From Gluconacetobacter aggeris (lineage in GTDB: Bacteria > Pseudomonadota > Alphaproteobacteria > Acetobacterales > Acetobacteraceae), in NCBI RefSeq assembly GCF_014174395.1, contig NZ_JABEQD010000003.1:124001-188000 (forward strand): a stretch of 64,000 bases of DNA. The letters are read 5' to 3'. The number at the start of each line of letters is the position of its first letter. Within the stretch, counting starts at the first letter, position 1. The notes beneath the pieces are model-generated. The model saw only the letters and a program-made list of their open reading frames with translations, was not told the origin of the DNA and did no database searches. Shown piece by piece: positions 1 through 64,000 of the stretch. The position numbers were made by a program, and so were the translations under genes.

Positions 1-539
1 TCAAGGAGAAGATGGGCCAGCGGATCATGCCGCGGGGCGTCGATATTCTCGACAACCCGACGCGGGTACGCGGCCTGTCGGCCCGCCCGTTCGACGGCGA
101 AGGCGTGCGTTGCAGCGAACTGGCCATCGTGCAGGACGGCATGCTGATCAACTGGGCGCTGGATTCCCGCAGCGCCCGGCAACTGGGCCTGGCGGGCAAC
201 GGCCGGGCCAGCCGTGGCGGCAGCCCGTCGCTGGGCAGCCTGTATGCCCGCCCCGGCGCCCCGACCCCGGCGGCGCTGATGGCCGACATCCAGGATGGGA
301 TCTATGTCACCGAACTGATGGGCTCGGCCATCAACGGCCTGACCGGCGACTACAGCCGGGGGGCCGCCGGCTTCATGATCCGGGGCGGCATACTGGCCGA
401 ACCGGTCGCGGAGCTGACCATCGCCGGGAACCTGAACGACATGTTCGCCCGCATGGTCCTGGCGGACGACCTGGTATTCCGCCACGGCATCAACGCCCCG
501 ACCATCCGCATCGACGATATGATGATCGCCGGGTCTTGA
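1..539 (+). CDS. pmbA: PmbA/TldE metalloprotease-family protein, C-terminal part (5' end outside window)
   Basis: The reading frame is open from the window edge, so only the last ~179 codons are present. The visible part matches the C-terminal domain of the TldD/PmbA family: a segment with NPTRVRG followed by FDGEG, then the LINWALDSRSARQLGL stretch, then GDYSRGAAGF and a terminal TIAGNLNDMF block. PmbA (TldE) and TldD form a heterodimeric zinc metalloprotease that, in enterobacteria, matures microcin B17 and degrades unfolded peptides. The metal-binding motif belongs to the TldD partner. The next gene begins about 30 bases downstream on the same strand. Family assignment is secure. PmbA rather than TldD is inferred from the C-terminal sequence. 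Confidence 0.88.
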   Translation, partial: KEKMGQRIMPRGVDILDNPTRVRGLSARPFDGEGVRCSELAIVQDGMLINWALDSRSARQLGLAGNGRASRGGSPSLGSLYARPGAPTPAALMADIQDGIYVTELMGSAINGLTGDYSRGAAGFMIRGGILAEPVAELTIAGNLNDMFARMVLADDLVFRHGINAPTIRIDDMMIAGS

Positions 540-573
540 ACGCAGCCCCGCACGACAGGATATGGACAGAGCA

Positions 574-1536
574 ATGACCAACCGACACCAGCCCGTCCAC
601 AAGACCCGCCGTTTCACCATCCTGCTGCTGGGCACCGCCCTCGCCGTATCGCCCCTGCTGCCGCACGGCGCCGACGCCCGCCCCGGCAGCGGCTATTCGA
701 TGGGCAGCCGGGGGTCGCGCACCTATAGCGCGCCGGCGCCCACCCAGACCGCCCCGTACGGCGCGTCGCCGATGCAGCGCTCGATCACGCAGCCCTCATC
801 CGGCGGCTATGTCAACGGCCCGTCCTCCTATCCGCGTTCGCCCTACGGCGCACCGTACAGCGCGCCCTATGCCGCGCGGCCGCATCCGTTCGCCAGCGGC
901 TTCCTGGGCGGCATGCTGGGCGCCGGCCTGTTCGGGGTGCTGTTCGGCCACGGCATCGCCGGCGGGCTGACCGGCGGCGGCAGCTTCTTCGGCCTGCTGA
1001 TCCAGCTCCTGCTGCTGGGCCTGCTGATCGGCTGGCTGGTGCGCCGGTTCAGCGGCGGGGCCCGGCAGGGCACTCCCATCGCGGCGTCCCCCGCCTACGG
1101 CCAGGGCGGCCCCTCGGCAGCGGCAGCACAGGTGACGATCACCCCGGACGATTACCGTGCCTTCCAGCGCCTGCTGCTCGATATCCAGGCAGCGTGGAGC
1201 CAGCAGAACCTGCCGGCCCTCCAGCACATGGCAACGCCGGAGATGGTGGGCTATTTCAACGCCCAGCTTTCCGACCTGGCCAGCCGTGGCGCGCGCAACG
1301 TCGTGTCGGACGTGCGCTTCGAACGTGGCGACCTGTCCGAGGCATGGAGCGAGAACGGGTTCGACTACGCGACGGTCGCCATGCGCTATTCGATGGTGGA
1401 CATCACCACCGACATGACCGGCCGCGTCATCGACGGCAGCTCGACCGAACGGGTCACCATCACCGAACTCTGGACCTTCATGCGCCCGTCACGCGGGGGC
1501 GCCTGGCTGCTCTCCGCAATCCAGCAGACGCGCTGA
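574..1536 (+). CDS. Tim44-like domain membrane protein
   Basis: A protein of about 320 aa. It starts with a hydrophobic leader (residues ~15-35), continues with a Ser/Pro/Tyr-rich low-complexity linker, then has a Gly/Leu-rich membrane hairpin (~105-160, with GGMLGAGLFGVLFGHG and a Leu-rich helix ending in LVRRF). The C-terminal ~130 residues, with TPEMVGYFNAQLSDLASRG and a final TELWTFMRP, resemble bacterial Tim44-like domains (predicted lipid- or substrate-binding mixed alpha/beta fold). An in-frame ATG 12 bases upstream (562) lies only one base after an AGGA and was not preferred. It follows pmbA closely. Cellular role unknown; an inner-membrane location is inferred from the hydrophobic segments. 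Confidence 0.75.
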   Translation: MTNRHQPVHKTRRFTILLLGTALAVSPLLPHGADARPGSGYSMGSRGSRTYSAPAPTQTAPYGASPMQRSITQPSSGGYVNGPSSYPRSPYGAPYSAPYAARPHPFASGFLGGMLGAGLFGVLFGHGIAGGLTGGGSFFGLLIQLLLLGLLIGWLVRRFSGGARQGTPIAASPAYGQGGPSAAAAQVTITPDDYRAFQRLLLDIQAAWSQQNLPALQHMATPEMVGYFNAQLSDLASRGARNVVSDVRFERGDLSEAWSENGFDYATVAMRYSMVDITTDMTGRVIDGSSTERVTITELWTFMRPSRGGAWLLSAIQQTR

Positions 1537-1792
1537 CGGGCTTTCCCATGCGGGAGCAACCCCGCCTGGCGTCGCGATCGGGAGGAACCCTTTCTCCCGA
1601 TACGCGGCCTGTCCACGATCCGCAGATCTCTCGAAACGACGTCGGAATACACGGCCAAACAGGGTCAGGACCGTCATCGATGACCCCGCGCGAGCGCACC
1701 TTCCGTCGCACGATCCGTTCTTGACGCGCCCGTTTTTTTGACGAAACGTTACACGGCCCGTTGCATGAAGCACGAGGAGGTGGGCGCGGACG

Positions 1793-2179
1793 ATGACCGA
1801 CTCCTTCGACGACGTGGCTGCCCTGATCCGTGAAGCGGAAGCCGAACGGGACCGTTTCCTCGACCGTTTTGCCCATCTCTGCGAACAGGCCCTGCCACGC
1901 CAGACGACCGTGTCCCGCAGCAAACGCGGGCTTTTCCGCAGGGCCGAAACCATCGACGGGCTGGACATCCGCCTGGGCACATATCTGTTCCGCCTGACCC
2001 GCGCCGGCGGAGATATCGAGGCCACCATCGTCCACGAGGTCCGCGGCGTGGCCCTCAGCCGCCGGACCGTCCCGCTGCGTGAATGGATCACAACCCTCAT
2101 GGGGCAGGTCCGCGCACTGGGTGGCACCGTCTCCGGCGAAGGCGACGCGCTGGCACACGCCACCCGCTGGTCCGGATGA
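1793..2179 (+). CDS. conserved-looking protein of unknown function, first gene of the YbjQ/TelA/ATP-grasp locus
   Basis: A 128-aa protein I do not recognise. It is predicted soluble, with an acidic helical N-terminus (DDVAALIREAEAERDRFLD) and a central alternating beta-like stretch. It has no signal peptide or membrane segment and one cysteine. The start is preceded by GAGG about 15 bases upstream and GGGCG nearer. Its stop overlaps the next start (ATGA), so translation is probably coupled to the YbjQ-like gene that follows and the function is likely shared with that locus. A 256-base non-coding stretch separates it from the Tim44-like gene, suggesting that a new transcription unit starts here. 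Confidence 0.65.
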   Translation: MTDSFDDVAALIREAEAERDRFLDRFAHLCEQALPRQTTVSRSKRGLFRRAETIDGLDIRLGTYLFRLTRAGGDIEATIVHEVRGVALSRRTVPLREWITTLMGQVRALGGTVSGEGDALAHATRWSG

Positions 2180-3267
2180 CATTGCGGCGCCTCCTGGGGT
2201 TTCTGGGCGGCGGCAGATCCGCGCGCACCGCCGGGCCGGCTCCGGCGCATGCCATCCCTTTCTCCCCTTCCCCCTCCGGCGCACGATCGGCCGGCAATGC
2301 CTTCGCCCGACTGGACGGCCGGCCGCCCCCGATCGTGCGGCTGGGTTCGATCCGCCAGAGCCTCGCCGGAGGCGCAACATGCGCGCTGGGCAGCATCCAT
2401 GCCGAAGCATGGTGGAAGACCGGCTTTTCCCTGGGCCAGTCGCATTGGGCGACGGTGCATGAACAGGGCTGGCGCACAGCCATGTTCCGCCTGCGCGCCG
2501 CCGCCTTGTCGCGCGGTGCCAATGCCGTGCTGAACCTGCGCTATCGGCTGGCGGGCGGTGGCGGCACGTTGGGCTTCCTGCTGCATGGCGACGCGGTGGC
2601 GGTTCCGGGCCTCGACGCCAGCGCGGCACTGCCCTGCGTGCCATGGAATGCCACCATTTTCGCCCTGGCCATGCGCGCGGGCCTCGTGCCGATCGGCTTT
2701 TCGGTCGGCGCCATCGAAACGGTGGATGCCCCGTTCCACTATGACGCGACACTGGCTCCCTGGGGCGGCGGCGAAACCCCATTGCTGGGTCAGTGGAAAC
2801 GTCAGGCGCGCGACGCGGCCCTGGCCCGCCTGGCCGACGATCCGTTGCGCGCCTTCTGGACGGGCGCGCTGGCCCATGACGAAATCGTCTCGATTTCGGT
2901 GCAGACAAACAACGGGATCGTCACCTCCTGCCGCCTGCGCGCCGCAATCACCCAATTAGGCTACCGACGGCTGCCCGGCACATTCCCGCTCATCCCCACC
3001 TTCCTGGCCGCGCTCGACGGCCACGCAGCGCGGATGGCGCGTCACCGCCCGCTCTTCGCCGAGATCGAAAACGGGATGGACGTCGCGGAAGAAGACGCCG
3101 ACCGCGCCGAAAAGATCGAACTGCTCGACACGGCGGTGGAACTGGCGGGCGAAGAGCGTCTGGCCGGCGCGGCCGCACTCATCGGCGCGGCCATCGAAAC
3201 CGGGGCCGCCGACGCCACCGGCGCCGTCGGCGACCTGCTCGGCAATATCGGCGATCTGTTCAGCTAG
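2176..3267 (+). CDS. YbjQ-like (heavy-metal-binding-like) domain protein, divergent
   Basis: The start was chosen at the ATG overlapping the upstream stop (ATGA). A longer in-frame extension to 2083 would run through the upstream gene and is Arg-rich, so it looks spurious. The 363-aa protein has an N-terminal Gly/Ser/Pro linker. Two regions then resemble the YbjQ/PF01906 pattern: one with GWRTAMFRLRAAALSRGANAV around residues 95-120, and a second, more degraded copy around 210-250. A Glu/Asp/Ala-rich helical tail follows. YbjQ domains form beta-rich oligomers whose ligand is not firmly established despite the heavy-metal name. The assignment rests on the helix pattern and on the adjacent clearer homologue. 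Confidence 0.6.
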   Translation: MTLRRLLGFLGGGRSARTAGPAPAHAIPFSPSPSGARSAGNAFARLDGRPPPIVRLGSIRQSLAGGATCALGSIHAEAWWKTGFSLGQSHWATVHEQGWRTAMFRLRAAALSRGANAVLNLRYRLAGGGGTLGFLLHGDAVAVPGLDASAALPCVPWNATIFALAMRAGLVPIGFSVGAIETVDAPFHYDATLAPWGGGETPLLGQWKRQARDAALARLADDPLRAFWTGALAHDEIVSISVQTNNGIVTSCRLRAAITQLGYRRLPGTFPLIPTFLAALDGHAARMARHRPLFAEIENGMDVAEEDADRAEKIELLDTAVELAGEERLAGAAALIGAAIETGAADATGAVGDLLGNIGDLFS

Positions 3268-3286
3268 GGAAGAAAGACGACAGCGC

Positions 3287-4198
3287 ATGGGCATTTTCGA
3301 TGGTATGCCGGGCTTTCCCCCGGCCGACGGTCCCGGCCACCCCGCCGCCAGCCCACCGGGCTGGAACCAGACACCCGCCTCTTCCGATGCCGCGCCTTCC
3401 GGCGACGGCCCGTCCGCGACCGCGACCGCCGGCTTCATGGCGGGCCACGCGCGGGGCGGGGTCGTCACCTCCGATTTCAGCGTCCGTGAACTGCTGGTGG
3501 TCGAACATGCGGGCTTCCGCGCGCTCGGCCTGTGCATGGGCAACAGCATCTGGAAGGTCCAGGCAAATTTCCAGCTCAATAACAGCGCCTACGAACTGAT
3601 CGACATCACCGGCGCCATGTATGGCGCACGCGAAAAGGCGGTCGAGATCATGCGCGCCGAAGCCGAGGCGCTGGGCGCGGACGGAATCGTCGGCACAAGG
3701 CTGGAAATCGCGCAGCTTGCCGATTCCGGCATGCTGGAATTCCGCGCCTTCGGCACCGCCATCGTCCATCAGGCTGGGTATTCCGGCTACCGCCGCCCCG
3801 ACGGGCGCCCCTTCACGTCCGACCTGTCGGGCCAGGATTTCGCCCTGGCGCTCAAGGCCGGCCGCCGGCCGCTGGATCTGGTCATCGGCTGCTGCGTCCA
3901 GCATATTCCCCGGCGCAGCCTGCTGACCACGCTGCGCCAGACTGGCCAGTGCGTGGAACTGGACCTGTTCACCCAGGCCTATTACACGGCCCGCGAGGCC
4001 GCGATGGAGCGCATGACCGCCCACGCCGCCGCCAGCGGCGCCAACGAGATCATCGGCACCCGCCTGCAGGAGGATTCCCATGTCTGGGGCGACCATATCG
4101 TCGAATTCCTGGCAGTCGGAACCGCCATGCTCGACACCGGCCAGCCCGACCCCGATTTCGACATCGCCCCGACCCTGACCCTGTCGATGGATATCTGA
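3287..4198 (+). CDS. tandem YbjQ-family domain protein
   Basis: A 303-aa soluble protein with a Pro/Gly/Ala-rich N-terminal ~60 residues followed by two YbjQ-like (PF01906) repeats. Repeat 1 carries AREKAVEIMRAEAEALGADGIVGTRLE (abridged: AREKAVEIM, then ALGADGIVG). Repeat 2 carries AREAAMERMTAHAAASGANE followed by IIGTRL. Both repeats end in a strand containing FGTA or VGTA. The duplicated arrangement suggests an internal dimer. It sits 19 bases after the previous YbjQ-like gene and one base before the TelA-like gene, so it is almost certainly co-transcribed with them. YbjQ family members are associated with envelope stress loci; the specific activity is unknown. Confidence 0.75.
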   Translation: MGIFDGMPGFPPADGPGHPAASPPGWNQTPASSDAAPSGDGPSATATAGFMAGHARGGVVTSDFSVRELLVVEHAGFRALGLCMGNSIWKVQANFQLNNSAYELIDITGAMYGAREKAVEIMRAEAEALGADGIVGTRLEIAQLADSGMLEFRAFGTAIVHQAGYSGYRRPDGRPFTSDLSGQDFALALKAGRRPLDLVIGCCVQHIPRRSLLTTLRQTGQCVELDLFTQAYYTAREAAMERMTAHAAASGANEIIGTRLQEDSHVWGDHIVEFLAVGTAMLDTGQPDPDFDIAPTLTLSMDI

Positions 4199-4199
4199 A

Positions 4200-5456
4200 A
4201 TGCCGCCGGAAAACGACGCCGACAAGGACAAGCCCCTCGACCTCAGCGCCCTGTATGCCGAGGACGAACCCACACCGCCCGCTCTGCCCGCCGAACCATC
4301 GGCACCCCCGCCCGCAGCGGCTTCCGAAGGCCCGCTGCACCAGCCGCTGGCCGCCTTCGCCCGGCTGGTCGAACTGGACAGGCTGCCGCCCGACATGGTC
4401 GCCGAGGCCCATCGGCGCGCGGACGCGGTGAACTTCCACGATCTCAATACCCTGCTCGAACACGGCACCGGCGCGCTGACCCAGCTTGCCGGGATCGCCG
4501 ACCGCATGCTGGCCGGCCGCACCCTGGGCCAGTCCGACGCCGTGGGCGATATCGCGGCCTCGGTCCTGGACGGAGTGAAGATCCTGCGCATCGCCGACCT
4601 GCGCAAGATCGCCAGCGGCGAGGACGCGCGGCCCGGCGGCCTGCTGGCCCGCATCGGCGGCCTGGTCGGCGGCGCGAAGGACGCGCTGTCCGGCTTCGCC
4701 GAAAACCGCAAGCGTTTCACCACCCTGATGGACCAGCAGGAGGCCAGGGCCCGCACCACCATCGCGGACCTCAAGCGCAATATCGAGAATTTCGAATCGA
4801 TGTACCAGGCCCTGCGGCACGCGGTGCGCGAACTGAATATCGACATCGCCGCCGGTCAGCTTGCCCTGGAACGTGGACAGCAGGAGGCCGAGAGCCTGCG
4901 CCGGCACGCACTCGCAACCAACGACCCGGTGGACGCCGCCGAGGTCATGGAACTGCGCGGCCGGCTGGCCAATTTCGCAGGGCACCTCGCCGAGCAGCGT
5001 GAAGGCCTGATGCGCGCGGCCCTGACCGTACCGATGCTCAAGAGCACGCGCGAGGCCGCCGAGGCCCGGATCGTGGCGTTGCATTCGGCTCTGACCAAGA
5101 CCATTCCCAACCTCAAGGCCGCCTGCGCCGTCGCCGTCGGGCAGGTGGACAATCGCCACGCCGCCGCCGCCCGCGACAAGCTCAACGAGGCCGATCGCCA
5201 GGTGCTGGGCCTGGTGGCCGACGGCGCGCTGGAAGCCGCGCGTACCACGGCCGCCCAGCGCGGGGTCGATCCACGCCAGATCGAAGCCCTCTCCCAGGCC
5301 GCCGACAAGGTGACGCAGGCACTGGCCGAAATGGCGGAGAACGACCGCCTGGCCGTCGAGCGCACCCGCACGCAGGAAACGCAGTTGCGCCAGTTGCGCG
5401 ACCGGATCTCGGACGGCATGCGCACGCTCGCCAGCCGCGCCGTGGTGCAGGAATGA
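4200..5456 (+). CDS. TelA/KlaA-family (toxic anion resistance) coiled-coil protein
   Basis: A 418-aa protein. The first ~60 residues are acidic and Pro-rich. The rest is helical and matches the TelA family (PF05816), with LEHGTGALTQLAGIADRM near residues 80-97, a basic segment ending in FAENRKRFTTLMD, and long heptad-rich helices (ALERGQQEAESLRRHAL, ERTRTQETQLRQLRDRI). No membrane segment is seen. TelA proteins were named from plasmid tellurite resistance but are widespread, and their biochemical role is unresolved. Aravind and colleagues placed such proteins in Ter/ATP-grasp stress systems, which fits the neighbouring ATP-grasp gene. The start is one base after the upstream stop, so translation is probably coupled. 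Confidence 0.8.
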   Translation: MPPENDADKDKPLDLSALYAEDEPTPPALPAEPSAPPPAAASEGPLHQPLAAFARLVELDRLPPDMVAEAHRRADAVNFHDLNTLLEHGTGALTQLAGIADRMLAGRTLGQSDAVGDIAASVLDGVKILRIADLRKIASGEDARPGGLLARIGGLVGGAKDALSGFAENRKRFTTLMDQQEARARTTIADLKRNIENFESMYQALRHAVRELNIDIAAGQLALERGQQEAESLRRHALATNDPVDAAEVMELRGRLANFAGHLAEQREGLMRAALTVPMLKSTREAAEARIVALHSALTKTIPNLKAACAVAVGQVDNRHAAAARDKLNEADRQVLGLVADGALEAARTTAAQRGVDPRQIEALSQAADKVTQALAEMAENDRLAVERTRTQETQLRQLRDRISDGMRTLASRAVVQE

Positions 5457-5496
5457 GTGCGCCCCTAACAACCGGTCATCTGTCAGGATCTTTTCA

Positions 5497-5892
5497 ATGA
5501 CCCAACCCACGACAATCATTTTTGTGGCGACCGCGGGAGCGATAGGGGTTGCCGGCGCAACAGCGTTCCTGGTCGACTCCAGCCATCAGGCAGATAACCA
5601 GGCCTGCCGTCAGGACGCTCCCGCCGCGCAGGGTCAGCCCACGGCGGCGACCGCCACCCGACCGGACGATCCGCAGAACCGCAAGCCGGAGGATTGCGAT
5701 CACCAACGCCACCATTCGTACCATGCCTCCGGCGGGGGCACATTCTTCACCCCGACCAGTAACCGCAGCAGCGATGACGACGACGACGCACCGCGCGCCG
5801 GTCGCGCGGCCGGCAGCGGCGGCGAGGCGGAATCGGCGGGCCATGCCGGTTTCGGCGCCAGCGCCGCCGGCCATGGCGGCGGCGGCGAATAA
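5497..5892 (+). CDS. small membrane-anchored acidic/His/Gly-rich protein next to ATP-grasp ligase
   Basis: A 131-aa protein with an N-terminal hydrophobic segment (residues ~6-27, an uncleaved anchor or signal). A low-complexity exported-looking region follows, containing two cysteines (~38 and ~68), a His cluster HQRHHSYH, an acidic run SSDDDDDAP and a Gly-rich end with GFGASA and GHGGGGE. The position immediately before a YgiC-like gene matches enterobacterial ygiB-ygiC and yjfM-yjfC, where the small partner (DUF1190) also ends in a Gly-Phe-Gly-containing tail. Direct similarity to DUF1190 is weak by eye. It may be the acceptor or partner of the ATP-grasp enzyme; that is inference. Confidence 0.6.
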   Translation: MTQPTTIIFVATAGAIGVAGATAFLVDSSHQADNQACRQDAPAAQGQPTAATATRPDDPQNRKPEDCDHQRHHSYHASGGGTFFTPTSNRSSDDDDDAPRAGRAAGSGGEAESAGHAGFGASAAGHGGGGE

Positions 5893-5905
5893 CCCTCGTC
5901 TCCCC

Positions 5906-7048
5906 ATGCTCCCCGGCATCAGGCGCATCGCGTGCATCCCACGCCCCGACTGGCAAAGCCATGCCGACGCCATCGGCTACACTTATTACCGCAACGATGA
6001 CGGCAGCTTCGCGTGGCGTGAAGATGCGTATTACGCCATCGCGCCGGCCGCCACCGAGACCCTGCGCCGCGCGGCCGAAAGCCTGCACCGCATGTGCCTC
6101 GACCTGGTGGACGACGCCGTCCGCACACGGCGCGGCCTGGACGCGTTCCACATTCCCGAGGCCATGCAGCCGGTGGTGCGCGATTCCTGGGAACGCCGCG
6201 ATGCCTTCCTGATCGGCCGCTTCGATTTCGCGTGGCAGGACGGGCAGCCGAAACTGATCGAATATAATGCCGATACGCCCGCCACCCTGCCGGAAAGCAC
6301 GCGCATGCAGACGGCATGGCGGCACGCGACCCATCCCGCCCAAACCGACCGCGCGCTCAGCGAAGCCGCACTGGTCAACCATCTGATGGCGCTCCGCGCC
6401 CAGGACCGCGTGGACGATATCGTCCATGTCGTTCCCTATCCCGACAATCGCGAGGATGCGGTCCACGCCCGCTACTATGCCGACTGGGTGCGACAGGCCG
6501 GGCTGGAAGCGGTGCATTGCGAATTGCGCGACCTCGAGATCAGCACCGGCGGACGATTGCTGCATCGCGGCCGCATCATCCGCTCCATGATCCGCATGTA
6601 TCCGTGGGAACTGATGTTCCGCGATGCGGGCGCCCGCCACCTGCGTCAATGCGGCTGCCGGTTCCTCAACCCGCCCTGGACGGCCCTTCTCTCCAACAAG
6701 GCGCTCCTGCCAGCGCTATGGCAGCGCCATCCCGGCCACCCGCTCCTTCTGCCTGCCGCCTGGACGCCCGACGGCATGGAACGCTACGTCGAAAAGCCCA
6801 TCCACGCGCGCGGCGGCGAGAATGTCCGCATCGTCTCCGGCACGGAAACACTGGCGCTGGAGCCCGGCACCTACGGCGATTATCCCCGCATCTATCAGCA
6901 ATACGCCGATCATCGCATCGACGGTGTCACCGCCTCCATCGGGGCATGGATCGTCGGCAGCCATTTTGCCGGGATCACGGTGCGCGAAAGTGCCGATGCC
7001 GTCATCCGCCATGCATCGCCCATCGTGCCCCACCTGCTCGTCCCATAG
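5906..7048 (+). CDS. glutathionylspermidine synthase-like ATP-grasp ligase (YgiC/YjfC family)
   Basis: A 380-aa protein, the usual length for YgiC/YjfC (~386 aa). Family landmarks: RPDW near the N-terminus, WREDAYYAI, FDFAWQDG followed by PKLIEYNADTPATLPE, then NPPWTALLSNKALLPALW, EKPIHARGGENVR and a final GSHFAGITVRES. These belong to the C-terminal ATP-grasp domain of glutathionylspermidine synthase. The amidase half is absent, so hydrolysis of the amide is not expected. The family is predicted to form an ATP-dependent peptide or amide bond with an unknown substrate. The start at 5906 puts RPDW at the same distance as in YgiC; 5873 is an alternative in-frame ATG. It lies 13 bases after the small acidic gene and is the last gene of the locus. 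Confidence 0.85.
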   Translation: MLPGIRRIACIPRPDWQSHADAIGYTYYRNDDGSFAWREDAYYAIAPAATETLRRAAESLHRMCLDLVDDAVRTRRGLDAFHIPEAMQPVVRDSWERRDAFLIGRFDFAWQDGQPKLIEYNADTPATLPESTRMQTAWRHATHPAQTDRALSEAALVNHLMALRAQDRVDDIVHVVPYPDNREDAVHARYYADWVRQAGLEAVHCELRDLEISTGGRLLHRGRIIRSMIRMYPWELMFRDAGARHLRQCGCRFLNPPWTALLSNKALLPALWQRHPGHPLLLPAAWTPDGMERYVEKPIHARGGENVRIVSGTETLALEPGTYGDYPRIYQQYADHRIDGVTASIGAWIVGSHFAGITVRESADAVIRHASPIVPHLLVP

Positions 7049-7075
7049 AAATGGCCGCGCGCGTCGGGTGGGCTG

Positions 7076-8161
7076 CTACCGCCGATCCGGCAAAGCCGTT
7101 GCCTCCGCGCGGGCAGCCGCAAATTCTTCCCGCAGACAGGCAACCAGTTGCGCCGCCGGCATGGATCGCGCCAGCGGTGCCCCCTGCCCGGCCCACTGGG
7201 CGCCGAACCCGGTTTCTCCACACGCTTTGGCTGCGGCATTGAGCGCCTTGCCCGCATCGTAGGCCACGGGATAATCCGGCGGAACCGGCACGTCGCCCCC
7301 GTCGCCCAGGGCAGTGAAACGGTTCGCCAGCGCCCGCGCCGGCCGGCCGGAAATCAGGCTGGTCAACCGCGTATGAAGGGCCGCCGGCCCCGTCAGCGCC
7401 GCGCGATAGGCCGCATCGGCAGCGGATTCAGGACACAGGATAAATGCCGTCCCCATCTGGACGGCAACAGCGCCCAGATCGAGTGCCGCCGCAATGCCCG
7501 CACCATCCATGATCCCGCCGGCGGCAATCACCGGGCAGCGACACTGCCGGACCAGCAGGCGGGTCAGCACGAAGGTGCCCAGCGCATCGTCAGGCGCGGC
7601 AGGGTCGAACATCCCGCGATGACCGCCGGCCTCGATCCCCTGCGCGATAATCGCGTCCATGCCGGCCTCCTCGGCCGCGCGCGCCTCATCCACGCTGGTC
7701 GCGGTGGCCAGCAGCACCGCCCCGGTCGCCCGCAGCGCCGCGACGATATCCGCTGGTGGCAACCCGAAATGGAAGCTGATCACCGGCGGCCGGACCACCC
7801 GCAGCATGTCCAGCATCTCCGGATCGTCGGCAAAGCTCCTGTAAGGCGCACGCAATCGTGCCGGCGCCGGCATATCGAATGTGGCGAACACGGGCGCAAG
7901 CCACGCGCACCACGCTTCCTCCCGCGCCGGATCGCGGCGCGGTGCCGGATGGACGAACAGGTTCACGTTGAACGGACGATCGGTCCGCTCCCGGATTTCC
8001 GCGATCATCCGACGCGCCCCGGCCGCATCGGCCGCGCCGACACCGATGGACCCGAGACCGCCGGCATCGGAGACCGAAGCTGCGAGCGCCGGCGTGGAAA
8101 CCCCAGCCATCGGCGCCTGGATCAGCGGAAAAACCAGATCGATACGATCGAAACCCGACAT
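7076..8161 (-). CDS. nitronate monooxygenase-like FMN enzyme (2-nitropropane dioxygenase family)
   Basis: A 361-aa TIM-barrel protein. Motifs of the family are present: [17 protein letters not shown] at the N-terminus, [26 protein letters not shown] for the phosphate/FMN region, and [15 protein letters not shown] followed by AVQMGTAF. These enzymes oxidise alkyl nitronates, including propionate 3-nitronate, using FMN and oxygen; related members act as other flavin reductases. An in-frame ATG 21 bases upstream (8182) is possible, but 8161 gives the canonical MSGFDRI-type start. It is convergent with the ATP-grasp gene across a 27-base gap and divergent from the gene at 8302. No operon partner is evident, so a detoxification role is inferred only from the family. 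Confidence 0.85.
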
Positions 8162-8301
8162 GAATCGCGCCCCCGCCATCACCGGACCAGACGGTTACAG
8201 TTGACCCGCCCCGTAACCACTTCATAGTGTTTTTCGTTCAATATCAGAAAAAGCAGGTCCATCCGGGGGCGTCCTGCCCTTCCTAATCCTGAAGGAACAG
8301 T

Positions 8302-10026
8302 ATGGCCACCAAGAAACCCGGTCCGCCGCGCACCTCCGCCCCACCACCGGATACGGGCCACCTGTTTCACGAAATGCAGACGGAAGCAGCCCGCGCGCTT
8401 GCCGCCGACCCACAGAATGTCCAGGCCCTCGCGCAGGAAATCGCCTCCACACCAGCCGGCGACGAGGCGGACGAGGCACTGTGCACGCTCCTGACGATAA
8501 CGCTCGACCAGGCCCGCATGGCGCAGGAAGGCGGCCAGCGTTCCGGCAAACGGTGCCTCGATGCCGTATCGCACCATCTGGTCGACCTGTCCCGGAAAGG
8601 CCTGGTCACGGTGGGCGGCAACATTGCGATAACCCGATGCTACGTCAGGGCCGGCCTCCCCGTCCCGGCAGGTCTGGCGCCCGGCGAGCAGGCCATCCTG
8701 CGGGAAACGTCCTCATTTCTCCCAGGGGACGAAACCAGTCCCGAAGCTGCATTCGCAAAGATATCCGAGAGCCTCCTGAACGATATCGGCGACGATCCCT
8801 CGATTCTGCATCAGGCATTTGCCGAAATCCTGCCCGGTATTCCCCCTGACGCCAGATCCCTGTTGTGCAAGGTCGCCGCCGCGAATCCCGATACGCGCTT
8901 CGAACAACTGGCCTGCGCCTGGCTTCTCGATATGTCCGAACAGGTCCGGAGCGGCGCCCTCGAAGGCCTGACCGATCGCCTGGCCGCCGGCAGGCTCAGT
9001 CCGCGGGCCCTCGGCCGCCTGGCGGTTCTGAGAAGCTGGATCGTCGACGAACCCGTTCGGCAGCGCGTGGACGCCCTGATCAGGAACGCCATCCGGTCCG
9101 GTATTTCCCAGAACAGGGACACCCCGCCATCGCATCGGATCGTAAGATGCGTTTCCAGCCCTATCGACGGCGCGGGCGCGCAAAGCCTCGCGATCGGGCT
9201 TCAGAAAGGCCGGGCCCGGGCAATCGCCATGGTCCTGCTCAAGCAGGGATTTGGCGTAAAGGATGCCTATGTCGTCCCCTGCGCCAACGCGGCGGAACAG
9301 CGTGGCCTCCTGCAACAGGTTTCGGCCCTCGGCGGCAAGGGCGACGTCTCGCTGGACTATATCCAGGCCGCCCTGGGCTTCGCCTTGGCGGAAGGGCGTA
9401 AAAATGCCGTCTATCCCGCGCCCGGCCTGGCCGATGTCGCGGAGGCCTGCGCCCTGACGTCTCTTCGCCCGACGCAGGACGCCTCCGTCCAGGCAATGTT
9501 GAGCGCGTACGATCCGGAAAACGCCCTTGCCTCCCTCGATCCGGAGGAACGCGAGACACTCGTCGCCGCAAGCGAGGACTGGCCCCCGTCCTATCCCATG
9601 ATCGGCCACTGGTTCGAGGATAATGACGACATATTCGACGGAACCGACGCCACCAGCACGGCCCACGCGCATGCATTATGGACCTGGCTTGAAACACGTC
9701 GGGATTTCTGGGCCTCCATCATCGCCCGGACGGCCCTGCTCCTGAAGGACCAGGGCGATCCTGAGGCCCCCTCCTTCGCGATGACCGCACGCGCGATCAG
9801 CCAGGGCGACCCGCTCCAGCGCATACCCGTGATGGCGGCGATCGTCGACCAGACACTGGAGGCACGGCGTGCCGCCTCGTTCACAATAGACGAAGGCATG
9901 CCGGACGGAGTCGACGAAGATATCATGGCCCTTCTCATGAACCTCATGGCTCCGCCCCCGCAACCGGCCCGCCGGCCATCCAGCAGCAAACCCGCGCGAA
10001 AAGGCGCCCGCCGAAAGCCGAAATGA
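8302..10026 (+). CDS. 574-aa protein of unknown function, translationally coupled to a peptidoglycan-binding protein
   Basis: I do not recognise this protein. AAGGAAC nine bases before the ATG supports the start. It is predicted cytoplasmic and almost wholly helical. Repeated Ala/Leu helical units in the middle (for example LACAWLLDMSEQVRSGALEGL and the following PRALGRLAVLRSW) look HEAT-like. A central segment around residues 310-375 (KQGFGVKDAYVVPCANAAEQ) is better ordered. The C-terminus is a short Pro/Arg/Lys tail, a common ending in GC-rich acetic acid bacteria. Its stop overlaps the next start (ATGA). No catalytic motif is visible. A scaffold or regulator for the adjacent exported protein is possible but not supported directly. 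Confidence 0.7.
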   Translation: MATKKPGPPRTSAPPPDTGHLFHEMQTEAARALAADPQNVQALAQEIASTPAGDEADEALCTLLTITLDQARMAQEGGQRSGKRCLDAVSHHLVDLSRKGLVTVGGNIAITRCYVRAGLPVPAGLAPGEQAILRETSSFLPGDETSPEAAFAKISESLLNDIGDDPSILHQAFAEILPGIPPDARSLLCKVAAANPDTRFEQLACAWLLDMSEQVRSGALEGLTDRLAAGRLSPRALGRLAVLRSWIVDEPVRQRVDALIRNAIRSGISQNRDTPPSHRIVRCVSSPIDGAGAQSLAIGLQKGRARAIAMVLLKQGFGVKDAYVVPCANAAEQRGLLQQVSALGGKGDVSLDYIQAALGFALAEGRKNAVYPAPGLADVAEACALTSLRPTQDASVQAMLSAYDPENALASLDPEERETLVAASEDWPPSYPMIGHWFEDNDDIFDGTDATSTAHAHALWTWLETRRDFWASIIARTALLLKDQGDPEAPSFAMTARAISQGDPLQRIPVMAAIVDQTLEARRAASFTIDEGMPDGVDEDIMALLMNLMAPPPQPARRPSSSKPARKGARRKPK

Positions 10027-11885
10027 CGTTTCCAGGCAGAACGTCGCCGGAACCCTCTATCGGAAAGAGCAGTTTGATGTCCCAGCCATTTCTTCACGAT
10101 GCCGCAACCGGACACCGGCTTGCCGTCTCCGGCCTGCTCGCCCTTGTCATACTGTCCATCGGCGGTCGGCCGGCGCACGCGGCATCGACCATCGTGCCGG
10201 CTTTGGCAGAGGCAAGCCTCGGCGACCGCGCCCGGCTCGATCTCGCCGCCGGCGGGCTGGCAGCCTCCATCACGCTGAAACCCTCAACGCAATGCGGCGC
10301 CGCCATGGCATGGCAGCCGGCCGATCCCAATCCGCCATCCACCTGCCGCATCGCCATATTGTCCGTCAGGGCAAAGGGGCATGCACGCCCGGCATCCTTT
10401 CCGCTGGCGCCCTACGGGCAGGATGCAGGCTTCATGGACCTGAGGGTGAGCATCCAGAGGCTGGATGCCACGTCCGCCGTGCCGCAGGTCATGGTCTCGG
10501 CCTATACGGGCGGTGCCCATTGCTGCGAGGTGACTTCCATCTTCGGACGGGGATCGGACGGGCAATGGGTGCATGCCGACCTTGGCATGCAGGATGGCGG
10601 CGGCCCGCCCGCCATCGTCGCGGTGCCGGGCGCGCATGACCCCGTCATCGTGACCTACGATCAGGCTTTTCTATATACTTTCGCCTCGCATGCCGGGTCC
10701 TTCACCCCCGTAATGCTCTATCGCTATCACGATGGCGAACTCACCAATGTCAGCGACGATCCGGCCTACCGATCCTATCTGGTCGAGGATCTGGCGAAGC
10801 AGACCCGGCAATGGGAGTCCTCCGGCCGGTCGGAGCCCAATGGCTATCTGGCCTATTACGTCGCAACCCGGGCCCGCCTCGGCCAGCTTTCCGCCGCCTG
10901 GGCCCATATGCTGCCGCGTGCGGAGAATGCGACGAAAAGCGGGTTCGGCGTATCGCCATGCAGCCTGAAATCCGCCGAGGAAACCGCGAACGGCCGCTAT
11001 TGCTCCAAGGCCGATCGCATCCTGCTTCCCTTCCCGCAGGGACTGGCGGCCTTCCTGACCCGCAATGATTATATCTCGGCCGCGCAGGCCCGCGTACTCC
11101 TGTCCGACCGACCCGCCAAGGGCGCCGGCTCCGCGCCGTCCGGGCCATACCATCCCGATTTCCCCTGCGACCCTCCGCCGGCCGGCAACGGCGTGGCCAC
11201 CATGCTGTGCCAGGACAGCGAGGCCGCACGGCACGAGCTGATGTTCGACCAGGTCTATTACGCATTGCGCCACCAGGTCGGTCAGGACGGATGGAAGGAC
11301 CTCAGGCAGCAGGTCGTCGCAGACGAAAACATGGCCAACCAATCCTGCGGCCTGCCCGTTCCGGGCGCAGGGGCGCAGACCATCCCACCCAACGGTGCCG
11401 CCTGTTACAGCGACGCCATGGACCGTCTGTCGGCCCAATATCGCGTCCGGCTCTCCAGCGCCGCCCTCGCGGAAAGCCAACGTCCGCTGGATCGCCACAT
11501 CGCGCTCCAGAAAAAACTGGTCGAACTCGGCCTCCTGCCGGCCGATACGGTGGTGGACGGCATCTATGGCGAGGCCACGCGGGCCGCGATCACCGCCTGG
11601 CAGCAGGCAGCCCACCGCCCGAGGACGGACGGCTTCCTATCCGATGACGACGCGGCCATTCTGATCCCCCCGCCGCAGGTCGCAACCACCCCGGCGACAC
11701 CGGCCCCGCCATCACCGATGGCAGCCACGGCCAACGTGCCATCCCAGGCCCCCACCGCACCGCAGACGCCCCAGGCGCAGGCGGGGACCGGCCTCCCCAT
11801 CAAGCTGGTCTTCGCCATCATCCTCGCAGGCCTGGCGGCCCTGATAGCGATCCGCGTCGGCCGCAGGCGCAGAGGCAATCCGTGA
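10023..11885 (+). CDS. exported protein with LprI-like and peptidoglycan-binding domains, C-terminal membrane anchor
   Basis: A 620-aa multidomain protein. A hydrophobic leader ending in PAHA-A lies at residues ~32-57. If translation instead starts at the in-frame ATG at 10077 (MSQPFL), the signal peptide has a normal length; the 10023 start overlaps the upstream stop. An N-terminal ~250-residue beta-rich domain contains YTGGAHCCE. A Cys-containing helical segment (~405-480, DQVYYALRHQVGQDGWKD, CYSDAMDRL) resembles LprI/DUF1311. A peptidoglycan-binding repeat (~495-550, VDGIYGEATRAAITAWQ) and a Pro/Ala linker follow. The final segment is a transmembrane helix with an RRRRGNP cytoplasmic end. 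A cell-wall-associated envelope role is inferred. It is convergent with the TetR gene. Confidence 0.75.
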   Translation: MTFPGRTSPEPSIGKSSLMSQPFLHDAATGHRLAVSGLLALVILSIGGRPAHAASTIVPALAEASLGDRARLDLAAGGLAASITLKPSTQCGAAMAWQPADPNPPSTCRIAILSVRAKGHARPASFPLAPYGQDAGFMDLRVSIQRLDATSAVPQVMVSAYTGGAHCCEVTSIFGRGSDGQWVHADLGMQDGGGPPAIVAVPGAHDPVIVTYDQAFLYTFASHAGSFTPVMLYRYHDGELTNVSDDPAYRSYLVEDLAKQTRQWESSGRSEPNGYLAYYVATRARLGQLSAAWAHMLPRAENATKSGFGVSPCSLKSAEETANGRYCSKADRILLPFPQGLAAFLTRNDYISAAQARVLLSDRPAKGAGSAPSGPYHPDFPCDPPPAGNGVATMLCQDSEAARHELMFDQVYYALRHQVGQDGWKDLRQQVVADENMANQSCGLPVPGAGAQTIPPNGAACYSDAMDRLSAQYRVRLSSAALAESQRPLDRHIALQKKLVELGLLPADTVVDGIYGEATRAAITAWQQAAHRPRTDGFLSDDDAAILIPPPQVATTPATPAPPSPMAATANVPSQAPTAPQTPQAQAGTGLPIKLVFAIILAGLAALIAIRVGRRRRGNP

Positions 11886-11921
11886 CCGCCCGCCCGCAGG
11901 CCATCCCGCCACGGCCCAGGG

Positions 11922-11945
11922 GGTGATCGGTCCTACCCGATCACC
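11922..11945. terminator. 9-bp inverted repeat between convergent genes
   Basis: GGTGATCGG and CCGATCACC form a perfect 9-bp stem around a 6-base loop. The hairpin lies between the peptidoglycan-binding gene and the 3' end of the TetR gene, and its right arm covers the last TetR codons. No T-run follows on either strand, so termination activity is inferred from position and stem only. Confidence 0.45.
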
Positions 11946-12505
11946 TTCTCGATAATCGTCTCGTCCGCCGGGATCTGGCCATCGAGCATCAGCATGGCCA
12001 GACCATGGACCAGGGCCCAGGCCTCGATGGCGCGGGTGGCGGCCTCCCCCCCCTGGCGGGCCGCCATCATCGCGGCATTGGCCTGCAACAGCGTCCCGGC
12101 TTCCGAATCCAGCGTGCCGGCGGCCTTCGCGGGCGCCAGCACGGGCGAGGCGAAGATCAGGCGAAACAGCGCCGGATGGGCGAGCGCAAACCGCACATAG
12201 GCGCGCCCCGTCGCCGCGAAACCGGCCGAGCCGCCGCCAGCCTCCTCCCCCGCTGCGCGCTGCGCCCCGCCGAGCTGCGCCAACCCCTCCAGCGCCAGCG
12301 CCGTCAGCAGCGCATCCTTGTCGGGAAAATGGCGGTAGACCGAAGTCGCGCTCACCCCGACGCCGCGCGCGACCTCGCGCAGCGACAGCGCGTCCACATC
12401 CCGCTCCCCCAGCAAGCGCAGCCCTTCGGCAATCAGCGCCGCGCGCAGATCACCATGATGATAGGACCGCTTCCTCAAGTTGACACTGTTATCATTTCCA
12501 CTCAT
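11933..12505 (-). CDS. TetR/AcrR-family transcriptional regulator
   Basis: A 190-aa regulator. The N-terminal helix-turn-helix begins at YHHGDLRAALIAEGL, continues through ALSLREVARGVGVS, and ends with the typical SVYRHFPDKDALLTAL recognition end. The C-terminal ligand domain is Ala-rich. I chose the ATG at 12505. Longer in-frame starts would run far into the divergent carotenoid oxygenase gene and encode an unlikely N-terminus. The 28-base gap to the divergent gene and the 17-bp imperfect inverted repeat around this start imply that it represses the oxygenase operon and itself. The ligand is unknown; an apocarotenoid or related lipophile would fit the neighbour but is inference. Confidence 0.88.
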   Translation of the reverse strand: MSGNDNSVNLRKRSYHHGDLRAALIAEGLRLLGERDVDALSLREVARGVGVSATSVYRHFPDKDALLTALALEGLAQLGGAQRAAGEEAGGGSAGFAATGRAYVRFALAHPALFRLIFASPVLAPAKAAGTLDSEAGTLLQANAAMMAARQGGEAATRAIEAWALVHGLAMLMLDGQIPADETIIEKVIG

Positions 12506-12520
12506 ATTAACAGCGTAAAC
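12479..12520. promoter_or_regulatory. probable TetR operator overlapping divergent promoter
   Basis: Two 17-base arms in inverted orientation (12479-12495 starting GTTGACACTGTTAT, and 12504-12520, whose reverse complement starts GTTTACGCTGTTAA) match at 13 of 17 positions across an 8-base spacer. The left arm contains TTGACA, and AT-rich hexamers lie 17-19 bases further toward the oxygenase gene, so bound repressor would cover that promoter. The site also spans the TetR start codon, consistent with autoregulation. An SD-like GGAGG at 12524-12528 serves the oxygenase gene. Confidence 0.6.
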
Positions 12521-12533
12521 ATCGGAGGCCGAC

Positions 12534-13979
12534 ATGGGAAGCCCGATCGAAACGCTGATCCGCGGAACAGTGGCCAAGGGCATCGGGACCCTGGCCGCGT
12601 TCAACCGCAAACACCTGCCGCCACCCGCCAACGGCAACCCGTTCCTGACCGGCATGCACACGCCGATGACCGAGGAACGGACGCTGACCGAACTGACGGT
12701 CACCGGCACGATCCCCGCCGGGCTCGACGGGCGCTATCTGCGCATCGGCCCCAACCCGGTGGCCCCCGATCCGGCCTCCTATCACTGGTTCATCGGCGAC
12801 GGCATGGTCCATGGGCTCGCGATCGCCAATGGCCGCGCATTGTGGTACCGCAACCGCTGGGTCCGCTCGAATGCCGTCGCCAAGGCGCGCGGCGTCGCCC
12901 CCGCGCCGGGGCCGCGCCACGCATTCGATACCGTGAACACCAACGTCGTCGATATCGGCGGCCGCACCTTCGCGCTGGTCGAGGCCGGCAGCTATCCGGT
13001 CGAACTCGGCGAGACACTCGACGATCAGCGCTACACTCCTTTCGACGGCTCGCTGCAAGGCTCCTTCAGCGCCCATCCCCACCGCGATCCGAAAACCGGC
13101 GAACAGCACGCCATCTGTTACGAGGGCCGCGACCCCGGCACCATCCGCTACGTCGTGATCGATGCAACCGGCCGCGTGATCCGCGAGGAACCGATCGCGG
13201 TCAAGCACGGCCCGATGATCCATGATTGCGCGATCACCGACCGTTTCGTAATCATCCTCGACCTGCCCGTCACCTTTTCCATGAAGGCACTGGTCGCGGG
13301 CCACGGTTTTCCCTATCGCTGGAACCCGGCGCATCAGGCACGGGTGGGGCTGATGCCGCGCCAGGGCCGGCAGGAGGATATCATCTGGTGCCCGGTCGCA
13401 CCGGGATACGCCTTCCATGTCGCCAACGCCCATGACACGGATGACGGGCAGGTAATCCTCGATCTCTGCGTCTATGACACGATGTTCAGCGACGGCGCGC
13501 AGGGGCCGGATGCACGGTCGCGCGGGCTGGAACGCTGGACCGTCGACCCCGCCGGCCGCACGGTCGCCATCCGCACGCTCGACGCCGCCCCCCAGGAATT
13601 CCCCCGCCCGGACGAACGATTCTTCGGCCAACCCTACCGCCACGCCTGGAGCCTCGCCCTGCCGGCCGATCCCGCCAGCCGCTTTCTCGGCGCAACGGCG
13701 CTCTACGCGCACGATCTCGCAACCGGCGAACGGCAAATCCATGATTTCGGCGCCAACCGCCATCCCGGCGAATTCGTCTTCGTGCCGGAGACCGCGGACA
13801 GTCCCGAAGGCCATGGCTGGCTGATCGGCTTCGTCATCGACATGGCGACCGAGACGACCGACCTCGTCATCCTCGACGCCCGCCGGTTTCAGGACCCGCC
13901 GGTTGCCAGCATCCGCCTGCCCCACCGCGTGCCGCCCGGCTTCCACGGCAACTGGATCGCCAGGGGTGAAGCGCAATGA
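12534..13979 (+). CDS. carotenoid oxygenase (carotenoid/stilbene cleavage dioxygenase family)
   Basis: A 481-aa member of the RPE65/CCD family, a seven-bladed beta-propeller with a non-haem Fe(II) held by four histidines. Candidate ligands are visible at H181 (in SAHPHRDP), H230 (MIHDCAIT), H295 (FHVANAHD) and H471 (FHGNW). The N-terminal [22 protein letters not shown] motif is also typical. The enzyme would cleave a double bond in a carotenoid, apocarotenoid or lignostilbene-type aromatic using oxygen; the substrate cannot be told from sequence. GGAGG five bases before the ATG supports the start. Its stop overlaps the next start (ATGA), so it forms a two-gene operon with the membrane protein downstream, under the divergent TetR regulator. 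Confidence 0.92.
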
Positions 13980-14635
13980 ACAGCCTGCATCGCCGCGCCC
14001 CCCGCCTCGCGCTCCTGGCGCTCGATCTGGCGGTGAATTTCGCCGCCCCAGCACTGATCTACGACCGGATGCACGCAGGCTGGGGCGATGTCGACGCGCT
14101 GCTGGCCTCGTCCGCGCCCCCGGTACTGTGGAGTATCGGCAGCTTCGTCTACAGGCGACGGATCGATGCGCTGTCCCTCATCGCCCTGGCCGGCATCACC
14201 CTCTCCCTGCTCGCATTCGTCGGCGGCGGCTCGGCCCGGCTGCTGGAACTGCGCGAACAGATGGCGACATTCCTGATCGGCCTGGCCTTCCTGTTCTCGG
14301 CCGCGATCGGCAAACCGCTGATCTACCCGCTGGCCCGGGCCACCATGGCCCGTACATCCGCCCGGGCCCTGGCCGATTTCGACGCACGGCGCGACGACCC
14401 GCCTGTACGGCATACGATCATGGTCATGACGCTGGTATGGGGCTTCGGCCAGGTGGCGCACGTCGGCGTCTCGGTCGCGCTCATCTACAGCCTGCCGATC
14501 GGCACCTATCTCGTGGCCGGCCCCGTCCTCGGCTACGCCACAATGGGCGGCCTGGCCCTGTGGACCCTCCTCTATCAACGCTACCGGACACGACACGTCG
14601 TCCTCGGCAAAGCCCCGACCACCAACGCAACATAA
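13976..14635 (+). CDS. VC0807-like polytopic membrane protein
   Basis: A 219-aa integral membrane protein with about five to six hydrophobic segments (near residues 12-28, 42-58, 66-84, 98-116, 148-170 and 178-198). It matches the VC0807-type family pattern: ALIYDRM after the first helix, [23 protein letters not shown], and a later [20 protein letters not shown]. Function of the family is unknown. Translation is coupled to the carotenoid oxygenase through an ATGA overlap, so it may handle uptake or export of the same hydrophobic compound; that is inference. Confidence 0.7.
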
Positions 14636-14738
14636 GCAGCCGATCCGGTCCCCAGCCGGCGTTTCAGCATGATTTAACGATTCTCTAATCCTTGAAACGG
14701 AGCCTGATCCCACCCCCACCCCTCAAGGGAACAGCCCG

Positions 14739-16130
14739 ATGATCAGGATCGACCCCATACAGCCTGACTCGGTCCCCCTCTCCTTTCCGGGTGCCGAGGG
14801 CGACACATCAAAGACCGCCGGCGAATCGCCCCCTGGCAGCGGCTCCGATCCTGCGTCGGCATCGGGTGGCGGCGATACCGTCACCCTGTCGGCGGAAGCC
14901 ATCACAGCCCTGGCCATCCTCTCAGCCGAGGCGGCAGGCGGCCTGCTGGCGCCTCCTGATGCGCTGCTTTCCCCCACATTGTCGGACATGCCCGCGCCCG
15001 CCCCCGAGAACGCCACGAACCCCGCAGCCACCGACGCCGCCGCCTTCGCCCTGGGCGTCAGCGGGGAAACCACCCATCCGGCAATCTGGGGACGCGCCTA
15101 CGAACGCACCCTGATGTCGGCTCCCGATCGAACCAACCCGGCAGGCGGCACGCCAGGAACCGACACGCAGGCGCAAACCGACCGCACGACCGCGGACACG
15201 CCCCAGAGTTGGGCCTTGGCAAGCGATATGGACAAGGCGTTGATCGAGCGTCTGCTCAATACCGGCCTGAAAGAAGACCCGAGCACCCGCATCCTCAACG
15301 GCCAGGCCACCGACCACACGGGCAACAGGCCGCAGGCCACCACCGACCAGATCGCGGCGGACACGCGACCCGACCTCGCGAACGCCCTTGACCCCACATT
15401 CACCGCCCACAACGCGCAGCCAGTTCCCGGCGTCGACGAGCGGATTGCCGCGATGTATGCGCCGCTCCCCGGCAGCCGCGAACTCCAGGATCATATTCCC
15501 GAAATCGACGAGAACGCACCCGCGCCGGAACCGACCGGCCGGACAGGCCCGCTTCACGATGCACTCACCGCCTGGCGGCACCGCCGGCTGAACGCACTCT
15601 ATCCCGCGATCTTCTTCGACACGCTGCGGGTAAAAATCCGCGACGACAGCATCATCCGCGACAAGCCGGTGCATATCGTGCTGGGCATGCGCCTCGACGG
15701 CACCACGGATCTTCTCGGCCTATGGATCGAACGGCATGAGGGCACCGGACTGGGCCGCCATATCATGGACTCACTGAAGCGCCGGGGCCTGGAGGATATC
15801 CTGATGGCCGTGGTCGAAGGACCCGACGGCTTTCCGGATGCCGTCCGCGCGGCCTTTCCGCAGGCGCGGGTCCATCCCTCGATCGACCATCTGCTGCACC
15901 ATCTACCGGATTTCGTGGCATTGAAGGACCGCGCCTCCCTGGCCGGGAAAACCGCCTTCGCAGCGGAGAGCCCCTGGGGCCGGATGCTCCTGGCCACCAC
16001 ACACGCCATCAAGGCATTGAATGCGATGCTCGGCCGGGCTGTCCAGGCACGCGGATATTTCCCCAGCGACGAAACGGCGCTGGCATTCCTCTATCTGAAA
16101 GCAGATACGACCGAAAAAACCAGTCCCTGA
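14739..16130 (+). CDS. probably exapted, inactive IS256-family transposase fused to a novel N-terminal region
   Basis: An intact 463-aa frame with AAGGGA eight bases before its ATG. Residues 1-~275 are low-complexity, Pro/Ala/Thr/Asp-rich and include GGGDTVTLSAEA; I recognise no domain there. Residues ~285-463 clearly match IS256/Mutator transposases: YPAIFFDTLRVKIRDDSII, LGLWIERHEGTG, KRRGLEDILMAVVEG, then TTHAIKALN and ARGYFPSDETA. The helical insertion between KDR and TTNAIE is missing (~70 aa). The usual first Asp is kept (D294), the second is Glu (E360), and the catalytic Glu of NAIES is Lys (K425). The N-terminal DNA-binding part of normal IS256 enzymes is also absent. Transposition activity is very unlikely, yet the frame is unbroken. 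No terminal inverted repeats were noticed. Confidence 0.7.
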   Translation: MIRIDPIQPDSVPLSFPGAEGDTSKTAGESPPGSGSDPASASGGGDTVTLSAEAITALAILSAEAAGGLLAPPDALLSPTLSDMPAPAPENATNPAATDAAAFALGVSGETTHPAIWGRAYERTLMSAPDRTNPAGGTPGTDTQAQTDRTTADTPQSWALASDMDKALIERLLNTGLKEDPSTRILNGQATDHTGNRPQATTDQIAADTRPDLANALDPTFTAHNAQPVPGVDERIAAMYAPLPGSRELQDHIPEIDENAPAPEPTGRTGPLHDALTAWRHRRLNALYPAIFFDTLRVKIRDDSIIRDKPVHIVLGMRLDGTTDLLGLWIERHEGTGLGRHIMDSLKRRGLEDILMAVVEGPDGFPDAVRAAFPQARVHPSIDHLLHHLPDFVALKDRASLAGKTAFAAESPWGRMLLATTHAIKALNAMLGRAVQARGYFPSDETALAFLYLKADTTEKTSP

Positions 16131-16140
16131 CCATCCCTAC

Positions 16141-16160
16141 CCGCCTTCACGGGCAGGCGG
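16141..16160. terminator. short hairpin between convergent genes
   Basis: CCGCCT and AGGCGG pair across an 8-base loop in the 34-base gap between the transposase-derived gene and the coxF-like gene. There is no T-run. Its position between convergent genes suggests a bidirectional stop signal, weakly supported. Confidence 0.3.
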
Positions 16161-16164
16161 CCCG

Positions 16165-16302
16165 TCACATGCGGACCAACGCCAGACCGTAAAACACGGC
16201 CGCCAGGCCCAGCAGGGTAAAGGCCACGCCAAGGACCCGGCCGCGATGGCGGCGCACGCATTCGCGGGCCTCGTCTTGCGTCAGGGCAAGCGGTTGTTCC
16301 AT
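16165..16302 (-). CDS. CoxF-like small membrane protein
   Basis: A 45-aa protein with a charged N-terminal helix (LTQDEARECVRRHRGR) followed by one transmembrane helix (LGVAFTLLGLAAVFYGLALV). GGAGG six bases before the ATG supports the start, and the gene begins 11 bases after the ctaB stop. In many alphaproteobacteria a small CoxF-type protein of this layout sits directly after ctaB in the cytochrome c oxidase operon. Here the expected ctaG and ctaE genes do not follow. Assignment rests on position, size and topology, since such short proteins carry little sequence signal. Confidence 0.6.
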   Translation of the reverse strand: MEQPLALTQDEARECVRRHRGRVLGVAFTLLGLAAVFYGLALVRM

Positions 16303-16313
16303 CACCGGCCTCC

Positions 16314-17258
16314 TCAGCCCATGATCAGGAAATGATCGGCCAGCAGGCCACAGAACAGCAGGAACAGATAGAGCAGCGAGAAGCGGAACGCCCGCCGCGC
16401 CGCGCCATCGCCCGTCAGGCTGACACCGGTCGCATCCTGCCGATCCCGCAGCACACGCACCGCGCAGCCCACGAATCCGGCATCCAGCAGCCCGGCGATG
16501 GCGGAATACAGCCACCCCGCCTGATGCAGCACCGACGGCACCAGCGATACCGCCGAGAGGATCAGCGTATAGATCAGGATCTGCCGGCGCGTATGCCGGG
16601 CCCCACGCACAACCGGCAGCATCGGAATACCGGCCCGGCCATAATCCTTGCAGGCATAGAGCGACAACGACCAGAAATGCGGCGGCGTCCACAGAAAGAC
16701 GATCGCGAACATCACGACCGGCATCACATCCAGCGACCCGGTGGCCGCCGCCCAGCCGATCATGGGCGGAAAGGCACCGGCCGCCCCGCCGATCACGATG
16801 TTCTGCGGCGTCGAGCGCTTCAGCCACATCGTGTAGATCACGGCATAGAAGAAAATGGAAAAGGCCAGGATGAACGCGGCCAGCGCATTCGTCGCCAGCC
16901 ACATCAGCAGCACGGACGCCGCCGACAGGCCAATCCCAAAGCCCAGCGCCTGATCCTGCCGAATGCGCCCATCAGGAATGGGGCGGCGCGCGGTACGGGT
17001 CATGATCGCATCGATATCGCGATCGTACCACATATTGATCGCACCCGCCGCACCCGACGCCATGCAGATGCACAGGATGGCAACACACGCGATCACCGGG
17101 TTCAGATGCCCCGGCGCCATCGCCATGCCGGCGGCACCGGTAAACACCACCAGCGAGATCACGCGCGGCTTCAGCAGCGCGAACCAGTCGCGGGCCTCGG
17201 TCCCGACCAGCGCCGCCTCGAAACGCGGCGCCTCCGGCGCGGTGGCGCTGGCGCTCAT
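16314..17258 (-). CDS. ctaB: protohaem IX farnesyltransferase (haem O synthase)
   Basis: A 314-aa UbiA-superfamily prenyltransferase with about nine transmembrane helices. The first Asp-rich motif is NMWYDRDIDAIMTRTARRP, and the family signature PQNIVIGGAAGAFPPMIGWAA follows; WTPPHFWSLSLY is also diagnostic. It transfers a farnesyl group to haem b to make haem O. Haem O is needed by bo3-type ubiquinol oxidases, so the enzyme remains useful even if the adjacent oxidase subunit is not functional. The ATG overlaps the upstream CtaD-like stop by four bases, showing operon structure CtaD-like, ctaB, coxF-like. Symbol ctaB is used because of the cox-type context; cyoE would describe the same activity. 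Confidence 0.95.
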   Translation of the reverse strand: MSASATAPEAPRFEAALVGTEARDWFALLKPRVISLVVFTGAAGMAMAPGHLNPVIACVAILCICMASGAAGAINMWYDRDIDAIMTRTARRPIPDGRIRQDQALGFGIGLSAASVLLMWLATNALAAFILAFSIFFYAVIYTMWLKRSTPQNIVIGGAAGAFPPMIGWAAATGSLDVMPVVMFAIVFLWTPPHFWSLSLYACKDYGRAGIPMLPVVRGARHTRRQILIYTLILSAVSLVPSVLHQAGWLYSAIAGLLDAGFVGCAVRVLRDRQDATGVSLTGDGAARRAFRFSLLYLFLLFCGLLADHFLIMG

Positions 17259-18586
17259 GCCCCGGCTCCCCCCACCATGAAGCCGGCGAACGAATCACGC
17301 GGCGCGGGCGACGGCAGCGTCCATTCCAGGGTACGGGCACCCACCCCCCAGTAATTCCCGGCAACATGGCGACGCCCCAGCAGCGCCACACCCAGCACGG
17401 CAACGAAGACGACCATCGACAAGCCCTGCATCGCCACGCCCGCCATCACACCGCCGGGCACCAGGCCCGCGATGCTCCCGCCAACCGCCAGGGCCACATG
17501 CAGGCGCCCCGCCCATTCCGGATAGGCGCCGCCAGCCATCTTGCCGATCCAGTAATAGAAACCGCCGAACGCGGCGAACAGCGCCGCCGGCAGCACCAGC
17601 GCATGCGCGTCGGACCCGCCGCCCGCCAGCGCCTGCAAGGGGGCGGCGACCAGCATCGCCATGAAGGCAACGACCCACAGCATCGGCACGCGGAAAACCG
17701 GCCGACCGGCCAGGATCGTCCGTCCCCAGGCCACCAGCAGCACCAGCATCGGCAGCGCCATGACGGCCTGCTCGACCAGCGGCCGCGCGGCAGGCTGCGC
17801 CGCCAGCCCGGTCGCGAACAGATCATGCACCCACACCGACGCCCCGCCGACCGACAGCACGACCATCGCCCCCAGCGCCGGCCCACGCAGGCGCAGCGCC
17901 ACACCCGAGAAGGTTTCGACTAACTGGCAGATCACACCGGCCGCCGGCAGCAGCAGCAGCCCGACTTCCGGGCCCGAAAACACACGCAGGGCCCGCGCAG
18001 CGACATCGGCACCCGCACCGGCCAGCAGGCCCCGCGTCAGCGCCGCCGCCAGCACCGGCAGCACGATCACCATCATCATCGCCGTCAGGACCTGCGCCCA
18101 GACGAACAGCGGCATATCGCCCAGCCCCATGCCACGGCCCCGCATGTTCAACGCCGTCGCGACGATATTGATCGCCAGCCCCAGCATCGCCACACACCAC
18201 AGCATCATCGCACCCGCCGTCGACACGCCGGCGACGACCAGCCCGAAACTGGCGGCAAGACCGGCCCAGCAGGCCAGGTTCAGACGGCGGAATGCCATGT
18301 CGGGCGCGCCCAGCAGCAGCGGCACGAACCACGAGCCGAACCCGCCGACCAGCGCCGGCAGGGCGCAGAACAGGACCATCAGCGCACCGTGGTCGATTGC
18401 CATCCACGCGCCGCCGGCAGCCTGCCCCGCCCGCAGCGGCAACGCCAGACTGCCACCGACCAGACCGGCGACAACCGCCATGACCAGATAGAGCGTTCCA
18501 ACCGCCTTATGGCCGCTCACGCCACCGCTCCGCGTCAGGAAGCCGCCGGTTGCGACATTCATCCGGACCTGCCTCTCTGCCGGCAT
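17255..18586 (-). CDS. degenerate cytochrome c oxidase subunit I-like protein (binuclear-centre ligands mostly lost)
   Basis: A 443-aa polytopic protein with about twelve hydrophobic helices, clearly homologous to CtaD: GHKAVGTLYLVMAVVAGLVGG, GGFGSWFVPLLLGAPDMAF, MPLFVWAQVLTA and GGFYYWIGKM. Typical CtaD is ~530-550 aa. By alignment the low-spin haem ligands are kept (H66 in DHGALM; H328). The CuB ligand of HPEVY is Gly (G205), the cross-linked Tyr is Gly (G209), the HH pair is HD (H254, D255), and the high-spin haem ligand is Asp (D326). Proton-pumping oxygen reduction is therefore not expected. AGGAG about nine bases before the ATG at 18586 supports the start. The frame is intact and coupled to ctaB. 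It may be a decaying relic or a protein with a new single-haem role. Confidence 0.78.
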   Translation of the reverse strand: MPAERQVRMNVATGGFLTRSGGVSGHKAVGTLYLVMAVVAGLVGGSLALPLRAGQAAGGAWMAIDHGALMVLFCALPALVGGFGSWFVPLLLGAPDMAFRRLNLACWAGLAASFGLVVAGVSTAGAMMLWCVAMLGLAINIVATALNMRGRGMGLGDMPLFVWAQVLTAMMMVIVLPVLAAALTRGLLAGAGADVAARALRVFSGPEVGLLLLPAAGVICQLVETFSGVALRLRGPALGAMVVLSVGGASVWVHDLFATGLAAQPAARPLVEQAVMALPMLVLLVAWGRTILAGRPVFRVPMLWVVAFMAMLVAAPLQALAGGGSDAHALVLPAALFAAFGGFYYWIGKMAGGAYPEWAGRLHVALAVGGSIAGLVPGGVMAGVAMQGLSMVVFVAVLGVALLGRRHVAGNYWGVGARTLEWTLPSPAPRDSFAGFMVGGAGA

Positions 18587-18696
18587 ACGCCACTTCTCCT
18601 GCGCCGATGGGCCGCCACAGGGGCGGCCGTGCTCGAAATCGTGAGCATGTTACCGAAACCTGGCCGCCAAGACGAGAGCCACCAGGCCCCGTCCCC

Positions 18697-18722
18697 GGCA
18701 TGGCCGGCATTCCGGCCATGCC
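18697..18722. terminator. strong 11-bp hairpin downstream of pmtA
   Basis: GGCATGGCCGG and CCGGCCATGCC form a perfect 11-bp stem with a 4-base CATT loop. It lies just after the pmtA stop on the minus strand and before the CtaD-like gene. No T-run follows. It probably separates the two transcription units, though a regulatory or repeat function cannot be excluded. Confidence 0.45.
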
Positions 18723-18739
18723 GACATGGCGGGGCGGCA

Positions 18740-19468
18740 TCAGGCGGCTGGCTTCTCCACCCGGGCCGCCGTGGCCAGGCGCGGCAGCGTCACCAGCGTG
18801 AACAGCCCCGCCGGCGGCACCGGCTGAATGCTCGCGCGGGCCAGATCGTCGGGCGGAAGCAGTGCTTCCATCGCGAAATCCGGGTGCCAGCCCAGCGAAT
18901 GCGACGCCCGTGCCATCCCGCGCTCGACCACCAGCCGCACGCCGCCGGTGGCCAGGAAATGATTGACGAACAGGATATGCCCGCCCGGCCGCACCACGCG
19001 CTTCAGCTCCGCCAGCAGCCGGCGGGGGTTGGGCACGACGGAGGCCACGAACATCGCCACCGCGATGTCGAACGACGCATCCGCGAACCGCGTATCCTCG
19101 GCATCCATTTCCAGCAGCGCGTCGATATTGCGCAGGTTCATCCGCGCCACCCGCTGACGCGCCCGGTCCAGCATGTCCCCCGACAGGTCGATGCCCGTAA
19201 TGCGCTTGTCGGCCCGATAATGCGGCAGGGCCAGGCCGGTGCCCACGCCCACCTCCAGCACCGCCGTGCCCGGCAGGCTGTTCACGGCGGCGACCGCCCG
19301 CTTGCGCCCGAAGGCGGAAACCCCGCCGAACACCGTGTCATAGACACCGGCCCAGCGGCGATAGGCGGCCTTGACGGCCTCGGCATCGAGGGCCGAACGC
19401 GGCGCCGGGGCACAGGCCAGGCTGGCGGCATCCGCCTCGGCCGGCGCGTCTTGAAGAACGTTGCTCAT
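18740..19468 (-). CDS. pmtA: phosphatidylethanolamine N-methyltransferase-type SAM methyltransferase
   Basis: A 242-aa class I methyltransferase. It opens with VKAAYRRWAGVYDTVFGGVS and GRKRAVAAVN, which is characteristic of alphaproteobacterial PmtA. The SAM-binding motif LEVGVGTGLALPHY follows, then GIDLSGDMLDRAR and a central FDIAVAMFVASVVPNPRR. PmtA methylates phosphatidylethanolamine stepwise to phosphatidylcholine at the inner membrane. GAGGG six bases before the ATG at 19468 fixes the start; an upstream in-frame start at 19522 lacks such a site. It is transcribed on its own strand segment between gshB and the CtaD-like gene. Confidence 0.85.
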   Translation of the reverse strand: MSNVLQDAPAEADAASLACAPAPRSALDAEAVKAAYRRWAGVYDTVFGGVSAFGRKRAVAAVNSLPGTAVLEVGVGTGLALPHYRADKRITGIDLSGDMLDRARQRVARMNLRNIDALLEMDAEDTRFADASFDIAVAMFVASVVPNPRRLLAELKRVVRPGGHILFVNHFLATGGVRLVVERGMARASHSLGWHPDFAMEALLPPDDLARASIQPVPPAGLFTLVTLPRLATAARVEKPAA

Positions 19469-19582
19469 CGGGAACCCTCTGTGCCCTGCCGGGCGATTGT
19501 CTTCAAGGGGATAGTGGACCAAAGCCCCGTGGCACAGCGCAAATTACCCACTCCTCTCTCTCGTCCGCTATCCCGGCGCCGG

Positions 19583-20578
19583 TTATACGCCACCGTCGAG
19601 TCTCCGCAGGATGCAGTCCCAGATCAGTCCGGCGGAATTGATGTCGTCAAAACGGTCGATTTCCTGCAGGCCCGTCGGCGAGGTGACGTTGATCTCCGTC
19701 AGCCAGTCGCCGATCACGTCAATGCCCACGAAGATCAGCCCTTTCTCGCGCAGCATCGGCCCGATCGCCTCGCAGATCTCGCGGTCCCGGGGGCTCAGTT
19801 CCACCTTCACGGCGCGGCCACCCACATGCATGTTCGACCGGGCCTCGCCCTGCGCCGGAACGCGGTTGATCGCGCCGATCGGCACCCCGTCGGCCAGGAT
19901 GATGCGCTTGTCCCCCCGGCGCACCGCCGGCTCGTAGCGCTGGATCATCAGCGGCTCGCGCGAACGCGCGAAATGCATCTCCAGCAGCGAATTCAGGTTC
20001 TCGTCATCCTCGCGGATGCGGAACACGCCGGCCCCGCCATTGCCGAACAGCGGCTTGACGATGATATCGCGCCATTCGGCGCGGAATTCGCGGATCGCCA
20101 GCACGTCCCACGTCACCAGCGTCGGCGGCATCAGGTCCGGGAAATGGGTGACCAGCAGTTTCTCGGGCGCGTTGCGCACCGATTCCGGATCATTGACCAC
20201 CAGCGCCTTGCCCGGCCCGATGCCATGCACATGCTCCAGCATGTGCGTGGCGCTGATATAGGCCATGTCGAAGGGCGGGTCCTGCCGCATCAGGATCACA
20301 TCCATCGCGGACAGGTCGATCACCCGCTCCTCGCCCAGTTCGGCATGGTCGCCCGCGACCCGCCGGACCCGCACCGGCCGCGCACGCGCCGTCAGCCGCT
20401 CGGCCCGCGCCCCACCGGCCACGCGTCCCTCGCGCAGGCTCAACCCCTGCACCTGGTAGACGAACAGATCGTACCCCCGCGCCTGTGCCTCCAGCATCAG
20501 GGCAAAAGTCGAATCGCCATTGATGTCGATCCCCGACAGAGGATCCATCTGCACGGCAATTTTCAGCGAGCGGGACAT
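19583..20578 (-). CDS. gshB: glutathione synthase
   Basis: A 331-aa ATP-grasp enzyme that joins gamma-glutamylcysteine and glycine. Family motifs: [20 protein letters not shown] at the start, [11 protein letters not shown], the [13 protein letters not shown] block, [15 protein letters not shown] for ATP binding, and [19 protein letters not shown] near the end. GGAGG eight bases before the ATG at 20578 sets the start; an in-frame TTG at 20599 is less likely. It is about 90 bases downstream of greB and may share its transcript. Confidence is high because the motif set is complete. Confidence 0.95.
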
Positions 20579-20669
20579 CAACGCGACCTCCGGGTACAAT
20601 CCGATACCGGGGTGACACGATCTGCCACCGGCCCTTGCTTCTTAGTCGAGTTCTCGACCGCGAAAAACC

Positions 20670-21227
20670 TCATAGCGCATCCACCCCGACAGGTTCGGGA
20701 TAGGAAATCGCCAGAATCTCTATCAATTCGGCCCCAGCCGGCGTCAGGACCCGCACTTCATCGCCCACATGGCCGCCCAGCAATGCCCGCGCAATGGGCG
20801 ATGCCAGGCTGACCTGCCTCGCCGCCAGATCCGCCTCGTCCACACCCACGATCACGACCGTCCGCTCCAGATCCTCCTCCGTCACATAGGTCACGGTGGC
20901 CCCGAAGAAGACCCGATTCCGCTGCGTCTGTGCGGCCGGATCGACCACGATCGCCTTCTCGATACGGCGGGTCAGAAAACGGACCCGGCGGTCGATCTCG
21001 CGCAGCCGCCTCTTGCCATAGAGGTAATCGCCATTCTCCGAGCGGTCGCCGTTGCCGGCAGCCCACGACACGATCTCGACGATACGCGGCCTCTCTTCAT
21101 ACAGCAGGGCGCTCAGTTCCCGCCGCGTCGCATCCATGCCGGCGGGGGTAATGTAGCGCGACACCCCGTCAATGGCCCGGGGCCGTGCCTCGTCATCGTC
21201 GTCATCATCATGCGTCATGGGCCGCAT
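20670..21227 (-). CDS. greB: transcription elongation factor GreB
   Basis: A 185-aa Gre factor. It has an N-terminal Asp-rich run, then the coiled-coil with the acidic tip GDRSENGDYLYGKRR that reaches the RNA polymerase active site to stimulate transcript cleavage. The C-terminal FKBP-like domain contains FGATVTYV and the terminal SYPEP. The YLYGKRRLREIDRRVRFL segment and the length favour GreB over GreA. The start lies six bases after the upstream galM-like stop with GAGG before it, so the two genes are probably in one operon with uvrB. Confidence 0.92.
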   Translation of the reverse strand: MRPMTHDDDDDDEARPRAIDGVSRYITPAGMDATRRELSALLYEERPRIVEIVSWAAGNGDRSENGDYLYGKRRLREIDRRVRFLTRRIEKAIVVDPAAQTQRNRVFFGATVTYVTEEDLERTVVIVGVDEADLAARQVSLASPIARALLGGHVGDEVRVLTPAGAELIEILAISYPEPVGVDAL

Positions 21228-21233
21228 TGTGCC

Positions 21234-22121
21234 TCAGCATGCGGTCAGCGCAAAATGGATGTGCCCTTCCAGCCGCTCGGCCGGCGCCAGGATGGTCATC
21301 CCCCGATCGGTCACGCCGGCATGGTTCAACGCGTCGTTCATGTTGCTCACCGGCTCGACCGCAATGAAATCCTTCTCCCGCGGCGTGAACAGCACAAGGT
21401 GGCGAAAGGCCGGGCTGGCCGAAACGGTCAGCGCCAGCCCGTCCTCGGGCCAGCGCAGAAAGGCCGCACCGTCCCAACCGGCATAGCAATTGTCGATCGC
21501 CTCGCCCTCAACGGCACGCATCCGCTCGAACGACCATTCCCCCGTGGCGGGCACGCGCAGCGCCGGCAGATGCCGCTCGTCATTCGTCCACACCGTATCG
21601 GCCGAAAATCCCAGCTTCACGCCGCTGCGCCGGGGGAAATAGGGATGAAACCCCAACCCGACCGGCTGGGGCCGCTGATCGATATTCTCGATCACCATCC
21701 CCACCGCCAAACTCTCCTCGCGCAGATCGAACCGAACCTGCGCTCGATAGGCAAACGGCCATTCATCCATGGGTCGGTCATAGGGCGGATGCCATTCCAG
21801 TTGCAGCGTGGCACTGTCGTCCGACAGCAATTCCAGTTCCCACGGATGTTCCCAGCCATTGCCATGGATCACATGGGGCTCGCCGCCAAAATTCGGCTTC
21901 ATCCGGTATTCCGCGCCGTCAAAGCGAAATTGCCCGTCCGCGACGCGGTTGGAGAACGGCACCAGCGGATAGGCCGCAACCCTGTGCCCCTTCTGTGCCA
22001 GCAGGTTCGGATCGCTGACGGCGTCGAACACGCAGACCTTCCCGCTTTTCCAGAAGGCGACCGCGCCACCCAGTTCGGGAATCAGGCCCAGCCGGGCGGC
22101 CCCCGCCTTCAGTTCGATCAT
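21234..22121 (-). CDS. aldose 1-epimerase family protein
   Basis: A 295-aa beta-sandwich protein of the GalM superfamily. Landmarks: FSNRVADGQFRFDGAEY (substrate loop), VIHGNGWEHPW with the general-acid His, FHPYFPRRSG with the second His, and a C-terminal FIAVEPVSNMNDALNHAG containing the catalytic Glu. These enzymes interconvert alpha and beta anomers of aldoses, and some act on hexose 6-phosphates. The gene lies between uvrB and greB on the same strand with short gaps. Specific sugar unknown, so no gene symbol is given. Confidence 0.88.
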   Translation of the reverse strand: MIELKAGAARLGLIPELGGAVAFWKSGKVCVFDAVSDPNLLAQKGHRVAAYPLVPFSNRVADGQFRFDGAEYRMKPNFGGEPHVIHGNGWEHPWELELLSDDSATLQLEWHPPYDRPMDEWPFAYRAQVRFDLREESLAVGMVIENIDQRPQPVGLGFHPYFPRRSGVKLGFSADTVWTNDERHLPALRVPATGEWSFERMRAVEGEAIDNCYAGWDGAAFLRWPEDGLALTVSASPAFRHLVLFTPREKDFIAVEPVSNMNDALNHAGVTDRGMTILAPAERLEGHIHFALTAC

Positions 22122-22155
22122 CCGTCTCTCTTCCCGTCCCTGTTAGCTCTGGCGT

Positions 22156-24396
<2,241 letters not shown>

Positions 24397-24516
24397 GGTT
24401 CTGGACTGTGGGGATCGCGCGGCGCCAGCGCAAGAGCCGTCATACGCTCACCGGCCCGCACGCCGGGCGTGCCGAATCGGTTTGGGATTCGCACGGCCTG
24501 TCCCTAGACTGGCTGG

Positions 24517-25320
24517 ATGGACGGCATCCTGTCCCCCCAATCCATGCCTTATGTCCGCGTCATCGACCTGGAAACGAGCGACCGCGACGCCACACGTGGC
24601 GGAATCGTCGAAATCGGCTGGCAGGACGTGGCCCGCGCCCCGGACGGCTGGCACCTGGCGGACAGCCCCCACGCGCGGCTGACCCACCCCGGCGGCCCGA
24701 TCGCGCCCTGGACCACGTCCATCCACCACATTACCGACCAGGACGTGCGCGATGCGCCGCCCATCGCCACCATCGCACCCGGCATCCTGCGCCCGCCGGC
24801 CCGCCCACTCGCCTTCGCCGCCCATCGCGCCAGCTTCGAGCAGGGCTGGCTGCGCGCCCACCTGCCGCCCGCGCTGATGGCCGGCACCGGATGGATCTGC
24901 ACCTATAAATGCGCGCTGCGCCTGTGGCCGGACGAGCCCGGCCACTCCAACCAGGGGTTGCGCTATTCCCGCCGTCCGGCCGGGCTGGAGAAGCATCTGG
25001 GCAACCCCGCCCATCGCGCCGGCCCCGACGCCTATGTGACGGCCCACCATCTGCGCGACATGCTGGCGCTGGCCTCGGTCGAAGACCTGCTGCAATGGTC
25101 GCGCCAGCCGGCACTGCTGGTGAAGGTGCCCCACGGCCCCCTGCGCGGGCGGCGCATCCGGGGCCTGGCCACAGAGGATCTGGACCGGTTGCTGGCAGCC
25201 CCCCACCGGCCCGGTCCCGACCTGGCCTTTACCCTGCGCTTCGAACGCGCCCGACGCGCCATGCCGGACGGTATCCCTGCCCTCACGCGGCAACTGTCCC
25301 TGCCTTTTCCCCCAGGCTGA
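24517..25320 (+). CDS. ExoX-like DEDD-family 3'-5' exonuclease
   Basis: A 267-aa protein resembling exodeoxyribonuclease X. Exo I is VIDLET; the following GGIVEIGWQDV and SIHHITDQDV match ExoX. TGWICTYKCALRLWPDEPGHSN is the ExoX-type ICT-K-RLWP block. Exo III is HRAGPDAYVTA with the catalytic His and Asp. Exo II reads AHRASFEQ, so the usual Asp of NASFD is replaced by Glu. A C-terminal PHGPLRGRRI segment matches the small domain found at the end of ExoX. It is divergent from uvrB by 120 bases, fitting a DNA-repair role. An alternative in-frame ATG lies at 24544; neither has a clear SD. Confidence 0.85.
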   Translation: MDGILSPQSMPYVRVIDLETSDRDATRGGIVEIGWQDVARAPDGWHLADSPHARLTHPGGPIAPWTTSIHHITDQDVRDAPPIATIAPGILRPPARPLAFAAHRASFEQGWLRAHLPPALMAGTGWICTYKCALRLWPDEPGHSNQGLRYSRRPAGLEKHLGNPAHRAGPDAYVTAHHLRDMLALASVEDLLQWSRQPALLVKVPHGPLRGRRIRGLATEDLDRLLAAPHRPGPDLAFTLRFERARRAMPDGIPALTRQLSLPFPPG

Positions 25321-25565
25321 AGACGATCAAAATCCCACGGGTCATCCAGGCCCGAACAGCCGACAAACGACACCAGGACAGAATAATCCATCGGCAATAT
25401 TCATTATGCCTGAACCGGCCCCCTTCCTGCTTCTGCAAGAAACGGAGGGCCTGGAATTGATGATCGCCATGACACGCGACCGGCAGCTACGCTCCAGCGC
25501 GAACCGAAACGCCCGCATCCGACAGGCATGAAGGCGTCTGCCCGGTTCAGAAAAAGGAGAGTGTC

Positions 25566-26540
25566 ATGTCACTGAAATCCAGCCTTCGAGCCGTCGCGCC
25601 CGCCTCGCCCTTCAACCCGGCCCATCTGGCGCCGGACAACGCGCGCGACCCGCACCACGCGGTCTTCGGCCAGACATCATCGCCCACGCTGGACAGCCTG
25701 CCCACCGTGGACATCCGGCTCGATCAGGCCGCGCAGACATTATGGACCTTCATGCGGCCCGGCGGGCGCCCCAGCTTCTCTCCCCCCCTGCTGCGCGATC
25801 TGCACACCGTGCAGCAGAACATCCACCACCTGGCCCAGCAAACGGATGGCGTCCTGCCGTTCCGGCATATCGTCGTGGGGTCACGGGTTCCGGGCATCTT
25901 CAATCTCGGCGGCGACCTCTCCCTGTTCGCCGAGAAAATCATGCAGGGCGACCGAGACGGCCTGCGCCGCTATGCCTATCATTGCGTCGACGTGGTCTTC
26001 GCCAACGCCGACGGCTACGGCCATTGCCTGACCACCGTCGCGCTGGTGCAAGGCGACGCACTCGGCGGCGGGTTCGAAGCCGCCTTGTCGTGCGACGTCA
26101 TCATCGCCGAAAAACACGCCAAGTTCGGCCTGCCGGAAATCCTGTTCAACCTGTTCCCCGGCATGGGCGCATACACGCTCCTGTCGCGGCGCCTCAATCC
26201 CCGCATGGCCGAAAAGATCATCCTCAGCGGCCAGACCTACACGGCGACGGAATTGCACGAGATGGGGATCGTCGATGCCGTCGCCGAAACGGGTGAAGGC
26301 GAATCCGCCGTCTGCGAACATCTGGCCCGGATCGACAGGCGTTACAACGCGCATGACGCGATCCAACGCATCAAGCGCCTGGTCAATCCGATCAGCCATC
26401 AGGAACTGCGCGACATTACCGATATCTGGGTGGAGGCCGCGCTGAAACTCACCGAAGCCGACCTGCGCAAGATGATGCGGCTGGTCAACGCCCAGAACCG
26501 GCGCATAGGCGCACCGCGACCGGAAAGCGTCGCCAGCTGA
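25566..26540 (+). CDS. rpfF: RpfF-type DSF synthase (crotonase superfamily)
   Basis: A 324-aa enoyl-CoA hydratase-like protein. The block GGGFEAALSCDVIIAEKH followed by FGLPEILFNLFPGMGAYTLL matches RpfF. The two catalytic glutamates needed for dehydration and thioester hydrolysis are present at E171 and E191. RpfF makes cis-2-unsaturated fatty acids (diffusible signal factor) from 3-hydroxyacyl carriers. An AGGAG about six bases before the ATG supports the start. The N-terminus is ~30 residues longer than in Xanthomonas. It is convergent with the RpfC-like kinase gene, as in many rpf loci, which strongly supports the assignment over an ordinary enoyl-CoA hydratase. Confidence 0.9.
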   Translation: MSLKSSLRAVAPASPFNPAHLAPDNARDPHHAVFGQTSSPTLDSLPTVDIRLDQAAQTLWTFMRPGGRPSFSPPLLRDLHTVQQNIHHLAQQTDGVLPFRHIVVGSRVPGIFNLGGDLSLFAEKIMQGDRDGLRRYAYHCVDVVFANADGYGHCLTTVALVQGDALGGGFEAALSCDVIIAEKHAKFGLPEILFNLFPGMGAYTLLSRRLNPRMAEKIILSGQTYTATELHEMGIVDAVAETGEGESAVCEHLARIDRRYNAHDAIQRIKRLVNPISHQELRDITDIWVEAALKLTEADLRKMMRLVNAQNRRIGAPRPESVAS

Positions 26541-26552
26541 CAGAACAGGATA

Positions 26553-26596
26553 CCGGAGCGTTCTCATCAGGCACCCGCCTTTTGAAAACGCTCCGG
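26553..26596. terminator. 10-bp inverted repeat between convergent rpfF and rpfC
   Basis: CCGGAGCGTT (26553-26562) and AACGCTCCGG (26587-26596) are perfectly complementary across a 24-base spacer. They occupy the short gap between the two convergent stop codons. It is a candidate bidirectional terminator, although the loop is long and there is only a short T stretch. Confidence 0.4.
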
Positions 26597-26603
26597 GCAG
26601 CCT

Positions 26604-29102
26604 CTAGGATGAACGGTCCGCAAACGGCACGACCGTATAAGGCCGCAATGCGACCTCCACCGCGTTCATCTCCAGCCAGATCGCCTCCTGGTGGGCCCGC
26701 GCCCTTTCCTGCCCGTTCATATGGGGGATGCCCCGCCATTCATGACATAAGGCCGCCAGGCGCTCCGCTCCGACATTGGCGGCGGCGCTGCGCAACGCAT
26801 GCGCCTCGTCCAGCAGGCGTGACCGATCCCCATTTTTCACCGCGTGATCCATCCGCGTGACGATCTCCACGGCGTCCAGCAGAAAATCGCCAATGACTTC
26901 GGCGCGGAAACGCTCTCCGCCCAGGTCGAGCAGATCCTGCACCAGCCTGCGATTGATGGTGGGGACAGGAAAGGGCACCACCACGGTCGCTTCCCCGCGC
27001 CCAGGGCGGTCATCGCCGCCGGACGGACGATCGCACGCATGTCGGATACCGGCCTCAGCAGGCACCAGCGCCTCGATCGCCTGCACCAGGGCCTCCAGCG
27101 CCACCGGCTTGAGCAGGAAAGCATCCATCCCCGCCTCCCGACACCGCTTCTGGGTCTCGGGCGTCCCGTCAGCCGTCAACGCGACGATCGGAATCCCCCT
27201 CCCGCCCCCGACTTCGGAAAACCGATGAAGTTTCGTCGCCTCGATCCCGTTCATGACCGGCATGTTCAGGTCCATCAGGACCAGATCGAACGGCATCTCC
27301 TGCAGGATATCCAGGGCTTCCTCGCCGTTCGCCACCGCCTGCCAGCGATGCCCGATCCGGGAAAGCAGCCTGCACAGGATCTTCCGGTTCACGATATTAT
27401 CCTCGACCACCAGGATCGAGAGCGAACGGCCGGCAGACATGTCGGGCCCGCCCGCATCCGAATCGGACGGATCGCCCTGGGGAACGGGCAGAAAGGCCGC
27501 GGCGACGGCCAGCGCCGTCCCGATCCATCCATCGTCCGCATCGGCGGGAAGCATCGATACACTATCGCGCCGCACCATTTCGGCCAGCGATCCCTCCACG
27601 CCTGACGGCTGTAGAAGTACCACCGGCTGGTCGGCTGGCAAAGGCAGCATCTCGTCCGGCATGTCGGTCAACACAATGTGCGGATGCTCCAGCCGCTCCA
27701 GAACATCCGACACGCCCTCATCGGGTGAAACAGTGGCGAGCCGCGCCCCCAAGGCCGTCAAACGGGCCGCCAGCGCCTGATAACGATCAGGCTGGCGCAC
27801 CCACAGCAGCACGGGTGGCAGCCCCGTCCCGGTTTCGCCGCCCGGTGCCGTCCCAATCCTCAGCGGCAAGGTCACACGGAACGTACTGCCATGCCCCTCC
27901 CGGCTGCGGACTCCGATCTCACCCCCCATCAGCATGACCATCTGGCGGCAGATTGCCAGTCCCAGCCCAGACCCGCCGAACCGGTCGATCACGGTTGCAT
28001 CCGCCTGGGTGAACGGGTCGAAAATCCGTTCCAACGCAGCCTGCGCGATACCGATACCGGTATCCACAACCTCAATTGCCAGACGGGCCGGCCCACCGCT
28101 GCCGGCGGGCAGGGCATCGACCCGGATGGACACATGCCCCTGCGCGGTGAACTTGACCGCATTGCCGACCAGGTTCAGCAAGACATCCCGCAGGTGCTTT
28201 TCATCCCCGATCAGCCATAGCGGCGTACGGGCGGTGACATGACAGGCCAGAATCAGGCCCTTTTCCCCCGCCGACACCCCCGCAATGCGCCGGACCGCGT
28301 TCAGCAGGGCCATCAGGTCGACCGGCTGTGCCTGCACGGGCATGCGCCCGTTCTCGATCCGCGCGAAATCCAGCAGCCCCTCGACCATCCCCAGAAGCGA
28401 GGTCCCCGCGACGCGCACCGTCTGCAGCATCTCGCGCTGTTCGGCATCCAGCGCCGTGTCGTTCAGCAGGCGCGTCATGCCGATCACGGCATTCAGCGGT
28501 GTGCGCAGCTCGTGACTGACGCTGGCCAGAAACATCGTCTTCGCCCGATTGGCTTCTTCCGCGCGCCGCCTGAGATTGGACAGGAAGCGGATCAGTGACG
28601 CCGAATAAAGCGGGACAACCAGCAGGCCAAGCGTCAGACCGGCCAGCAGGTGACCGGCATCCCGCCATACGGGCAGCGCATGCACCGCCAGCATGAACCC
28701 CCCGGCGGCCAGAAAGGCGGCAGCCGTAATATAAGGCAGGCCAAAACGAAACCCGTATCCGAGGATGGCCCACAGATAGAGCGGATAGAACGGAATGACC
28801 GCGACCCCGTCGAGATACATGCCAAACGACAGAAAACCGATGTCCCATATCATCTGGACGATCCGCCGTGCCGGAGAGGGGCGGGGCCGCGCAACCAGGG
28901 CGGCGGCAATAGCCACGCCGCCCGCCAGGTAAAGGACGGCACATACAACCGACCAGACGAACTGATCCCTGTCCTCGAAACCGCCGCACAGAAAGAGTCC
29001 GACGACATAGACCAGAATGATGACGGCGATCGCCAGCCGGTTCAGGACAATCTGGTGCTCGCCGTCGCCACCCCGCCGCATGCGCGCCAGCAGGTTACGC
29101 AC
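26604..29102 (-). CDS. rpfC: RpfC-like hybrid sensor histidine kinase (DSF sensor)
   Basis: An 832-aa protein. Five or so N-terminal transmembrane helices (residues ~20-175) lack a large periplasmic domain, as in RpfC. The HisKA domain has H197 in SVSHELRTPLNAV. The ATPase domain has NLVGNAVKFT, DTGIGI and GGSGLGLAICRQ. The receiver domain has SILVVEDNIVNRKIL with the acceptor Asp in LVLMDLNMPVMNG. The C-terminal HPt domain has H768 in HALRSAAANVGA, the RpfC-type HPt signature. The start is a GTG. RpfC senses DSF and signals to a response regulator; here the adjacent upstream gene on the same strand encodes one with GGDEF-EAL output. Convergent with rpfF. Confidence 0.88.
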   Translation of the reverse strand: MRNLLARMRRGGDGEHQIVLNRLAIAVIILVYVVGLFLCGGFEDRDQFVWSVVCAVLYLAGGVAIAAALVARPRPSPARRIVQMIWDIGFLSFGMYLDGVAVIPFYPLYLWAILGYGFRFGLPYITAAAFLAAGGFMLAVHALPVWRDAGHLLAGLTLGLLVVPLYSASLIRFLSNLRRRAEEANRAKTMFLASVSHELRTPLNAVIGMTRLLNDTALDAEQREMLQTVRVAGTSLLGMVEGLLDFARIENGRMPVQAQPVDLMALLNAVRRIAGVSAGEKGLILACHVTARTPLWLIGDEKHLRDVLLNLVGNAVKFTAQGHVSIRVDALPAGSGGPARLAIEVVDTGIGIAQAALERIFDPFTQADATVIDRFGGSGLGLAICRQMVMLMGGEIGVRSREGHGSTFRVTLPLRIGTAPGGETGTGLPPVLLWVRQPDRYQALAARLTALGARLATVSPDEGVSDVLERLEHPHIVLTDMPDEMLPLPADQPVVLLQPSGVEGSLAEMVRRDSVSMLPADADDGWIGTALAVAAAFLPVPQGDPSDSDAGGPDMSAGRSLSILVVEDNIVNRKILCRLLSRIGHRWQAVANGEEALDILQEMPFDLVLMDLNMPVMNGIEATKLHRFSEVGGGRGIPIVALTADGTPETQKRCREAGMDAFLLKPVALEALVQAIEALVPAEAGIRHACDRPSGGDDRPGRGEATVVVPFPVPTINRRLVQDLLDLGGERFRAEVIGDFLLDAVEIVTRMDHAVKNGDRSRLLDEAHALRSAAANVGAERLAALCHEWRGIPHMNGQERARAHQEAIWLEMNAVEVALRPYTVVPFADRSS

Positions 29103-29172
29103 GTCGACCTACCCTGCCTTCAGCGTCCGGAATCCGGACGGCCACGGAAATGAACATATGATTCATCATATC

Positions 29173-31305
29173 TCACCTCCCGGAAGGCCGTTCGGCCGAT
29201 GGGGTCGGACCATTCGGCACGCTCAAGGCGCCACTTCGCACCAGGTGACGGAACTGGTCAGGCGGGACAGGACGGCTGAACAGGAAACCCTGGGCCTGGT
29301 GACATCCCTGCGCCTTCAACCAGTACAACTGGTCTTCCCGTTCGATACCTTCCGCAATCACCGGGATATTCAAATTGTTGCCCAGGGCGATGATCGCCTT
29401 GATGATCGCCTGGCTGCTGGACGAGGAATCGATTTCCCGGACGAAAACCGCGTCGATCTTCAGCCTGTGGATCGGCAATGTGGTCAGATAGACGAGAGAG
29501 GCATAGCCGGTCCCGAAATCGTCGATCGCGACAGACACGCCCATCTGCTGCAACGCCACCAGTTGCCGTCCCGCCTTTTCCGGATTTTCGATCAATGCCG
29601 TCTCGGTCAGTTCCAGTTCCAGGAAAGCCGGGTCCAGGCCGCTTTCGGTGATGGCATCCAGCACCATCTGCTGAACGTCATGATAACGGAACAACATGCC
29701 GGACAGGTTGACCGCCATCCGGATAGGGATGCCCTCCCGCACCCATGCCGCTCCCTGACGACAGGCCTCGCGCAACGACCAGACCGTCATCGGCACGATC
29801 AGGCCGGTTTCCTCTGCCAGCGGCAGGAAATGGCCGGGATAGACAAGCTCACCCTGCGGCCGCACCCACCGGATCAACGCTTCGACCCCTGTCACCAGGC
29901 CTGATGCCAGGTCGATCTCGGGCTGATAGTGCAGCGTGAACGCATCACTCTCGATCGCCTGGCGCAGCGCCTGCTCCAGATCGGCCGCGACGGAGACGGC
30001 CTGCTCCATCGCCGTTTCGAAGAAGGCATATCGATGCCGTCCCTCGTTCTTCGCACGGTACATCGCAAGATCGGCGCGTTTCAGCATCGTCTCGAACGTG
30101 AGGACCGGGTCGGAATTCAATGCGATCCCGACACTGACGCCGACATTCACCGCCAGGTTCCCCAGCATGAACGGGCGCGCAAAGATCGCAATGATCCGCT
30201 CGGCCAATTCGCCGGCATCGCCCATGCTTCCGATATCGTGGACAATCGCGAACTCGTCACCCCCCAGGCGGGCGATAAAGCCGGCACCGGCCAGAATCGA
30301 TGTCAGCCGCACCGCAACCTGGCGCAGCAACTGGTCCCCGACCGTATGGCCCTGCGTATCGTTGACACTTTTAAAACGATCGAGATCCAGAAGAAAAAAA
30401 GCAAATGGCCGATCATCCCCCCGCAGCAAAAGCGCCTGCGTATGTCTTTCAAGATTGGATCGATTGGGAAGGCCCGTCAGCTGATCGTAATATGCAAGAC
30501 TGTGCAGCTCCTTTTCGGATTTCTTACGGTCCGTTATGTCAAGAGACGTGGTCAGTACATAATGTTTGCCGTTGGCATCGTCATAAAACGGAATCTTCGA
30601 TGTCAGGAGACTCCATGTCACGCCATGCCGATCGACAATGGTTTCCTCGTAACGGGCCGTGGGCACCCCGCCCTCCAGGACCTGCCGGTCCAGCGTCAAT
30701 GACGCCGCATCGACCGTGCGCGACTGCCCCCCGAGGACGCTCTCATGAAACTTGTTAACGAAGATATAGTTTCCGTCGATATCCGTCGCGCTGATCATGG
30801 CGGGAACGGTATCGATCACCTGCAGCAGCCGGTCGCGGCTGCCGCGCAGCAGATCGTCATGCGCCTGGCGACTGCTGATCAGCTCTTCTTCCAGTCGCAC
30901 GGCGCGCGAACGCACCTGCTTCTGGTACCAGCTCAACTGCAACAGGTTACGGGCACGCGTCAGGAATTCGGTATGATCGACCGGACTGAGCAGAAAATCG
31001 GTCGCGCCGGCGTCGAGGGCACTGATCCGGTAATTGCGGTCCTCATAGGCCGTGACGACCACGATCGGCACGTCATATCCCCAGTCGAGCGCGCGGATGC
31101 GGGCGGTAAAGGCCGCGCCGTCCATCCTGGGCATCTTGTAGTCGGTAATGATCAGATCGGGCACCGGCGATGTCCCGAACCAGTCCAGCGCCTCCTGCGG
31201 CGTCGCAAAGCTTTCAACCCGAATGTCGGTCCCGAGGGTCATCGCCAGCCGGGCGAAGATGGTCCGATTGGTCGAACGGTCGTCGACAATGACTACGAGT
31301 CGCAT
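29173..31305 (-). CDS. REC-PAS-GGDEF-EAL response regulator, likely RpfC partner
   Basis: A 710-aa protein. The receiver (residues ~1-125) has D55 in IITDYKMPRMDG, and its VVTAYEDRNYRISALDAGATDFL resembles the RpfG receiver. A PAS domain (~158-265) starts at LLQVIDTVPAMISATD. The GGDEF domain is intact at 348-352 (ARLGGDEF), but the inhibitory RxxD five residues before it is absent. The EAL domain has EAL at 475-477, NLSG, ELTETALIE, IDDFGTGYASL and AEGIE, so c-di-GMP phosphodiesterase activity looks possible. GAGG five bases before the ATG supports the start. In Xanthomonas the regulator at this place is the HD-GYP protein RpfG. It lies 70 bases before rpfC on the same strand, so the two are probably co-transcribed. 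Confidence 0.9.
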   Translation of the reverse strand: MRLVVIVDDRSTNRTIFARLAMTLGTDIRVESFATPQEALDWFGTSPVPDLIITDYKMPRMDGAAFTARIRALDWGYDVPIVVVTAYEDRNYRISALDAGATDFLLSPVDHTEFLTRARNLLQLSWYQKQVRSRAVRLEEELISSRQAHDDLLRGSRDRLLQVIDTVPAMISATDIDGNYIFVNKFHESVLGGQSRTVDAASLTLDRQVLEGGVPTARYEETIVDRHGVTWSLLTSKIPFYDDANGKHYVLTTSLDITDRKKSEKELHSLAYYDQLTGLPNRSNLERHTQALLLRGDDRPFAFFLLDLDRFKSVNDTQGHTVGDQLLRQVAVRLTSILAGAGFIARLGGDEFAIVHDIGSMGDAGELAERIIAIFARPFMLGNLAVNVGVSVGIALNSDPVLTFETMLKRADLAMYRAKNEGRHRYAFFETAMEQAVSVAADLEQALRQAIESDAFTLHYQPEIDLASGLVTGVEALIRWVRPQGELVYPGHFLPLAEETGLIVPMTVWSLREACRQGAAWVREGIPIRMAVNLSGMLFRYHDVQQMVLDAITESGLDPAFLELELTETALIENPEKAGRQLVALQQMGVSVAIDDFGTGYASLVYLTTLPIHRLKIDAVFVREIDSSSSSQAIIKAIIALGNNLNIPVIAEGIEREDQLYWLKAQGCHQAQGFLFSRPVPPDQFRHLVRSGALSVPNGPTPSAERPSGR

Positions 31306-31634
31306 TCAAACCTCGAACAGAAGGATCAAGAGGACCGATTGCACCCGGCCAGACACGCTTCGCTGCCACGACCATCGGAACGAGGCAGGCGGACATGGCA
31401 TCTTCCCGATCGGTTCGCCCCTATCCCGCTTTCCCCTCCTCTTTCGGGACCGTCGAGGCGCTCACGATAGCACGATATCGCATGGTTTTGAGAAACAAAC
31501 CGCTTCTGGGAAACAGTCTCTGCTCGATTGTCCGCCATCGCGCATGACGCGGACCGCGGCACAGCCGCCCCGCCTTCCGTCGGAAGGCCTGGCCATGTTT
31601 GATCGAGCAGGGTTAAGATATGTTGAAAAGCGTC
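31306..31634. other. intergenic stretch upstream of the GGDEF-EAL regulator
   Basis: This 329-base gap holds no convincing gene on either strand. It contains an 8-bp perfect inverted repeat with a one-base centre at 31572-31588 (GCCTTCCG / CGGAAGGC), close to the 3' end of the ABC1-kinase gene. The remainder should carry the promoter of the REC-PAS-GGDEF-EAL/rpfC unit on the minus strand, but I could not pick a clear -35/-10 pair. Confidence 0.5.
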
Positions 31635-32993
31635 TCACGCCGTGGGAGGCACCCGCGCCTGCCGCAGGAGTTCTTCCTGCCGCGCCGCCAGTTTCGCCGC
31701 ATCGAAATCGGCAATCAGCTCCTGGAACAGCCGATACCAGTTCAGCTTCGCCCCCAGCCGCAGGAACACGCTGCCCAGACCGATCGCGGAGCGATCCACC
31801 AGCACGAACTCACGCGGCGGCCGCACGCCCCCGGTCTGTTTCAGGCCGGCATACACCCGCTCGGCCACCGCCCGGCCATATTGCGGGTCGTCATTCTCCT
31901 GGATCGCGCGCACGCGGTCCTGCATCAGCGGTTCGTAGACAAAGCGCGCCCACTCGTTCAGCACGCGCATGGTCTCGCGCGACATGTTGACAAAGCCCCA
32001 GGCCTGATAGGCGTGATAGGCCAGATCCTCGTCATTGGTCTCCAGCGCGCGATACAGGTCGATGATCCCCTGCACGAAACGGGCCGGGAAGATGCGGATC
32101 GCGCCCAGATCCAGCAGGTTCAGCCCATAATCCGGCCGTACCGTGAAGTTGCCCATATGCGGGTCGCCATGGATCACGCCGTTGCGATAGAGCGGCACGT
32201 ACCAGGCATGGAACAGCGCGCGCGCCATGGAATCGCGCTGCTCCTGCGCGGGGTCGGTATCCAGCACCGACTGCACGCCCCTGCCGTCCAGCCAGTCCAT
32301 CACCAGCAGCCGCCGCGTCGTCAGGTCCTCGACCGGCATCGGCACGCTGACATCCGGACACTCGGCCAGCATCAGATTGTACAGGCGCAGGTTCGCCGCC
32401 TCGCGCAGATAGTCCAGCTCCTCCTGCAGGCGGGCCGTCAGTTCCACCAGCACATCATCCTGCTTGATCGTGCTGTCGATACGGTAATAGAGCCCCACCG
32501 CCATGCGGAATTGCCGCAGGTCGGAATCCACCGTCGCCTGCATGTCCGGATATTGCAGCTTGCACGCTACCCGGCGCCCGTCCGGCAGCACGGCCCGATG
32601 AACCTGTCCCAGGCTGGCGGCGGCGGCCGCCTCATGCTCGAACGAGCGGAAACGCCGCTCCCAGTCTCGCCCCAGCTCGGCTGCCATGCGCCGGCGCACG
32701 AAGCTCCACCCCATCGGCGGCGCGTTGGCCTGAAGCTGCGCCAGTTCCGCCGCATATTCCTCCGGCAGCGCGCCGGGAATGGTGGAGAGAAGCTGCGCGC
32801 CCTTCATCAGCGGCCCCTTCAGGCCGCCCAGCACCGATTTCAGGTCGCCGGCATGGGTGGCGCGATCGCTGCGCAACCCCATCTTGTGGCCGGCAATGCG
32901 CGCGGCGATGCCGCCGACCGCGCCCGACGTCCGCACCATCCGGCGCAGTTCGCCGAACATGCCGGTATTGTCGAGATCCCGTTCGTCCGCCAC
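31635..32993 (-). CDS. ABC1/AarF-family atypical kinase-like protein
   Basis: A 452-aa protein of the UbiB/ABC1 family. The diagnostic KGPLMKGAQ motif near residue 60 (KxGQ-like), EHEAAAAASLGQVHRA (Ala-rich loop), VACKLQYPDM with the conserved Lys, LDYLREAANL, VMDWLDG, and GVIHGDPHMGNF with LDLGAIR for metal binding are all present. Family members support ubiquinone biosynthesis or lipid homeostasis by ATPase activity at the membrane. The start is not ATG: GTG at 32993 directly follows the pepF stop and has GGAG ten bases before it; a TTG at 33017 would overlap pepF. It is the last gene after pepF on this strand. Confidence 0.85.
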   Translation of the reverse strand: MADERDLDNTGMFGELRRMVRTSGAVGGIAARIAGHKMGLRSDRATHAGDLKSVLGGLKGPLMKGAQLLSTIPGALPEEYAAELAQLQANAPPMGWSFVRRRMAAELGRDWERRFRSFEHEAAAAASLGQVHRAVLPDGRRVACKLQYPDMQATVDSDLRQFRMAVGLYYRIDSTIKQDDVLVELTARLQEELDYLREAANLRLYNLMLAECPDVSVPMPVEDLTTRRLLVMDWLDGRGVQSVLDTDPAQEQRDSMARALFHAWYVPLYRNGVIHGDPHMGNFTVRPDYGLNLLDLGAIRIFPARFVQGIIDLYRALETNDEDLAYHAYQAWGFVNMSRETMRVLNEWARFVYEPLMQDRVRAIQENDDPQYGRAVAERVYAGLKQTGGVRPPREFVLVDRSAIGLGSVFLRLGAKLNWYRLFQELIADFDAAKLAARQEELLRQARVPPTA

Positions 32994-32994
32994 G

Positions 32995-34833
32995 TCAGGC
33001 ACGCTCCAGTTCGTCAATAAATCCGGCGATCACGTCCAGCCCCTTGCGCCAGAAACCGGGATCGGCCGCGTCCAGCCCAAACGGCGCCAGCAATTCGCGG
33101 TGCCGCATCGTGCCGCCCGCCCGCAGCATGTCCAGATATTTGTCCTGGAACCCCGCATGGCCGGAGGTGAACACGCCATACAGCGCATTCACCAGGCAAT
33201 CCCCGAATGCATACGCATAGACATAGAACGGAGAATGGATGAAATGCGGGACATAGGTCCAGTAGACGTCATAATCCGGCGTAAAGTTGAAGGCCGGCCC
33301 CAGGCTCTCCGTCTGCACCTGCCGCCAGATGGCGCCGATCCGCTCGGGCAGCAATTCGCCCGATTTCCGCTCGTCATGCACCAGCGTCTCGAAGCGGTAG
33401 AACGCGATCTGGCGTACGACCGTGTTCAGCATGTCCTCGACCTTGGCCGCCAGCATCAGCCGCCGCCGCACCGGATCGGTCTCGGCATCCAGCAGCGCGC
33501 GGAAAGTCAGCATCTCGCCGAACACGCTGGCCGTCTCGGCCAGGGTCAGCGGCGTGCCCGACATCAGATAGCCCTGCGGTGCCGCCAGTACCTGATGCAC
33601 CCCGTGGCCCAGCTCATGCGCCAGCGTCATCACGTCGCGCGTGCGGCCATGATAATTCAGCAGCAGATACGGGTGGACCGACGGCACGGTGGGGTGCGCG
33701 AAAGCGCCTGACGCCTTGCCCGGCACCGGGGGCGCATCGATCCACGGATTGTCGAAGAACCGCCGCGCCACCGCGCCCATGCGCGGGTCGAACCCTTCAT
33801 AGGCCGCCAGCACCTGTCGCGTCGCCTCGTCCCATGGAATGATCCGCTCGTCCGCCGCCGGCAGCGGGGCATTGCGGTCCCAATGTTCCAGCGTCTCCAG
33901 CCCCAGCCAGCGCGCCTTCATCGCGTAATAGCGATGCGACAGGCGCGGATAATCCTCCGTCACCGCCTGCACCAGCGCGTCGACGACCGCGTCCTCCACC
34001 ATGTTGCTGCGATTGCGGTAGGACCCCGGGCGCGGATAATGCCGCAGCCCATCGGTAATCGCCTTGTCCTTGGCCAGCGTGTTGGTGATCAGCGAGAACA
34101 GCTTGATATTGCCGCCGAACACGCCACCGATGGCCTTCGCCGCCCGCTCGCGCACCGCGCGGTCCTGGTCCGACAGGCGGTTCAGCGCCTCTCCCACCGT
34201 CAGGTCCCGCCCATCCAGCGGAACGCGCAGCCCCGCCATGGTCTCGTCGAACAGCCGGCTCCACGCCGCCGCCCCCGTCACCGATTTCTCGTGCAGGACC
34301 TGCTCGATCTCATCACTCAGCTGATGAGGCCGGAAAACCCGCAGGTCGCGCAGGAACGGCATCCACATCGCCAATGCCGGATCGGCCAGACGGGCGGACA
34401 GGTCCTCATCCCCGATCCGGTTCAGCTCCAGGGTAAAGAACAGCAGATGGCTGGAAATATCCGTCAGCCGCTCGTTGATCGACTGCGAGAACCGCCCGAT
34501 CCCGGCATCGGACGAATCGCCGGCAAACAGCAATTGCGCGTAGGACGCCGCCCGCCCCAGCACCTCGTCGATCCGCTGATATTCCCCGATCGCCCCGGCC
34601 AGCTCGCCGGGCGTGGCCCCGGCCAGCCGCCCCTTCCAGGCGGTGGCGAAGGCCGCGGCATCGGATTCGGCCTGCTCCAGATCGGTGCGCAGCGCATCCG
34701 ATTCGGGGCTTTCATACAGGTCCCGCAGGTCCCAGCGCGGCAGGTCGCCGACCGCGCCCGCCGGCGCGCCCCCATCGGCGGCCCGCAAGGGGTTGTGATC
34801 CATCGGGCCAGAGGCAAGATTCAGCTTCGGCAT
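32995..34833 (-). CDS. pepF: M3-family oligoendopeptidase F
   Basis: A 612-aa zinc metallopeptidase. The HExxH motif is MTLAHELGHGVHQ around residue 407, followed ~25 residues later by LAETASVFGEML with the third ligand Glu. The N-terminal RWDLRDLYESPES is typical of the PepF/M3B group. These cytoplasmic enzymes cleave short peptides, including signal-peptide fragments. AAGGAG about ten bases before the ATG supports the start. The ABC1-kinase gene begins immediately after its stop. No signal peptide. Confidence 0.93.
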   Translation of the reverse strand: MPKLNLASGPMDHNPLRAADGGAPAGAVGDLPRWDLRDLYESPESDALRTDLEQAESDAAAFATAWKGRLAGATPGELAGAIGEYQRIDEVLGRAASYAQLLFAGDSSDAGIGRFSQSINERLTDISSHLLFFTLELNRIGDEDLSARLADPALAMWMPFLRDLRVFRPHQLSDEIEQVLHEKSVTGAAAWSRLFDETMAGLRVPLDGRDLTVGEALNRLSDQDRAVRERAAKAIGGVFGGNIKLFSLITNTLAKDKAITDGLRHYPRPGSYRNRSNMVEDAVVDALVQAVTEDYPRLSHRYYAMKARWLGLETLEHWDRNAPLPAADERIIPWDEATRQVLAAYEGFDPRMGAVARRFFDNPWIDAPPVPGKASGAFAHPTVPSVHPYLLLNYHGRTRDVMTLAHELGHGVHQVLAAPQGYLMSGTPLTLAETASVFGEMLTFRALLDAETDPVRRRLMLAAKVEDMLNTVVRQIAFYRFETLVHDERKSGELLPERIGAIWRQVQTESLGPAFNFTPDYDVYWTYVPHFIHSPFYVYAYAFGDCLVNALYGVFTSGHAGFQDKYLDMLRAGGTMRHRELLAPFGLDAADPGFWRKGLDVIAGFIDELERA

Positions 34834-34969
34834 CGGCGCGCCACTCCTTCAACGCCCCCGGCACAATCGTACGGAGGGCCGATCCTGCCCTGATATCTAA
34901 TGCGGAACGTGCCGCCGCGCGACCCCACAGGGCCATCGCGGCGGCGCAGGCAGGACGGAAGACGCGTCT

Positions 34970-37900
34970 TCAGGCGCTGCGCGCGGCCTCGGTCGCGGCG
35001 GTGTAGCCGATCACCTTCGCATATTCGCGCGGCACCAACTGCCAGAAGCGCGGCAGGATATTCTCCCATTTATGCAGCAGAAGCGCGGCAAAGCGGCTGT
35101 GCGTCTCCCGCGCATGGGTCTCCACCAGCCCGCGCAGCACACCCTCCCATTTCGGGTCGACCACCCGGTTCCACAGCAGCGTCTCAGGGTTGATCCGCTG
35201 CTCGAACGTGCCGTTCTCGTCGTAGACGAAGGCCATGCCCCCGGTGAAACCGGCGCCGAAATTGTCGCCCGCCTCACCCAGGATCACCACGGTACCGCCG
35301 GTCATGTATTCGCAGCCGTTCGACCCGCAGCCCTCCACCACCGCCGTGGCGCCGGAATTGCGCACCGCAAAGCGCTCGCCCGCCTGGCCGGCGGCATAGA
35401 GAGCCCCCGCCGTCGCGCCATACAGCACGGTGTTGCCGATGATGGCATTCTCGTTCGACACCAGATTCGACGACGGCGACTGCCGCACCACGATGGTCGC
35501 GCCCGACAGGCCCTTGCCGACATAATCGTTGGCGTCGCCCAACACTTCCAGCTTCAGCCCCTGGACCGCGAACGCTCCCAGCGACTGCCCGGCCGAACCG
35601 CGCAGGCGCACCGTCAGATGCCCCGGCGCCAGCTTCGTCATGCCGAACTGCCGCACGATCAGCGAGGAAATGCGCGTGCCGATCGCCCGATGCGTGTTCT
35701 GCACATTGTAGTGCAGTTGCATCTTCTCGCCATGGTCGAACAGCGGCCGCGCATCGGCGATCATCTGCGCATCCAGCGTCTCAGGCACCTCGTTGCGCCC
35801 TTCCCGGGTGCAATAGCGGGCATGCGGCCCCGGATCGGCCTGCGCCAGCAGCGAATTGAGGTCCAGATCGTCCAGATAGTCCGCACCGCGCGACACCTGC
35901 TTCAGCAGGTCGGTCCGCCCGATGATCTCGTTCAGCGACGAGAAGCCGAGTGACGCCAGGATGTTGCGCACATCCTCGGCGATGAACGAGAACAGGTTGA
36001 TCACCTTCTCCGGCGAGCCCTCGAACTTGGCGCGCAGCGCCTCGTCCTGAGTGCAGACCCCGACCGGGCAGGTGTTGGAATGGCACTGCCGCACCATGAT
36101 GCAGCCCATGGCGACCAGACTGGCGGTGCCGATGCCGAATTCCTCGGCCCCCAGCATCGCCGCGATCACCACGTCGCGCCCCGTCTTCAGCCCGCCATCG
36201 GTGCGCAGCTTCACCCGGTGGCGCAGCCGGTTCAGCATCAGCACCTGATGCGCTTCCGCCAGCCCCAGCTCCCACGGCAGGCCGGCATATTTGACCGAAC
36301 TCTGCGGGCTGGCGCCGGTGCCGCCACTGTGGCCGGAAATCAGGATCGCATCGGCCTTGGCCTTGGCCACGCCGGCGGCGATGGTACCGATGCCCGACCG
36401 CGCGACCAGCTTCACCGTCACCGTGGCTTCCGGATTGATCTGCTTGAGGTCGTAGATAAGCTGCGCCAGGTCCTCGATCGAATAGATGTCATGATGCGGC
36501 GGCGGCGAAATCAGCGTCACACCCGGCGTCGCATGCCGCAGCTTCGCGATTAGCCCCGTCACCTTGAAGCCCGGCAACTGGCCGCCCTCACCGGGCTTGG
36601 CGCCCTGCGCCATCTTGATCTCGATCTCGCGGCAATCGTTCAGATATTGCGCCGTGACGCCGAAGCGGCCCGAGGCGATCTGCTTGATGGCCGAAGACGC
36701 ATTGTCGCCATTCGGGCGCGGCTTGGCGCGCGACGGGTCCTCGCCCCCCTCGCCCGAATCCGACTTCGCGCCGATCCGGTTCATGGCGATCGACAGGGTT
36801 TCATGCGCCTCGGGGCTCAGCGCCCCCAGCGAGATCCCCGGCGCGATCAGCCGCTTGCGCAACTGGGTGATGCTTTCGACCGCTTCGACGGGGATCGGCG
36901 TCCGTCCACCCCGGAAATCCAGCAGGTCGCGCAGCGCCACCGGCGGCTGGCGCCGCACCGCGTCGGCATAGCGGCGATAGATCGTGAAACTGTCGGTCGC
37001 CACCGCCGTCTGCAGCATATGGATCAGGTTGCCGTCGAAGGCATGGACCTCGCCATGGCGACGCATCTTGTACTGCCCACCGACCGGCAGCGCGATCACC
37101 GCCTGGTCCCACGCGGTCCGATGGAAGCTCATCACGTTGGTCGCGATGCCCGACAGGCCGATGCCCGAAATGCGCGAGGGCATGCCGGGGAAGAATTCCG
37201 CCGTCAGCGCGCGCGACAGCCCGATCGCCTCGAAATTATACCCGCCGCGATAGGCCGACACGATCGAGATGCCCATCTTGGACATCACCTTCAGCAGCCC
37301 CTTGTCCACCGCCTTGCGATAGCGTTCCACCGCCTCGCGCAGCGAGATGTCGCCGAACAGGCCGCGCCGCTGCCGGTCGGCGATGCTTTCCTGCGCCAGA
37401 TAGGGGTTGATGCTGGTCGCCCCAACCCCGATCGTCACCGCAATGGCATGCACGTCCAGCGCCTCGGCCGACCGCACATTCAGCGAGGTAAAGGTCCGCA
37501 GCGACTGACGGACCAGATGCGTATGCACCGCCGCCGTGGCCAGGATCATCGGGATATAGGCCCGGTCGGCCGACTGTCCCTGATCGGTCAGGAACAGATG
37601 GGTGCAGCCCTCGCGCACCCGGTCCTCGGCCTCGCGGCGAATGCGCGCGATCGCCTCGCGCAGCCCCGCCTCGCCTTCCGCCGCCGGAAAGGTGCAGTCG
37701 ATCACGAAGCCGCTGTCGCCGCAGAAATTGCGCAGCGCCTCGAATTCGCCGGTGGTCAGCACCGGGCTGGGCAGTTGCAGCAGGTCGCACTGGACCTCGG
37801 ATTCCTCCAGGATATTGCCCAGATTGCCCAGGCGGGTCAGCAGGCTCATCACCCGCGTCTCGCGCAGACTGTCGATCGGCGGGTTGGTCACCTGGCTGAA

Positions 37901-39517
37901 CGCCTGCCGGAAATAATGCGCAAGTCCCCGATAGCGCGAGGACAGCACCGCCAGCGGCGCATCGTCACCCATCGAGCCGATGGCCTCGGCGGCGGTCTCG
38001 ACCATCGGATGCAGGATGGTCTCCAGCTCCTCCAGGGTCGTGCCGACCGCCAGTTGCCGGCGGCGCAGCTCGTCCCGGCCGAACAGCACCGGCTCCTGCA
38101 CGTCGGCCCGCACCACCGAGCCGATCTTCTGGATGTTCTTCACCCAGGCGCCGAAATCCCGGCGCCCGGCCAGCAGGTCCAGCAGCGCCTCATGGCCGTA
38201 GAGCTTCGCTTCCTGCAGGTCGAGGCCGATCATCTGCCCCGGCCCAAGCCGCCCGCGCCGCACGATATCGGTCTCGGGCACCTTCACCATGCCGGTCTCC
38301 GAGCCCACGATCAGCAGCCCGTCCGCCGTCACGGTATAGCGCAGGGGGCGCAGGCCGCTGCGGTCCAGCCCGGCCACCACCCAGCGCCCATCGGTGGCGC
38401 ACAGAGCCGCCGGCCCGTCCCACGGCTCCATCACCGCGTTGCAGTAGGCATACAGATCCTGGTGCTTCTGCTTCATGCCCGAATTGCCGCCGATACTGGC
38501 CGGCACCATCAGCGCCTTGACCATCGGCGCGTCGCGCCCGGCAAAGGTCAGCAGCTCGAACACATTGTCCAGCATCGCGGTGTCGGACCCCGCGGCCTGC
38601 ACCACCGGCTTCAGGTCCTCCATCACCGGGTCCAGCAACGGGTCGGCCAAGCGCGTCTCGTGGCTCTTCATCCAGTTGACGTTGCCCGAGATCGTGTTGA
38701 TCTCGCCGTTATGCGCCAGCCGGCGGAAAGGCTGTGCCAGCTTCCAGGTCGGGAAGGTGTTGGTCGAATAGCGCTGGTGATAGATCGCAAAGCGGCTGAT
38801 GAAGCGCGGGTCCAGCAGGTCGGGATAGAAATCCGTCAGGTTCTCGGCCAGGAACATGCCCTTGTAGATCACCGACCGGCAGGACATCGAGCAGATATAC
38901 AGGTCCAGCGAGTTGGCCTGGGCACTCTTCTCGATCCGGCGGCGGATCACATACAGGTCGCGCTCGAATTCTTCCTCGTTCCGCCCCGGCAGGTTGCGGA
39001 TCATGATCTGCTCGATCTCTGGCCGGGTGGCATTGGCCTTCTCACCGATGCACGACGTGTCGATCGGCACCTGACGCCAGCCATAGATCCCGTACCCGAA
39101 GGCCAGGATCTCCGTCTCGATGATCTGGCGGCAGCGTTCCTGCGCCGCCAGGTCCGTCTTGGGCAGGAAAACCATGCCGATCGCGATCTGCGTGTCCACG
39201 CAGCCTTCGCCACCGCTATGAATCGCCTCGGCAAAGAAATCCTGCGGAATTTCCAGATGAATCCCCGCCCCGTCCCCGGTCTTGCCGTCGGCATCGACCG
39301 CGCCGCGATGCCACAGGGCCTTCAGGGCGGCGATACCGGCATTGACCACCTCGCGCCGCTTGCGTCCGTCCAGCGACGCGATCAGGCCCACGCCACAGGC
39401 GTCGCGCTCCTGCGTGGCGTCGTACAGCCCGGCGATCGCCTGCGCATTCTCATGCCACTCGGCCACGAACTCCTGGCCGGCATCCCGCGATCCATGATCC
39501 TGGGTCAACTGGTCCAT
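34970..39517 (-). CDS. gltB: glutamate synthase (NADPH) large subunit
   Basis: A 1515-aa protein of full expected length. After a ~40-residue propeptide comes ERDACGVGLIAS, whose Cys becomes the N-terminal nucleophile of the class II glutamine amidotransferase domain. The central and FMN domains contain SGHSGGTGASP and KLVARSGIGTIAAG. The 3Fe-4S cluster cysteines are in CIMVRQCHSNTCPVGVC. The C-terminal GXGXG beta-helix domain shows GCGSNGCEYMTGG. It converts glutamine plus 2-oxoglutarate to two glutamates with GltD. GGAG eight bases before the ATG at 39517 sets the start, five bases after the gltD stop. Gene order gltD-gltB is the reverse of E. coli. Confidence 0.97.
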   Translation of the reverse strand: MDQLTQDHGSRDAGQEFVAEWHENAQAIAGLYDATQERDACGVGLIASLDGRKRREVVNAGIAALKALWHRGAVDADGKTGDGAGIHLEIPQDFFAEAIHSGGEGCVDTQIAIGMVFLPKTDLAAQERCRQIIETEILAFGYGIYGWRQVPIDTSCIGEKANATRPEIEQIMIRNLPGRNEEEFERDLYVIRRRIEKSAQANSLDLYICSMSCRSVIYKGMFLAENLTDFYPDLLDPRFISRFAIYHQRYSTNTFPTWKLAQPFRRLAHNGEINTISGNVNWMKSHETRLADPLLDPVMEDLKPVVQAAGSDTAMLDNVFELLTFAGRDAPMVKALMVPASIGGNSGMKQKHQDLYAYCNAVMEPWDGPAALCATDGRWVVAGLDRSGLRPLRYTVTADGLLIVGSETGMVKVPETDIVRRGRLGPGQMIGLDLQEAKLYGHEALLDLLAGRRDFGAWVKNIQKIGSVVRADVQEPVLFGRDELRRRQLAVGTTLEELETILHPMVETAAEAIGSMGDDAPLAVLSSRYRGLAHYFRQAFSQVTNPPIDSLRETRVMSLLTRLGNLGNILEESEVQCDLLQLPSPVLTTGEFEALRNFCGDSGFVIDCTFPAAEGEAGLREAIARIRREAEDRVREGCTHLFLTDQGQSADRAYIPMILATAAVHTHLVRQSLRTFTSLNVRSAEALDVHAIAVTIGVGATSINPYLAQESIADRQRRGLFGDISLREAVERYRKAVDKGLLKVMSKMGISIVSAYRGGYNFEAIGLSRALTAEFFPGMPSRISGIGLSGIATNVMSFHRTAWDQAVIALPVGGQYKMRRHGEVHAFDGNLIHMLQTAVATDSFTIYRRYADAVRRQPPVALRDLLDFRGGRTPIPVEAVESITQLRKRLIAPGISLGALSPEAHETLSIAMNRIGAKSDSGEGGEDPSRAKPRPNGDNASSAIKQIASGRFGVTAQYLNDCREIEIKMAQGAKPGEGGQLPGFKVTGLIAKLRHATPGVTLISPPPHHDIYSIEDLAQLIYDLKQINPEATVTVKLVARSGIGTIAAGVAKAKADAILISGHSGGTGASPQSSVKYAGLPWELGLAEAHQVLMLNRLRHRVKLRTDGGLKTGRDVVIAAMLGAEEFGIGTASLVAMGCIMVRQCHSNTCPVGVCTQDEALRAKFEGSPEKVINLFSFIAEDVRNILASLGFSSLNEIIGRTDLLKQVSRGADYLDDLDLNSLLAQADPGPHARYCTREGRNEVPETLDAQMIADARPLFDHGEKMQLHYNVQNTHRAIGTRISSLIVRQFGMTKLAPGHLTVRLRGSAGQSLGAFAVQGLKLEVLGDANDYVGKGLSGATIVVRQSPSSNLVSNENAIIGNTVLYGATAGALYAAGQAGERFAVRNSGATAVVEGCGSNGCEYMTGGTVVILGEAGDNFGAGFTGGMAFVYDENGTFEQRINPETLLWNRVVDPKWEGVLRGLVETHARETHSRFAALLLHKWENILPRFWQLVPREYAKVIGYTAATEAARSA

Positions 39518-39522
39518 GTCCG

Positions 39523-40977
39523 TCACTCCGCCGCCTGGGCGCACTGGGCTGCCCGGTTTTCCAGCCAGCGATGCATCTGCGCCGCCGCATCCCGTCCATC
39601 GCGAATGGCCCACACCACCAGGCTGGCCCCGCGCACGATATCACCCGCCGCAAATACGCCCGGCAGGCTGGTCATGAAGCTCTCATGGTCGACCCGCAGC
39701 GTGCCCCAGCGCGACACGGCCAGGTCCGGCTGCCCCCACAGGGTCGGCAGCGGCTCTGGGTCGAAGCCCAGCGCCTTGATCACCAGGTCGGCTTCCAGCA
39801 CGAAGGCACTGTCCTCGACCGGCTCGACCGACTGGCGGCCGCTGGCATCGGGCATGCCCAGCTTCATGCGCACGGCGCGCACGCCGTTCACGCTGCCATC
39901 TCCAAGGAACGCTTCCGGCGCCGCCAGCCAGACGAAGGACACCCCTTCCTCCTCGGCGTTCTTCACCTCGCGGATCGAGCCGGGCATGTTCGCGCGGTCG
40001 CGGCGATAGAGGCATTTGACCGATTTCGCGCCCTGGCGGATGGCGGTGCGTACGCAGTCCATCGCCGTATCGCCACCGCCGATCACCACCACCGACTTGC
40101 CGGCGGCATTCAGCGCCGCGCTCTCGTCCGGGGCAAACGCGTCGCCCAGCGACAGCCGGTTGGACATCGTCAGATAATCCAGCGCCTTGACGATCCCCCC
40201 CAGCCCCGCGCCCGGCCCACCGATATCGCGCGACTTGTAAACACCCGTCGCGATCAGCACCGCATCATGGCGGGCGCGCAGGGTCGCGAAAGAGAGCGTG
40301 CCGTCCCCGTCGCCGTCCGTGATATCGACCCCCAGATGGAACCGAACCCCCGATTCCTCCAGATAGAGGTGACGGCGGGCAACGATGTCCTTCTCCAGCT
40401 TGAAGCCGGGAATGCCGTAGATCATCAGGCCGCCGATCCGGTCGTACCGGTCATAGACGTGCACCTGATAACCCTGCTGGCGAAACTGCATCGCGGCGGC
40501 CAGGCCACCGGGGCCAGCCCCGACGATGCCGATCGAGGTCTCGCGCTCGACCGGCGGCCGGATCGGCTCCACCCAGCCCTTGGCGAAGGCCGTATCGGTG
40601 ATGAAGCGTTCGACCGCGCCGATGGTGACGCTCTCGAACCCCTTCTCGATCACGCAATTGCCCTCGCACAGCCGGTCCTGGGGGCAGATGCGGCCGCAGA
40701 TCTCGGGGAAATTGTTGGTGGCGGAAGACAGCGCATACGCTTCCTCCAGCCGCCCCTCGGCCGTCATCTTCAGCCAGTCGGGGATATTGTTGCCCAGCGG
40801 GCAATGGACCGAGCAGAACGGCACCCCGCATTGCGAGCAGCGGCTGGCCTGCTGTTCCGCCTTTTCCACTGCGAACGCGCGATAGATCTCGTCGAAATCG
40901 CCATTCCGCTCCGCGGCCGGCCGCTTGTCGGGCTGGCTCTGCGGCACGGAGACGAATTTCAGCATGTGCTCGACCAT
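39523..40977 (-). CDS. gltD: glutamate synthase small subunit
   Basis: A 484-aa flavoprotein. The N-terminal cysteine motifs CSQCGVPFCSVHCPLGN and CGRICPQDRLCEGNC bind the 4Fe-4S clusters. GAGPGGLAAAMQF binds FAD, and GGGDTAMDCVRTA lies in the NADPH site. It passes electrons from NADPH to the large subunit. The ATG at 40977 has AGGGGGA just before it; longer in-frame starts lie in the promoter region. It is the first gene of the gltD-gltB operon, preceded by a 204-base gap with a perfect palindrome. Confidence 0.96.
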   Translation of the reverse strand: MVEHMLKFVSVPQSQPDKRPAAERNGDFDEIYRAFAVEKAEQQASRCSQCGVPFCSVHCPLGNNIPDWLKMTAEGRLEEAYALSSATNNFPEICGRICPQDRLCEGNCVIEKGFESVTIGAVERFITDTAFAKGWVEPIRPPVERETSIGIVGAGPGGLAAAMQFRQQGYQVHVYDRYDRIGGLMIYGIPGFKLEKDIVARRHLYLEESGVRFHLGVDITDGDGDGTLSFATLRARHDAVLIATGVYKSRDIGGPGAGLGGIVKALDYLTMSNRLSLGDAFAPDESAALNAAGKSVVVIGGGDTAMDCVRTAIRQGAKSVKCLYRRDRANMPGSIREVKNAEEEGVSFVWLAAPEAFLGDGSVNGVRAVRMKLGMPDASGRQSVEPVEDSAFVLEADLVIKALGFDPEPLPTLWGQPDLAVSRWGTLRVDHESFMTSLPGVFAAGDIVRGASLVVWAIRDGRDAAAQMHRWLENRAAQCAQAAE

Positions 40978-41131
40978 CGGTCCCCCTGGATAACGCCCGA
41001 CCGTCACCTGCGGTGCGTATTGTTGGCGGAACACCTACGACAGACATATCCACCATAAAAGACAGCATTACTGCCATTTATGGCAAAAAGGCCAATCGAG
41101 AACCATCGCAGCGAACCGATCACCAGGCCAC

Positions 41132-41152
41132 ATTGGTCCGATTCGGACCAAT
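41132..41152. promoter_or_regulatory. perfect 10+1+10 palindrome upstream of gltD-gltB
   Basis: ATTGGTCCGA and TCGGACCAAT are exact reverse complements around a single central base. A possible minus-strand promoter (TTACAT, 18 bases, CATTAT with the -10 at 41160-41165) would place the palindrome over the transcription start of gltD, as expected for an operator. The TGGTCC...GGACCA shape resembles FadR-type GntR sites, but the regulator is not identifiable from the window. The promoter hexamers are weak. Confidence 0.55.
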
Positions 41153-41181
41153 TGACCATATAATGCGTTGAACTGGCTTGC

Positions 41182-42105
41182 TTATGTAATTTTATATCCG
41201 CCCAGATAGGACGGAACAATCATTTCCATCGACGCCGGCTGAATGCCAAGCTGCGACAAGCCCGGCGCCCCATCCGCCGCCACATTGTCGCTCGACAGCA
41301 TCGCCAGTTGGTCCCGCGTCAGCATCTTTCCGGGCAGGCGCTCCAGCCACATGGCCTGCCACCAGGCCAGGGCGGGCGGCACCGCCACCACCAGCCGGCG
41401 GCGCCCCACCGCCGCCACGACCAGGCGCGCGATCTCCTCCATCGTCCGAATCGCCGGCCCTCCGAATTCGAAGATCGCCCCCGCATACAGGCCACCGGCC
41501 AGAAGCCGCCGGATTCCCTCGGCCACATCGGCAACATAAACAGGCTGCAGGCGCGTCCGCGCGCCATAGACCGGGACGATGGGGCTGAACCGCGCCAGCG
41601 TCGCGAACAGGTTGGTAAAATGGTCCTCCGCCCCGAAGAGGATGGACGGCCGCACGATCGTCGCCTCGGGCATCGCGCGCAGCACCGCGTCCTCTCCGGC
41701 CGCCTTGCTGCGGCCATAGGCGGACCGGCTGTCCGGCGACGCCCCGATGGCCGAGACATGCACCAGTTGCGCCACCCCTGCCGAAGCCGCCAGACGCGCC
41801 ACGGCCGCCGCGCCCTCAACATGCACCGCCTGAAACGTCGCCCGCCCGCGCTCGGCCAGGATACCGACCAGGTTCACCACGACCCGGGCCCCCTCGACCA
41901 CCGGCACGAGCGATTCGGGATTCAGAATCGAAGCCCCCAGCGGCACGATCTGCCCCACATCGCCCAGCGGGCGCAGCGACGCCGCCCGATCGGCGCGGCG
42001 CGCGGCCACCCGCACCACATACCCGTCCTCCGCCAGGCGCCGGACCACATGACGCCCCAGGAATCCCGAACCGCCGATTACCGCCGCCACTTTTCGCGTC
42101 GTCAT
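41182..42105 (-). CDS. NDUFA9-like NAD(P)-binding protein (SDR/NmrA fold)
   Basis: A 307-aa protein with the Rossmann motif GGSGFLGRHVVRRLAEDGY, then VNLVGILAERG, VHVSAIGASPDSRSAYGRSK (Tyr-x-x-x-Lys), VRPSILFGAEDHFTN and VYVADVAEGI. This pattern is typical of the alphaproteobacterial homologues of complex I subunit NDUFA9, which bind NADPH and stabilise complex I or act near quinone synthesis. GGGGGA five bases before the ATG at 42105 sets the start; longer in-frame starts carry an unlikely N-terminus. It stands alone between tRNA genes and gltD. Confidence 0.85.
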   Translation of the reverse strand: MTTRKVAAVIGGSGFLGRHVVRRLAEDGYVVRVAARRADRAASLRPLGDVGQIVPLGASILNPESLVPVVEGARVVVNLVGILAERGRATFQAVHVEGAAAVARLAASAGVAQLVHVSAIGASPDSRSAYGRSKAAGEDAVLRAMPEATIVRPSILFGAEDHFTNLFATLARFSPIVPVYGARTRLQPVYVADVAEGIRRLLAGGLYAGAIFEFGGPAIRTMEEIARLVVAAVGRRRLVVAVPPALAWWQAMWLERLPGKMLTRDQLAMLSSDNVAADGAPGLSQLGIQPASMEMIVPSYLGGYKIT

Positions 42106-42279
42106 GTCCATCCCCCGAATATGGGGTCGGCCGCCATGCGCAAGGAGCCTGCCCACGCGCGGAATCCCGCCCCCCATCCTGTTTTTTCACACGTATGGCT
42201 CAACGCCCATCCCACCCGGCCGGACACACATCGTCGCCGCGCGCATGCAATAAAAACGACACGAATCGTCCAGCCCGTG

Positions 42280-42308
42280 TTGACCGCCTCCCAAGGGCAG
42301 AGTAAACG
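42280..42308 (+). promoter_or_regulatory. sigma-70-type promoter of the first tRNA-Leu
   Basis: TTGACC, a 17-base spacer and TAAACG lie 33 bases before the tRNA. The same hexamer arrangement recurs exactly 278 bases downstream before the second copy, while the spacer sequences differ, which supports function. A short leader follows with a GAAA-loop hairpin (CCCCG/CGGGG, 42319-42332). Confidence 0.7.
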
Positions 42309-42341
42309 CCCCTCACCACCCCGGAAACGGGGGCCTTCTGA

Positions 42342-42428
42342 GCCCAGATGGCGGAATTGGTAGACGCGCAGGTTTCAGGTACCTGTGGCCGCAAGGTCGT
42401 GGAAGTTCGAGTCTTCTTCTGGGCACCA
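42342..42428 (+). tRNA. tRNA-Leu (anticodon CAG), copy 1
   Basis: A full class II cloverleaf. The acceptor stem pairs GCCCAGA with TCTGGGC, followed by A and an encoded CCA. The D-loop contains GGAATTGGTAGACGC, the anticodon stem CAGGT/ACCTG encloses TTCAGGT with anticodon CAG, and a long variable arm precedes the TTCGAGT T-loop. It reads CTG, the main Leu codon in this GC-rich genome. Confidence 0.97.
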
Positions 42429-42557
42429 TCTCTCCAAAATGCCGAAAAATCAGTCCGCTGGCAGGCGCCCGACAGTGTCGGAGCGCCCTTTCGGCGTGAC
42501 GCCTCCCACGCATTGCATATCCTGTCATTTCCCATGCGGAATATGTGAAAGGTGCCG

Positions 42558-42586
42558 TTGACCACCCTGTTGTTTCCGAGTAAATC
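42558..42586 (+). promoter_or_regulatory. sigma-70-type promoter of the second tRNA-Leu
   Basis: TTGACC, 17-base spacer, TAAATC, at the same distance from the tRNA as the first copy. The leader and its GAAA-loop hairpin (42597-42610) are repeated exactly. The second tRNA does not need read-through from the first. Confidence 0.7.
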
Positions 42587-42619
42587 CCCCTCACCACCCC
42601 GGAAACGGGGGCCTTCTGA

Positions 42620-42706
42620 GCCCAGATGGCGGAATTGGTAGACGCGCAGGTTTCAGGTACCTGTGGCCGCAAGGTCGTGGAAGTTCGAGTCTTCTTCTGG
42701 GCACCA
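42620..42706 (+). tRNA. tRNA-Leu (anticodon CAG), copy 2
   Basis: Identical over its whole length to the copy 278 bases upstream, including the encoded CCA. A run of six T directly follows the CCA, which could end the transcript. The ~190-base stretch between the two genes holds no coding sequence I can support. Confidence 0.97.
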
Positions 42707-42921
42707 TTTTTTCAGCCGTATCAGACATCGCCCGCAAGGGCAGCCCTCGGGCGGCTGGTCGGCACCCCTCGCGCATTGGCGCTTCCGATATTATATGTCC
42801 GTCACCGCCCCCGACATCCGGTCATGACGGCATGTTGGCGCGGTCACGCGTGTTGCGGGTGGGGAATCATGGGCCGCTCTTTCATTTTCTGTCGTCACGC
42901 CTGCAATGCGGGGACTTACGC

Positions 42922-43551
42922 ATGATCGCCACCACGCCTTCGATCCTCCTGCATCGCGGCGATCTGCCGGCCGACATCACCTTCCACGGCCCCATCGCGG
43001 TCGATACCGAGGCCATGGGGCTCAAGCCGCATCGCGACCGCCTGTGCCTGGTGCAGATCTCGGCCGGCGACGGCTCGGCGCATCTGGTGCAGATCCTGCC
43101 CGGCACCCCCTCCCCCAACCTCGCCCGGCTGATGGCCGATCCCGCCATTACCAAGCTGATGCATTTCGCGCGCTTCGACGTGGCGATCCTCCAGCACACG
43201 CTGGGCATCACCGTGGCACCCGTCATCTGCACCAAGATCGCCTCCAAGCTGGTGCGCACCTTCACCGACCGCCACGGCCTGGCCCAGCTCTGCCGCGAAC
43301 TGCTGGGGGTCGACCTCAGCAAGCAGCAGCAGACATCCGACTGGGGCGCCCCGGAGCTGACGGCGGAACAGCAGGCCTATGCCGCGTCGGACGTGCTTCA
43401 CCTGCACGCGCTCTGGGCCAGGCTGGAAGCCCTTCTGCACCGTGAGGGACGGCGCGAACTGGCACAGGCCTGCTACGATTTTCTGCCCGCCCGCGCGCGG
43501 CTGGACCTGCTGGGATACGAAGAACCGGACATCTTCGCCCACCGGGCATGA
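42922..43551 (+). CDS. rnd: ribonuclease D, short form
   Basis: A 209-aa DEDDy 3'-5' exonuclease. Exo I is VDTEAMGL, Exo II is LMHFARFDVAIL, Exo III is YAASDVLHL with the Tyr and Asp. QQTSDWGAPELTAEQQ is typical of RNase D. Only the nuclease domain is present; the HRDC domains of E. coli RNase D (375 aa) are missing, which is usual for the short alphaproteobacterial version. GGGGA before the ATG at 42922 supports the start over a longer in-frame one. It trims tRNA 3' ends, and lies just after two tRNA genes, though that neighbourhood may be chance. Confidence 0.9.
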   Translation: MIATTPSILLHRGDLPADITFHGPIAVDTEAMGLKPHRDRLCLVQISAGDGSAHLVQILPGTPSPNLARLMADPAITKLMHFARFDVAILQHTLGITVAPVICTKIASKLVRTFTDRHGLAQLCRELLGVDLSKQQQTSDWGAPELTAEQQAYAASDVLHLHALWARLEALLHREGRRELAQACYDFLPARARLDLLGYEEPDIFAHRA

Positions 43552-43621
43552 TGCCCTCCTCCCCCGCGCGGTCCATCGTTCCGTTTGACCTGGACCACCG
43601 CCATGGCGATACACGGCTGGC

Positions 43622-44668
43622 ATGACCCAATCCGCCCATCCCGCAGGTGACACCGACTCCAGCCCGGCCGATGCCGATATCGCAGCGGCATGCCGGGTGC
43701 TGGCGCGCGAGACCGACGGGCTGATGCAGATGGCGGCCGCCCTGCGCGCGCCCGCGCGCGCGGGTGACGGCACCCCGCCCCTCGGCGAAGCCTTCACGCG
43801 CACGATCGCGGCCTTCTCGGCGCTCGCGGGGCGCGTCGTCGTCACCGGCATCGGCAAGTCCGGGCAGATCGGCCGCAAGATCCAGTCCACCCTGGCCTCG
43901 ACCGGCACGCCCTCGCTCTTCGTCCATCCCTCCGAGGCCTCGCATGGCGATCTGGGGATGCTCCAGCAGGGCGATGCGGTGCTGGCGCTCTCCAATTCGG
44001 GCGAAACGGCGGAACTGGCCGATATCGTGGCCCACGCGCGGCGGTACGGGCTGCTGCTGGTGGCCATCACCACCCGCGCCGAATCCACCCTGGCGCGCGC
44101 CGCCGACATTCCCCTGCTCATCCCCGATGCGCCCGAGGCCTGCCCGATGGGCCTCGCCCCGACCACCTCCTCCATGATGCAACTCGCGCTGGGCGACGCG
44201 CTGGCGGTGGTCCTGCTGGAGCGGCGCGGATTCTCGGCGACCGAATTCGGCATCTTCCATCCCGGCGGGCGGCTGGGCACCCGGCTGCGCCGCGTCGCGG
44301 ACCTGATGCATCGCGGCGGCGTCATGCCGCTGGGCACGCCGGACAGCTCCCTGCGGCAGGTCATCATGGAGATGACGCGCAAGGCATTCGGCTGCATGGG
44401 CGTGATCGGCGCCGACGGAAGGCTGTGCGGGCTGATCACCGACGGCGACCTGCGCCGCGTCCTGGACCGCGACCTGGACCGCACCCGCGCGGCCGACATC
44501 ATGAACAGCTCTCCGCTGACGACCGGGCCCGACATGCTGGCGGCCGAGGCACTGCGGCTGATGAACGCCCGCGCCCGCCCGATCACCAGCCTGTTCGTGC
44601 TGGATGGCGAAGGGGTTCCCGTCGGCATCCTCCATGTCCATGACCTGCTGCGCGCGGGCGTGGCATGA
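43622..44668 (+). CDS. kdsD: arabinose-5-phosphate isomerase (KdsD/KpsF family)
   Basis: A 348-aa sugar-phosphate isomerase. The SIS domain (~60-200) contains VTGIGKSGQIGRKIQSTLAS, SEASHGDLGM and LALSNSGETAEL, then PTTSSMMQLALGDALAV. Two CBS domains follow (~220-345, VADLMHRGG, IMNSSPLTTGPDMLA). It converts ribulose 5-phosphate to arabinose 5-phosphate, the first step to KDO for lipopolysaccharide. Its stop overlaps the lptC start (ATGA). Together with lptC, lptA and lptB this forms an LPS synthesis and export operon. Confidence 0.95.
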   Translation: MTQSAHPAGDTDSSPADADIAAACRVLARETDGLMQMAAALRAPARAGDGTPPLGEAFTRTIAAFSALAGRVVVTGIGKSGQIGRKIQSTLASTGTPSLFVHPSEASHGDLGMLQQGDAVLALSNSGETAELADIVAHARRYGLLLVAITTRAESTLARAADIPLLIPDAPEACPMGLAPTTSSMMQLALGDALAVVLLERRGFSATEFGIFHPGGRLGTRLRRVADLMHRGGVMPLGTPDSSLRQVIMEMTRKAFGCMGVIGADGRLCGLITDGDLRRVLDRDLDRTRAADIMNSSPLTTGPDMLAAEALRLMNARARPITSLFVLDGEGVPVGILHVHDLLRAGVA

Positions 44669-45444
44669 GCAGCGGCCCGCCTCCCAATGGCGACAAGCCC
44701 CCCCGGCGCGAGGATTTCGCCCGCTCCGCCGATCAGGTCGCACGGCAGCGGTCGCTGCTGCATCAGGACACGTCCCGCCTCCGGCGGGTGCTCCGGCCGG
44801 GTGATATCGCCCGCCGCCAGCGCCTGGTCCGGTGGGCCAAATGGGCGCTGCCGGCGGCCGCCCTGCTGCTGCTGGGCTCGATCGCACTGTGGCCGGCCCT
44901 CGACCGGCTGATCAACATGCAGCGCGGCGCCCTGCGCGAGATGGAAAACCTGCACGTCACCAGCGGCAACATGCTCGGCGCCGTCTATCGGGGACTGGAC
45001 GAGCACGACCGGCCGTTCATGATCACCGCCGACCAGGCCCAGCAGATCAGCCAGGACCGCATCAATCTCACCCGGCCGGTGGCCGACACGCTGACACAGG
45101 GCGGGGACTGGATGATGGTCAGCGCGGCCCAGGGCGTGTATCTGCAACATGAACAATTGCTGGACCTGACGCAGGACGTGGCACTCTACCGTGAAGACGG
45201 CGTCATCCTCACCGGGGTCACGGCAGACATGGACCTCAGGCAGGGGATCATCGCCTCCGATCAATGGGTGCATGCCGAAGGGCCGTTCGGCATGCTGGAC
45301 GCCCAGGGTGTCCTGCTGTCCCAGCATGAAGGGATCGCCCAGTTCCGCGGCCCGGGGCGGCTGATCCTGAACGATGACGCCCATGCCGGCCCGGCCGGCC
45401 ACCCATCCGCCCCCCACGCTTCCCAGACGGAGCCCATTCGATGA
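44665..45444 (+). CDS. lptC: LPS export protein LptC
   Basis: A 259-aa bitopic protein with a basic cytoplasmic N-terminus (~60 residues), a transmembrane helix (ALPAAALLLLGSIALWPAL, ~68-88) and a periplasmic beta-jellyroll of the LptC/OstA type. It contacts LptFG and passes LPS to LptA. The position between kdsD and lptA with four-base overlaps on both sides makes the assignment firm although the sequence is divergent. Confidence 0.88.
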   Translation: MSSGPPPNGDKPPRREDFARSADQVARQRSLLHQDTSRLRRVLRPGDIARRQRLVRWAKWALPAAALLLLGSIALWPALDRLINMQRGALREMENLHVTSGNMLGAVYRGLDEHDRPFMITADQAQQISQDRINLTRPVADTLTQGGDWMMVSAAQGVYLQHEQLLDLTQDVALYREDGVILTGVTADMDLRQGIIASDQWVHAEGPFGMLDAQGVLLSQHEGIAQFRGPGRLILNDDAHAGPAGHPSAPHASQTEPIR

Positions 45445-46409
45445 CCGCCCCCGCAAAGGCCGCCTCCGCGTTCCTGCTCCTTGGTGCCGCGGCCTGTCTC
45501 TCACTTCCGGGCGGCGCGCGCGGCCAGGCCATCGACCTGTCGCATGGCGGCCAGATCAGCGTCACGGCGGCCGGCGGGTTCGACTGGGACCAGAAGACCC
45601 AGACCGTCACCGCCTATGACAAGGCCCAGGCCACCCGCGGCAACGTCACCGTGACCGCCGACCGCCTGATCGCCTTCTATCGCAAGAAAGCCGTCGCCGG
45701 ATCACCGGCACCGGCCACGCCCCCCTCGCCCCCCGCCGACGGCTCCCAGGGTAACGAGGCGGGATCGGGCGCGAACGAGGTCTATCGCCTGAACGCGCTG
45801 GGGCACGTCCACATCTTCACCGACACCGACCAGGCCTGGGGCGACAAGGCCGTCTACGATATCGACCAGGCGGTCATGGTCCTGACCGGCAAGGGGCTGA
45901 AGCTGACCACGCCGCAGGACGTGCTGACGGCCCGGGATTCGATGGAATATTATTCCCAGACCCGCATGTCGGTCGGCAGGGGCGACGCCACCGTCACCAC
46001 CAATGACGGGCGGCAGATCCGCGCCGACGTGCTGGTCGGATACAGCGCACCGACCCAGGCCGCCGCAAAATCCACCGCCCAGCCCGCCCCGCAACCGGCC
46101 GGACAGGGCGGAGACCCATTGACCAGTTCGGGGAAGCTGGAAAAAGTGAACGCGTTCGGCCATGTTTTCGTCCGCACGCAGACCGAAACCGTGACCGGCG
46201 ACCGCGGCGTGTATGTTCCCGACACCGGGATCGCGCGGATCGTCGGCAACGTGCATATCACGCGGGGCCAGAACCAGATCAGCGGAGCCGCGGCAATCGT
46301 GAACATGCATACCGGAATCGCCACGATGACCGAACGTCCGGGCGGACGGGTCAGCGGCCTGATCGTCCCCAACGAGGCCAATCCCCCCCCTGCCGGAACC
46401 CACCCATGA
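45441..46409 (+). CDS. lptA: LPS transport periplasmic protein LptA
   Basis: A 322-aa exported protein. A signal peptide ends near residue 31 (Gly-Ala-Arg-Gly-Gln). The OstA-type jellyroll follows, with AQATRGNVTVTADRLIAFY and, near the end, a second RGQNQISGAAAIVNMHTGIATM block. A Pro/Ala-rich insertion at ~90-110 and another at ~210-230 make it longer than E. coli LptA (185 aa), as in other Acetobacteraceae-type proteins. It bridges LPS across the periplasm. Four-base overlaps with lptC and lptB. Confidence 0.9.
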   Translation: MTAPAKAASAFLLLGAAACLSLPGGARGQAIDLSHGGQISVTAAGGFDWDQKTQTVTAYDKAQATRGNVTVTADRLIAFYRKKAVAGSPAPATPPSPPADGSQGNEAGSGANEVYRLNALGHVHIFTDTDQAWGDKAVYDIDQAVMVLTGKGLKLTTPQDVLTARDSMEYYSQTRMSVGRGDATVTTNDGRQIRADVLVGYSAPTQAAAKSTAQPAPQPAGQGGDPLTSSGKLEKVNAFGHVFVRTQTETVTGDRGVYVPDTGIARIVGNVHITRGQNQISGAAAIVNMHTGIATMTERPGGRVSGLIVPNEANPPPAGTHP

Positions 46410-47197
46410 ACGACATCCCCTACGCCCTGTCCGACGAGGCGAAGAATGCCGCCCTGTACGCGTCCGGCGGCGCCCTCAGCGGACTGATCGCCAGCGGGAT
46501 CGGCAAGTCCTACAAGAAGCGGCCGGTGGTCCGGAACGTATCGCTCCAGGTCAATCGCGGCGAGGCGGTCGGCCTCCTGGGGCCCAACGGCGCGGGCAAG
46601 ACCACCAGCTTCTACATGATCGTGGGGCTGGTCCAGCCCGACAGCGGGTCGATCACCCTGGACGGCACCGACATCACGCGCCTGCCGATGTACCGTCGCG
46701 CCCGGCTGGGCATCGGCTACCTGCCGCAGGAAGCCAGCATCTTCCGCGGCCTGAACGTCGAACAGAACATCATGGCGGCGCTGGAAGTCGTGGAATCCGA
46801 TCCCGACCGGCGGGAGGAGATGCTGACCGGCCTGCTCGGCGAATTCGGGATTTCCCACCTGCGCCGCTCGCCGTCCCTGGCCCTGTCGGGCGGCGAGCGG
46901 CGACGGCTGGAAATCGCCCGCGCCCTGGCCAGCCAGCCCCATTACATCCTGCTGGACGAACCCCTGGCGGGCATCGACCCGATCGCGGTGGGCGAGATCC
47001 GCGACCTGGTCTCCCACCTCAAGGATCGCGGCATCGGCGTGCTGATCACCGACCATAACGTCCGCGAGACGCTGGAAGTCATCGACCGCGCCTATATCAT
47101 GCACAGCGGCCAGGTGCTGATGGAGGGCCGCCCCGAGGAGATCGTCGCCAACGAAGACGTGCGGCGCGTCTATCTTGGAGAAAATTTCTCCCTCTGA
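46406..47197 (+). CDS. lptB: LPS export ABC transporter ATPase LptB
   Basis: A 263-aa ATP-binding protein. Walker A is GPNGAGKTT, the signature is LSGGERRRLEIARAL, Walker B is ILLDEPLAGIDP, and the switch His is in ITDHNVRETL. These match LptB closely. A ~25-residue N-terminal extension precedes the usual start. It powers extraction of LPS by LptFG, which are not in this window. rpoN follows nine bases later. Confidence 0.96.
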   Translation: MNDIPYALSDEAKNAALYASGGALSGLIASGIGKSYKKRPVVRNVSLQVNRGEAVGLLGPNGAGKTTSFYMIVGLVQPDSGSITLDGTDITRLPMYRRARLGIGYLPQEASIFRGLNVEQNIMAALEVVESDPDRREEMLTGLLGEFGISHLRRSPSLALSGGERRRLEIARALASQPHYILLDEPLAGIDPIAVGEIRDLVSHLKDRGIGVLITDHNVRETLEVIDRAYIMHSGQVLMEGRPEEIVANEDVRRVYLGENFSL

Positions 47198-47206
47198 CCG
47201 CCCGTC

Positions 47207-48535
47207 ATGACGCTCGGACCCAAGCTTGCCCTCCGGCAGGCCCAATCCCTGGTCATGACGCCGCAACTGCGCCAGGCGATCCTGCTGCTGCAACTCTCCA
47301 ATCTCGACGCCTGGTCGGTGATCGAGCAGGAGATGGAGCGCAATCCCCTCCTGGAGCCCGCCGAGCCATCCGGCGCGCCACGCCCCCCCTCCCCGGCCCC
47401 GCCCCGGCACCACGCCACACGGCACGAGCCCCCGGACGGCATGGCCGCCCCCCCGCCTCCGCTGCATGAACGATTGGCCGAGCAGGTCAGGCTGTCGCCC
47501 TTCGATGCGGGCGAACGGCAGATCGCCGCCCACCTGATCACCCTGCTGGATTCCGACGGCCGCATGACCACGCCGTCCGCGGATATTGCCCGCGCGCTGG
47601 GCATCGACACCACCCGGGTGGAGCGGGTGCGCCTCGCGATGATGCAGTTCGAACCCACCGGCCTGTTCGCCCACGACCTGGGCGAATGCCTGGCCGCCCA
47701 GTTGCGCGAACGCAACCGGCTGGACCCGGCCATGGCCATGCTGCTGCGGCACCTGGACCTGCTGGCCCGGCGCGACCTGCGCCGGCTGCAGACCCTGTGC
47801 GGCGTCGATCAGGACGATCTGGCCGCCATGATCACCGAAATCCGGGCCCTGTCGCCCCGCCCGGCCCTGGATGCGATGGCGGGCGCCCCCTCCATCATCG
47901 TGCCGGACGTCCTGATGCTGCCCACCCCGGATCATGACTGGATCATCGAGCTCAATCCCGACACGATGCCACGGGTGATCGTGAATTCGGCGCTGACCAC
48001 AGGGACTACGCTCCGCCTGCGCGACGCCGACCGCCCCTTCATGAGCGAACGCCTGGCCAGCGCCAACTGGCTGGTCCGCGCCCTCCAGCAGCGGGCCGAG
48101 ACGATCATCCGCGTCGCCACCGCCATCATGCGCCGCCAGAGCGGCTTCCTGGCCCATGGCGTCGGGCACCTGCGGCCGCTGGTCCTGCGCGACATCGCCG
48201 AGGCGGTCGGCCTGCACGAAAGCACCGTCAGCCGGGTAACCGCGAACAAATACATCGCTACGCCCCGCGGACTGTTCGAGCTGAAATATTTCTTCACCAC
48301 GGCCATTCCCGGCTGCACCGGCAGCGCCAATCACAGCGCCGAAGCCGTCCGTCACCGCATCAAGCTGCTGATTTCGCAGGAATCCAGGCAGAAGATCCTG
48401 TCCGACGATGCAATCGTGAACGAATTAATAAAGGAAGGAATAGACATCTCCCGCCGAACCGTGGCCAAATACCGCGATGCGCTGAAGATACCCAATTCGG
48501 CGCAGAGAAAACGGGAAAAGGCTTTCGAGGCCTGA
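47207..48535 (+). CDS. rpoN: RNA polymerase sigma-54 factor
   Basis: A 442-aa sigma factor. Region I is MTPQLRQAILLLQLSNLD with ERNPLLE; region II is a Pro-rich linker. The core-binding domain (~100-260) and the helix-turn-helix IAEAVGLHESTVSRVTANKY lead to the RpoN box RRTVAKYR at ~416-423, slightly variant at the edges (S before, D after). It directs transcription from -24/-12 promoters with enhancer-binding activators, typically nitrogen genes. Position after lptB is the standard alphaproteobacterial arrangement. Confidence 0.96.
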   Translation: MTLGPKLALRQAQSLVMTPQLRQAILLLQLSNLDAWSVIEQEMERNPLLEPAEPSGAPRPPSPAPPRHHATRHEPPDGMAAPPPPLHERLAEQVRLSPFDAGERQIAAHLITLLDSDGRMTTPSADIARALGIDTTRVERVRLAMMQFEPTGLFAHDLGECLAAQLRERNRLDPAMAMLLRHLDLLARRDLRRLQTLCGVDQDDLAAMITEIRALSPRPALDAMAGAPSIIVPDVLMLPTPDHDWIIELNPDTMPRVIVNSALTTGTTLRLRDADRPFMSERLASANWLVRALQQRAETIIRVATAIMRRQSGFLAHGVGHLRPLVLRDIAEAVGLHESTVSRVTANKYIATPRGLFELKYFFTTAIPGCTGSANHSAEAVRHRIKLLISQESRQKILSDDAIVNELIKEGIDISRRTVAKYRDALKIPNSAQRKREKAFEA

Positions 48536-48622
48536 CGCCACGCCCGGCGGAATGAGCATTATGGACCGCCGGCCTGGTTCCGTCCGGTTTCGGACGCTCC
48601 TCTATGCAAGGGGTGATGTCAC

Positions 48623-49216
48623 ATGCAGATCAGTGTCGCTGGCAAACAGATCGACCTCTCGGACGCCCTGAAACACCGGGTGACAGGGCATCTCGATCGC
48701 CTTGCCGACAAATATTTCGATCGCGCCCTGGAAGCCCAGGTAACATTCAGCCGCGCGCGGTCCTTCTTTACCTGTGATATCAATCTTCACGCCGCGCGGG
48801 GCCTCACCTTGCGGGGCGAGGGCGAAGGCACCGACGCCCATGGCGCGTTCGACGACGCCGCCGAACATATGGCCCGGCGCCTCCGCCGCTATCGCGAGCG
48901 GGTCAACGACCATATCCGCGCCCTCCCCCGCCGCAAATCGCCCGAGATGGGGCGCAGCTACATCCTCCGCCCGGCCGACGACACCGAGCGGGCGCAGAAC
49001 GGCGCGGCACGAGAAGCCGTCACCCACGCCTACGCCACCATCATCGCCGAACGCACGGCCGAAATCGCCACGCTCAGCGTCAGCGAGGCCGTGATGCGCC
49101 TCGATCTCGCGGCCTCCACCCTGCTGATGTTCCGCAACAGCATCAGCGAGCAGATCAACGTCATCTATCGTCGGCAGGACGGCAATATCGGCTGGCTGGA
49201 CCCGACTCCCGGCTAA
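48623..49216 (+). CDS. hpf: ribosome hibernation promoting factor, long form
   Basis: A 197-aa protein. The N-terminal S30AE domain (1-~105) begins MQISVAGKQIDLSDALKHRV. A linker and a C-terminal domain (~140-195, EAVMRLDLAASTLLMFRN followed by GNIGWLDP) give the long form that dimerises 70S ribosomes into inactive 100S particles. AAGGGG about nine bases before the ATG sets the start. It follows rpoN; the nitrogen phosphotransferase gene ptsN that usually comes next is absent here. Confidence 0.95.
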   Translation: MQISVAGKQIDLSDALKHRVTGHLDRLADKYFDRALEAQVTFSRARSFFTCDINLHAARGLTLRGEGEGTDAHGAFDDAAEHMARRLRRYRERVNDHIRALPRRKSPEMGRSYILRPADDTERAQNGAAREAVTHAYATIIAERTAEIATLSVSEAVMRLDLAASTLLMFRNSISEQINVIYRRQDGNIGWLDPTPG

Positions 49217-49231
49217 TGCGGGGCCGCTACC

Positions 49232-49257
49232 GCCGGGACGATCCCTGTCGTCCCGGC
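49232..49257. terminator. 10-bp hairpin between hpf and the DUF1150 gene
   Basis: GCCGGGACGA and TCGTCCCGGC pair perfectly over a 6-base loop in the gap between convergent hpf and the DUF1150 gene. Outer CTACCGCC/GGCGGTAG could extend it. It is a likely bidirectional terminator without a T-run. Confidence 0.55.
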
Positions 49258-49284
49258 GCATCAGGCGGTAGAAACCGGCCGCGT

Positions 49285-49545
49285 TCAGTGCAGCAGGGCA
49301 GGCACCATCTCGTGCTGCAGGATCGCCTCGATGGCCGTTTCCTGATCTTCGGTCAGGGCCATCGGGGTGCCGTCAGCCGCATGGATGGCGAACGCATCTT
49401 CCCCTTCGATGATCACGGGCTTGATATACGCAACCCGCGATACGCCCAGCGCCCGCATCTGGATATCCGTCAGATGACGGACATCGGCGATCGGCGTGTG
49501 GTCGGCCTGAAGGACGACCTGACCTTTCTGTGTGGTAATTCTCAT
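49285..49545 (-). CDS. DUF1150 family protein
   Basis: An 86-aa soluble protein. Landmarks are LGVSRVAYIKPV and FAIHAADGTPMALTED, characteristic of alphaproteobacterial DUF1150. The ATG at 49545 has GGAGG seven bases upstream; an ATG at 49560 overlaps that same SD and is unlikely. Family members sit directly after small heat shock protein genes, as here (hsp20 123 bases upstream, same strand), suggesting joint heat or stress regulation. Molecular function unknown. Confidence 0.85.
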   Translation of the reverse strand: MRITTQKGQVVLQADHTPIADVRHLTDIQMRALGVSRVAYIKPVIIEGEDAFAIHAADGTPMALTEDQETAIEAILQHEMVPALLH

Positions 49546-49667
49546 GATCCGATCCTCCATACGGACAATCCCCCATCATGCGGCGATCGTCCCGTTGGCC
49601 AACCCGCCCTGTCGTGTCCGGGCTGACGGCCTCTCGATAAGGATAGATGGCAGAAGCCGGGGCCGAC

Positions 49668-50156
49668 TCAATCGTCCTCAAGCGCCCGCACGACACGCTG
49701 GGGGCGAACCTTGGGAAGGTCGATCTCGGTCGCTGCTCCGCCGGAACGCCCCTGCGTGATCTCGATCAGCTTCACGCGTACTTCCGGCTGCGGCCGCACC
49801 AGGTCGATATGCAGCAGCCCGTTATCCAGCCATGCCCCGCTGACCTCGATTCCCTCGGCCAGCACGAACGCCTTCTGGAACTGGCGCGCGGCAATGCCGC
49901 GATGCAGGAAAACCCGCCCCTGCGTGTCGTCGGTCTGACGCCCACGAATGACAAGCTGATTGTCTTCCTGCGTGATCTGCAGGTCATCCATCACAAAGCC
50001 CGCCACCGCGAGCGTGATCCGGAGCGACGTGGCGTTCAGTTGCTCGATATTATACGGGGGATAGCCATCAGCGGCCCCCTTCGACGCGCGTTCCAACATC
50101 TGTTCCAGATGGTCAAACCCCAGAAACATGGGGGATCCGAAAAGCCTACCCGACAT
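49668..50156 (-). CDS. Hsp20/alpha-crystallin family small heat shock protein
   Basis: A 162-aa IbpA-like chaperone. The alpha-crystallin domain runs from ~40 to ~135, with GYPPYNIEQLNATSLRITLAVAGF, VIRGRQTDDTQGR, FLHRGIAARQFQKAF and the terminal LLHIDLVRPQPE. It binds unfolding proteins without ATP. GAGGAGG five bases before the ATG at 50156 sets the start. The DUF1150 gene lies downstream on the same strand. Divergent from def. Confidence 0.92.
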   Translation of the reverse strand: MSGRLFGSPMFLGFDHLEQMLERASKGAADGYPPYNIEQLNATSLRITLAVAGFVMDDLQITQEDNQLVIRGRQTDDTQGRVFLHRGIAARQFQKAFVLAEGIEVSGAWLDNGLLHIDLVRPQPEVRVKLIEITQGRSGGAATEIDLPKVRPQRVVRALEDD

Positions 50157-50333
50157 CAAGGCCTCCTCAACCGAGCGAGACGATCACGCGGACCCGTCAT
50201 CGGCGCCCGCATGGTCATGATATGGGACGCCCGGCCGGTTCCGCAAGGCCGCGTCCCGACTCCCGCGGAGCCCTCCCCATTGACGCGCGCGTACCCACTG
50301 GCGCGCGCGCGCCAGGATCGCTACATCGCCCCT

Positions 50334-50873
50334 ATGATCAGTCACGACGAAATCGCCGCCGCCACGCCCATGCCGATCCTGGTGGCGCCCCAGGCCATCC
50401 TGCGCCAGAAGACCCGCCTGGTCCGGCCCGAGGACGCGCCCACATTGCGCGACGCGCTGCCCCGCATGTTCGCCGCGATGTACCAGGCGCCGGGCATCGG
50501 CCTGGCCGCCCCGCAGGTCGGCATGGGCCTGCGCTTCGCCATCGTGGACCTGGGCGAGGAACGGCAGCGCGACCCGCTGGTCCTGATCAACCCCGAAGTG
50601 ATCGCGGAATCGGAGACCCTGGTGTCGCGCGAGGAAGGCTGCCTGTCGCTGCCCAACCAGTATGCCGAGGTGATCCGCCCCCAGCAGGTGCGCATCCGCT
50701 ACCGCACACTGGACGGCACCGAGCAGGAAATGGAAGCCGACGACCTGCTGGCCACCTGCATCCAGCACGAGATCGACCATCTGGAGGGCATCCTCTTCGT
50801 CGACCACCTCTCCACCCTGAAACGCAACATGATCATGCGGCGCCTCGCCAAGGAACAACGCCAGAAGCGCTAG
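50334..50873 (+). CDS. def: peptide deformylase
   Basis: A 179-aa metalloenzyme that removes the formyl group from new N-termini. The three signatures are GIGLAAPQ, EGCLSLP with metal ligand C103, and QHEIDHL with H145, catalytic E146 and H149. The ATG at 50334 gives the usual length; the frame stays open upstream but is Arg-rich and not conserved-looking. It precedes fmt by 66 bases, the common def-fmt pairing. Confidence 0.96.
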   Translation: MISHDEIAAATPMPILVAPQAILRQKTRLVRPEDAPTLRDALPRMFAAMYQAPGIGLAAPQVGMGLRFAIVDLGEERQRDPLVLINPEVIAESETLVSREEGCLSLPNQYAEVIRPQQVRIRYRTLDGTEQEMEADDLLATCIQHEIDHLEGILFVDHLSTLKRNMIMRRLAKEQRQKR

Positions 50874-50939
50874 AGACTGCTTTAACGTCGCTGTCACCCA
50901 AAGCCCTCTCCGAGACTTCCTGCCGGCTGGAGACCCCTC

Positions 50940-51857
50940 ATGCGCCTGGCCTTCATGGGCACCCCGGATTTCGCGGTGCCCGCCCTGCTCGCCCTCCATG
51001 CAGCGGGGCATGAGATCGCCGCCGTCTACAGCCAGCCCCCCCGGCCGGCCGGGCGCGGCCAGTCGGTCCGCCTGTCGCCCGTCCACCAGGCCGCCGAAAC
51101 CCTCGGCCTGCCGGTACGCACGCCCGCGCGCCTGCGCACCAATGCGGAAGAACACGCCTTCTTCCGCGCCCTGAAGCTGGATGCCGCCGTGGTCGCCGCC
51201 TACGGGCTGATCCTGCCGGCCGCGATGCTCGATGCCCCGCGCCTGGGGTGCCTCAACATCCATGCCAGCCTGCTGCCCCGCTGGCGGGGCGCCGCCCCCA
51301 TCCAGGCCGCGATCCTGGCCGGCGACAGCGAGAGCGGGGTGACGATCATGCGGATGGACGAAGGGCTGGATACCGGCGCCATGCTGCTGTCCGACCAGGT
51401 CGCGCTGACACCCTCCACCACCGCCACCACGCTGCATGATGCTCTCGCCACCATGGGGGCCCGCCTGATCGTCACGACCCTGGGCCAACCCATCGGCCCC
51501 GGCCAGGCACAGCCCGAACAGGGCGTGACCTACGCCGCCCGCCTGGCACGCGAGGACGGGCGCATCGACTGGTCACGCGATGCCGCGGTACTCGACCGGC
51601 AGATCCGAGCCCTGACCCCCTGGCCCGGCACCTTCACCACCCTGGACGGCCAGGTGCTGAAGATCGGCGGCGCCACCCCCGCCCCGACACCCAGCGCCGC
51701 CGCACCGGGGACGATCCTGGACGATGCGCTGACCGTGGCCTGCGGCCAGGGCGCATTGCGCATCACGCGCCTGCAGCGGCCCGGCCGGGGCATGATGGAC
51801 GCCGACTCCTTCCTGCGCGGCCAGCCGGTGCGGCGCGGAACGGTGCTGGGCGCGTGA
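50940..51857 (+). CDS. fmt: methionyl-tRNA formyltransferase
   Basis: A 305-aa enzyme that formylates initiator Met-tRNA using 10-formyl-THF. It begins [19 protein letters not shown], and the active-site region is [19 protein letters not shown] with [19 protein letters not shown]. The C-terminal OB-like domain binds tRNA. The gene overlaps truA by four bases (GTGA). With def it forms the N-terminal formylation and deformylation pair. Confidence 0.97.
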
Positions 51858-52672
51858 CCGCCGACACCCAGGCCGCGCCCGAGCCCGCCATCGCGCGCTG
51901 GGCGGTCCGGATCGAATATGACGGCCGGCCCTTCGTCGGCTGGCAGCGTCAGATCACCGGCCTGTCCGTGCAACAGGTGCTCGAAGAAGCCGCCAGTCGG
52001 CTGGCCGCGGGCCGGATCGTCACCAGCATCACCGCCGGCCGCACCGACGCCGGCGTGCACGCGACCGGCCAGGTGGCCCATCTGGATTTCCCCGCGGAGA
52101 CCAGACTGACGGCCTCCTCGGTCCGCGACGCCCTGAACTTCCACATGAAGCCGCACCCGGTCGCCATCCTGGACGCCGTGCGGGTCGATACGGAATGGAA
52201 CGCCCGGTTTTCCGCCAACCGCCGGGCCTATCGCTACCGGATCGTGAACCGGCGCGGCCGCCTGGCCCTGGACGAAGGCCGCGTCTGGCTGGTCAAGCGC
52301 ACACTGGACGCCGATGCCATGGCGCACGCCGCCCGGCACCTGCTGGGCCGGCACGATTTCACCTCGTTCCGGGCCAGCGCCTGCCAGGCGAAAAACCCCC
52401 TGCGCACGCTGGACCGGCTGACCGTCACCCGCCTGGGCGAGAACATCGTGATCGAGGCCGAAGCCCGCTCGTTCCTGCATCATCAGGTCCGCAACATGGT
52501 CGGCACGCTGAAACTGGTGGGCGAAGGCACATGGTCCCCCGAACGCGTCGGCGAGGCCCTGCGCGCCTGCGATCGCCGCGCCGCCGGCCCCACCGCGCCA
52601 CCCGACGGGCTATACCTGACCGGCGTCGGCTACGATCCCAACCCGTTCAGCACAGAATCTCTCCCGTCCTGA
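51854..52672 (+). CDS. truA: tRNA pseudouridine(38-40) synthase
   Basis: A 272-aa pseudouridine synthase with a GTG start that overlaps the fmt stop. Landmarks: [17 protein letters not shown], then [17 protein letters not shown] carrying the catalytic Asp, [29 protein letters not shown] and [13 protein letters not shown]. It modifies the anticodon arm of several tRNAs. Last gene of the def-fmt-truA run and convergent with the membrane protein gene downstream. Confidence 0.95.
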
Positions 52673-52738
52673 ACGCCTCACGGGATGCGGATCACGCCAC
52701 GCCGCTCCCGATCGTGGTATCGAACCGTGCCGACGAGC

Positions 52739-53377
52739 CTATCGGTCCCCGTGCGCCGAAGGCAGCGCCAGAAAATCCTGCCACGGCGAATAATGCGGCG
52801 GCAGCACCGCCGAAATCCCACTCAACGCCATGATGGCGGCCGCAATCGCCAGCAGCAGCAGCAACGCGCGCCCGGCCCCCAGTGCCAGCCCCACCCGCGC
52901 CACGAACCAGGTCAGCCAGAGATTATAGGCGAATATGATCCCGTTCAGGATCAACGCCGAATGCAGCAGGCTCATCCCGGCCGGCGTCACGGTCGCCACC
53001 ACCGCAACCGCCGCCAGCATCACGAACAGCACCAGCCAGTCGCACCACAGGGCAGCCGCCATGTAACGCGGCCACAGGGCCTCACGCCCCCACAGGCGCG
53101 CCAGCAGATGGGTCAAGACCACCGGCGTCAGGACCAGACAGAGCGAGAACAGGATCTTGGCGGCGCTCAGCACCGTCGGCGCCTGTGCCACCGTCAGCAC
53201 CCCGCCGACCAACCACAGGGCCACACGCGGCGCCAGCGCCGTCAGCACGGCGTCAGGCGTCGCGCCGAAACAGCTCATGCCCTCGCGCCGGCCGCGACCC
53301 AGCAGCATCATGCCCCGGAAGATGCCGGCCGGTGAGCCTGGCATCGGTCGAGGCGGTGCGCCGCGTCCCTGCGTCAT
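52739..53377 (-). CDS. polytopic membrane protein of unknown function
   Basis: A 212-aa protein with about five hydrophobic segments (near 52-68, 72-95, 105-130, 138-162 and 168-190) after an Arg/Gly-rich N-terminus. The layout resembles Yip1-like membrane proteins, but I cannot assign a family. Its start overlaps the dapE stop (ATGA), so it is translated with dapE. The cytosolic ends are basic. Role unknown. Confidence 0.7.
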   Translation of the reverse strand: MTQGRGAPPRPMPGSPAGIFRGMMLLGRGRREGMSCFGATPDAVLTALAPRVALWLVGGVLTVAQAPTVLSAAKILFSLCLVLTPVVLTHLLARLWGREALWPRYMAAALWCDWLVLFVMLAAVAVVATVTPAGMSLLHSALILNGIIFAYNLWLTWFVARVGLALGAGRALLLLLAIAAAIMALSGISAVLPPHYSPWQDFLALPSAHGDR

Positions 53378-54519
53378 CCCATCAGCCTTTCGATAAACGC
53401 CGCGTAGATATCGGTCAGCGCCCGCAGGTCGGCGACCGGGACATGCTCATTCACCTTGTGCATGCTGGCACCGACCAGGCCGAATTCGGCAACCGGGCAA
53501 TAGCGGCTGATAAACCGCGCGTCCGACGTGCCGCCCCCCGTGTCCAGCCGGGGCGGACGCCCCGTCACCTCCTCCACGGCCTCGACCAGCATGCCCAGTT
53601 GCGGGCTCGGCGGGGTCAGGAACGCTTCGCCGCTGACACGGATATCGATCTCCGCCCCCGGCGCGCGGGCCCGGACGGTCTCGGTGATCCAGTGCGCCAG
53701 ATCCCTGCCCGTATGCCGGTCGTTGAAACGGATGTTCAGGCGGGCCGATGCCCGGCCCGGAATGACATTGGTGGCGTCATTGCCCACATCGACGCTGGTC
53801 ACCTGCACGCTCGACGGCTCGAACCATTCCGATCCCTTGTCCAACGGGTGCGCCGTCAGGTCCGACAGAATCGCCATCAGGCGGTGGATCGGGTTATCGG
53901 CCCGCTGGGGATAGGCTACATGCCCCTGGACGCCATGGACGACGATGCGCGCATTCAGGCTGCCGCGCCGACCGATCTTGATGACATCGCCCATATGGTC
54001 GGGATTCGTCGGCTCACCGACGACGCAGAAATCGGGAATCTGGCCGTTGGCGGCCATCCACTCCAGCACCTTCACGGTGCCGTAGGTCGCCGGGCCTTCC
54101 TCGTCGCCGGTAATCAGCAGGCTGATCGAGCCGTTCAGCGGGCGACCGCCCCCCAGATGCCGCGCCACCGCGCTGACAAAGGCCGCGATGCCGCCCTTCA
54201 TGTCGCAGGCACCGCGCCCGTACAGCACGTCGCTCCGCACAGCGGCGTCGAACGGGCCGCTGGTCCATCCCTCGATGCCCGGCGGCACCACGTCGGTATG
54301 GCCGGCAAAGCACAGATGCGGGCCCGATAGGCCCAGCCGGGCAAACAGGTTGGGCGTCCGCTCCGCACCATCGCCGAACGGCAGGTCGATGACGTCGAAA
54401 CCCAGGCGGCGCAGCGCATCGCCCAGAACGCCGATCGCCCCGCCGCTGTCGGGCGTGACGGACGGCGCGCGTATCAGCTCCTGCGCCAGCGACAGCGCAT
54501 CGATCAGTTCCGGCTCCAT
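53374..54519 (-). CDS. dapE: succinyl-diaminopimelate desuccinylase
   Basis: A 381-aa M20-family dizinc hydrolase that releases L,L-diaminopimelate. Zinc ligands lie in FAGHTDVVPPG, GRGACDMKGGIAAF and GDEEGPATYG, with SDARFISRYCPVAEFG and MHKVNEHVPV at the end. The ATG at 54519 was chosen; a TTG at 54534 overlaps the dapD stop and is also possible. With dapD it covers two steps of the succinylase route to meso-diaminopimelate and lysine. Confidence 0.96.
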   Translation of the reverse strand: MEPELIDALSLAQELIRAPSVTPDSGGAIGVLGDALRRLGFDVIDLPFGDGAERTPNLFARLGLSGPHLCFAGHTDVVPPGIEGWTSGPFDAAVRSDVLYGRGACDMKGGIAAFVSAVARHLGGGRPLNGSISLLITGDEEGPATYGTVKVLEWMAANGQIPDFCVVGEPTNPDHMGDVIKIGRRGSLNARIVVHGVQGHVAYPQRADNPIHRLMAILSDLTAHPLDKGSEWFEPSSVQVTSVDVGNDATNVIPGRASARLNIRFNDRHTGRDLAHWITETVRARAPGAEIDIRVSGEAFLTPPSPQLGMLVEAVEEVTGRPPRLDTGGGTSDARFISRYCPVAEFGLVGASMHKVNEHVPVADLRALTDIYAAFIERLMG

Positions 54520-54530
54520 CGCCGCGCCGA

Positions 54531-55376
54531 TCAATCGCGCAGCAATTCGTTGATCGAGGTCTTGGCCCGCGTACGCTCATCGACACGCTTGACGATCACG
54601 GCACAGGCCAGCGACGGCAGCGGCGCACCATCGGCACCCGCCGGCTGGCGCGGCGGCAGCGTGCCCGGCACCACGACCGAATAGGCCGGAACACGCCCGA
54701 CAAACACCTCGCCGGTCGCACGGTCCACGATCTTGGTCGACGCACTCAGGAACACCCCCATCGACAGGACGCTCCCACGCTCCACGATCACGCCCTCGGC
54801 CACCTCCGAGCGCGCACCGATGAAGCAATCATCCTCGATGATCACCGGGGACGCCTGCAACGGCTCCAGCACGCCGCCAATGCCCACGCCGCCGCTGATA
54901 TGGCAGTTGCGCCCGATCTGCGCGCAGCTTCCGATCGTCACCCAGGTATCGACCATGGTGCCGCTCTCGACGCGCGCGCCGGCATTGACGAAGCTCGGCA
55001 TCAGCACGACACCGGGCGCGACATAGGCCGAACGCCGGACGATGGCGCCGGGCACGGCGCGGAACCCGGCCTGTGCGAAGCGCGCCTGGTCCCAGTCGGC
55101 GAATTTCAGCGGCACCTTGTCGAAGAACGGCGCGGGGGCCGCCTGCATGACCGCGCTGTCGTTCAGCCGGAACGACAGCAGCACCGCCTTCTTCAGCCAT
55201 TCATTGACCACCCAGCCGGAATCGGAGGGTGCTGCAACGCGCAGCATGCCGGCATCCAGCCCGGCCAGCGCCTGTTCGACCACCTCGCGGTCGGCACCGG
55301 TCGTGGCGGAGGAAAGGGTATCGCGCCGTTCCCACACCGCCTCGATATGGGTCCGAAGGGCGTGTTCGTCGTTCAT
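54531..55376 (-). CDS. dapD: tetrahydrodipicolinate N-succinyltransferase
   Basis: A 281-aa left-handed beta-helix enzyme. Hexapeptide repeats run through [21 protein letters not shown] and [21 protein letters not shown], with [13 protein letters not shown] near the end. It transfers succinyl from succinyl-CoA to tetrahydrodipicolinate. GAGGA before the ATG at 55376 supports the start. dapE follows directly. Confidence 0.96.
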
Positions 55377-55503
55377 GTCCTGCAATCCTCTGTCAGCACC
55401 GGCCCAGCCGGCGCCCGTTGTCGCCATGTGGCGGGACCATGCGAAGGAAGCCCCCGTCTGTCAACGCATCTTGCGATGCATCGCCATGGGCCCCAAACGC
55501 GCC

Positions 55504-56433
55504 TTATTCGCCGCGAATCAGCGTGCCCGGACCGGCTTCGGTAAACAGTTCCAGCAGGCAGGCATGGGGCACCCGCCCGTCCAGGATCACCGCCGCCTTG
55601 GCCCCGGCACGAACCGCTTCCAGGCAGGTTTCGACCTTCGGAATCATTCCGCCGCTGATCATGCCGCTGGCGATGCCGCGCCGCGCCTCCTCGGCCGTCA
55701 GTTCCGGGATCAGTTCCCCGTTTTCGTCCAGCACGCCGGGCACGTCGGTCAGCATCAGCAGCCGCGTCGCATGCACCGCACCGGCAATCGCGCCTGCCGC
55801 CGTGTCGGCATTGATATTGTAGGTCTCGCCCTTCTCGCCGATGCCGACGGGGGCCACGACCGGAATCAGCCCCGAGCCCGACAGGGCATAGAGCACGCGC
55901 GGGTCGATGCGCACCGGTTCACCCACAAAGCCCAGATCCAGCACCTGCTCGATCTGGCTGTCGGCATCGCGCACCGTCCGGCGCAGGCGGCGCGCGGCAA
56001 TCAACCCGCCATCCTTGCCCGAAATGCCCACGGCCAGCGCCCCGGCCTGGTTGATCAGCCCGGCCACCTGCTTGTTGACCTTGCCCGCCAGCACCATCTC
56101 GATCACGTCGACCATCGCCGCATCCGTGACCCGCAGCCCGTCGACGAAGGTCGAGGGAATCTGCAACCGGTTCAGCATCGCGCTGATCTGCGGCCCGCCG
56201 CCATGGACGACCACGGGGTTGACCCCCACCAGCTTCAGCAGCGCGATATCGTGCCCGAACGCGTTGGACAGCGAATCGTCGACCATGGCATGGCCGCCAT
56301 ATTTGACCACGATCGTATCGCCGGCATAGCGACGCAGGAACGGCAGCGCCTGGGCCAGCACGGCGGCGCGCTCCTGGGCATCCTTCATGGTCTGGACGAT
56401 ATCGCCCGTAGTCTCGCTTGTCGGTTGGCTCAT
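55504..56433 (-). CDS. argB: acetylglutamate kinase
   Basis: A 309-aa amino acid kinase, second step of arginine biosynthesis. [26 protein letters not shown] with FVDGLRVTD, and the C-terminal [18 protein letters not shown] are diagnostic. The N-terminal helix ([20 protein letters not shown]) is typical of arginine-sensitive enzymes, so feedback inhibition is likely. AGGG about eight bases before the ATG at 56433 supports the start. It follows engB by 28 bases. Confidence 0.96.
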
Positions 56434-56461
56434 CGGGTCGTGCCCTGTCTCTCGCTCGTGA

Positions 56462-57148
56462 TCAGGATAAAACCGTTTCGTCCGCCGGCGGCAGGGCCAG
56501 GCTGGCCAGTCCGGCACGCAGCTCGGGCATGCCAAGTCCATTCTCGCTGCTGGTCAGCAGGATCTGCGGATAGGCGGCGGGGTGCTGGCGCGCCAGATCG
56601 GCCACCTGGGCCCGCTTGGCCTCCAGCGGACCAGGCTTAAGCGCATCGCACTTGGTCAGGACGATCTCGAACGTCACGGCGGCGCGGTCCAGCAGGCTCA
56701 TGATCTCGCGATCCGACGCCTTGATCTCGATCCGCGCATCCAGCAGCAGGATGACGCGCCGCAGGGTGGGCCGCCCGCGCAGATACGCGAACATCATGCC
56801 CTGCCAGTCTTCCTTCACGTCCTTCGCGGCCTTGGCAAAGCCATAGCCCGGCATGTCCACCAGCGTCAGCCGGCCGCCCAGGTCGAAGAAATTGAGCTGC
56901 TTGGTCCGCCCCGGCTCGGACGAGGCCCGGGCCAGCGCCTTGCGTCCGGTCAGGGCGTTGATCAGGCTGGACTTGCCGACATTCGACCGCCCGGCAAAGG
57001 CGATCTCCGGCGCGCCGGGCGGCGGAAGCTGCTCCAGCTTCTGCGCCCCGAAGAAGAAGTCGCACGGCCCGGCGAACAGCAGCCGGCCCGCTTCGCGCAG
57101 GCGCTCCTCTTCCTCGGGCGAAGGCTGCGCGGTCACGAACTCCGACAT
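56462..57148 (-). CDS. engB: EngB/YsxC-type ribosome biogenesis GTPase
   Basis: A 228-aa GTPase. G1 is [10 protein letters not shown]2 lies in the TKQLNFF segment, G3 is DMPGYG, and G4 is TKCD. It assists late assembly of the large ribosomal subunit. AAGG eight bases before the ATG at 57148 overlaps the yidC stop region and sets the start. The yidC-engB-argB order is common in alphaproteobacteria. Confidence 0.95.
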
Positions 57149-57158
57149 CAGACCAACC

Positions 57159-58928
57159 TTATTTCCGCTTGGCCGCTGCCGGCGCGGCAACGGCCTGGCT
57201 GGTCGCGCCCTGCGTGCGACGCTGGATCACCATCTGCTGCGCCATCGTCAGCAGGTTGTTCCAGCAATAATAGATCACCAGCCCCGCCGGCTGACGCGCC
57301 ATGAAGAAGGTGAACAGCACCGGCATCACCTGGAACACGCGCTGCTGCGCGGGGTCCATCGGCGCCGGGTTCAGCTTCTGCTGCAGGAACATCGTCACCC
57401 CGAACAGGATCGGCCACACACCCAGTTGCAGGTAGGGCGACAGCCCGGCCGGGTCCCACGGAATCAGGCCGAACAGGGTGAACAGATTGGTCAGGTCCGG
57501 AGCGGACAGGTCATGAATCCAGCCGAAGAACGGCGCATGCCGCATCTCGATGGTGATGTACAGATCCTTGTACAGGCTCCAGAACACCGGAATCTGCACC
57601 AGCATGGGCAGGCAGCCGCTGGCCGGGTTCACCCCTTCGGTCTTGTACAGGGCCATCATCTGCTGGTTCATCGCCATCTGGTCGTTCTTGTACCGCTCGC
57701 GCAGATCCTGCACCTTGGGCTGAAGCTTGCGCATCTTCGCCATGGAGCGGAACTGGCGCGTCGCCAGCGGGAAGAACAGCGCCTTGACCAGCAGCGTAAA
57801 GGCCATCAGCGCCAGGCCGAAATTGCCCAGCAGCGTGTTCAGCCAGTCGAGAACATAGAAGATCGGCCGCGTCATGAAGGCAAACCAGCCGAAATCCACC
57901 GCCTTCCAGAAATCCGGAATATGCAGGCTGGACTGGTATTGCTCCAGCAGGCTGACTTCCTTGGCGCCGGCAAAGACATGGCTCGCGGTCGACGCGGTCG
58001 CCCCCGCACCCACCACGGTCGGCACCTGCGCGATGAAGCCGACCTGATAGACCCCCGCCCCACCATTCGCCTGGTAGCCATAGCTGCCCGTCACCGGCGC
58101 GCCCTGCTGGGGCACCACCGCGGTCAGCCAGTATTTGTCGGTAATGCCGGCCCATCCGCCCTGCCCGGCCTTGGTCCAGGACGTATTGCCCGGCGGCGTG
58201 GCCCCAGTGCGCAAGCTCTTGTAGCTGCTCTCGTCCAGCCGCCCGTCGATGACCGAAATCGGCCCCTCATGCACCAGGTAGCCGCCGGTTTCCTCGGGCG
58301 TATAGGCCCGGCTGACACGGGCGAAGGGATAGAGCGACACCGGCTGCGCCGAATGGTTCACGATCCGCTGCTCGATCGCGAACATGTAATGCGCGTCGAT
58401 GCCCACGACGATCTGGAAGGTCACGCCCTCGCCATTGTCCCAGGACAGCGTCACCGGATGGTCGGCCGTCAGCTTCGGCGCATCGGCGCTCCACACGGTG
58501 GAGGCATCGGGCACGCGCACCTGGCCGCCGGCCAGGTTCATCCAGCCGATCTCGACGTAATTGGGCTGCGGATCGTGCGCGGCTTCCAGGATACGGACCA
58601 GCGGACTGCCGGCAGCCACCGTCTCGTGATAGTCGCGCAACACCATGTCATCCAGCCGCGCGCCCAGCAGGTCGATCGACCCGCGCACCGCCGGCGCATC
58701 GATCTCCAGCCGCGTTTCCGCCCGCGGAGACGGCACCGAGACCGGCTGGGAACTGACGCCCGCCACGGGCGCCGCGGGACGGGCCGCGTCAGACGGCGGC
58801 GTCTGCCGGCTGGTCTGCGCAGCCTGCTGCGCGACCTCCTGATGGGTCTGCTTCGGCATGAAATATTCGAAGCCAACCAGGACCATGGCGGAGAGTAACA
58901 CCGCCACGATAAAGCGCTTGGTATCCAT
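57159..58928 (-). CDS. yidC: membrane protein insertase YidC
   Basis: A 589-aa Oxa1-family insertase. It has an N-terminal signal-anchor helix, a large periplasmic beta-sandwich domain (~60-350) and five transmembrane segments from ~355 onward. Conserved blocks are NPASGCLPMLVQIPVFWSLYK and VMPVLFTFFMARQPAGLVIYY. It inserts and folds inner-membrane proteins with or without SecYEG. It follows yidD by 21 bases in the rpmH-rnpA-yidD-yidC series. Confidence 0.97.
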   Translation of the reverse strand: MDTKRFIVAVLLSAMVLVGFEYFMPKQTHQEVAQQAAQTSRQTPPSDAARPAAPVAGVSSQPVSVPSPRAETRLEIDAPAVRGSIDLLGARLDDMVLRDYHETVAAGSPLVRILEAAHDPQPNYVEIGWMNLAGGQVRVPDASTVWSADAPKLTADHPVTLSWDNGEGVTFQIVVGIDAHYMFAIEQRIVNHSAQPVSLYPFARVSRAYTPEETGGYLVHEGPISVIDGRLDESSYKSLRTGATPPGNTSWTKAGQGGWAGITDKYWLTAVVPQQGAPVTGSYGYQANGGAGVYQVGFIAQVPTVVGAGATASTASHVFAGAKEVSLLEQYQSSLHIPDFWKAVDFGWFAFMTRPIFYVLDWLNTLLGNFGLALMAFTLLVKALFFPLATRQFRSMAKMRKLQPKVQDLRERYKNDQMAMNQQMMALYKTEGVNPASGCLPMLVQIPVFWSLYKDLYITIEMRHAPFFGWIHDLSAPDLTNLFTLFGLIPWDPAGLSPYLQLGVWPILFGVTMFLQQKLNPAPMDPAQQRVFQVMPVLFTFFMARQPAGLVIYYCWNNLLTMAQQMVIQRRTQGATSQAVAAPAAAKRK

Positions 58929-58949
58929 CGGCGACCGGCCAGACTCTCG

Positions 58950-59225
58950 TTATCTATGGGAGGAACAGCAGGAGGCCCGCGCGTGCTCCCGGGTGGGCAC
59001 GGGATCGTATCCGCCGATATTCCACGGATTGCAACGCAAGATCCGCCAACCGGCCAGAAATGCGCCACGCAATGGCCCGTGGCGGCGAATCGCTTCCTGC
59101 GCATAATCGCTGCAGGTGGGCACGAAACGACAGTTGGAACCCAGGAGAGGACTGACGAACCGCTGATAGACGCGAATCGCCCCAACCAGCGCCCAGACCG
59201 TCGCGGTCCGGAGCCGACGGATCAT
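58950..59225 (-). CDS. yidD: membrane protein insertion efficiency factor YidD
   Basis: A 91-aa protein with an N-terminal amphipathic helix ([14 protein letters not shown]) and the conserved [19 protein letters not shown] motif followed by RILRCNPW. It associates with the inner membrane and aids YidC-dependent insertion. The start overlaps the rnpA stop by four bases. Confidence 0.95.
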
Positions 59226-59572
59226 TCCGCCCCCCGCACGCCGGCCTTGCGCAAGGCCCGACGCAGGTCCTCGACCAGGGCCGTGAAATCGCGGTCCCGC
59301 GTCCCGCCCCGGCCGATCACGACCAGATCGACCCCCGCCAGCCCCTGCTCGCGCGTCACCACCCGCACGGCCTCGCGCAGGCGGCGGCGTGTGCGATTGC
59401 GAATGACGGCGTTGCCGACTTTCTTCGTTACGGTAAACCCGACCCTCGCCGGGTCGGCATCGTCACGGCCCAATGCCTGAAGCACCAGCCCAGGAGACGG
59501 CACCTTCCGTCCCTTGGATGCAACCCGGAGGAATTCGGCACGCTTCTTGAGACGGACGGAACGGTCGGCCAC
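59222..59572 (-). CDS. rnpA: ribonuclease P protein component
   Basis: A 116-aa basic protein with [18 protein letters not shown] at the start, [13 protein letters not shown] in the middle, and the RNA-binding [13 protein letters not shown] motif. It is the protein partner of RNase P RNA in tRNA 5' maturation. It lies 78 bases after rpmH and overlaps yidD, the standard arrangement. Confidence 0.95.
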
Positions 59573-59650
59573 TCTTCGCAGCCCCCTATGCGCGATATCC
59601 GGACCCGGATCCCGATGATCGGGGCCCGGAACGCGACAAGACCTGATGGA

Positions 59651-59785
59651 TCAGGCCGAAAGGCGCTTGCGGCCCTTGGCGCGACGGTTGGCGATCACCC
59701 GGCGACCGCCGACAGTTTCCATACGGGCGCGGAAGCCGTGACGGCGCTTGCGGACCAGCTTGGACGGTTGATACGTGCGCTTCAC
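59651..59785 (-). CDS. rpmH: ribosomal protein bL34
   Basis: A 44-aa very basic protein: [18 protein letters not shown] at the start and [18 protein letters not shown] at the end, the full length of bL34. The initiator is GTG, with GGGGAG seven bases before it. A strong promoter lies ~94 bases upstream. It opens the operon that continues with rnpA, yidD and yidC. Confidence 0.97.
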
Positions 59786-59878
59786 GACGCGACTCCCCGA
59801 TTGACATTAATAAACGCGACGCGGCTAAATCCCACGACGCGCCGGAGCAGCCCGAAGGCCGCCTGACCTGAGGCGCGC

Positions 59879-59907
59879 CTTATACTTCCCGTTTCCCCGC
59901 GCGTCAA
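59879..59907 (-). promoter_or_regulatory. sigma-70 promoter for the rpmH operon
   Basis: On the minus strand TTGACG (59907-59902), a 17-base spacer and TATAAG (59884-59879) form a near-consensus promoter. Transcription would begin near 59872, giving a leader of about 87 bases before the rpmH GTG. The -35 lies 20 bases from the ATG of the divergent small gene. Confidence 0.75.
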
Positions 59908-59927
59908 CGTGCAAGAGAAGAGCCTCC

Positions 59928-60194
59928 ATGCAAGGGCCCGACCCGATTTCGGACGACGATCGTCCCGATCCATCCCCCACCGGCGCGCCTGCGGGCACAC
60001 CCTCCAATTCGCTCCCCGCTTCCGGGTCGCGCTCCAAGGTTCTGCATGACATACGCGGCCTGCTGTCGCCGGCCCTGCTGTCCGCCGACCGTCTGAGCCT
60101 GCACGCGGACCCGAAGGTGCGCGAACTGGCCGAACAGATCATCCGCTCGATCGAACAGGCCGCCCACCGCCTGAAGGACCTGCCTCCAGGCTGA
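59928..60194 (+). CDS. small orphan protein with HisKA/DHp-like helix pair
   Basis: An 88-aa protein. Residues 1-35 are Pro/Ser/Asp-rich and likely disordered. Residues ~37-85 form two helices: KVLHDIRGLLSPALLSADRLS, which looks like a phosphoacceptor helix with a His followed by Asp (H-D-I-R-G, compare HDLRN in kinases), then VRELAEQIIRSIEQAAHRL. No ATPase domain is attached or adjacent. AGAGAAGAG lies before the ATG. It could be a phosphotransfer adaptor or dimerisation module; no function is known to me. Divergent from rpmH. Confidence 0.6.
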   Translation: MQGPDPISDDDRPDPSPTGAPAGTPSNSLPASGSRSKVLHDIRGLLSPALLSADRLSLHADPKVRELAEQIIRSIEQAAHRLKDLPPG

Positions 60195-60213
60195 TGGCGG
60201 CCCAGGCCCGCCA

Positions 60214-60230
60214 GCCCGGCATGGCCGGGC
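60214..60230. terminator. hairpin between two small convergent genes
   Basis: GCCCGGC and GCCGGGC pair with a 3-base loop in the 42-base gap between the orphan small gene and the single-span membrane protein gene. It is a plausible bidirectional terminator but lacks a T-run. Confidence 0.4.
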
Positions 60231-60236
60231 AGACGC

Positions 60237-60500
60237 TCAGGGTCTGAACATCGAGAAATACAGGACCCCCATATCGACGAGGAATGCGCCGAGCAGACCG
60301 CAGCAGATCAGCCCGACCATCAGCCGGTCACGCGCGTCAATCCACGACGGATCGTCGTGGAGCAGGGCAATCGTGTACCAGGACTCATTCGGCAGGGACC
60401 GTTTCGGCCCCGCCACACCGGGATGGAACATGTGCGCCTCCCCCCGGACCATCCCTTCTTCTTTGTCGCGCGTCGCGACGGGTTCGTCCGGTTGCGCCAT
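60237..60500 (-). CDS. small single-span membrane protein of unknown function
   Basis: An 87-aa protein. A soluble acidic N-terminal half (QPDEPVATRDKEEGMV) is followed by SWYTIALLHDDPSWIDARDR and a C-terminal transmembrane helix (VGLICCGLLGAFLVDMGVLYF). AGGG nine bases before the ATG at 60500 supports the start; in-frame ATGs at 60506 and 60530 are alternatives. It lies 147 bases downstream of gcvP on the same strand. Function unknown. Confidence 0.55.
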   Translation of the reverse strand: MAQPDEPVATRDKEEGMVRGEAHMFHPGVAGPKRSLPNESWYTIALLHDDPSWIDARDRLMVGLICCGLLGAFLVDMGVLYFSMFRP

Positions 60501-60647
60501 CACCATGCGCCCTGCCAGGCCCGGCCCCAAGGACGATTCGCGGCCAGTCGCAATCTCTTGAAACAGGACATATCGTCCCCAGCGCCTGCCACACGGCGAC
60601 CCGGCGCCACATGCATGACACGCCTGGAGACGATACGCCGTGTCAGG

Positions 60648-63536
<2,889 letters not shown>

Positions 63537-63648
63537 TATTCTCCGCGACAGGAACAGGAACGGCGTTGAGAGTCTGTTTTGGGAACCGGTCCGCCGAGCG
63601 CGCGCGCCGCGCGGAAGAAACGCGCCAACGCGCCGGCAGACCGATTTT

Positions 63649-64000
63649 TCAGGCGATCAGGGCGGCGTAGGCGTCGGCATCCAGCAGGGCCGCAAGCTGC
63701 CCGGCATCGGCGATGCGCAGCTTCAGGATCCAGCCCTCGGCTTCCGGATCGCGGTTGACCAGCGACGGATCGTCCGACAGCGCGGCATTGAAGCCGACGA
63801 CGGTGCCCGAAACGGGAGCATAGATGTCCGACGCGGCCTTGACCGATTCCACCACGGCGGCGCTGTCACCCTGCGCAACCTCGGTACCCTCGTCCTTCGC
63901 CTCGACGAAGACCAGCTCGCCCAGCTCCTCGGCGGCATGGGCGGTGATGCCGACGACCGCGACATCCCCCTCGACGCGCAGCCACTCATGTTCCTTCGTG
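63649..64000 (-). CDS. gcvH: glycine cleavage system H protein, 5' end outside window
   Basis: The last ~116 codons are visible, starting at [10 protein letters not shown]-like [17 protein letters not shown]. The lipoyl lysine is in [17 protein letters not shown], and [15 protein letters not shown] ends the domain. Only a few N-terminal residues are missing. GcvH shuttles the aminomethyl intermediate between P, T and L proteins. The frame runs off the right edge. Confidence 0.96.

What the first reader, a model, noticed from the sequence alone, without database searches (positions are those of the whole stretch)
17255..18586. CtaD-like protein that keeps low-spin haem ligands but has lost the oxygen-reducing centre
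By position, H66 and H328 match the two low-spin haem ligands, while the CuB/Tyr motif HPEVY reads GPEVG, the HH pair reads HD, and the haem a3 ligand is Asp. The protein is ~100 residues shorter than a normal subunit I but has an intact frame, a strong SD and coupling to ctaB. Acetic acid bacteria are known to rely on ubiquinol oxidases. This could be a relic or a repurposed single-haem membrane protein, for example an electron carrier, haem sensor or haem-delivery partner of CtaB.
Basis: partly seen in the sequence, partly recalled or inferred. Interest (0 to 1): 0.8.

Follow-up and report, generated by a model that had tools for sequence, protein, structure and literature searches.

The report
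Dead oxidase kept as haem-binding partner
Vinegar bacteria keep a broken-looking copy of an oxygen-consuming respiratory protein, and although its oxygen-reducing centre is gone, the two residues that would hold one remaining haem are kept, so it is probably a working haem-binding helper of the neighbouring haem-making enzyme rather than debris.

Summary
The gene lies on the minus strand (window 17255-18586, 443 aa) and is a COX1/CtaD homologue. H66 and H328 align with the low-spin haem ligands; the a3/CuB ligands and the Tyr are gone, except one His (H254). Such a CtaD remnant next to ctaB was already in print, described as lacking all conserved metal-binding residues (PMC10715153). That does not fit the 113 distinct homologues read here: H328 is His in 113 of 113. 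H66 is His in 112 of 113, and the last is a frameshifted gene with the H66 motif in another frame. On a 39-row tree 38.7 changes per site long, only 4 of 406 columns never change: H66, W163, W252, H328; the former active-site columns changed 13-22 times. The gene is under purifying selection, forms one clade and sits directly before ctaB in 106 of 106 loci. A CoxF-like ORF follows in 103 of 106. In 5 of 5 genomes without a strong COX1-family oxidase, CtaB and this protein are gone too; one genome lost it alone. Best reading: a bis-His haem-binding partner of haem O synthase. Haem binding itself is untested.

The parts
17255..18586 (-). CtaD/COX1-derived protein (443 aa), here called CtaD*
   Evidence: Pfam COX1 133 bits; PDB best relative Paracoccus CtaD; AF2 pLDDT 89.1, pTM 0.90, Foldseek to 7ate_A TMq 0.81
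18389..18391 (-). H66 codon, equivalent of low-spin haem ligand H94 of Paracoccus CtaD
   Evidence: H in 112 of 113 distinct sequences; the exception L215 is frameshifted and has the motif in another frame
17603..17605 (-). H328 codon, equivalent of low-spin haem ligand H413
   Evidence: H in 113 of 113
17609..17611 (-). D326 codon, where the haem a3 ligand H411 should be
   Evidence: H in 2 of 113; 18 changes on the tree
17960..17974 (-). GPEVG (205-209) in place of HPEVY (CuB ligand H276 and Tyr280)
   Evidence: H at the H276 position in 0 of 113, Y at the Y280 position in 0 of 113
17822..17827 (-). H254-D255 in place of the CuB His pair H325-H326
   Evidence: H in 51 of 113 and in 10 of 113
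16314..17258 (-). ctaB, haem O synthase, overlaps CtaD* by 4 nt
   Evidence: TIGR01473 333.8 bits; the only match over that cut-off in its genome
16165..16302 (-). CoxF-like 45-aa single-helix peptide after ctaB
   Evidence: similar ORF in 103 of 106 loci and 8 of 8 further loci, by a model seeded from eight such peptides of the same loci; also seen by eye after ctaB in three canonical COX operons; the name CoxF is recalled and the single helix judged by eye
18596..18600 (-). AGGAG ribosome-binding site of CtaD*
   Evidence: read from sequence

Best explanation
CtaD* is a former cytochrome c oxidase subunit I that kept its 12-helix fold and its low-spin haem site but lost the oxygen-reducing centre and several loops (from recall, those that once faced subunit II). 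It most likely works as a bis-His haem-binding partner of haem O synthase (CtaB), co-translated with it and with a CoxF-like peptide. In this reading it holds the haem (O or B) made or used by CtaB, and so activates CtaB or passes haem O on to the bo3/ba3-type ubiquinol oxidases (CyoB) for which this CtaB is the only haem O source found. Shown: homology, loss of the active site, invariance of the two His, purifying selection, gene order, co-loss. Inferred: that haem is bound, which haem it is, and the hand-off or activation step.
For: Only H66, W163, W252 and H328 are invariant in 82 diverse members at 22-91% identity to the window protein, and have 0 changes on a 39-row tree of length 38.7 (mean 14.9 per column); the former active-site columns have 13-22 changes. 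The canonical-only model gives no non-His residue at either site. Median dN/dS is 0.09-0.30 in five genera against 0.02-0.10 for ctaB. ctaB follows on the same strand in 106 of 106 loci, most often with a 4-nt overlap, and in 8 of 8 further loci; a CoxF-like ORF follows in 103 of 106 and 8 of 8. Of 32 chosen genomes, 24 have the short form; all 24 have exactly one haem O synthase over the cut-off and at least one COX1-family oxidase of over 450 bits; the 5 genomes without such an oxidase have neither CtaB over the cut-off nor CtaD* (a further genome, G031, tops out at 396 bits but has pieces of an ordinary COX operon). The haem A synthase family is not found in 13 of the 24, so haem A is unlikely to be the general ligand. 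The loop with the Arg pair and the stretch before H411 are deleted; that the Arg pair holds haem propionates is recalled; its loss could make a haem exchangeable. Printed passages: yeast Cox10 multimerisation seems to depend on newly made Cox1 (PMC7140478); bacterial CtaA-CtaB complexes may tunnel haem O, and the low-spin haem forms first in subunit I (PMC9145763).
Against: One genome (G001) keeps ctaB and two COX1-family oxidases of CyoB length or longer, in the same synteny by eye, but has no CtaD*, so it is not always needed. dN/dS is about two to five times that of ctaB. One copy is frameshifted (L215). From recall of Matsutani 2014 (not held), Acetobacter CtaB makes haem O in E. coli, apparently without CtaD. 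No haem, complex or phenotype has been measured. W163 and W252 are as invariant as the His, and a non-ligand His (H363) is also kept in 96 of 113, so some constraint is not about haem ligation.
Confidence: 0.5

Rival explanations
1. CtaD* is only a structural scaffold that stabilises CtaB; haem is not bound, and the His are kept for folding.
For: This role was proposed in print for the Acetobacter gene (PMC10715153, passage); fixed coupling to ctaB; two Trp are as invariant as the His, and a non-ligand His (H363) is kept in 96 of 113.
Against: Of 12 His positions fixed in canonical CtaD, the two low-spin ligands are the best retained (0.94 and 0.87, the shortfall being alignment gaps); H363 comes third at 0.83, and the other nine are at 0.46 or less. 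A scaffold alone gives no reason to keep exactly this axial pair.
Confidence: 0.2
2. CtaD* is a one-haem membrane electron carrier or a quinol- or O2-linked haem sensor.
For: In oxidases the low-spin haem is the electron entry site of subunit I (passage of PMC9145763), and it is the part retained.
Against: The cassette found conserved here holds only ctaB and the CoxF-like ORF, no redox partner. Loops that by recall face subunit II are deleted.
Confidence: 0.15
3. It is a decaying pseudogene with no function, carried along with ctaB.
For: The active-site columns vary freely; one frameshifted copy (L215) and one lineage without the gene (G001); recalled claim of accumulated mutations (Matsutani 2014).
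Against: dN/dS well below 1 in five genera; one open frame in 112 of 113; 0 changes at H66 and H328 over 38.7 changes per site; coupling kept in 106 of 106 loci.
Confidence: 0.03
4. CtaD* supplies haem B (the substrate) to CtaB, rather than accepting haem O (the product).
For: The same gene order and invariance data fit; how haem B reaches haem O synthase is unknown (PMC7140478 passage).
Against: Nothing here separates it from product hand-off.
Confidence: 0.1

Closest known systems
Family A cytochrome c oxidase subunit I (CtaD/COX1), e.g. Paracoccus 7ate_A, 1ar1_A
   Same: 12-helix fold (TMq 0.81), low-spin haem His pair, position before ctaB and a CoxF-like ORF
   Different: no haem a3 ligand, no complete CuB site, no active-site Tyr, Arg-pair loop and other loops deleted; Cox11/CtaG not found in 21 of 21 short-form genomes searched, though one canonical genome also gave none
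'Deranged' COX1-like protein / remnant ctaD of Acetobacter (PMC10715153 citing Matsutani 2014)
   Same: same kind of gene, in the same ctaD-ctaB cluster of acetic acid bacteria
   Different: print says it lacks all conserved metal-binding residues; the members read here keep both low-spin haem ligands
Haem-handling assembly factors of oxidases (Surf1, CtaA-CtaB complex; yeast Cox1-dependent Cox10 oligomers)
   Same: proposed function: hand-off of modified haem or activation of haem O synthase
   Different: CtaD* matched only COX1 in Pfam; here the partner would be a disabled oxidase subunit

Membership tests
Haem-copper oxidase subunit I, family A (COX1/CtaD) | COX1 fold and sequence homology | tested here: met
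   Pfam 133 bits, Foldseek TMq 0.81
Haem-copper oxidase subunit I, family A (COX1/CtaD) | two His ligands of the low-spin haem | tested here: met
   H66 112/113 plus one frameshifted, H328 113/113; independent alignment
Haem-copper oxidase subunit I, family A (COX1/CtaD) | proximal His of the high-spin haem (H411) | tested here: not met
   Asp in the window; H in 2 of 113
Haem-copper oxidase subunit I, family A (COX1/CtaD) | three CuB His and cross-linked Tyr | tested here: not met
   window has G205, H254, D255, G209; in the set H276 0/113 His, Y280 0/113 Tyr, H326 10/113, H325 51/113
Haem-copper oxidase subunit I, family A (COX1/CtaD) | curated equivalog score for CtaD | tested here: not met
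   TIGR02891 163.8 bits against a cut-off of 670.75
Published 'deranged' AAB ctaD remnant | COX1-like gene clustered with ctaB in acetic acid bacteria | tested here: met
   106 of 106 loci, 8 of 8 further
Published 'deranged' AAB ctaD remnant | lacks all conserved metal-binding residues | tested here: not met
   both low-spin ligands kept; genus group g31, whose rows read here all keep both, is probably Acetobacter (PurE of G030 85% identical to PDB 1u11, highest of 16; that 1u11 is A. aceti is recalled)
Haem-binding partner of haem O synthase (works like) | genetic linkage to ctaB | tested here: met
Haem-binding partner of haem O synthase (works like) | binds haem; contacts CtaB | not testable with these tools
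   needs protein chemistry
Haem-binding partner of haem O synthase (works like) | always present where this CtaB serves the oxidases | tested here: inconclusive
   24 of the 25 chosen genomes with CtaB, a strong COX1-family oxidase and no sign of an ordinary COX operon around ctaB; G001 lacks it

The most novel reading that the evidence does not exclude
In acetic acid bacteria haem O synthase is a three-part membrane complex, CtaD*-CtaB-CoxF, in which a catalytically dead oxidase subunit I was repurposed once as a single-site haem carrier: it takes haem O from CtaB at its old low-spin site and loads it into the ubiquinol oxidases. This would be a haem-copper oxidase fold turned into a cofactor chaperone.
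Probability: 0.3. Interest if true: 0.82.

Novelty: new variant of a known kind. Interest (0 to 1): 0.67.

Why it matters
A gene written off in print as deranged shows the opposite signature at its low-spin haem site: exact retention of one metal site across 20 genus groups, while the other site is erased. If it carries haem O for CtaB, it would make a gap testable: how newly made haem O reaches its oxidase. It would also be an example of an oxidase subunit turned into a cofactor chaperone. Even if the role differs, it is a natural one-haem version of subunit I.

Tried and rejected
Shifted alignment that would restore the active site or move the ligands: rejected, since two alignments agree. 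Pseudogene: rejected. Haem A as the general ligand: unlikely, as CtaA is not found in 13 of 24 short-form genomes. Several independent losses of the active site: the 39 short rows form one side of a branch (SH-aLRT 100) with canonical CtaD outside; long branches make inner order unsure, and this was a quick tree. A direct look at haem-pocket geometry was not possible: model coordinates were not in the script box (one search listed the files). The new Trp W130 (107 of 113 short forms, Ala/Ser in 12 of 12 canonical) might fill the empty a3 pocket, but this could not be tested. Naming the unnamed genera failed except for a hint that g31 is Acetobacter. Literature searches showed no paper that I saw to report retention of the low-spin ligands; Matsutani 2014 is not held, so this is not proof of absence.

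Rows dropped and corrections: 130 loci had a short-form frame; duplicates were removed to 106, and the window protein was then added although L158 already held it. So the 107 rows and the 106 hold it twice; one search removed this and added seven sequences of genomes seen but not read before (an eighth, L251, equals L045), giving 113. G009 has only a contig-end piece (H66 present, H328 beyond the end) and is not among the 113. L215 was left out. One search used 39 short and 20 canonical rows, chosen by hand for spread, and three other oxidases of the window's genome as outgroup. In one search only pairs with dS 0.1-1.5 for both genes were kept (42, 66, 18, 3 and 21 pairs). Searches used 32 genomes chosen by hand.

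Full report
WHAT IS THERE. The gene is on the minus strand, 17255-18586, 443 codons, with an AGGAG nine bases before its ATG. Its stop overlaps the start of ctaB (16314-17258), a clear haem O synthase. A 45-codon ORF (16165-16302, minus) follows ctaB after 11 bases (read). The genome is a Gluconacetobacter by its nearest named relatives: Ga. tumulicola and Ga. asukensis at 97% in this protein.

THE OBSERVATION. Pfam COX1 matches at 133 bits, and the best solved relative is Paracoccus CtaD. Aligned to it, H66 and H328 fall on the two low-spin haem ligands. HPEVY reads GPEVG, the HH pair reads HD, and the high-spin haem ligand is Asp. Paracoccus residue numbers are recalled. The points of the observation that I checked hold; only the strand was not stated.

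CONSERVATION TEST. I searched 150 and then 397 genomes of the family, 68 chosen handles and 120 genomes of the order, plus one named-genome scan (capped at 80 loci). By my count of the rows listed, 75 of 120 genomes hold the short form. Distinct short forms read: 113 with the window, from 20 genus groups; the hit lists were cut, so more may exist. At H328 all 113 have His. At H66 112 do; the exception, L215, is a frameshifted gene in an assembly listed as 85% complete, whose H66 motif is in another frame. At the former active site: H276 is His in 0, Y280 is Tyr in 0, H411 is His in 2, H326 in 10 and H325 in 51 of 113. An independent alignment of each short form to a model of 57 canonical CtaDs gave 107 His and 6 gaps at H94, 97 His and 16 gaps at H413, and no other residue. 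In an alignment of 82 members at 22-91% identity to the window protein only H66, W163, W252 and H328 are invariant. On a tree of 39 members with total length 38.7, the same four are the only columns of 406 with no change; the mean is 14.9, and the former ligand and Tyr columns have 13-22. Of 12 His fixed in canonical CtaD, a non-ligand one (window H363) is also well kept: 96 of 113, Gln in the rest.

SELECTION AND ORIGIN. Median pairwise dN/dS (NG86) for CtaD* is 0.30 in Gluconacetobacter, 0.16 in Komagataeibacter and 0.09, 0.12 and 0.11 in three unnamed genera (g54, g41, g33), against 0.02-0.10 for ctaB in the same pairs (g41 rests on 3 pairs). This is purifying, but weaker than on ctaB. The short forms are one side of a branch with SH-aLRT 100, canonical CtaD and three other oxidases of the window's genome on the other side (quick tree, some long branches). 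So the active site was most simply lost once, and the remaining protein then diverged widely while holding the two His.

STRUCTURE. AlphaFold2 with 82 sequences gives pLDDT 89.1 and pTM 0.90, with 12 long helices; H66 opens one (66-91) and H328 lies near the start of another (324-351). Foldseek's best match is Paracoccus CtaD, TMq 0.81. Compared with canonical L061, the missing stretches include the tails, the stretch just before AHFHYV and the loop with the Arg pair. That this Arg pair binds haem propionates, and that these loops face subunit II, is recalled. One derived residue stands out: W130, Trp in 107 of 113 short forms, Ala or Ser in 12 of 12 canonical.

GENE COMPANY. ctaB follows directly on the same strand in 106 of 106 loci; a 4-nt overlap is the commonest spacing, and the largest gap is 52 nt (ctaB starts were estimated by script; one of the 106 is the window's own locus). 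It does so in 8 of 8 further loci. A CoxF-like peptide follows ctaB in 103 of 106 (missing in L215, L216, L221) and in 8 of 8, by a model seeded from eight of these peptides; three canonical COX operons show a similar ORF by eye. The name CoxF is recalled. Cox11/CtaG was found in 1 of 24 genomes examined, and that one (G086) has a canonical CtaD; none of the 21 short-form genomes had it, but a canonical genome (G023) and G001 also gave none, so absence is weaker evidence.

CO-OCCURRENCE. Of 32 chosen genomes: 24 have the short form (G009 as a contig-end piece), exactly one CtaB over the cut-off and at least one COX1-family oxidase of over 450 bits; 5 (G029, G116, G066, G210, G070) have no such oxidase, no CtaB over the cut-off and no short form (three of them keep a COX1 relative of 139-145 bits in frames of 785-833 aa); 2 (G007, G031) have ctaB at contig ends followed by what look by eye like ordinary COX genes (G031's best COX1 match is 396 bits); 1 (G001) has CtaB and two strong oxidases but no short form, its ctaB now lying next to what looks by eye like the methyltransferase gene that neighbours CtaD* in the window. 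CtaA is not found in 13 of the 24.

MECHANISM. A site kept exactly while its neighbour site erodes points to use of that one site. The fixed partner is the haem O synthase, the only one found in the genome, serving the bo3/ba3-type oxidases. I therefore favour a haem-binding partner of CtaB that activates it or carries haem O (confidence 0.5). Printed background fits: yeast Cox10 multimerisation seems to depend on newly made Cox1 (PMC7140478, passages); CtaA-CtaB complexes may tunnel haem O, and the low-spin haem forms first (PMC9145763, passages). Against it: G001 manages without; ctaB of A. pasteurianus is recalled to work in E. coli; no biochemistry exists here.

WHAT IS KNOWN. PMC10715153 (abstract, passages, first part of reference list; [quoted passage not shown] it cites Matsutani 2014 (only the reference entry seen; content recalled). 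PMC5158111 lists ctaB and ctaD under consecutive locus numbers in A. pasteurianus (passage). PMC4013037 passages did not add to this. So the gene is known and its link to CtaB proposed; the retention of the low-spin ligands contradicts the printed description. I could not name the unnamed genera with certainty; g31 is probably Acetobacter (G030 PurE 85% identical to 1u11, the highest of 16).

VERDICT. Real, conserved, under selection, and misdescribed in print. A new variant of a known kind: a one-haem derivative of oxidase subunit I, with haem binding still to be shown.

Noticed in passing
window 16165-16302 (-): CoxF-like 45-aa ORF after ctaB, with similar ORFs in 103 of 106 short-form loci; function unknown and possibly a third part of the system.
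   Followed up: partly
L224 (G001) 5637-8549: Same synteny as the window by eye, but CtaD* is gone while ctaB and two strong COX1-family oxidases stay.
   Followed up: partly
L103, L110, L093, L071: Records titled Mycobacterium, Solirubrobacterales, Paceibacterota and Terriglobia carry alphaproteobacterial-type CtaD (L103 sits next to Inquilinus): probably mislabelled or mixed assemblies.
   Followed up: no
L228-L231 (own genome): Two cyo-like operons, a third oxidase of 544 aa and a 262-bit COX1 relative (operons judged by eye), with only one haem O synthase over the cut-off in the genome.
   Followed up: partly
G001, G007, G071, G132: COX1-family open frames of 959-987 aa, longer than usual; maybe fusions.
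   Followed up: no
window 12534-13979 (+): 481-aa ORF that by eye looks like a carotenoid-cleavage oxygenase; not searched.
   Followed up: no
P0001 residue 130: W130 is Trp in 107 of 113 short forms but Ala/Ser in 12 of 12 canonical CtaDs; it may fill the vacated haem a3 pocket.
   Followed up: partly
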